Shown here: positions 1-32,047 of the stretch, piece by piece
Position numbering within the stretch: the first letter of the stretch is position 1
Layout: each line of letters opens with the position of its first letter
Assembly (NCBI GenBank): GCA_015272155.1
Contig: JACYME010000191.1
Location: 1-32,047 of the forward strand
Origin: Leptolyngbyaceae cyanobacterium T60_A2020_046
Lineage (GTDB): Bacteria; Cyanobacteriota; Cyanobacteriia; Phormidesmidales; Phormidesmidaceae
DNA length: 32,047 nt
Reading direction: 5' to 3'
Program-made: the position numbers and the translations under genes
Notes under the pieces: model-generated
Told to the model about the DNA's origin: nothing
Databases searched by the model: none
What the model saw: the letters and a program-made list of their open reading frames with translations, nothing else

Positions 1-322
1 TATTTAAGCCATTTGCCCCAAAGCCCTGAAACTCCATGAGTACCGCAGCACCCAAATGGAGCAAAAACAGTGGGGCATCACGAAGCTGTATAACGCCTAC
101 TTTGATGAGCCTGCGAGTCAACTTTATAAGTTACATAAGCAACTCAATGCGCTGGTGCTAGATGGTGATAGAGGCGTACGGCTTCACCCCCGACGACGAC
201 CTCCTCGAAAAACTCTTCGCCCTCAACCTAGAGTTAATCAAGAACCTAGAGTTAATCGAGAAAGACAAGCGCGGCGAAGCCGTCATTTGCCCTGGACTCC
301 TACGCAGAAGGTGCCTGGGTAA
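1..322 (+). pseudogene. Remnant of the C-terminus of a SAM-dependent DNA methyltransferase (restriction-modification type)
   Basis: Protein-like sequence is split between two forward frames. One frame reads GITKLYNAYFDEPASQLYKL and breaks near position 160. The other continues with AYGFTPDDDLLEKLFALNLE and KRGEAVI up to about 290. The first frame then resumes with PWTPTQKVPG and stops at 320-322. An in-frame TAA at 5-7 interrupts the upstream part. Joined together, the pieces resemble the C-terminal tail of large cyanobacterial class I DNA methyltransferases related to type II/IIL restriction-modification enzymes; this is my recollection of the family, not a search result. The first break looks like a 10-base insertion (GATGGTGATA at about 156-165) resembling an imperfect copy of its neighbour. 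An 18-base near-perfect tandem duplication follows at 225-260. The catalytic part would lie to the left of the window. The gene is probably dead, and the family assignment is moderate. Confidence 0.5.
225..260 (+). repeat. 18-bp tandem duplication inside the methyltransferase remnant
   Basis: Positions 225-242 and 243-260 are two adjacent copies that differ at one base. In the pseudogene they encode the doubled peptide NLELIKNLELIEK, where the family would be expected to have a single copy. The duplication keeps frame but probably reflects relaxed selection. Confidence 0.8.
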
Positions 323-919
323 GGGCGGTAAATGTGGCCCGATTCCTCTCAATTCCCCTTTTCAAGGGGGAAGGCTGTGGACTTTGGGAAAACTGGAAGA
401 GTTCCCTTTTCATGGGAGCCGAGGGAACGTAGCCGATGTATCCCAGATAGCGGCCAAACGTTCCAAACCCGATAGCCCCTCAGCAGCTACCCCTCAAAAT
501 ATTGCGATATCGCGACACTCAACATAAAACGCAACATTTCGCGGCATGATGTTACGAAATTGCCTCAAAGCCTTCGCTGATAGCGGGTTTCGCGATATGC
601 CTAGAGGAGAGGCATGGTGTCATCTGCGATCGCGATCACAGGTCGCCTCGCGCTAGCCCCCTACCTCAACCTACCCTGCGATTGCCCGCCTCGAATCTCT
701 CCGATGCTCCTATCTTTCAAGCCTTTCAGTCAATCGCGCGATCGCGGCGGCATATCGTTTAACTTCGCAAAGTGATCAGGAATTGCCCTGAGATGTGACG
801 TAGATTAAACCACCGCTCTGATTTCAGTCACCCAGCGCAACCTAGGACATCCCTAGACTGAAAGCCATTGCGGCATTGCCCCCCATCTTGGGCGTTCCCC
901 TGCGGAACCTGCCTACCTG
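323..919. other. Intergenic region upstream of sigC
   Basis: About 600 bases without a convincing gene. It holds a small hairpin at 353-372 (CCCCTT, loop TTC, AAGGGG), a 10-base palindrome GCGATATCGC at 504-513 and HIP1 octamers near 626 and 738. A TGTGA half-site occurs near 795, but no symmetric partner was found. No promoter could be assigned for sigC. The open frame running through 323-527 continues the remnant and looks non-coding. Confidence 0.5.
353..372. repeat. Short CCCCTT/AAGGGG hairpin
   Basis: Six-base perfect stem (355-360 with 364-369) and a three-base loop, extended by TT/AA outside with one bulged G. C- and G-run hairpins of this sort are common dispersed elements between cyanobacterial genes. 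No T-tract follows, so a terminator role is doubtful. Confidence 0.45.
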
Positions 920-2233
920 ATGAGCGGTCTAAGGGAAATGGGCATATTAAACCAAGAAGTTTCCCTGTCTGCGTGTTTCCGTCCCCTGGAGCTACAGAGC
1001 GTCACTATGACCCGCCACCCCGCCTCTGAATTCAAAACACTGCCTGACGTTGCCCTAAACGACGAGATGGCTTCCCCCGATGACTTGGAGTTCATGGGCG
1101 AAGAGCCCGATCTCGACGACGAGGTCTTCAACCCTTCAATCTCTTCAAACCGTCGCACCACAGACCTCGTGCGGCTCTATTTGCAAGAGATTGGGCGTGT
1201 TCAACTGCTGCGGCGCGATGAGGAAGTATCTGAAGCTCAAGTGGTGCAGCGCTACATGCAGTTGTTGGAACTGCGCGACGGCGCAGCTGCCCAGAGCGGC
1301 GGCACCCTTGCCAGCTACGTCCACCTCATGCAAACCCGCGATCGCCTCACCTCTAACCTGGGCTATCGTCCTTCCTTAGAACGGTGGGCTGAGGAAGCCG
1401 GCATTGACTCCGCAGCCATGAAGCCCATCTTGGCCGATGGTAAGCGGGCCTGGGCAACCCTGGCCGATCTGTCTGTGGCTGACCTCGACGAGGCCATTCG
1501 CGAAGGGGTGCGGGCCAAAGAGCACATGATCAAGGCCAACCTGCGCCTAGTCGTGTCCGTCGCCAAAAAGTATCAAAATCGTGGCCTAGAACTGCTAGAC
1601 TTGATTCAGGAGGGGACGCTGGGTCTGGAGCGGGCGGTCGAAAAATTTGACCCCACCAAGGGCTATCGGTTCAGCACCTACGCCTACTGGTGGATTCGCC
1701 AGGGGATTACGCGCGCGATCGCGACCCAAAGCCGCACTATCCGCCTCCCCGTCCACATCACCGAAAAACTCAACAAAATCAAAAAGGCCCAGCGCAAGCT
1801 CTCCCAAGACAAGGGACGCACCCCCACCTTGGACGATGTGGCCCGCGAGCTAGACATGACACCCGCCCAAGTGCGAGAAGTGCTGCTGCGGGTGCCGCGC
1901 TCCGTTTCCTTGGAAACCAAGGTCGGCAAAGAGCGCGATACCGAGCTTGGCGAACTGCTAGAAACGGACAACATTTCTCCCGAGGAACTGTTGATGCGCG
2001 AGGCGCTGCGCCGCGACCTCAAGCAACTCATGGCAGAACTCACCGAGCGCGAGCGCGATGTGATCCACATGCGCTTTGGATTGGGGGATGGAATTCCCTA
2101 TTCCTTGGCAGAGATTGGCCGCGCCCTTGACTTGTCCCGCGAGCGGGTACGCCAAATTGAGTCCAAGGCGCTGCAAAAGCTCCGTCAGCCCAAGCGCCGC
2201 AACCGGATTCGCGACTACTTGGAAGCGCTGTAA
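920..2233 (+). CDS. sigC: Group 2 RNA polymerase sigma factor, SigC type
   Basis: Directs RNA polymerase to alternative promoters in the cytoplasm. Numbering is from the ATG at 920 (437 aa). Region 1.2 begins with TTDLVRLYLQEIGRV (about 80-94). Region 2 carries IKANLRLVVSVAKKYQNRG, the core-binding DLIQEG and the promoter-melting block YWWIRQGITRAIATQSR (about 256-272). Region 4.2 near the end has the helix-turn-helix SLAEIGRALDLSRERVRQIE. The spacer after region 1.2 (RYMQLLELRDGAAAQSG, then SLERWAEEAGID) resembles SigC rather than the principal SigA, which is a family-level recollection. An ATG at 1007 in the same frame is a strong alternative start, because the 29 residues before it do not look conserved and neither start has a good ribosome-binding site. 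The gene is monocistronic and ends at a strong hairpin. Confidence 0.85.
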   Translation: MSGLREMGILNQEVSLSACFRPLELQSVTMTRHPASEFKTLPDVALNDEMASPDDLEFMGEEPDLDDEVFNPSISSNRRTTDLVRLYLQEIGRVQLLRRDEEVSEAQVVQRYMQLLELRDGAAAQSGGTLASYVHLMQTRDRLTSNLGYRPSLERWAEEAGIDSAAMKPILADGKRAWATLADLSVADLDEAIREGVRAKEHMIKANLRLVVSVAKKYQNRGLELLDLIQEGTLGLERAVEKFDPTKGYRFSTYAYWWIRQGITRAIATQSRTIRLPVHITEKLNKIKKAQRKLSQDKGRTPTLDDVARELDMTPAQVREVLLRVPRSVSLETKVGKERDTELGELLETDNISPEELLMREALRRDLKQLMAELTERERDVIHMRFGLGDGIPYSLAEIGRALDLSRERVRQIESKALQKLRQPKRRNRIRDYLEAL

Positions 2234-2283
2234 TGCCATGAGCGCGCCATTCGAGGTCTGAATTCACCGTCAGAAGGCACACC

Positions 2284-2313
2284 AACCGCCCCGGCAAGGT
2301 ATCCGGGGCGGTT
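2284..2313. terminator. Bidirectional intrinsic terminator between sigC and the EF-hand gene
   Basis: Perfect 11-base stem AACCGCCCCGG / CCGGGGCGGTT with an 8-base loop, 50 bases after the sigC stop and between convergent genes. The T-tract is weak (AGTTGTAA). Confidence 0.8.
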
Positions 2314-2375
2314 AGTTGTAACGGAGCTGAGCATTGTGCAAACTGCACACCGCATCAGACACCATCGGCATGGAA

Positions 2376-2921
2376 CTAATAGGGGCCAAACATCGAATTT
2401 GCAACTGAGTCGATGTTGTCGCCGAAAAAGAAGTCGTCAATCAATTCTGTCAATTCTTCCCGGCTAATGAACCCATCCTGATTCGCATCAATTTGCTGAA
2501 ACGCGATCGGGGCATAAACGGGATGAATGCCGTACACCCGAAAGAGTTCAGTCCATTCTTGCTGACTAATTTGGCCGTCCCCGTTATCATCAAAGACCTC
2601 AAAAATGAAGGTCATTAAGGACTGCACTTCCTTGACATATTGCGTCTCATCCGCCAGAACGTTGCTGTAGTACGCCAACCATTCCTCAAGGCTGACTTTT
2701 TGGTCGTGGCTGCTATCGGCCTTTTTGACCAGTTGTTTCCAGGCTTGGGAAAACTTGTCCTTCAGCAACAAACATTTAGCCGATCGCCCCCGCAAATCTT
2801 TGATTTCGGCGAGCTTATCCGCGATGCGCTCAAAGTCCTGACGGATGACGGTGCCATCACGATCGCCGTCATACATACAAAACAGCTTCAATAGCTTACG
2901 AGCCTGTAACTCCGTCAGCAT
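2376..2921 (-). CDS. EF-hand calcium-binding protein (calerythrin/sarcoplasmic-type)
   Basis: A 181-residue protein beginning MLTELQARKLLKLF and built from four EF-hand positions. The loops DGDRDGTVIRQD, DDNGDGQISQQE and DANQDGFISREE have acidic or Asn ligands at the right places. A second loop, ADSSHDQKVSLEE, is degenerate and may not bind calcium. There is no signal peptide, so a cytoplasmic calcium sensor or buffer is likely. The ATG at 2921 was chosen because AGGAG sits 6 bases before it and the MLTELQ opening matches related cyanobacterial proteins as I recall them. The frame is open up to an ATG at 3050 that overlaps the transaldolase stop (TGATG), but that 43-residue extension looks like non-coding sequence. 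The gene lies downstream of the EF-hand transaldolase on the same strand and may share its transcript. The target is unknown. Confidence 0.85.
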   Translation of the reverse strand: MLTELQARKLLKLFCMYDGDRDGTVIRQDFERIADKLAEIKDLRGRSAKCLLLKDKFSQAWKQLVKKADSSHDQKVSLEEWLAYYSNVLADETQYVKEVQSLMTFIFEVFDDNGDGQISQQEWTELFRVYGIHPVYAPIAFQQIDANQDGFISREELTELIDDFFFGDNIDSVANSMFGPY

Positions 2922-3049
2922 AGAACTCCTAGACGTTGAAAAAGGACATTCAGAAGAGAAAAAAGCAGCCTCAAAGGAGCGATCGCAGGACTCACGTTTC
3001 CCCTTGCACACCCCATGACAAACCGGAGTAAGCGGAGAATACTCGCCCA

Positions 3050-4222
3050 TCAGATCATTTGAAACGCTCCACCAAGGCCAGCGCAGATCTCATCTGCGGT
3101 GACCTTGCCATCATGATCAGCGTCAAGGGCATCAAAAACCGCATCCGTCCCGAGCCATTCCTCTCGAGTGATGTAGCCATCGCCATCAAGGTCATAGGCG
3201 CGGAACAAATCCTGCGCCGCATGATTCACAAATTGCTCCCCTTCCAATCGTTTTGAGAGGCGTTCTGCCAGCATTTTTTCTAGGGTTTCGAGAGCCTTGC
3301 TAAAGCCCTTAATGCCTTCATCCAGCTTTTCCGAGGCCATGGGATCTTGGGCGTGCATGGCCTCAAAGGTCGCCTGATCCATCGTTATTTTCTCAATATC
3401 CAACGCTGCACTCTTGGCGGGATCTAACTTGCGCGTTAGGGGTTCTTCAATCTCTTGAAGTTGGCTAAGAAGCTTTGGAGAAATGGTGAGCAAATCACAG
3501 CCCGCCAGTTCGCAAATCTCACCAATATTGCGGAAGCTTGCGCCCATCACTTCTGTGGAGTACCCAAACTTTTTGTAGTAGTTGTAGATTTGCGTGACAG
3601 ATAACACGCCTGGGTCTTCTGCCGGAGCGTAGTCTTTGCCCGTTGCTTGTTTATACCAGTCGAGAATGCGCCCGACAAAGGGCGAAATCAGGGTGACGCC
3701 CGCCTCGGCGCAGGCGATCGCTTGATGCAGGCCAAACAGCAGCGTTAGGTTGCAGTGAATGCCTTCTTTTTCGAGGACTTCAGCAGCGCGGATGCCTTCC
3801 CAGGTGGAGGCAATTTTGATGAGGACGCGATCGCGACTCACGCCCGCCGCCTCATACTGGGCAATCAAGTCGCGGGCGGTGTCCAGAGTGGCATCTGTGT
3901 CATAGGACAAACGGGCATCAACCTCTGTCGAAACGCGCCCTGGCACGATTTCCAAGATCTTGAGCCCAAAGGCCACCGCCAATCGTGTAAAGGCAAGGTT
4001 CGCCACCGCTTTGTCCGACCGTGAGGAACCTGCATCCTTCTTGGCCTTGAGCAAGGTTTCGTCCACAATGTCTTGATACTGGGGCATTTGAGCCGCCGCC
4101 GTAATCAAGGAGGGGTTTGTGGTGGCGTCCCGTGGCGTGAACATTTCAATCGCCTGCAAGTCGCCGGTATCTGCCACCACAATGGTCATATCCCGCAACT
4201 GCTCTAACAAGCTCCGTCCCAT
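3050..4222 (-). CDS. tal: Transaldolase with C-terminal EF-hand pair
   Basis: Cytosolic enzyme of the non-oxidative pentose phosphate pathway that moves a dihydroxyacetone unit between sugar phosphates through a Lys Schiff base. Of the 390 residues, about 1-325 are a TalB-type barrel: Asp18 in VVADTGD, Asn36 in TTNPSL, Glu100 in [13 protein letters not shown] and the Schiff-base Lys136 in [12 protein letters not shown]. The extra C-terminal part carries two EF-hand loops, [12 protein letters not shown] (344-355) and [12 protein letters not shown] (367-378), both with complete acidic ligands. A plain TalB-type enzyme is about 320 aa and lacks them; EF-hand-tailed transaldolases are known from cyanobacterial genomes. 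The stop overlaps by one base an ATG in the frame of the downstream EF-hand gene. Calcium control of the enzyme is inference. Confidence 0.93.
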
Positions 4223-4344
4223 ATTGCCTGCCTCGCCGCTGGCTCCACGTCTGCCCCATTCTAGTGAGAGAACGGGGGAATGATCGCGAGCTTAAGCACA
4301 ACGATAGATTTTTAGGACGCTAGATTTTAGAACACTGCGTGCTG

Positions 4345-4378
4345 CGGCTCCGACTCCTCAGTCGGGCGCTGTGAGCCG
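4345..4378. repeat. Nested hairpin upstream of the transaldolase gene
   Basis: Outer arms CGGCTC (4345-4350) and GAGCCG (4373-4378) enclose inner arms CCGACT and AGTCGG (4350-4355, 4360-4365) with a four-base loop. There is no T-tract on either strand. It could be an RNA structure downstream of the 4519-5055 gene or an element upstream of tal. Confidence 0.4.
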
Positions 4379-4480
4379 ATAATTTTCCAACGCGACTAAG
4401 GCAATCACCCGAGCGTCGGGTTCAACCCAGGCGACTGCAATTGCAGAAGGGGAAACAGCCCTGTCATCCCAGATAACCAT
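4358..4480 (-). CDS. Possible 40-residue ORF or gene fragment
   Basis: In the 296-base gap between tal and the outer-membrane protein, one minus-strand frame reads MVIWDDRAVSPSAIA, then VAWVEPDARVIALVALE and NYRLTAPD before a stop. The composition looks protein-like, and the same frame stays open backwards past the ATG into the neighbouring gene (TRACRVGQVPQLW). There is no ribosome-binding site and I do not recognise it. It may be a remnant of a longer gene or chance. Confidence 0.2.
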   Translation of the reverse strand: MVIWDDRAVSPSAIAVAWVEPDARVIALVALENYRLTAPD

Positions 4481-4518
4481 CCAGAGTTGGGGAACCTGGC
4501 CGACGCGACAGGCACGGG

Positions 4519-5055
4519 TTAGAACTGATAGCCCACACCGGTTTGCAGAGAAACGGCGGTGTTCCCACCTTCGCGATAGGCATTAAAGGCGATGATGGCG
4601 TTGCCAAACAGAACGAGGCGACTATTGGAGAAGGTGTAGTCGATGCCAGGCTGAAGCACAAACGCGGTGCGATCGCCAACAGGCGAAACCCCATCACCAC
4701 TGGGGAAGGAGATCCCAGCACCGAGATAGATATCTGTATTCCAGTTGAGGGGATAGTCGTAGGACACCGTGGGCACAAAGGCAAAGCTACTGCTAAAAAT
4801 CAGGGCTTGGGCGCGAATGGAGATGGGCAGTTCAAGGAAGCGATAGCGCCCCGAAATAACGCCTGAAAAACCAGATCCCTCGCCTGTTTCTGCATCGGAG
4901 GTGAGGCCAAAGGCGGGGCCAATACCGACATAGCTGCCGTAGGCGGCCTGCGCTTGGGCCGGGGCGGCGATACCCAGGGTGGCAAGGCCCGCGATCGCGC
5001 TGCTCGCAACGGAAGCGAGGGCAAAAGTCTTGAGTCGGCTTGTCATACTGCTCAT
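4519..5055 (-). CDS. Secreted outer-membrane beta-barrel-like protein, unknown function
   Basis: A 178-residue protein with an N-terminal signal peptide: basic TSRLK, a hydrophobic stretch at about 10-30, then APAQAQA as a likely signal peptidase I site. The mature part is rich in alternating aromatic and small residues (YGSYVGIGPAF, ISGRYRFLELPISIRAQ, YLGAGISF) and ends in Phe (GVGYQF), as many outer-membrane barrels do. At about 140 residues it could form a small barrel of about eight strands. The ATG at 5055 has GGAG five bases upstream. It is flanked by unrelated housekeeping genes on the same strand. The specific family was not recognised; localisation is the main claim. Confidence 0.75.
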   Translation of the reverse strand: MSSMTSRLKTFALASVASSAIAGLATLGIAAPAQAQAAYGSYVGIGPAFGLTSDAETGEGSGFSGVISGRYRFLELPISIRAQALIFSSSFAFVPTVSYDYPLNWNTDIYLGAGISFPSGDGVSPVGDRTAFVLQPGIDYTFSNSRLVLFGNAIIAFNAYREGGNTAVSLQTGVGYQF

Positions 5056-5208
5056 GGATTCTCCACTCCTCAGGCGCTGGCATCAACCACAAGGGATAGC
5101 GTGTCTTGCCCTTGCTTCCTCTGACCGTGCGAGCGTACCGGCAGGCGGAACCGGGCACCGCCACCGTGATCGCTGAAACCTATCCTCCAGAGAGGAATTC
5201 AGCAGCCA

Positions 5209-5229
5209 GAGTCCCTATAGTACGGACTC
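5209..5229. promoter_or_regulatory. Dyad GAGTCC-N9-GGACTC upstream of the outer-membrane protein gene
   Basis: Perfect 6-base inverted repeat around CTATAGTAC, about 155 bases upstream of the 5055 start and 62 bases after the ppc stop. The loop contains TACTAT on the minus strand, a possible -10 box. It could be an operator or chance. Confidence 0.3.
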
Positions 5230-5290
5230 ATTCAAACAAATTCCCCTTGGCACGCAAGAAGGTTTTAACAAAAAATTACATTTTTTGCCA

Positions 5291-8200
5291 TTAGCCTGTA
5301 TTTCTCATGCCAGCGGCAATCCCGTTGATGGTGAGCAGCGCGCCGCGCAGGAGTTCTTCACGGCTGTAGCGCGACTTCATCACGCCAGATGTGGAGTTGC
5401 GGTACTGGCGCAGTCGTTTTAGGAGCGACACCTGCAAAAAGCCCAGGGGGACGATGGTGCCATTGCGCAGATGCACCGATCGCTGGAGATCTGGGTCGCC
5501 ATCCAGCAGGCGATCGTGGCGGGTGATGCAAAGCACCATGTCGCGGGTGAGCTGAAATTCCTGGGAAATCGTCTCAAACAATGCCTGGAAGCGCTCCCGA
5601 TTTTCGGGCTGGGTTAGCTCTTGCACGTAGTGCTCCGCAATTTGCAGATCTACCTTCGAGAGGGTCATCTCCACCTTCGAGATCACCATCTTGAAGAACG
5701 GCCACTTTTGGTAGAAATAGCGCAGTAGTCGTATGTGCTCGGTGGGGGCAACGTCCACATACTCCTTCAGGGCCGTCCCTACCCCGTACCATGAGGGCAG
5801 CAGAAAGCGAGCCTGAGTCCAGCTAAAGACCCAGGGAATGGCCCGCAGGCTAGCGAGGGTCTTTTTGCCGCCGCGGCGGGCCGGACGGGAGGAGATTTGC
5901 AGTTGGCTGATTTCCTCAATGGGGGTGACCTGGTGGAAGAAATCCACCAAATCGGGCTGTTCATAAATCAGCTCGCGGTAGTGCCGCCGCGATCGCGCCG
6001 CCAGCCCCTCCATAATTTCATTCCACGGGTCAATTTCATCCACGCTGCTGTGCAGCAAGCTGCCTTGAATCACCGCTGCCGCAACGGTTTCCAAGTTGTA
6101 GAGGGCAAGGTCAGGCAGGTTGTACTTTGAGGCCAGCACCTCTCCCTGCTCCGTAATTTTGATCCGACCATTCAGGCTGGCACCGGGCTGAGCCAAAATC
6201 GCCTCGTAGGCGGGGCCACCGCCGCGCCCCACCGAGCCCCCCCGACCGTGGAAAATGCGCAGGGCAATTCCGTAGCGATCGGCGGTCGCCTGCAACGCTT
6301 GCTGGGCCTTGTGAATTTCCCAATTACTGCTGAGAAAGCCGGAATCTTTGTTGCTGTCTGAATAGCCCAGCATGACTTCCTGAATCGGCTTGGCACTGGT
6401 TTCGTCAGCCCCATCGGAGGCCAGTTCGCGCCCGCCATCAATCACGGTGCGATAGAGGGGCAGCTCAAACAGCTTTTCCATCACCGACGGAGCACGCTTC
6501 AGGTCTTCGACCGTCTCAAACAGCGGCACGGGCTGGATTGCCGACTCCCAAGAGGCTGGGTCGTATAGCCCAGCTTCCTTCGCCAGCAGCAGAACCTCAA
6601 GCAGGTCGCTGACATCGTGGCTCATGCTAATGATGTAGCTGCGGCAGATCTCTGGGCCAAATTCTTGATGGAGTCGCCGCACCATGCGGAAGGTTTCGAT
6701 CGCCTCGCAGGTTTTGTCTGAAAAAGGGAGTTCCGCCGGAATCAGCGGACGCCGGGTTTGCAGTTCCGCCGTCAGCCAAGCCGTTTTGTCGTCCTCTGAG
6801 AGGTCGTTGTAGGCATTGGAAAACACCTGCAAGTAAGCCGTCACCTCATCGATCGCATCGGAGTGGCGCGAGCTTTCCTGCCGAATGTCGAGCTGGGCCA
6901 GGATGAACCCATAAATTTCCACCTGGCAGAGCAAAATTTCGAGTTCCTGACACACCAAGCCTGTGGCGTTCAAATCGCGCTGGATCAGGCGCAGTTCTTC
7001 CAAAAACTCGTGGCCGTGGCGGTAGAAGGGCAAAGAGGGGGCATCACGCCGTTCTTGGGTCAGCCAGTCGCCTTCGTAGAGCTTTTGGCTGCGCTGGAGG
7101 GTATTTTCGAGGCGGCGTTGGATATAGGCCAGTTTCAGCCGATAGGGTTCTTGGCGATAGCGAATGGCCCACTGCTCATAGACCTCGGGCATCTGGCGCT
7201 GATCTTGATCGAGGGAGTCGAGTAGTTCGGGCTGAACTTCGCTCCAGTGCAGGGATAAGCTCAGCAGCTTGGTGAGATACTCGATGGAGCTGAGATATTT
7301 TTCAATGACCAGATTGCGCTGATAGCAGGCGGTTTTCCAGGTCACTTCGGGGGTGACGGAGGGGTTGCCATCGCGATCGGCTCCGACCCAGGAGCCAAAG
7401 CGGCAAAAGCCTTTGCGGGGCGGGTGTAGGGTTGGGAAGGTGGCCTTGAGGGCTCGCTCAAAGCGTTGGTAGAGTTGGGGCAGCGCTTCAAACAGCACCA
7501 CCTGGAAATAGTGGAGGGTGTAGTCCACTTCGTCGAGTACCGAAGGCTTGAACTGGTGCAGTTCGTCGGTGCGCCACCAGAGGCGAATTTCTTCGGTGAG
7601 CTGTTCTTTGAGCGACTCAATTTCCCAGGAAGAGAGTACGCCAAGGGCTTGGGCGCTGTCCTCAGCGCGATCGAGGTGGCGCAGAATCGACGCAATGCGG
7701 CGCTGTTTGTCGCGAATGGTGTGCCGCACAATTTCGGTGGGGTGGGCGGTGAAAACGAGGCGGATGTCGAGGGTGTCAATGAGCCGCTGAATGAGTTGGG
7801 GCGGCACGTTCAGATTTTTGAGGGTGGGCAGCAGCCAGTGAAAGGTGCCCGCTTCCTTTCGGTTGACGGAGTTGAGGGGGCTGAGGTCGTCGCTGGTGTC
7901 GCCTTCGACGGTGCTCTCTTGGTGATTGGCGGGGAGGCTGCTGTGGGGACGAAGGGCGGAGACCCCCGCGATCGCAGACCCCGAGTCAATTTCTTCATAG
8001 GTGACGCGATACTGACGCTGCTGCCCCTGCTGTTCGTAATGCTGCTCCACGCTGTTGATGAGCTGAAAATAGAGCGCAAAGGCCCGCGCGGCGCGAATCG
8101 CATCCTCCAGCTTTAGGTCTTCGACCACCTGCACCACGGTTTGCACGCTGGCAGCGCGAGCGGCAGGGGCTTGCCCATCGACGGAGCACAGTCGCCGCAG

Positions 8201-8404
8201 TTGATGCAGGAGAGTCAAGAGATCTTCGCCGCACTCATAGCGCAACACCGACTCCCACACGTCTTCGACCATTTTGATGCGGTGCTGCACGCGCAGGTCA
8301 TAGGCCGACCCTGGCGGAGTAATCGCCACAGCCGGGTCAAGCTCGCCCACCGATGCGGCAGGGTGGAGGTTGTCGGAGGTCGTCAGGGTAGATTTCATGG
8401 GCAT
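5291..8404 (-). CDS. ppc: Phosphoenolpyruvate carboxylase
   Basis: Cytosolic anaplerotic enzyme that makes oxaloacetate from PEP and bicarbonate, feeding the TCA branch and amino acids. It has 1037 residues, at the long end for the family, because of N-terminal inserts between about residues 130 and 190. Signature blocks are present: [12 protein letters not shown] with catalytic His221, [10 protein letters not shown] at about 680-689 and [14 protein letters not shown] with His719. The C-terminus ends MRNTG, the conserved tail of PEP carboxylases. Two Met codons (8404 and 8398) are possible starts; neither has a strong ribosome-binding site. A possible small gene lies 73 bases upstream on the same strand. 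T-rich sequence follows the stop, but no clear hairpin. Confidence 0.97.
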
Positions 8405-8477
8405 GGGTTTGCTGAGAGCAGGGAAGGCGGGTTGTGACGGCGGGCAGTCAGTTAGTCCCTAGCTTAGGAGATTCTGG

Positions 8478-8633
8478 CTAGGGATCGGCGGCGTCCGAGG
8501 GTTCCGAGGGGGAATGGAGGGTGGGCAGGCGTTCACCACGAAACAGTTCTTCGCTGGCAAGGCCAAGTTGGGTGAGGCCATCGGCGATCGCGCGCGCGCC
8601 AATTAGCCCCAGTAAAAACGGCCCCGTCATCAT
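8478..8633 (-). CDS. Small conserved-looking cyanobacterial protein, unknown function
   Basis: A 51-residue protein starting MMTGPFLLGLIGARAIADGL and continuing TQLGLASEELFRGERLPTLH. I recall short cyanobacterial proteins with the same pattern (a hydrophobic start, then QLGxASEExFRGxRLPxL), but give no accession. The hydrophobic N-terminal half suggests membrane contact. The open frame extends upstream to 8717, but that part lacks the pattern, so the MM at 8633/8630 is the better start; there is no clear ribosome-binding site. It lies 73 bases upstream of ppc on the same strand and may be co-transcribed with it. No function assigned. Confidence 0.5.
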   Translation of the reverse strand: MMTGPFLLGLIGARAIADGLTQLGLASEELFRGERLPTLHSPSEPSDAADP

Positions 8634-9077
8634 GCTTACTACCACATCGAGGGACGGGTGTCCGTTCCGTGCAGTCATCGCCCGAGTTGGCTCTGCCGAG
8701 CCGTTAGAGATCGCCATAGGTCAGATTACTGTCAGTCCATCGGAAGATCCATATATATTTAATGACACCTCCGGGAGGTTCCCAACCGCAGGTGTTGGGA
8801 AATCTGTGAGATCGCCACACAAAAGTGGGGGGTCAAAGCCAGATTGCGGCCTGCGCTAGGCTCTAGATAGGGCGAGTTGCTTGGTGGTTTTACGGAGACT
8901 ACGATATGCTTCACAGCGATACCTGGGGGGTGCTTCTGGATATCTCGCTTTGGTCAATTTGCTAAAGACCGTGGGCTGGCCCGTGACTCTGAGCACACGA
9001 GCACTTTGACTGACTGTTTTGTCTGAACTGGGCTGGCTGCGGCGATCGCCGCCAGACTTCGCTGAACTTCAGTTGCC
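8634..9077. other. Divergent intergenic region between the ppc side and the SGNH/MBOAT operon
   Basis: About 440 bases without a convincing gene. It contains the AT-rich patch ATATATATTTAATG near 8750, a 13-base dyad ACCTCC-G-GGAGGT at 8767-8779 and a HIP1 copy near 9043. Promoters for both directions should lie here, but I could not fix any -10/-35 pair. Confidence 0.45.
8767..8779. promoter_or_regulatory. ACCTCC-G-GGAGGT dyad
   Basis: Perfect 6-base inverted repeat with one central base, just after an AT-rich patch, in the divergent region upstream of the SGNH/MBOAT operon. A possible operator; no regulator can be named. Confidence 0.25.
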
Positions 9078-12000
9078 ATGCGTGCAAAGTCCCCGATAAA
9101 TCTTAAAAAAAGCCGAAAGCTTAGCAGTATTGACCTGACTAAGTGGTTAGCTCAGCAGCTTGCGCCCGGAACAGCCCAAGTGCAGGTGCGGCTGCGGGGC
9201 AACATTTTGCATGTGTTGTGTGAAACGCCCCGTTCTTTGCCGCAGGTGAGCGCCCTGACTCGACTGGTTGCTGGGCTGATTGAGGAACCAGGGTGCGAGG
9301 TGCTCCGCGATCGCTATCCCCAGGTCTATCAACTGTACGTTTACAGTCGGTGCCAGGGCAGCGCCCAGCCAGATTGGACGGCACCCATCTATCTGAATCG
9401 GCTGGAGCGCCACCAAGCCCAACTGCGCCTCCAAGTACAAGACCCTGCCGAAGTCGCCGCCGCCCGCAGCCAGCTCCAAGACCCGGCGTCTCCCTTGCCG
9501 ACCTCTTGGCAAAAGGATGGGACCACGGCAGCGATCGTGTTGTCAAACCTGAGCTTGGCTCGCCAGGGCAAGCCGGAGGCGATCGCGTGGTATCTCAGCG
9601 AAGTGCTCAGCACCCTGGATGTCGGCGTCTGGGTCAGCATTCGGGCAGTCCCTGGCACCGCCAACCGTCCTCCTAACCGGCCAATGGCGTCTGAGCAGGC
9701 CGCCAAACCACCAGGGATGCCACGGCTGTGGATCCTGTGCGAGGCCGCCTACAGCCCCGACCCAATGATGATTGCCGAGCCCGTGACAGAACGGCTGCGG
9801 CAGCTTGAGCTAACTCAGTTTAAGGATGCGGTGTTGGTGATTCAGGTGCAGGGGGAGCGATCGCCCGATTGGAGCCTGCGCATTGACCTCACGCCCCCCC
9901 GCGAGATGCTGGCCGACTGGGCGCGCTGGGGAGATAGTGGCGCGATCGCCCGCCTCCTCAACCAAGACCTAGAACCCCTGCGCCTAACCGCCAGCCTAGA
10001 GCACAAAGACACCAGCCTGCACCTGATTGTCCAGACCGTGCAGGGCAATCACCAGGCCACGCCCGACGAAGGGGTCGCTCTTCAGGTCATTCAACCCCTG
10101 CTCGAACGCCTCGCCCCCCAAGGGCTCCACCGGGCCATGATCTACGGCCAACGCCCCCAAGCTTCGACACCGGGCTGGGTGCGCTGCCTGAACTTACCCG
10201 CGATCGATCACACCGCCCTGGCACCAACCCCCCAAACCCTGGCCCAGCAAGGCGATCTCCCCGCCCTCACCTACCTTCTGACGCGACGGCTCAACCCCGA
10301 CCTTGAGGCTCAACTGGCAACCGGCGGCACCCGTATCCAAATCCTCAAGCGGGGATCGCTGCTGCACATCATGGCCGACGCCCCCACCTGCCCCACGCGC
10401 CGCCAAGTTGTGCCCCGGGTGCTCGATACCCTCCAAACCCTCAAGATCAGCGGCATCAAGGGCGTACGGCTTTACGGTCGCCGGGCTGGGCAACAGCGCC
10501 CCGCTTGGAGCTACGGCACCGACTTTGAAGCCCGGCCCCGCTTGGTGCCCCAGGCCGAACCCAGCTTCGCAGCCTCCGACGCCTACGTGGGCGATTTGCT
10601 GTCTTACCCGGAAGATGGCGGCCTGCGGCCCGACCTCACCCCGGAGGAAGTGCGCAAAACCCTGACCACCTGGCGACAGCAAACCCTCGACATGCTGCGC
10701 CTGCTGTTGGTCAAGTCGCAGCTCTTTGTGCCCCATGATGAACTGCCGCGCACGCTGCTACCGTTGCCCAAGGCAGAACGGCGGGACGCCTTTAAGGTCG
10801 GCATTGTGTGGGCGCTGGTGGGCCTGGTGCTGTCCTTCCAGGTCGATTGGGTTTTAGGTCAGGTGATGAATCCCCAATCTCAGCAGGTGGCTGCCGATGC
10901 AGCGGAGTTGCCACCCCCTGCTGGGGGCGATCGCGACGATTTTGATAGCCTGCTGTCTGATCTAGAGTGGGGTAACGAGTCTGCAAACGACAACTTCAGG
11001 GATGAAGGCTTTACGGAGGATGGATTTACCGGGGATCAGCGCGATCGCGACCCGTGGGAAGACACCGGGCGATCGCTCGAAGCCAGCCCCGATCAGTCCC
11101 TTGCGCCAACCCCTGCCCTGCTCGAAAGCTCCCCCTACGCCTCCTTCCGCAGCCAACAGCTCGACGAAAAACTAGCCCTTTATCACCAGCGCGTCCAAGA
11201 ATCTGGCCCGCCCGATGTCCTGATTATCGGCAGCTCCCGCGCGCTGCGAGGGGTTGACCCCGCCGCCCTGCGGCAAGAACTAGCAGCCCTGGGGTTTGGC
11301 ACCCTCGACATTTTCAACTTTGGCGTCAACGGCTCCACCGCCCAAGTCGTGGATCTCACCCTGCGGCGAATTCTGGAAGTGGATCAACTGCCGCGCCTGA
11401 TTCTCTGGGCCGATGGCGCGCGTGCCTTTAACAGTGGACGAGTGGATGTCACCTACAACGGCATTGCGACCTCCGAGGGCTATCGTGAGCTGGATCGCCG
11501 CCGCCCGGAAGTGCCCGCCGAAGCCCCCACGGCAACGGAGGATGTGCCGCAGATTCTGACCCTAGATGCATCCCTCAGATCGGGTTATCAGGACATGGAT
11601 CGCCTGCTCAGCGAGCGTCTCGGGGAATTTTCAGCGGTCTATGATGGGCGCGATCGCCTCAAAGCGATCGTGCGAGACTCGATTCTGGTTCCCGCAGTCG
11701 CCCCACTCACCTTCCCCCTCGCCATCCAAGGGGAAACCCGACAAACCTCAGAAATGCCGCTGCCCGAAAATAGCCGCATCGACTTTGATGGCTTCCTGGC
11801 TCTCGACCTGCGGTTTAACCCCGCCACCTACTACCAGCTCTATGCCCGCGTCTCTGGAGCCTACGACAGCGACTATAAAGACTTTGTCCTGGGCGGTCAG
11901 CAAGCCCAAGCGTTAGAGCGGTTGCTGGAGTTCACCCAAAGCCAAGGCGTGCCTGTCGCGTTCATTAACACGCCCCTGACCGACGAATACCTCGACACCT

Positions 12001-12227
12001 ACCGCATGGAGGCCGAGCGGGAATTCCAGCGGTTTATGCTGCAACTGTCTACATCACAGTCAGGCTTCATCTTCCGCGACCTGGGCCAAATCTGGCCCGA
12101 TCGCTACGACTACTTTTCAGACCCCAGCCACCTCAACCGCTATGGCGCATACCAAGTCTCTAACCGGATTGCCCAAGACCCGATGATCCCCTGGCCGACT
12201 GCGCTTGACGCTGCCCCCAACCCATGA
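9078..12227 (+). CDS. Membrane-anchored SGNH-hydrolase-like protein (DUF1574-like) with four N-terminal repeat modules
   Basis: A 1049-residue protein in three parts. Residues about 17-485 hold four diverged ~90-residue modules (about 17-108, 165-272, 286-374, 392-484). Each runs LxxxLxP, then a LHVL-like strand (ILHVLCE, LWILCEA, LHLIVQT, LHIMADA), a helix, a YVYS/YGRR-like strand and a closing P-x-W. One transmembrane helix follows at about 574-594, then an acidic linker. From about 690 comes an SGNH/GDSL-like domain: DVLIIGSSRALRG with nucleophile candidate Ser720, FNFGVNGSTA, LILWADGARAFN and SDPSHLNRYGA with Asp1015 and His1018. With no signal peptide, the repeats are likely cytoplasmic and the SGNH part periplasmic. 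It overlaps the MBOAT gene by ATGA, so a role in O-acylation of an envelope polymer is inferred. The DUF1574 label is from memory. The start has no clear ribosome-binding site. Confidence 0.85.
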   Translation: MRAKSPINLKKSRKLSSIDLTKWLAQQLAPGTAQVQVRLRGNILHVLCETPRSLPQVSALTRLVAGLIEEPGCEVLRDRYPQVYQLYVYSRCQGSAQPDWTAPIYLNRLERHQAQLRLQVQDPAEVAAARSQLQDPASPLPTSWQKDGTTAAIVLSNLSLARQGKPEAIAWYLSEVLSTLDVGVWVSIRAVPGTANRPPNRPMASEQAAKPPGMPRLWILCEAAYSPDPMMIAEPVTERLRQLELTQFKDAVLVIQVQGERSPDWSLRIDLTPPREMLADWARWGDSGAIARLLNQDLEPLRLTASLEHKDTSLHLIVQTVQGNHQATPDEGVALQVIQPLLERLAPQGLHRAMIYGQRPQASTPGWVRCLNLPAIDHTALAPTPQTLAQQGDLPALTYLLTRRLNPDLEAQLATGGTRIQILKRGSLLHIMADAPTCPTRRQVVPRVLDTLQTLKISGIKGVRLYGRRAGQQRPAWSYGTDFEARPRLVPQAEPSFAASDAYVGDLLSYPEDGGLRPDLTPEEVRKTLTTWRQQTLDMLRLLLVKSQLFVPHDELPRTLLPLPKAERRDAFKVGIVWALVGLVLSFQVDWVLGQVMNPQSQQVAADAAELPPPAGGDRDDFDSLLSDLEWGNESANDNFRDEGFTEDGFTGDQRDRDPWEDTGRSLEASPDQSLAPTPALLESSPYASFRSQQLDEKLALYHQRVQESGPPDVLIIGSSRALRGVDPAALRQELAALGFGTLDIFNFGVNGSTAQVVDLTLRRILEVDQLPRLILWADGARAFNSGRVDVTYNGIATSEGYRELDRRRPEVPAEAPTATEDVPQILTLDASLRSGYQDMDRLLSERLGEFSAVYDGRDRLKAIVRDSILVPAVAPLTFPLAIQGETRQTSEMPLPENSRIDFDGFLALDLRFNPATYYQLYARVSGAYDSDYKDFVLGGQQAQALERLLEFTQSQGVPVAFINTPLTDEYLDTYRMEAEREFQRFMLQLSTSQSGFIFRDLGQIWPDRYDYFSDPSHLNRYGAYQVSNRIAQDPMIPWPTALDAAPNP
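9126..10529 (+). repeat. Four tandem ~90-residue protein modules
   Basis: Coding repeat within the SGNH protein. Modules 3 and 4 are the most regular (AIARLLNQDLEP and ALTYLLTRRLNP at their starts; MIYGQRP and RLYGRRA near their ends). Module 2 carries a Pro-rich insert at about residues 192-215. Divergence at DNA level shows an old duplication. Confidence 0.65.
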
Positions 12228-13711
12228 CGCTGCCCTCTATCGTCTACGGCTTATTTTTGCTCAGCGTGATTGGCCTGTATTGGTCTGTCTCGGTGCGATC
12301 GCTGAGAATCTGGCTCTTGGTGATCGCCAGCCTGGTGTTTTACACCTCGCTGCAAGTGAACTATTTGCCGTTGGTCGCCGTCTTGGTGGGGTTTAACTAC
12401 TGGTTTGGCCGCGTACTGACCACCCCGCTCAACTGGCGGATTCCTAACGAGCAGTGGCAGGTCGCCGAGGCTGGCTGGCATCGGCGGCGGCAGGCGTGGC
12501 TCTGGGTGGGCATTGGCGTCAATGTCCTGACGTTGCTGGCCTTTAAGTATGTGGATACGTGGCTCACTTGGGTTTGGCCCCCCGCTACTGGCCCCGATGC
12601 GCCCCTCACCGATTGGCGCGCGATCGCCTTTCCCCTCGGGCTGAGCTTCTTCACCTTTGAGTGCATCGCCTACTTGGTTGATGTGTATCGTGGGGCACCC
12701 GCCACCCGCAATCTGGCCGAATTTGCCGCCTACAAGCTGTTTTTTCCAAAGCTGATCTCCGGGCCAATTACACGCTTCCACAGCTTTACCAATCAGCTCA
12801 AGTCACAACCTAATCTCGATTGGAACTGGGTTGTCGAAGGACTCTGGCTGATTGCCGTCGGTTCAGTCAAAAAGCTGCTGATTGCTGACCACATCGCTAT
12901 TTTGGTCAACCTCAGCTTCGACAATTTAGAACGGGCGGGCAGTGGCGACATTTGGCTAGCAACCTTTGCCTATGGCATTCAGCTTTACCTCGACTTTAGC
13001 GGCTATGTGGATATTGCCCGTGGCAGCGCTCTGCTGTTGGGCATTAACCTGCCGCAAAACTTCAACTTTCCCTACCTCACGACCAGCATTGCGGAATTTT
13101 GGCGGCGGTGGCACATCACCCTGGGCGACTGGTTGCGAAATTATCTGTACTTTCCCCTCGGGGGATCACGGCGCGGGCTGGCGCGCACCTGCACCAACCT
13201 GCTGATTGTGATGCTGATCGCTGGAGTGTGGCACGGCGACACCTGGGGCTTCCTAATTTGGGGCGGCATTCATGGTGTGGCACTGGCAGTTCATCGTGTG
13301 AATCACGCGATCGCCAATCGCTGGACCGGCCTCGATAAACTGTGGCAAACCCCCTTCGGCATCGTCCTGAGTTGGGGGCTCACCCAAGCCCTCGTCTTCG
13401 GTAGTTGGCTATTCTTCCGACTGCCCGAACCCCGACAATTTACGCTCGCCCTCCAGCGGGTGTGGGGCACCGCGAGCGATGCCCAATTTATGCAGCAGGT
13501 CTATGGAGAAGCGATCGGGCTATCTCCATCGCAACTGTGGGGGTTACTGATTCTTGTCATGGGGATCATGGGCCTCACCTATGGCGTGCAGCACAGCTTG
13601 AAGCTGCAACTCAACTGGCCGCTCAAGCTCCTGCTCGTCCCCCTTTGCCTCTTCGCCGCCTGGATCCTTGCCCCAACGGAAACCCTGCCCTACATCTACT
13701 TTGAGTTCTAG
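12224..13711 (+). CDS. MBOAT-family membrane O-acyltransferase (AlgI/DltB-like)
   Basis: A 495-residue polytopic inner-membrane protein, about the usual length for AlgI-like MBOATs. These proteins pass acetyl or other acyl groups across the membrane to a periplasmic acceptor or partner. Conserved blocks are EFWRRWHITLGDWLRNYLYF with His297, PLGGSRRG, and the catalytic-His block AGVWHGDTWGFLIWGGIHG with His337. Also typical are FPLGLSFFTFECIAYLVDVYRG and FFPKLISGPITR. Its ATG overlaps the upstream SGNH gene stop (ATGA), so translation is probably coupled, and the pair mirrors AlgI with AlgJ/AlgX in alginate acetylation. The substrate polymer cannot be named from sequence. The frame ends PYIYFEF. 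There is no strong terminator downstream. Confidence 0.93.
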   Translation: MTLPSIVYGLFLLSVIGLYWSVSVRSLRIWLLVIASLVFYTSLQVNYLPLVAVLVGFNYWFGRVLTTPLNWRIPNEQWQVAEAGWHRRRQAWLWVGIGVNVLTLLAFKYVDTWLTWVWPPATGPDAPLTDWRAIAFPLGLSFFTFECIAYLVDVYRGAPATRNLAEFAAYKLFFPKLISGPITRFHSFTNQLKSQPNLDWNWVVEGLWLIAVGSVKKLLIADHIAILVNLSFDNLERAGSGDIWLATFAYGIQLYLDFSGYVDIARGSALLLGINLPQNFNFPYLTTSIAEFWRRWHITLGDWLRNYLYFPLGGSRRGLARTCTNLLIVMLIAGVWHGDTWGFLIWGGIHGVALAVHRVNHAIANRWTGLDKLWQTPFGIVLSWGLTQALVFGSWLFFRLPEPRQFTLALQRVWGTASDAQFMQQVYGEAIGLSPSQLWGLLILVMGIMGLTYGVQHSLKLQLNWPLKLLLVPLCLFAAWILAPTETLPYIYFEF

Positions 13712-13860
13712 GAATATTGGGGGGTTTAAGAATGAATCCCAACCGCGTTTCAATCTCCCCCTTCCCTTCATTCAGAGCTACTCTCCCATCCAGCGCCTTG
13801 GGTAACCTCACCTGAGTTCGGGTCAAGTCCTCCATTGCGCCAGACCGCCCCGTTGCCAGA

Positions 13861-13897
13861 GGATTTCCCCTTTGAGGAGGGGCTAGGGGTGGGTTTG
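13861..13897. repeat. Dispersed cyanobacterial G/C-run repeat
   Basis: CCCCTTTGAGGAGGGG followed by CTAGGGGTGGGTTTG, in the gap between the convergent MBOAT and flavoprotein genes. This pattern resembles a repeat often seen between genes in filamentous cyanobacteria. The five-base stem could give weak transcription termination. Confidence 0.5.
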
Positions 13898-13958
13898 CCG
13901 CTGGGCTCCATCCATCCCGTCCTGCGGACACTCTTCCCCAGGAGACATGATATTAGGG

Positions 13959-15200
13959 CTACACGATAGGGCTTTGGGCGATCGCGGTGCCAGCCAGCCA
14001 GCCCGTTGTCCACGCGCTTTGGAAATTAAAGCCCCCTGTCACGCCATCAATGTCGAGCACTTCGCCCGCCAAAAATAAGCCCGGGCAACGGCGACTCTCC
14101 ATCGTTTTGAAATCCACCTCCGACAGTTTGATGCCGCCGCAGGTCACAAATTCGTCCTTAAACACGCCTTTTCCCTGAATGGAGTAGCGTCCATGCTGGA
14201 GTTCTTCCAGCAATTGGTTGAGCGCCTTTTTTGGAAGAGAACTCCAGGTCAGGGAGGGAGCAATCGCGGCGCGATGCAGCACCAGATATTGCCACAGCCG
14301 CCGGGGCAACGGCAGCGGACAGTGGGTGGCGATCGCCCGCTTGGGCATCTCTACCCGCGCAGCTTGCAGGCGATCGCGGAGTTCCTCTAGGGGGAAATCT
14401 GGGAGCCAATTCACCCCCAACTCAGCCTGATAGCGCTGGGTATGCAGCCGCCGCGCGCCCCAAGCCGACAGTTTGAGCACCGCCGGGCCACTCAGCCCCC
14501 AATGGGTGATGAGCAGTGGCCCGGTTTGAGTCAGCGGTTTCGCGTCCGGCAGCATCAGCTTCAATGCTACGGGGTCAACTGCGACTCCGGCGCGATCGCG
14601 CAGATCGGGATCCGCCACATTGAAGGTGAACAGGGACGGCACGGGCGGCAGGATCGTGTGGCCCAAACTGGCCGCAATACGATAGCCCTGGGGATTGCTG
14701 CCCGTCGCCAACAAAAGGCGATCGCAGCGTAGCGTTTCCCCCGATCGCAGCTCCACCACAAACTCAACACCGACCTTGGTAACTGCCTTAACCAGCGCGT
14801 GAATACGGAGGCGCACCCCCGCCTGACGCGCCGCATCCATCAGGCAATCCACGATCGTCTCTGAATCATCCGTTGTGGGAAACATGCGACCATCGGCTTC
14901 CGTTTTAAGGCAAACACCTCGCCCTTCGTACCAGGCCACCGTGTCCTTGGGCTGAAACCGGGTAAACGCGCCCCGCAGGGCTTTGCCGCCGCGCGGGTAG
15001 TGCTGCACCAGGGTGGCGGGCTCAAAACAGTGGTGGGTAACGTTGCAGCGCCCCCCGCCAGAAATGCGGACCTTGGCAAGGGGTTCCGCCGCCGCTTCGA
15101 GCAGGGTGACGCGAGCCTGGGAATGGGCTTCGGCAGCGGCGATCGCCCCAAAAAAGCCCGCCGCCCCGCCGCCAATCACAATCACCCGCACTGGTGCCAT
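13959..15200 (-). CDS. NAD(P)/FAD-dependent oxidoreductase, HI0933/BaiN family
   Basis: A 413-residue flavoprotein. The N-terminal Rossmann motif VIVIGGGAAGFFGA (GGGAAG at 10-15) binds FAD, followed by the family signature KVRISGGGRCNVTH (about 43-56). Later blocks are LLLATGSNPQGY, ITHWGLSGPAVLKLSAW and the C-terminal FAD-binding stretch GLFLAGEVLDIDGVTGGFNF. Family members are cytosolic and mostly uncharacterised; some relatives are named as reductases, but the physiological substrate here cannot be stated. It lies 61 bases downstream of cysS on the same strand and could be co-transcribed. The ATG at 15200 puts the Rossmann motif at the usual distance from the N-terminus. Confidence 0.92.
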   Translation of the reverse strand: MAPVRVIVIGGGAAGFFGAIAAAEAHSQARVTLLEAAAEPLAKVRISGGGRCNVTHHCFEPATLVQHYPRGGKALRGAFTRFQPKDTVAWYEGRGVCLKTEADGRMFPTTDDSETIVDCLMDAARQAGVRLRIHALVKAVTKVGVEFVVELRSGETLRCDRLLLATGSNPQGYRIAASLGHTILPPVPSLFTFNVADPDLRDRAGVAVDPVALKLMLPDAKPLTQTGPLLITHWGLSGPAVLKLSAWGARRLHTQRYQAELGVNWLPDFPLEELRDRLQAARVEMPKRAIATHCPLPLPRRLWQYLVLHRAAIAPSLTWSSLPKKALNQLLEELQHGRYSIQGKGVFKDEFVTCGGIKLSEVDFKTMESRRCPGLFLAGEVLDIDGVTGGFNFQSAWTTGWLAGTAIAQSPIV

Positions 15201-15261
15201 GCTCTCACCTCTGCCCTCGCGCGCCTATTTTAGCGGGGATGGGCAAGATGGCGGGACGTGC

Positions 15262-16743
15262 TTACCGATGCCACTCGGTAACGCCACCGGGTTTGTCGAT
15301 CAGCGTAATGCCCTGGGCCTGTAACTCGTCGCGAATGCGATCGCCCTCAGCGAAGTTTTTAGCCTGGCGCGCGGCTTGGCGCTGGGCAATTAGCTCCTCA
15401 ATGGCAGCGTCGGTGAGGGCACTAGTGGTGGATGCCGTTTCAGGCTGCGCTTCAAGCCCCAGCACTTGGGCCAGACAGACGAGGGTTTGCCAGTCTTGCC
15501 GGAGTTGCTCAGGGCTGACATCGGCCTGACCTTCGTGGACGATGAGGTTGCGGGCGCGGCGCAGTTCCTTCGCCAGATCAAATAAGATCGCGATCGCGCC
15601 GGGGGTGTTGAAGTCGTCATCCATCGTCGCTTCAAAGGCTTGGACGGTGGCGCTAGTGCGATCGATGCGCATCGCACCAGCATTGCCAAAGTCCGGGTTG
15701 TCCACATCCGTCCAGCCTAGGGCCGCGCCGCTGGTGTACCCAAAGCGCAGCCCCTCTTGGAGGGTGTGCCAGCTATTTTTTGCGGACGCGATCGCGGCAT
15801 CGGTAAAGTCGATGGGCTTACGATACTGCGCTTGCAGCACAAACAGCCGCAGCGCCATCGGGTCGGGGCCATCGGGCGCATCCAGCAAGGCGCGGATAGT
15901 GGTGAAATTCCCCAAGGACTTCGACATCTTCTCGCCCCCAACATTCACCATGCCGTTGTGGAGCCAATAGCGAGACAGGGGATGCCCTGTCGCCGCTTCA
16001 GACTGGGCGATTTCATTTTCGTGGTGGGGAAAGATCAAATCCGCCCCGCCCACATGGATGTCGATGGTGTTACCAAACTGTTCGCGCACCATTGCCGAGC
16101 ACTCAATGTGCCAGCCGGGGCGGCCCGGCCCCCACGGCGATTCCCAGAAGGGCTCGCCAGGTTTGGCCCCCTTCCACAGGGCGAAGTCAAAGGGGTCACG
16201 CTTGATGCTGCCGTCAGTGGCATCAGTAGTCACCCGACCGCTGGCTCCGGCCTGCATGTCCTCTAGCTTGCGCCCTGAGAGCTTGCCATAACCATCAAAC
16301 TTGCGCACCGCATAGTACACGTCACCATTGGCGGGATAGGCGATGCCCTTTTGTTCGAGTTCACGAATTAGGCGCTGAATGCCGTCGAGGGTTTGGGTGG
16401 CGTAGGTGTAGACGTCGGCCTCCAGGATGTTGAGCCGAGCCATGTCCTCAAAGTAAGCCTGGGTGTAGCGATCGGCTACCGTTTGCATGGTGGAGTTCTC
16501 TTGTCGCGCCCGGTTGAGAATCTTGTCGTCAATGTCGGTGAAGTTTTGGACGTAGCGCACCTGATACCCGCGCCACATCAAATAGCGGCGCACTGTGTCC
16601 CACACGATGTAGGAGCGGGCGTGGCCAAGGTGGCAATAGTCATAGGCGGTGACGCCGCAGCAGTACATCTTGACCTCGCCGGGGCTCAACGGGGTGAAGG
16701 GCTCTTTGCGACGGGTCAAGCTGTTGTAAAGACTGAGGGGCAT
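15262..16743 (-). CDS. cysS: Cysteinyl-tRNA synthetase
   Basis: Charges tRNA-Cys with cysteine in the cytosol. The 493 residues have the class I marks: KMYCCGVTAYDYCHLGH with zinc ligand Cys29 and the HIGH-type HLGH (38-41), WHIECSAM and HHENEIAQSEA for further zinc contacts, and KMSKS at 272-276 in GGEKMSKSLGN. The C-terminal anticodon-binding part ends ITLIDKPGGVTEWHR. The frame is open to 16893, but homologous sequence begins with MPLSLYNSLTRRKE, so the ATG at 16743 is preferred. No strong ribosome-binding site is visible. The fecR gene lies 190 bases upstream on the same strand with a hairpin between them, so cysS probably has its own promoter. Confidence 0.96.
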   Translation of the reverse strand: MPLSLYNSLTRRKEPFTPLSPGEVKMYCCGVTAYDYCHLGHARSYIVWDTVRRYLMWRGYQVRYVQNFTDIDDKILNRARQENSTMQTVADRYTQAYFEDMARLNILEADVYTYATQTLDGIQRLIRELEQKGIAYPANGDVYYAVRKFDGYGKLSGRKLEDMQAGASGRVTTDATDGSIKRDPFDFALWKGAKPGEPFWESPWGPGRPGWHIECSAMVREQFGNTIDIHVGGADLIFPHHENEIAQSEAATGHPLSRYWLHNGMVNVGGEKMSKSLGNFTTIRALLDAPDGPDPMALRLFVLQAQYRKPIDFTDAAIASAKNSWHTLQEGLRFGYTSGAALGWTDVDNPDFGNAGAMRIDRTSATVQAFEATMDDDFNTPGAIAILFDLAKELRRARNLIVHEGQADVSPEQLRQDWQTLVCLAQVLGLEAQPETASTTSALTDAAIEELIAQRQAARQAKNFAEGDRIRDELQAQGITLIDKPGGVTEWHR

Positions 16744-16879
16744 GGCACTGGATGAGCGATCGCGCACCCAACTATCCAACACGGAAACCGCACTCGAATC
16801 AATCCCCAAGAGAGCGGATGTGGGGTGCAGGCAACCGCGATCGCGGTTTTGCCTCAGAGGACTAAGGGCAAAAGGACGA

Positions 16880-16920
16880 GTTGCGTGCGGCAACGCACCC
16901 CAAGCCTAACCCCACGCAAC
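16880..16920 (-). terminator. Hairpin after the fecR-domain gene
   Basis: Arms GTTGCGTG (16880-16887) and CACGCAAC (16913-16920), with a further inner GCAACGCAC copy. It starts 14 bases after the FecR stop and on the minus strand is followed by TCGTCCTTTTG. It resembles dispersed GTGCGTT-type cyanobacterial repeats and may act as a weak terminator. Confidence 0.4.
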
Positions 16921-16933
16921 CCAGGGGCCAAGG

Positions 16934-18364
16934 CTACAGCCCAACACCAACGCCAACCCCATTCCCAGTGGGCAGGGTAATGACGGGATTGCCTGGCCCC
17001 ACCACAGGATTGCCCGGCCCAAACACAGGATTACCAATCTCCAGCGTTGGAATGCCAGGCCCAATTACAGGAGTGAACCCTACCCCACCGGGCGGGCCAC
17101 CTCCCCCAAGCGGGCCAGGCACGTCAATCGGCAGGCCAGGCACATCAATCGGTGGGCCACCGGGTTTATCGGGGTTACCAGGACTGCCGGGTGGGTTGAC
17201 TGGCACGGGGTTGATCAGTCCTGGCGGCGTTTTGTCTGCCCCTGGCACGCCGGGCGTGCCGGGCGTACCTCCCGGTGTTGGATTAATTTGCCCTGGTGGA
17301 ATAAATCCACCGGGGGGGCCACCGCCGGGCCGATCGCTATCTTGCGCTGGGCCGCCGGGGAGAGAACCTGGCGCACCTCCTGCGTCACCAGACGGTGTGG
17401 GGCGTTCCGAGGTCGTGGGGGGTTGGCCAGCGGGCTCGGTTGCAGTGGGTTCTGATGCTGAGGGATCCGCTGGGGAAGGCTCGGTGGAAGCCGCGATCGC
17501 ATCGGGATTATCTGGGCGATCGCTGACGGGCTCAACGGGCAAAAACCAAGGGGTTTCAGCATCGGGCGTTCCCGTGATACTCACAACCTCAGGATTCAGG
17601 ACAGCTTCGCTTGAAAATTCTTCCTGTGTCGCAAGGCCATCAATCACCTCTTGCCGCACCGGAGTAATGGGATCGTTGGGATCACCTGAAAAACCGGGAT
17701 CCCCGAGGTTTAGGCCACTGACGATGGGGCTCGTGGCAAAGAACGTGGCCAAGTCAAACTGCATCACATTAATGACACCGCGATCGACAATCGCCAAATA
17801 TCCCGCAGGTAAGTAGGCCACGTTGCCATCCGACGTGGTGACCTCAACCGGGCCGTTGGGATTGTCCGTCATCACCATAATCACGGTGCGCCCCGGCGGG
17901 CCATCCTCGGACAAGTCCTCGATCGCGTTTTCATCAAAGGGGATGTGACGGACGACCACCATCGATCCCTGAATCCCTGTAATCGCCCCCGGCGTCTGCA
18001 CCGTGCTGCGCCCCCGCCCCGGCGGGATCAAAAACAAAACGGTTCCATTCGACAGCCGAAAGTTGCGCGTATTGGGCACAAACCGAAACGTCGCCCGTTC
18101 GCCAATCCGCGCGAGGGAGCCATCGTTGAAGCGCAGCTCAGCGCGAGCGGCGGCAGCGGTGCGCAGGGCATCTCCGACCCCCAGCCAATCTGACAACCGG
18201 GCCGGACGGGCAGACTGCCCCTGGGGGATCAGCTCAACTCGATTTTGTAGCGCTTCAACCTCTGCTCGGGTAAGGGGCACCTGAGCCCAGGCGGCCATCG
18301 GCGCGATCGCGCTCACGACGCCAATCACCAGCCCCGTAAATCCAAATGGTATGCAAAAGCGCAT
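16934..18364 (-). CDS. FecR-domain protein with Gly/Pro-rich C-terminal tail
   Basis: Exported protein of 476 residues. MRFCIPFGFTGLVIGVVSA starts a signal peptide ending APMAAWA, followed by QVPLTRAEV. A FecR-type domain follows: WLGVGDALRTAAAARAELRF, GSLARIGERATFRF, NGTVLFLIPPGRGRSTVQTP and AITGIQGSMVVVRH. After about residue 270 the protein becomes Pro/Ser/Thr-rich, then about 130 residues of Gly-Pro-rich sequence (GGPPGGFIPPGQ, GTPGTPGVPGAD, GPGNPVVGPGNPV). FecR domains in cyanobacteria are mostly periplasmic or surface proteins, not iron regulators; that role is inferred. Only a TTG (18457) lies further upstream, so the ATG at 18364 directly before the signal peptide was chosen. It is divergent from the barrel gene at 18845. 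Confidence 0.85.
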   Translation of the reverse strand: MRFCIPFGFTGLVIGVVSAIAPMAAWAQVPLTRAEVEALQNRVELIPQGQSARPARLSDWLGVGDALRTAAAARAELRFNDGSLARIGERATFRFVPNTRNFRLSNGTVLFLIPPGRGRSTVQTPGAITGIQGSMVVVRHIPFDENAIEDLSEDGPPGRTVIMVMTDNPNGPVEVTTSDGNVAYLPAGYLAIVDRGVINVMQFDLATFFATSPIVSGLNLGDPGFSGDPNDPITPVRQEVIDGLATQEEFSSEAVLNPEVVSITGTPDAETPWFLPVEPVSDRPDNPDAIAASTEPSPADPSASEPTATEPAGQPPTTSERPTPSGDAGGAPGSLPGGPAQDSDRPGGGPPGGFIPPGQINPTPGGTPGTPGVPGADKTPPGLINPVPVNPPGSPGNPDKPGGPPIDVPGLPIDVPGPLGGGGPPGGVGFTPVIGPGIPTLEIGNPVFGPGNPVVGPGNPVITLPTGNGVGVGVGL

Positions 18365-18844
18365 GGGTTTAAGAGTCTGCGAGCTCGACAGGTGGCAGTG
18401 CACGATTCCCAATTGAGAATGCAGCGTGCGTAGACGAAAGGAAAACAAAGATTTCAAGGAAACTCAGCGTCAACCTTGAAACACCTTGGGGGAACCAGAA
18501 AATGGCGTGCAGATTCCGCGATCGCGCCAAAGATCAGACCTGATACCCAGACCCGAGGTTTACCGGATCCTATCCCCCAATCCCTGAACATCCTTGACAT
18601 CAACATCACTCAGGCGGGGTTTCGCGGCGAGCCGCGAGCCCCAAAAAGCTCGACAGGAGCAGTCTTAACAGGCCGTGAAATGACAGGATGATGCCTGTTT
18701 GTCGAAGACGCTTCTATCCTAAACAAAGTGCCTAGGCTTCATGAAAGCTTTATCAGCCTTTGTAAAGGCTTCATCAAGAATGGGTGCTCAACGGAGGTAC
18801 CCCCCCGAAAGAACAGTCGAACATGAGTGAACACTGACCAGTAA
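18365..18844. promoter_or_regulatory. Divergent control region between fecR-domain and barrel genes
   Basis: About 480 bases with no convincing gene, shared by two envelope genes pointing away from each other. It holds a GC-rich imperfect hairpin at about 18616-18642, a TTGACA at about 18594 without a good -10 partner, and the direct and inverted repeats at 18734-18777. Confidence 0.45.
18734..18777. repeat. Paired AGGCTTCAT direct repeats flanking an inverted repeat
   Basis: AGGCTTCATGAA (18734-18745) and AGGCTTCATCAA (18766-18777) match at 11 of 12 bases and start 32 bases apart, about three helical turns. Between and overlapping the second copy is GCCTTT-GT-AAAGGC (18756-18769). The group lies 70-110 bases before the barrel gene start and could be an operator. 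Confidence 0.4.
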
Positions 18845-20110
18845 TTGACGCAGCAACCGGTGCAGAGGGCGCAACACCAAAACATCAAGGGCAGACGGCA
18901 ATCTCTTCTGGGGATTGCCGTTGGAGCCTTGCTGGGAATTTCCTTCGGGGAAGTTGTTGCCGCGCGATCGCCCGCCGCGACCGACACCGATCCCCGAGAT
19001 CGCACCGCCATGCCAGCCGCCCCTTCATCCCCAGCCTTGGACGATCCCTCTGCGATCGCGCCCCACCCTCGCCTGGCCCACGCCGCCCACCAGCCATCAC
19101 CGGAACTGCAAGATACCCTGCCTCCCCTTGCTCAGACGCCATCGCGATCGGGCGCAGACCGTTCCCCAACCCTGCCCAGTCCACCGCAAACGGCATCGCC
19201 CGTCCCCCTTGATCCTGAGTTGGGCGTCATCCACGTCCGTCCGCCCGAACCGGACACCCAATCGCCCGCCGCCACCGACCCAGAGCTGGGCGTGCTGCGC
19301 GTTCGCGACCCTGACGCGACGAGCGATCCCGAATTGGGCAGCCTGCGCGTGCGGCCCGTGATCCCTGAGCCCGAACTCCCAGAACCCCAACCCCAGCCAT
19401 CGGTCTTTCTATCGACCTATGTGAGTGCGCTGAGCAGCGATAACGTCTTTTTGGTAGAAGACCCCATTTTGGGTCGATTTAGCGACAACCTCGTGCGCCC
19501 TGGGCTGGCCCTGATCGCCACCCCACCCATTGGGCCACAAACCAGTGTGATTGCAGCGGTTGAGGTCAACTTTCCGCGCTATCTGGATTTTTCATCCGCT
19601 AGCTACGATGAGTTGCGGTTTCAGGCGGGGCTGCGCCATCGGTTTTCGCCCCGGGTTTATGGGCAGCTGGGCTGGAGCCAGCAGCGTCTGTATCGTCCAG
19701 GGCTGAGTGATCGCTTCTTTAAGCGCGATGGCATTGAACTCTTTCTAGGACGACGCGATCCCCTCACCCGCCAACTCGCGATCAACACCTACTATCAGGG
19801 ACAGCTTTTCTTTGCCGCGCCGGAGGAATTTAGCAGCACGGTGCAGTCTCTCGGCACCTACCTCAGCTATGAACTTGGCCCCCAGTGGAACGTCGGCTTA
19901 GGTTATCAACTCAGTTTTGTGGAGTTTACTGAGGTGTCGCGATCGGAGTTTTATCAGCGTGCGATCGCTCAACTCAGCTACAACATCACGCCCAACGTGC
20001 GCGCCAGTTTGTTTGGGGGCGTCTCCTTTGGCAATTCGTCAGAGCCGCAAATCACCTACGACGACACCTTCTTCGGCATCAGCATTAACGCCACCTTTGG
20101 CCTGTTCTAG
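18845..20110 (+). CDS. Outer-membrane beta-barrel protein with DPELG repeats
   Basis: A 421-residue exported protein. A basic then hydrophobic N-terminus (GRRQSLLGIAVGALLGISFG) is a signal peptide. Next come about 100 Pro-rich residues and three short repeats: DPELGVIHVRP, DPELGVLRVRD and DPELGSLRVRP (about 122-169). From about 185 a barrel-like region alternates aromatic and polar residues (VYGQLGWSQQRLYRPG, YLSYELGPQWNVGLGYQL, VRASLFGGVSFG) and ends in Phe (NATFGLF), as outer-membrane proteins do. The DPELG type of repeat before a barrel recurs in cyanobacteria as I recall. There is no ATG before the signal peptide: TTG at 18845 or GTG at 18860 must be the start. Divergent from the FecR-domain gene, which suggests joint control. 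Function unknown. Confidence 0.8.
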   Translation: MTQQPVQRAQHQNIKGRRQSLLGIAVGALLGISFGEVVAARSPAATDTDPRDRTAMPAAPSSPALDDPSAIAPHPRLAHAAHQPSPELQDTLPPLAQTPSRSGADRSPTLPSPPQTASPVPLDPELGVIHVRPPEPDTQSPAATDPELGVLRVRDPDATSDPELGSLRVRPVIPEPELPEPQPQPSVFLSTYVSALSSDNVFLVEDPILGRFSDNLVRPGLALIATPPIGPQTSVIAAVEVNFPRYLDFSSASYDELRFQAGLRHRFSPRVYGQLGWSQQRLYRPGLSDRFFKRDGIELFLGRRDPLTRQLAINTYYQGQLFFAAPEEFSSTVQSLGTYLSYELGPQWNVGLGYQLSFVEFTEVSRSEFYQRAIAQLSYNITPNVRASLFGGVSFGNSSEPQITYDDTFFGISINATFGLF

Positions 20111-20275
20111 CGCAAATTCCTGATTCGAGGGCGATCGCGGCTATTCGATGAAGCGTCACCAATACTCGTCAACGACTGGGCACCCAAAAATTTCTCATGG
20201 GTTCAAACATGGGTTCAAACGAAGAACGGACAATTAGAGGTATGAACGAGGCGCGATCGCGCCCAAGCAATCCAA

Positions 20276-20304
20276 AGCCGCCACCTCCCGAAGAAGTGGC
20301 GGCT
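20276..20304. terminator. Intrinsic terminator between the barrel gene and cysC
   Basis: Perfect 9-base stem AGCCGCCAC / GTGGCGGCT with an 11-base loop between convergent genes. On the minus strand it follows the cysC stop by 15 bases and is followed by TTTGG. Confidence 0.75.
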
Positions 20305-20319
20305 CGACTTCATCACCGC

Positions 20320-20868
<549 letters not shown>

Positions 20869-21004
20869 AGTCTGTTGTGATTCTCCTAACGTTGCGTGGA
20901 CAGCAATGCTCCCCATTTGGTGTTGCCATCGTTCCCTTCAACCTGCCCGAAGTTGGGAGTCAACACGGCGACCGCCGCACCAAAGAGAAGCGGGCTGCGG
21001 GCTG

Positions 21005-22798
21005 CTAAAGCCCATACAGCCAGATTGCCAGAGGAGGGGTCACCAGTGTCAACAACAGACACAGTGGCCCACCCACTTTGACAAAGTCGAGAAACCGATA
21101 GCCCCCGGCCCCGTAGACCATCGTGTTGGTTTGGTAGGCGATCGGAGTCAGAAAGCTATTGGAGGCGGCAAAGGTGATCAGAAACATGACGGTGATGGGG
21201 TTGATGCCCAGGTTCTCGGCCACTTGGACGCCGATGGGCAGCAGCAAAATCACGGCCGCAGTGTTGGACAGGATGGCCGTGAGCAGGGTGGTAATCACGA
21301 ACAGCAGGGTCAGCACAACGTAATGCGAGGATTGGCCGCTGATGAGGAGGATCTGGCTGGCCAGCCAGCGGGTTGCCCCCGATCGCTCCATGGCCGTACC
21401 CAGAGGAATCAAGCTGGCGAGCAGAAAAATCACATCCCACCGCACAGACTGATACAGTTCGCCCGGCTTGAGGCAGCCCGTCAACACCATCAGCACGGCT
21501 CCGGTCAGCGCCGCAACGAGGATGGGATATTGCCCTGTGGCCGCGATCGCAATGACCCCCAGCCCAATCAGGGCAGAAATGCCGGCCTTGTGCGATCGCA
21601 GGTTTTCCACATCGCGCTGTTCGAGCACCAGCACATCGCGGCTGGTTTGTAGCCCCACAAAGCTCTGCTTGGGACCTTGGAGTAGCAGCAGATCCCCAAA
21701 GCGGAGGGGCACCTTGCCAAGGCGATCGCGCACCACCTCCTCCCCACGACGAATCGCCAACACCGTCACGTTGTAGCGCTGACGAAAGCGCAGTTCCTTC
21801 AGCGTCGAGCCAATCAGGTTCGAGTTCACCGCCACCATCACCTCGGCAATGCCCTCCTCCCCCGAAGCCAGATCCGCCTGCCAGGACTTTTGCCCAAACT
21901 GTACATCAGGCAAAATTTCGAGCCCTTCACTTTCGCGAATGTTGAGCAAATCCTCGCGACCACAGCGCACGATGAGAATATCGCCCACCGACAATACCTT
22001 GTCTGCTAAGGGCTGAGCAAACCGATTGCCGTTGTGGATCATCTCCAACACGTCAAAGTCAAAGCGCCGCTGGATCTGGCTTTCGCGCAGGGTTTTGCCC
22101 ACCAGGCTCGATCGCGGCGTCACCACCACCTCGCTCACATAATCCTTGAGGTCATAGCCCTGACTGAGGGTATCGAGGAAGGGCTTGCGAATCGGCAGCA
22201 GACGCGGCGCAACTAAGGCCAGATAGACCATGCCGATCGCAAACACCAACAGCCCCAGCGCGCTGAACTGAAAGAGCTGAAACTCGCCATAGCCCAACTG
22301 GGCCGACAGACCGCTGGCTAAAACACTGGTTGAGGTGCCCACCACCGTCAACATGCCGCCCAAAATCGTGATAAAGGACAGCGGCATCAATAGACGAGAA
22401 ACTGAAACTCCCCGCTGCCGACACAAATCCTCAACCAGGGGCAAAAAAACGGAGACGATCGCGGTGTTGTTAATGAGCCCAGACATGGGGCCCGTGATCA
22501 ACCCCAGGGCCATAATCTGCTGGGCAGGATGCTTACCCGACCACCGAAACAGCCATGTGCTGGCGCGCTGCATGGCTCCCGTGCGCGAAATGCCCGCGCT
22601 GAGGATGAACATTGCCATCACTGTCAGCGTAGCAGCGTTGCTGAAGCCTGCGATGCCCTCGGTGGGGGTAACCTGCCGAGATAACATCAGCACCACCATG
22701 ACCAATAAGGCCGTGATGTCGGCGGGTAGCCATTCACAAACGAAACAGATGAGGGCAAACCCTGTAATCGACAGGGTGATTGCGATGTTAGGCTCCAT
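21005..22798 (-). CDS. SLC13/DASS-family permease with two RCK_C (TrkA-C) domains, probable sulfate carrier
   Basis: A 597-residue inner-membrane protein. Two membrane halves (about 1-205 and 405-597) flank a soluble middle with two RCK_C-like domains (about 218-288 and 316-384; ending VGDILIVRCGRED and FGDLLLLQGP). The paired substrate-site motifs of the family are visible as GLINNTAIVSVFLP (108-120) and AILSNTAAVILLLPIG in the second half, plus TSTSVLASG and PIAYQTNTMVYGAGG. SLC13-type carriers move sulfate or dicarboxylates with sodium. The adjacent cysC on the same strand argues for sulfate, which is inference. The upstream side faces clpS divergently. Confidence 0.9.
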   Translation of the reverse strand: MEPNIAITLSITGFALICFVCEWLPADITALLVMVVLMLSRQVTPTEGIAGFSNAATLTVMAMFILSAGISRTGAMQRASTWLFRWSGKHPAQQIMALGLITGPMSGLINNTAIVSVFLPLVEDLCRQRGVSVSRLLMPLSFITILGGMLTVVGTSTSVLASGLSAQLGYGEFQLFQFSALGLLVFAIGMVYLALVAPRLLPIRKPFLDTLSQGYDLKDYVSEVVVTPRSSLVGKTLRESQIQRRFDFDVLEMIHNGNRFAQPLADKVLSVGDILIVRCGREDLLNIRESEGLEILPDVQFGQKSWQADLASGEEGIAEVMVAVNSNLIGSTLKELRFRQRYNVTVLAIRRGEEVVRDRLGKVPLRFGDLLLLQGPKQSFVGLQTSRDVLVLEQRDVENLRSHKAGISALIGLGVIAIAATGQYPILVAALTGAVLMVLTGCLKPGELYQSVRWDVIFLLASLIPLGTAMERSGATRWLASQILLISGQSSHYVVLTLLFVITTLLTAILSNTAAVILLLPIGVQVAENLGINPITVMFLITFAASNSFLTPIAYQTNTMVYGAGGYRFLDFVKVGGPLCLLLTLVTPPLAIWLYGL

Positions 22799-23098
22799 AC
22801 CGCCAACCGCAAAGTAACTGAATCCGCTTCAGAGTACCGTACCCTTATCTCCTATCTTTTTCAGGAATGAATTGCACAAGTTGTGAAATCTTTTTGCCTG
22901 CGTGATGAAATCGTGTTGACGTTCACCGCAGGCTCAACCAAAACTGCCCCCTGTGCAGCGTCGTTCCCGATGGGAGTGGACACCCCCCGCTTTGGCAGGG
23001 CATCGAGCACCCATCACCCCGCCGCCCTGGGCCGGGGCGCAGGCGATACGCTACGGTAAAGGTACGTCAGTGTCCTGCCCTTGAGCCGACAAACTGCA
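22799..23098. other. Divergent intergenic region between the permease and clpS
   Basis: About 300 bases. The part next to the permease is AT-richer (TTGTGAAATCTTTTTGCC), while the part near clpS is GC-rich. Promoters for both directions should lie here; none could be fixed by eye, and no inverted repeat stands out. Confidence 0.4.
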
Positions 23099-23425
23099 AT
23101 GCCAGTGTTTTTCTCTGTGGTTCCGCAGGCGACATCTGCCTCGCCGACCGTTGCACCCACCCAAAGTCCTCAGGTCACGCGCAAGCCTTATCCCAACTAC
23201 AAGGTGATTGTGCTGAATGACGATTTCAATACCTTTCAGCACGTGGCGGAGTGCCTGATCAAGTACATTCCCAACATGACCAGCGATCGCGCCTGGGACT
23301 TGACCCATCAAATCCACAACGAAGGACAGGCAATCGTGTGGACCGGCCCGCTGGAGCAAGCCGAGCTGTATCACAGTCAGCTCAGTCGGGCAGGGTTGAC
23401 GATGGCTCCCCTCGAACGGGCCTAG
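23099..23425 (+). CDS. clpS: ATP-dependent Clp protease adaptor ClpS
   Basis: Cytosolic adaptor that hands N-degron substrates to the Clp chaperone ring. The 108 residues include the conserved core YPNYKVIVLNDDFNTFQHV, with the DDFN substrate-pocket residues, then CLIKYIPNMTSDRAWDLT and the C-terminal LYHSQLSRAGLTMAPLE typical of cyanobacterial ClpS. The ATG at 23099 is preferred to a TTG at 23081. First gene of a tight forward cluster: 14 bases to the DUF2103 gene, then 15 bases to trm1, so an operon is likely. Confidence 0.93.
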   Translation: MPVFFSVVPQATSASPTVAPTQSPQVTRKPYPNYKVIVLNDDFNTFQHVAECLIKYIPNMTSDRAWDLTHQIHNEGQAIVWTGPLEQAELYHSQLSRAGLTMAPLERA

Positions 23426-23439
23426 GGAGGATTTTTCCC

Positions 23440-23757
23440 ATGAGCCGGGGGGGAATGGGGGGCAGGATGAGCAAGGGCGATCGCGGCAGACTGGTGTGGA
23501 ACCATTCCACCCACATTCCGGGGCTGATTCGGGTGCTCGAAACCCTAATTGCCCAAGAGCCCGACATTCAGACCGTGACGCCAGGCCGTCTCTCCACCGT
23601 CCGCAGCAACGCCCCACACCTGCGCCTCAAGGTGTCGGTTCCCATCCGCGGCGGCTACAAAATCATTGCCCGCAAGGGTAAATCTGCCCAAGAGGTTTTC
23701 ATTCTCACGTCTCTAGAACAGGCTAGTCTAGAGAGTGCGATTTTAAGGGCTCTGTAA
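23440..23757 (+). CDS. DUF2103-family protein
   Basis: A small basic protein of 105 residues starting MSRGGMGGRMSKGDRGRL. Conserved-looking core: LVWNHSTHIPGLIRVLETL, TPGRLSTVRSNAPHLRLKVS and GGYKIIARKGKSAQEVFI. I recognise it as the DUF2103 family, found beside clpS in cyanobacteria; this is recollection. The basic surface could suit nucleic-acid binding, but no function is known to me. GGAGG lies about 9 bases before the ATG, supporting this start. No signal peptide or membrane segment. Confidence 0.8.
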   Translation: MSRGGMGGRMSKGDRGRLVWNHSTHIPGLIRVLETLIAQEPDIQTVTPGRLSTVRSNAPHLRLKVSVPIRGGYKIIARKGKSAQEVFILTSLEQASLESAILRAL

Positions 23758-23772
23758 GTCCAGCCGTCGGCT

Positions 23773-24900
23773 ATGACCCTGGAACCAGGCTGGCACCGCG
23801 AAGGCAAGGCCACCTTCTGCATCGAAGATGCGTTTTATCGCCCCCAGAGCCAAGTCGGGCGAGATTTGGCGGTGCTGGCCGCCGCGATCTACCGCAGCCA
23901 ACGGGGCGAGCTGCGGGTGCTGGATGCCATGACGGGCTGTGGGGTCAGACCGCTGCGCTATCAGCTTGAGGCCGGGGCCGACTGGGTTTGGGCGAATGAG
24001 GGTAACCCTGAGCTGCGGGAGTTGCTCACCAAAAACCTCAACGCGGGGATGCGTCCGCGCTCCTATCGCATTACCCACCAGGACGCAAACCAAGTCTTTT
24101 TTACGTGCCACCAGCAGCGCGATTTATACGACTTGGTGGATATTGACTGCTTTGGCGGCGGTGCGCCCTACCTCTCCACAGGGCTGTGGGCGACGCGCAT
24201 TGGCGGGCTGCTCTATCTCACGAGCACGGATACGCGCACCACGGGCGGCCATAACCCAGAGCGCAGCGTGCAGCTTTATGGGGCCTATGCGCGATCGCAC
24301 CCCGCCGTCCATGAGCAGGGTTTGCGACTGTTGATTGGTAGTGTGTTGCAGCAGGCTGCCACGCGGGGAATGCGGGTGCGCCCGGTCTTTTCGCTGTTTA
24401 ACGGCCATGTGCATCGCGTCATGGTGCGGGTCAGCATGGGCGACCCGTGGGAGCAGGAACACTACGGGTTTCTAGGCTATTGCCACCACTGCGGCCATTA
24501 TCAAACCGTGGCGTGGCACCACCTGGGCCATGCGACGTGCCCCGTCCACAATGCCGCGGGGGGGCGCGACCCGATCGTGCTGAGTGGACCAATGTGGCTG
24601 GGGCCGCTGCACGATACGGCCACCCTGGCCCAAATGGCTGACCTCGCGACGGAGTGGGGCTGGGCCAAACGGGTAAAGCTGCTGCAAATTATGCAGGTTG
24701 AGGCAAATCTGCCGCCCTATTACTATCCGCTGGGGGAAATTGGTCGCCACGGGCAGATGGATATTCCCCGGCGCGATCGCCTGATTGTCGCCCTGCGCGA
24801 TCGCGGGTTTCGGGCCAGCCTGACCCACCTCGACGCCCAAGCCATCAAAACCGATGCGTCGATGGCCGAGTGTGTAGCCGCTGCCAAAACCTGTAGCTAG
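23773..24900 (+). CDS. trm1: tRNA (guanine-N2)-dimethyltransferase, Trm1 family
   Basis: Methylates a guanine N2 in tRNA (position 26 and sometimes 27 in this family) using SAM. Of the 375 residues, the N-terminal half has FYRPQSQVGRDLAVLA, SAM motif I VLDAMTGCGVRPLRY and WANEGNPE. The motif IV region reads DIDCFGGGAPYLSTG (Asp125, Cys126, Phe127, Gly128). The C-terminal half has a zinc-knuckle pattern: Cys237-x2-Cys240, then Cys256-x2-His259. Trm1 is mainly archaeal and eukaryotic, with a few bacterial groups including cyanobacteria. Cys126 replaces the Pro expected in the DPFG motif. Last gene of the clpS cluster, facing the M23 peptidase gene across a terminator. Confidence 0.9.
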   Translation: MTLEPGWHREGKATFCIEDAFYRPQSQVGRDLAVLAAAIYRSQRGELRVLDAMTGCGVRPLRYQLEAGADWVWANEGNPELRELLTKNLNAGMRPRSYRITHQDANQVFFTCHQQRDLYDLVDIDCFGGGAPYLSTGLWATRIGGLLYLTSTDTRTTGGHNPERSVQLYGAYARSHPAVHEQGLRLLIGSVLQQAATRGMRVRPVFSLFNGHVHRVMVRVSMGDPWEQEHYGFLGYCHHCGHYQTVAWHHLGHATCPVHNAAGGRDPIVLSGPMWLGPLHDTATLAQMADLATEWGWAKRVKLLQIMQVEANLPPYYYPLGEIGRHGQMDIPRRDRLIVALRDRGFRASLTHLDAQAIKTDASMAECVAAAKTCS

Positions 24901-24913
24901 CAAAGACGAAACA

Positions 24914-24927
24914 GGCGCGATCGCGCC
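24914..24927. repeat. Extended HIP1 palindrome
   Basis: GGCGCGATCGCGCC, a 14-base perfect palindrome around a HIP1 core. It is listed as one example of the octamer GCGATCGC, which recurs throughout the window and marks the genome as cyanobacterial. Confidence 0.85.
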
Positions 24928-25023
24928 AATTCCCAGCGCCACGCGCTATCCAGGCACGGCTGCATCAGGAGCCGGGTAATCCTCATCGCCCGCACCCCCT
25001 TGGATTCAGATGGGGCTGGCCGT

Positions 25024-25056
25024 AAAAAACAAAAGGGCCGCGATGCGACCCTTTTG
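25024..25056 (-). terminator. Intrinsic terminator for the M23 peptidase gene
   Basis: Perfect 8-base arms CAAAAGGG / CCCTTTTG around a GC-rich centre, with six T on the minus strand directly after. It lies 30 bases past the peptidase stop and may also stop the convergent trm1 transcript. Confidence 0.85.
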
Positions 25057-25086
25057 CTATGTTTTCCATGTGTTGTGAGAGATCGT

Positions 25087-26982
25087 CTAACGACCCGGCA
25101 AATAAGCCATCGGGTTGACGGCCCCCTGATCCGGAAGGCGAATCTCAAAGTGCAGGTGGGGGCCAGTGCTGTAGCCCGTGCTGCCCATTTCTGCAATTTG
25201 CTGCCCTTGGCGAACCTGTTGGCCCTCGCGCACCAGCAGGCGGCTGTTGTGGGCATAACGGGTTAGACTACCGTCGGGATGGCGAATATCCACCAAGTTG
25301 CCGTAGCCACCGGAGTTCCATCCAGACCGCACCACTACTCCCGCAGCAGCGGCGTAGATAGGCGTCCCGACAGGGCCAGCGATGTCAATACCCTGGTGCA
25401 TTCTGCCCCAGCGTCGCCCAAAGCCAGAGGTCAGTACGCCTTGCGCGGGCCACATATAGCCGCTGAAGCGATTGGGAGCTTCTGGCAAGTACTGATCTGA
25501 ATCAGGCAGGATGGGCATGTTTGGGGACACAACCCGACCCTCGGGGATTTCAGAAATCGGGGCGTATACCTCAGAGCCCAGGGGTGCCGCAGCCAGCAAA
25601 CTTTCCCGGTCGGGCGCGATCGCATCTGTTGGGCTCGATGAAGCAGGCGCAAACTGGGGGTTTACGGGCGCAGACGCCGACGGATTTGCCTCATCCGCAG
25701 CGGTAGAGTCTGCGGCAATTTGCAGGGGAACTTCGTCACTCTCTGCGGGTAAACCTGCCACCGTCGCAGCATCTTCAGAGATTGCCGTTTCAGCTGCTGC
25801 CTGACTTGACCGCACCTTAGATAACAGGTTCTGAACGTATAGGTCTTGCTCCGCGGGGCTCGCTGGTTCTTCCGCCACGATCGCAGTGGGAGCATCTTCA
25901 GAATCAGCCGTTTCCGTGCTGCTGGCCTCAGAAGGCGTGCTGCGGAGGCTGCGATACTCCCCAAGGGTGGCAACCTGAAGCGGCGCTTCAGAATCCTCGG
26001 TCAGTTCTACGCCATCGCGGGCAGATTCTGCCTTCGGCAGGACGAGCGTGTTGCCGGGGAAAATCCGTGCTGCCGAGTCGAGCCCATTCGCCTCAATCAG
26101 CGCAGCGGGGGCAATGCCCTGCTGGCGAGCAATCGACCAAATGGTGTCACCCGGACGAACCTGGTAGGTTTCGCGCGGCTTTTCACGGGACTGGAAAGGG
26201 CTACTAGAGTCTCGAAGGGCGACGCGCTGCTCAATCGCAGCTTCATCAGTCACAGCAGACTCCAACGCCTTGGATTGCTGTTCAAGGCTAAGGGAAGGCT
26301 TGACGCCAGCAGTAATGCTCTGCTCATCCGTCAGCACGATTTCTTCCTGGGGCGACTCCGCCGCTTCCAATATCGCAACCTGGCTCAGGTCTTCCACGGT
26401 GGCATCTTCACGCGCATTCTGCGAAAGATTCCGTTGGACGGAAGGCGTCGCGGTGAAAAACTGAGGGGTGCGATCCTCAAGGGCCATAGGGAGACGGCTT
26501 GCCACGGTTAAGTTCGTGGCTTGGGGCTGCGCCTTAGCCGGCACCTTGAGTACCTGGCCGACTCGAATCACCATGTCCTCGGCAATTCCGTTCGCCTCGC
26601 GCAGTTCCTCGACATCGACGCGATGAGCCGCTGCGATGTCCCAAAGGGTTTCCCCATCAGCAACGGTGTGATAAGTCGCCGATGCGCCGCTGGGGCGGCT
26701 TGACCCAATGGAGGGCAAAACTCTAGGAGACTTGCCCAGTGTAGAAAATGTTGCGACTTGGGAACGGTCAACCGCCAGTGCCTCACTTGCACTGGCGAGT
26801 AGCGTTCCAGACGCTCCCACAGACAGGGCTAACCCAAGCATCGCCGCAGATGTTCGGGTCTTACGACCCTGCTTAATCTGCTTACCACTGTCCTGTTCGG
26901 CAGTGGCAGTCAACTGTAGACTCGACGCCTCTTGGGCGTGCTCCTGATTAAATGCAGGTTTCAAAGGAAAAAGCCTCCTCAT
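25087..26982 (-). CDS. Peptidoglycan-binding LysM protein with M23 metallopeptidase domain
   Basis: Cell-wall protein of 631 residues. A basic N-terminus is followed by a hydrophobic export segment at about 46-70 (AAMLGLALSVGASGTLLASA). Two LysM domains bind peptidoglycan: 104-149 (HTVADGETLWDIAAAHRV) and 273-317 (YQVRPGDTIWSIARQQGI). A long Ser/Ala/Glu-rich linker leads to an M23 domain (508-631): HQGIDIAG with His529 and Asp533, and PHLHFEI with His609 and His611. The zinc motifs are complete, so endopeptidase activity or NlpD/EnvC-like amidase activation are both possible. The ATG at 26982 gives MRRLFPLK, similar to homologues I recall, but AGGAGG inside codons 2-3 sits nine bases before a TTG at 26964. 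It is preceded by a 655-base region containing a hairpin. Confidence 0.92.
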   Translation of the reverse strand: MRRLFPLKPAFNQEHAQEASSLQLTATAEQDSGKQIKQGRKTRTSAAMLGLALSVGASGTLLASASEALAVDRSQVATFSTLGKSPRVLPSIGSSRPSGASATYHTVADGETLWDIAAAHRVDVEELREANGIAEDMVIRVGQVLKVPAKAQPQATNLTVASRLPMALEDRTPQFFTATPSVQRNLSQNAREDATVEDLSQVAILEAAESPQEEIVLTDEQSITAGVKPSLSLEQQSKALESAVTDEAAIEQRVALRDSSSPFQSREKPRETYQVRPGDTIWSIARQQGIAPAALIEANGLDSAARIFPGNTLVLPKAESARDGVELTEDSEAPLQVATLGEYRSLRSTPSEASSTETADSEDAPTAIVAEEPASPAEQDLYVQNLLSKVRSSQAAAETAISEDAATVAGLPAESDEVPLQIAADSTAADEANPSASAPVNPQFAPASSSPTDAIAPDRESLLAAAPLGSEVYAPISEIPEGRVVSPNMPILPDSDQYLPEAPNRFSGYMWPAQGVLTSGFGRRWGRMHQGIDIAGPVGTPIYAAAAGVVVRSGWNSGGYGNLVDIRHPDGSLTRYAHNSRLLVREGQQVRQGQQIAEMGSTGYSTGPHLHFEIRLPDQGAVNPMAYLPGR

Positions 26983-27637
26983 AACCAGTGCTCGACGACT
27001 TCCTGGCTACCGCTCCACTGTTCAAGCACCAATGAGCTGAGCAGAGCAAAAGCCGGAAGCTTGTTTACGGTCACAGGTCTAAACGAGATGTTTGACTCTG
27101 AGACGTAAAGATACATTGCCTATCTGACTTAGGCAAGTCTACACGAGTTCACTTAAAAAGCAATCCGTTTAATTTTTGAGGCCCGAAAGCCAATATTCGG
27201 GGTTGAAAGCGACGAATTTGAGGGCTGTAAAACGCCTAGTCAGGCGCGATCGCCCATGACTTTCCTGAATATGGCGAGGGGATTTTGTACAAATACTGGA
27301 ACCACTCAAATAAGGCTGAGATGCAACACTGACAAGGTTTTGGGCAGATCTCAGATCGCTTTTCAGAAATTGCGTCAAGATCTGAGTAACCACAGGAATG
27401 CCCAGCCTTTTGATCTCCTATCGCTCACTTGATAGGAATTTCTTATTGCTAAAAGCCTGGATTTGTATCGTAGAGAACCAACGGCTTTCGGCTCTGCTCC
27501 TACACCATGAAACCCTGTGAGAAGCTGGGTTTAGGTGACTTCAAATCGATCAGAATTGTTGCCTCAAGCTGTCAGAATGCTAGATCATTCATTACCTTTG
27601 GGTGATGCAAGCCGACACTCGGGGCGATCGCGATCGC
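26983..27637. other. Long region upstream of the M23 peptidase gene
   Basis: About 655 bases without a convincing gene; a 74-codon frame at 27169-27393 lacks domain-like sequence. It holds the hairpin at 27116-27136, a CGCCT-AGTC-AGGCG hairpin at 27233-27246 beside a HIP1 copy, and an AAACCC/GGGTTT pair at 27510-27532. It could contain a long 5' leader, but it does not match the riboswitch patterns I know. Confidence 0.45.
27116..27136 (-). promoter_or_regulatory. Perfect hairpin in the M23 gene upstream region
   Basis: TTGCCTA - 7-base loop - TAGGCAA, a perfect 7-base stem about 135 bases before the peptidase ATG. It could be part of a structured leader or a dyad operator. No T-tract follows on the minus strand. 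Confidence 0.4.
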
Positions 27638-28126
27638 CTAGCTTAGGGTTCGAGGCCGAGGCGATGCCACCAGTTGTTGGGTTTGGCGCAGGGCTTCAAA
27701 CACCCCGACTGCAACACTTACCGAAAGATTGAGACTGCGCACAGCGGGCTGCGCCATCGGGATATAGAGGGTGCGATCGCACTGTTGAAGCTGGGGCGTT
27801 GAAAGCCCCTCGGTTTCCTTGCCAAAGATGAGCCAGTCGTCGGGCTGGTAAGTAGTGTCTATATAACTGCTCGCTCCTGAAGTGCTAAAGCCGAGCAAGC
27901 GACCCCCCGCCGCTCTCGCCCCTGCATAAAATGCCTCCCAGGAATCGTGAACGGTGAGCTGAACGTGGGGCCAATAGTCCAGCCCAGCTCGTTTGAGGTA
28001 GCGATCGCTGAGATCAAAGCCGAGGGGCTTCACCAGATGCAGCTCCGTCTCTGTTGCAGCACAGGTTCGCGCAATATTGCCCGTATTTGGCGGAATTTCG
28101 GGATTTACCAGCACAACTTTGACCAT
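27638..28126 (-). CDS. trmL: tRNA (cytidine(34)-2'-O)-methyltransferase
   Basis: SPOUT-class enzyme that methylates the ribose of the wobble base of tRNA-Leu isoacceptors, using SAM. The 162-residue size fits TrmL. Motifs: NPEIPPNTGNIARTCAAT at the N-terminus, then the knot residues LIFGKETEGL and IPMAQPAVRSLNLSVSVAVG near the C-terminus. It starts at the ATG at 28126 (MVKVVLVNPEIPPN). It lies 138 bases downstream of gshA on the same strand. A tRNA-Leu gene 1.5 kb upstream on the same strand is a coincidence worth noting, not proof of linkage. Confidence 0.93.
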   Translation of the reverse strand: MVKVVLVNPEIPPNTGNIARTCAATETELHLVKPLGFDLSDRYLKRAGLDYWPHVQLTVHDSWEAFYAGARAAGGRLLGFSTSGASSYIDTTYQPDDWLIFGKETEGLSTPQLQQCDRTLYIPMAQPAVRSLNLSVSVAVGVFEALRQTQQLVASPRPRTLS

Positions 28127-28264
28127 GAGCCTGTCATTTTCGTTCGGGACAAGGAAATTCTGTATCCAGGGACACGGTGTTCAGGATTTCGCGATCGCAA
28201 CCGATAGATCTTTTTTATTCTTTTGAGCAGACGACGGGTCTCCGGCGCACACACGGTTGACAAA

Positions 28265-29434
28265 TCACACCGCGACTTGATCCGCCATGCAAGGCAGGCA
28301 CAACTCTTCGGCGAGGGCCTGGTCAAGATCCTGAGCTTGGCGAATGGCCTGGGCCATGATGTCTGCAATGGCGGTGCCTTGCTCATGCTGGGCGAGCCAC
28401 TGCTGGGCCTCGTTGCCCTTGGTCAAAATTGACTTGATCGGGGCCAAAAAGCAGCCAAATCCGTGGTGGTGGGCAATGGGCCACAGGGTTTGATACAGGT
28501 TGTAGATCCACTCGCGGGCGACGATCGCGCGGCCATCCTGCCAGTGATGCAGCTCGGCATCCAGACTGCGACAGGCGACGGCTCGCTCATTTTCCTCCGT
28601 AATTTCTACCAACGCTTCCGCCCGAGTTTCCGCCGGGAGCTGGCTGCTCAACAGCGGATCCAGTTCTGGAGTCTGAGCCAATTGCAGCAGCCGCGCCTCC
28701 AGCAGCGCCGTGACCGACAGCAAATGCAGCGGATTGATGACTAAATCACAAATTCTGAGTTCAAGCCGATTCAGCGCATAGGGGCGGCGATCGCCATTAG
28801 GCCGCACCGAAGTCCACAAGTGCCGCACGTTCTGCATCGACCCTTGGGCAAGCTGCGCCTCCATCCATTGAATATGGTGGACATGACTTTCAAAGAGGGG
28901 CACCTGTTTGGGCGTTTTTGGAAAAACCTGCCAGCGCGTGGAGTGGTAGCCCGTCACCGCGCCATCCAGGAACGGGGACGAAGCCGTCAGCGCGAGATAA
29001 AGCGGCGCTTCGAGCCGGATGAGCCGACAGGCCCGCATCAGCATTTCTGGATCAGAAATGCCCACATTAATATGGATGCTCGCCGTCACCACGGTGGTGT
29101 GGTAAGTCTGCTCGATGAAGGTGTGATAGGGGTTGTGGGGGTCAGAGCGATAGAACTGATGGCTATCGCCCAAGGAGAGGGTGCTGCCTGGCACCAGGGT
29201 ATAGTCCCCCAGGGTGCGGAGATAGTGGCGCAGGGTTTGTCGGGGCCGCACCAGTTCGCAGAGCAGTTGTTCGTAGCGGTGGAGCGGTGCGGTGGTGTAT
29301 TCCACGTTGCGGGCGTCGGGTTCGCGCACAAAGCCGTGCAGATTGGCGACGATTTTGTCAGAAAAGCCAATAATCTGGCCCTGAGGCGTCCCGGTGTAAA
29401 TCTCGACCTCAAACCCTTTGGATAGCAGCACCAT
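28265..29434 (-). CDS. gshA: Glutamate-cysteine ligase, cyanobacterial type
   Basis: First step of glutathione synthesis: joins Glu and Cys with ATP in the cytosol. The 389-residue protein opens MVLLSKGFEVEIYTGTPQG, which together with KIVANLHGFVREPDARNVEY and TTAPLHRYEQLL is characteristic of the cyanobacterial GshA family rather than of the longer E. coli enzyme. Further conserved blocks are VVTASIHINVGISDPE, RPYALNRLELRICDLV and EITEENERAVACRSLD. The start at 29434 has GGGAG just upstream. It is transcribed toward trmL, with a tRNA-Leu gene and its terminator behind it. Confidence 0.94.
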   Translation of the reverse strand: MVLLSKGFEVEIYTGTPQGQIIGFSDKIVANLHGFVREPDARNVEYTTAPLHRYEQLLCELVRPRQTLRHYLRTLGDYTLVPGSTLSLGDSHQFYRSDPHNPYHTFIEQTYHTTVVTASIHINVGISDPEMLMRACRLIRLEAPLYLALTASSPFLDGAVTGYHSTRWQVFPKTPKQVPLFESHVHHIQWMEAQLAQGSMQNVRHLWTSVRPNGDRRPYALNRLELRICDLVINPLHLLSVTALLEARLLQLAQTPELDPLLSSQLPAETRAEALVEITEENERAVACRSLDAELHHWQDGRAIVAREWIYNLYQTLWPIAHHHGFGCFLAPIKSILTKGNEAQQWLAQHEQGTAIADIMAQAIRQAQDLDQALAEELCLPCMADQVAV

Positions 29435-29541
29435 ATTCTCCCTGGCCTGACAACTTACTCAATAGTATCGGTCGCGTCTGAGTTTCCTCTGAAAATTGGT
29501 CGCCGCGATCGCGCCCCCTCGTTTCAGGACGCGCTTTGCCC

Positions 29542-29580
29542 AAAACACAAGCGCCGTCTCCCTAAGAAACAGCGCTTGTG
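29542..29580 (-). terminator. Terminator downstream of tRNA-Leu
   Basis: Perfect 9-base arms CACAAGCGC / GCGCTTGTG (29546-29554, 29572-29580) with a 17-base loop, followed on the minus strand by TTTTGGG. It begins 13 bases after the tRNA end. Confidence 0.8.
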
Positions 29581-29592
29581 CCAAGCTTACAA

Positions 29593-29675
29593 TGCGGATG
29601 AAAGGACTTGAACCTTCACGCCACGAGGGCACTAGAACCTAAATCTAGCGCGTCTACCAATTCCGCCACATCCGC
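29593..29675 (-). tRNA. tRNA-Leu (anticodon UAG)
   Basis: Minus-strand cloverleaf of 83 bases: acceptor arms GCGGATG and CATCCGC with discriminator A, D-arm TGGCGGAATTGGTAGACGC, anticodon stem CTAGA/TCTAG around loop TTTAGGT (anticodon TAG), a long variable arm as in class II tRNAs and a T-arm with GGTTCAAGTCC. The 3' CCA is not encoded. It decodes CUN leucine codons. A TAGTAT at 29685-29690 on the minus strand is a possible -10 box. Confidence 0.96.
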
Positions 29676-30059
29676 GTCTTATCCATACTATCGAATTGGT
29701 TTCGCCTTGGATAGAGTTCTCCTGGAGTTTCTTGGGGGCAGCTCAGCGCCATCGCGCAACCGGAGGAATGCCCAAGGGTGGGATTTCATCCCCAGACAAC
29801 GGAGACAACCGACTACTATGTATATATTTGAGGAAACCTGGATGATGCGCGAGCGAGATGGCCTGTGCCAGATTCAGCGCGATCGCGCCGGATTGCTCAC
29901 CCCCTTGGGAATGCCAAACTTCATAGTTTGTTGTGTTTAACACAGCGCAACCCAACGCCGCGATCGCAGGCTGATAGAGCACTAACGCATCTCTCGCGCA
30001 AACACGACCCACTCGGGAACCCACACTCGCGCAGCAGCACAAGAGGAGACACCAAACGC
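29676..30059 (+). other. Divergent leader region between tRNA-Leu and dnaK
   Basis: About 384 bases. It holds the tRNA-Leu promoter side and the dnaK upstream region, with AGAGGAGA at 30042-30049 as the dnaK ribosome-binding site. A 40-codon frame (29818-29940, starting [15 protein letters not shown]) lacks a ribosome-binding site and is only a weak candidate peptide. No CIRCE inverted repeat (TTAGCACTC-N9-GAGTGCTAA) was found. Confidence 0.45.
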
Positions 30060-32047
30060 ATGGGCAAGGTCGTTGGCATTGACTTAGGGACAACCAATTC
30101 AGTCGTCTCTGTAATGGAAGGCGGAAAACCCGTCGTCATTGCCAATGCCGAAGGCATGCGGACGACCCCGTCCGTGGTCGCTTTCAGCAAAGATGGGGAG
30201 CGGTTGATTGGGCAGATGGCCCGCCGCCAAACGGTTTTGAACCCCCAAAATACCTTCTACGGCGTCAAGCGCTACATCGGGCGCAAATATGCCGAACTCA
30301 CCCCCGATTCCAAGCGGGTGCCCTACACCATTCGCCGGGATGATAACGGCAACGTGCGCATCAAATGCCCGCGTCTGGAGAAAGAATTTGCCCCGGAGGA
30401 AATTTCGGCGATGATCCTCCGCAAGTTGGCCGATGAAGCGAGCCGATATTTGGGCCAGCCGGTGACCGGAGCGGTGATTACCGTACCGGCATACTTTAAC
30501 GATGCCCAGCGGCAGGCGACCCGCAATGCCGGACGCATTGCCGGGTTGGAGGTCAAGCGGATTCTCAACGAGCCCACGGCGGCAGCCTTGGCCTACGGGC
30601 TAGATCAGCAATCTCACCAGACGGTGCTGGTGTTTGACCTGGGGGGTGGCACCTTCGACGTGTCGGTGCTGGATGTGGGCGATGGTGTATTTGAGGTGCG
30701 ATCGACGGCGGGGGATACGCAGCTTGGTGGGGCTGACTTCGATCGCAAAATTGTAGATTGGCTTGCCGAGCAATTTTTAGAAGCCGAGGGCATTGATCTG
30801 CGCCGCGAACGGCAGTCCCTCCAACGGCTCACAGAAGCGGCGGAAAAGGCCAAGATTGAGCTGTCGGGCGTCGCGACCACGGAAATTAACCTACCCTTTA
30901 TCACCGTGACCGAAGATGGCCCCAAGCATTTGGAAACCCGCCTCAGCCGATCGCAGTTTGAAGGCATCTGTGGGGATTTGCTCAGTCGTTTGCGCGGCCC
31001 CCTCAAGCAAGCGCTGAATGATGCCGACCTCACCCCCGACCAAATTGATGAGGTGGTGCTGGTGGGTGGGGCAAGCCGAATGCCGATGGTGCAGGATTTG
31101 GTGCGATCGCTGATTCGGCGCGAACCCAGCCAAAATGTGAACCCCGATGAGGTGGTTGCCGTCGGCGCGGCGATTCAGGCGGGCATCCTCAATCAAGAGG
31201 TGCAGGATATTTTGCTGCTGGATGTGACGCCGCTGTCCTTAGGGTTGGAGACCATCGGCGGCGTCATGAAGCGGGTGATTCCGCGCAACACGACGATTCC
31301 GGTGCGGCGGTCAGATATTTTCTCCACCTCTGAAAATAATCAGACGATGGTGGAGGTGCACGTCCTCCAGGGCGAGCGGGAGATGGCGACGGATAACAAA
31401 TCCCTGGGCCGCTTCAAGCTGATGGGCATTCCCCCCGCGCCGCGCGGTGTGCCCCAGGTGCAGGTATCCTTTGACATCGACGCCAACGGAATCCTGCAAG
31501 TCTCCGCGATGGATCGCACCACCGGGCGAGAGCAGAGCTTGACGATTCAAGACTCGTCTACCCTGGCAGAGACGGAAGTGCAGCGCATGATTGCGGAGGC
31601 CGATGAGTTTGCGGAAATCGATCGCCTTAAGCGCGAACGGGTGGAAAAACGCAATCGCGCCGAGGCGCTAACCTACCAAGCCGAGCGTGTGCTGCGCGAG
31701 GTGGTGCTGGACTTTGGGATGCAGTTTGCCCGCGATCGCCGCCGCCGCATTGAACGCCTCATTCAAGAATTGCGGGAATGCCTAGAGCAGGGCGACGAAC
31801 GGGGCATCGATATCACCCAAACAGAGCTTCAGGATGAGGTCTACGAACTCAACCGTGAAGCCTACATGTATGAAGATGCGGAGCCTGAGGGTGATCTCCT
31901 CGGGCAAATTGGGGGTACCCTGCGCCGCACCTTTGGGGGTGGGGACGATCGCGCCCCCCGCTACGAAGACAGTTGGAGCCGTCGCCCCGCCTGGGATGAC
32001 GACGCTTGGGACTATGACACGCCGCGCTATGGCAGCGATCGCGGGCG
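30060..32047 (+). CDS. dnaK: Hsp70 chaperone DnaK, DnaK3-like, truncated by window end
   Basis: ATP-driven folding chaperone. 662 codons are present with no stop before the right edge. The ATPase domain starts [20 protein letters not shown] and contains [31 protein letters not shown]-type sequence, [30 protein letters not shown] and [13 protein letters not shown]. The substrate domain has [18 protein letters not shown] and [18 protein letters not shown]. The opening [20 protein letters not shown] and a C-terminal part unlike the usual lid ([18 protein letters not shown], then [14 protein letters not shown]) point to the cyanobacterial DnaK3 type rather than the housekeeping DnaK2; that subtype is from memory. 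AGAGGAGA lies about 10 bases upstream of the ATG. Confidence 0.93.

Follow-up and report, generated by a model that had tools for sequence, protein, structure and literature searches.

What reaction is carried out by a large, modular protein whose gene runs directly into that of a membrane-bound acyltransferase? The question is raised by a 32,047-nucleotide stretch of DNA from Leptolyngbyaceae cyanobacterium T60_A2020_046 (contig JACYME010000191.1, positions 1 to 32,047; hereafter the window), and a preliminary description made from the sequence alone had read the two proteins as an MBOAT plus SGNH system for acyl transfer across the membrane. Our analysis leads to the prediction that they form a conserved MBOAT-SGNH acyltransferase of new architecture, with chemistry of a known plan. 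The novelty lies in the cytoplasmic modules and in the distribution among filamentous species.

Two overlapping genes next to a syntenic marker

Both open reading frames are present as first described, on the plus strand at 9078 to 12227 (modular SGNH protein, 1049 aa) and 12224 to 13711 (MBOAT acyltransferase, 495 aa), with an ATGA overlap. A PEPC gene (PF00311) lies divergently at 5291 to 8404 on the minus strand and served as a syntenic marker, being divergent and upstream of the SGNH gene in 63 of 73 loci. We considered PEPC as a component of the system and rejected it; the gene remains in place where the MBOAT gene has moved away (e.g., loci L093, L095, and L108), which suggests plain synteny. 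A small conserved ORF at 8478 to 8717 on the minus strand (79 aa) resembles Anabaena asl4862 in position and size and possibly has one membrane segment. It matched no Pfam family, and its motif SEE[LV]FRG[DE]RLP/L, which reads SEELFRGERLP in the window, is common to Nostoc and Leptolyngbya loci. Farther away, at 2376 to 4222 on the minus strand, the window encodes a transaldolase with C-terminal EF-hands, and the protein next to it has several EF-hand motifs of its own.

A membrane-anchored protein with a predicted SGNH domain

The 1049-aa protein has a single strong membrane candidate, the hydrophobic segment at residues 571 to 597, in agreement with the one transmembrane helix first proposed. 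The predicted helix has its core at residues 574 to 594 (10797 to 10859, plus strand; hydrophobicity maximum 571 to 594), and its flanks show an N-in charge bias in 56 of 67 relatives when six residues are taken on each side, a bias that vanishes with wider flanks. From the membrane a variable linker, modeled at low confidence (residues 598 to 664; 10869 to 11069, plus strand; pLDDT under 50), leads to the C-terminal domain.

Most of that domain is predicted at high confidence in an AlphaFold model of the protein (67 relatives), and the model contains the SGNH fold on which the earlier reading depended. Comparison by VIA-align gave DltD as the top solved match (7dxm; Z 13.1, 4.2 Å, 245 residues), followed by esterases and PatB (Z 11.3), with all matches covering residues ~690 to 1045. 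Foldseek with the whole 1049-residue model likewise ranked DltD and GDSL esterases high, none below E 0.001; searches of PDB sequences with the protein or its profile gave no match, and fold comparison alone succeeded. Within the putative periplasmic domain (residues 688 to 1042; 11139 to 12203, plus strand), GSSR at 718 to 721, Asn751-Gly752, Asp779, and DPSH at 1015 to 1018 are invariant across the 67 relatives. These include the predicted catalytic residues Ser720 (11235), Asp1015 (12120), and His1018 (12129), and their order fits the model, in which a strand ends at 719, a helix lies at 720, and DPSH stands just before the last long helix. Sequence and model together indicate an SGNH protein in its own right, anchored in the membrane and carrying the predicted Ser, Asp, and His residues.

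The sole Pfam match of the protein is DUF1574 (PF07611), which covers the C-terminal third at E 9e-6 with a score of 25.7 bits, under the gathering cutoff of 29.1. In a Pfam scan that took in 21 of the 67 relatives, 19 matched DUF1574 at E 0.01, with E values down to 1.8e-8, and by these scores the window protein is a distant relative of the family. The alginate-system domain ALGX (PF16822) gave no match to the window protein at E 1 and none to the 21 relatives at E 0.01. In one relative (L027, G017:C11), the gene consists of two overlapping frames (residues 1 to 474 and 470 to 1043), either a draft-assembly frameshift or a real split between the modules and the rest.

An MBOAT protein ending in a tyrosine hexapeptide

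The second gene product bears the motifs WHITLGDWLRN and VWHGDTWG that had been pointed out in it, and its identity as an MBOAT is borne out by PF03062 (E 8e-30). With phmmer, residues 134 to 357 align to DltB, placing His337 (13232, plus strand) opposite His336 and His297 (13112, plus strand) opposite His289, the former being the catalytic histidine of DltB and the latter also named in the same study (PMC11035591). Neither residue varies among 67 homologues.

The protein ends in YIYFEF (13691 to 13708, plus strand), a putative acyl-shuttle hexapeptide whose Tyr492 (13697) is invariant in the 67 homologues. A C terminus of the form [FYH][IV]YFx[FY] is present in all 60 homologues from named loci and in six unlinked ones. 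In PatA, the C-terminal hexapeptide is FIYANF, and its tyrosine is auto-acetylated from acetyl-CoA before the group is passed to PatB (PMC12148441); in the Dlt system, the shuttle hexapeptide FLYFGF sits on DltX (PMC11035591). As a sequence feature, this hexapeptide is the strongest new evidence on the predicted mechanism.

The two genes occur together even when unlinked

Among 80 named relatives, an MBOAT gene lies directly downstream of the SGNH gene in 63 of the 77 testable loci. Where an MBOAT gene adjoins, in 65 relatives, the same 4-base overlap is kept in 20, which argues that the features observed are not due to chance. Universal adjacency, which we also considered, is rejected, since the pair is unlinked in 45 of the 62 genomes that have both. 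The expectation that the genes would adjoin across cyanobacteria is therefore borne out for most of the 77 loci and fails as a general rule, yet genomes with an unlinked pair retain the MBOAT orthologue at another site.

The SGNH family was found in 65 of 116 cyanobacterial genomes. With MBOAT orthologues called from 481 bits upward (the next-best MBOATs reach 303 at most), both genes are present in 62 genomes, the SGNH or the MBOAT gene alone in 3 and 1, respectively, and neither in 50; the 62 include two genomes below the first threshold (G093 and G103) that were added on a second look, and the 50 were scored at the first threshold. All four genomes with only one gene are less than 94% complete. 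Fisher's test gives p ~1e-27, a descriptive value that ignores shared ancestry. The six unlinked MBOAT orthologues, 50 to 60% identical and with the same C terminus, are lone genes beside which no other SGNH partner was found, and several other MBOATs in those six genomes adjoin a partner gene of their own. Across the sampled genomes, the pairing of both genes is conserved, and the prediction of a dedicated MBOAT-SGNH envelope acyltransferase is well supported.

Elsewhere in the genome to which the window belongs, another SGNH/DUF1574-like protein is encoded that is shorter than the first (464 aa, without modules; locus L035, contig C65, 7836 to 9230). No MBOAT was found beside it, and the genome has one MBOAT only. 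Short paralogues similar to it occur in most relatives. An ALGX-domain match just over the cutoff was seen at another locus of this single-MBOAT genome (L179, contig C56, 17367 to 17711). The arrangement resembles AlgI/AlgJ/AlgX, in which an MBOAT also works with periplasmic SGNH proteins, in that one MBOAT coexists with more than one SGNH candidate; by analogy, the 464-aa paralogue may use the same MBOAT, just as AlgI serves both AlgJ and AlgX.

Four copies of an unnamed module

Ahead of the membrane helix, the SGNH protein carries a module of about 90 aa four times, so that the four repeats first described are confirmed by profile. On the plus strand, module 1 (residues 21 to 104; 9138 to 9389) scores i-E 1.1e-5 with a model pLDDT of about 90, and module 2 (residues 158 to 271, with an insert; 9549 to 9890) is matched as two segments (i-E 0.004 and 3.4e-6). 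The profile was built partly from other proteins and includes modules 3 and 4 of the window protein, copies whose own values therefore reflect their part in it: module 3 (residues 278 to 373; 9909 to 10196) at i-E 2.9e-32, with a pLDDT of about 96, and module 4 (residues 385 to 482; 10230 to 10523) at i-E 1.2e-31, seen also in the model. Of the 67 full-length relatives, 66 have four modules by this profile and one has three.

The predicted fold of the module is alpha-beta-beta-alpha-beta-beta. A model of a module pair (pLDDT 95) had its best PDB match at Z 7.1 in a list of generic alpha-beta folds (BON, ring-building motif, OsmC), and assignment to a known fold family was rejected on that basis. 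In the window protein, Pfam matched nothing in the part that the modules occupy, and a viral structure library returned nothing useful. In a sample of the phylum, the profile matched in 18 of 59 photosynthetic cyanobacterial genomes and in 0 of 38 from the other classes, which are nonphotosynthetic. As judged from these matches, the module is an unnamed domain confined, within the sample, to photosynthetic cyanobacteria.

The module was also seen on a GUN4-TPR protein, an NB-ARC STAND protein, a pentapeptide membrane protein, and a membrane-protein family with an HExxH-like motif, and as a 104-aa stand-alone copy (L048, L049, L050, L051, L036, and L037). Such company suggests that the module is a cytoplasmic protein-contact domain and not a catalytic one. 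The membrane topology, and the presence of the same domain on evidently cytoplasmic proteins, likewise support the large cytoplasmic part that had been thought probable; the sensing or scaffold role proposed for it is a guess. One cyanobacterial family (L164 and L165) has an SGNH version of ~700 aa with one or two weak modules, an unlinked MBOAT, and no HetR.

The Anabaena orthologue and the filamentous habit

Ranked by locus number, the Anabaena 7120 genes are all4861 (PEPC), asl4862 (77 aa), and alr4863 (999 aa) (PMC4005646, PMC2823733). Given the same gene order and a similar length, alr4863 is the orthologue of the SGNH gene by synteny (PEPC, small ORF, gene) and length, not by sequence. 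It has been listed as specific to Nostocales and Oscillatoriales (PMC2823733) and, as a hypothetical protein, belongs to a ten-gene core set exclusive to filamentous species together with hetR, hetZ, and patU3 (PMC2821919). These sources give neither architecture nor partner nor mechanism, and in the literature searched alr4863 is named in two gene lists alone, with no functional study. A review assigns DUF1574 no known function, activity, or structure (PMC9487903), and the statement that this architecture has no described function holds in the literature searched.

Of the 116 genomes, 55 have the SGNH protein together with HetR, against exceptions in 10 and 2. The unicellular control Synechococcus elongatus has no match to PF03062 or DUF1574. 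This link to filaments is correlative.

Discussion

We propose, with a probability of roughly 0.8, that the two proteins are a predicted MBOAT-SGNH acyltransferase with a tyrosine relay onto an envelope or extracellular polymer. On the cytoplasmic side, the MBOAT would accept an acyl group, which is most likely acetyl donated by acetyl-CoA; with His337 it would move the group onto its own Tyr492 on the periplasmic side. The YIYFEF peptide would then hand the group to Ser720 of the SGNH domain, which would stay at the membrane through its single helix and flexible linker and would place the acyl group on a hydroxyl of the polymer, while the four cytoplasmic modules would use protein contacts to recruit the complex or control it. 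We infer the order of the steps and the topology by homology; acetyl as the group, polysaccharide as the acceptor, and the role of the modules are guessed. The transmembrane acyl transfer that had been envisaged for the pair is supported by the fold, the invariant residues, the hexapeptide, and the co-occurrence, and the near-perfect co-occurrence even of unlinked genes, taken with the hexapeptide, makes MBOAT-SGNH acyl transfer the more strongly supported.

Among known systems, PatA/PatB of Neisseria and Campylobacter, a peptidoglycan O-acetyltransferase, likewise combines an MBOAT with a catalytic histidine and a C-terminal tyrosine hexapeptide with a separate membrane-anchored SGNH protein, whose fold is matched here; a four-module cytoplasmic part is not described there. 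OatA-type enzymes join AT3 and SGNH in one polypeptide, whereas here there are two separate proteins, and the membrane partner is an MBOAT, not AT3.

A further difference from PatB bears on whether the SGNH domain transfers acyl groups at all. The block II glycine is replaced in PatB and OatA, a change tied to transferase over hydrolase activity (PMC12148441), whereas in the window protein it is kept (Gly752, assigned by position) and is invariant in relatives. This hydrolase-typical residue and the many esterases among the close structural matches would fit a domain that takes off acyl groups, whether the MBOAT or a different enzyme had put them on, the pair then tuning acylation instead of passing the group along in series. 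However, the best structural match, DltD, belongs to a transfer pathway, and the tyrosine shuttle peptide of the MBOAT needs an SGNH acceptor, for which the six unlinked orthologues have no other adjoining candidate. We regard an esterase as very unlikely.

The predicted transferase might instead act on a lipid, a surface protein, or an exported small molecule. Such acceptors would suit the varied substrates of SGNH domains and a window in which no polysaccharide genes, and no alginate genes, were recognized near the pair. The characterized MBOAT-SGNH pairs in our sources, however, all modify envelope polymers (PMC12148441), and a nonpolysaccharide acceptor appears highly improbable. We give hardly any credence to a Dlt-like cyanobacterial system for D-alanylation, as in the DltB/DltD/DltX modification of teichoic acid, since the MBOAT, despite its DltB-type catalytic core and a partner whose best fold match is DltD, scores 160.8 bits against the DltB model, far under the equivalog cutoff of 375, the genome has no DltA over the cutoff (best match 45 versus 560 bits), and the tyrosine hexapeptide forms part of the MBOAT itself, an arrangement shared with CoA-using systems, and not of a separate DltX.

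Returning to the proposed polymer acyltransferase, we further speculate that it is part of the basic equipment of filament-forming cyanobacteria, that the four modules switch it or position it from the cytoplasmic side, and that it is needed to build or hold the filament (septum, sheath, or slime), a tentative idea that we consider possible rather than probable.

Cyanobacterial exopolysaccharides are reported to bear ester-linked acetyl in a phylum-wide survey that left AlgI-type MBOATs unpursued (PMC4594306). The pair described here is a concrete candidate for an acylation machine, and roughly half of the cyanobacterial genomes sampled have it. A function for it would be a first for the DUF1574 relatives and for the unnamed cyanobacterial module domain. 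With the SGNH gene's place in the filamentous set, its deletion in Anabaena would test if envelope acylation has a bearing on multicellularity.
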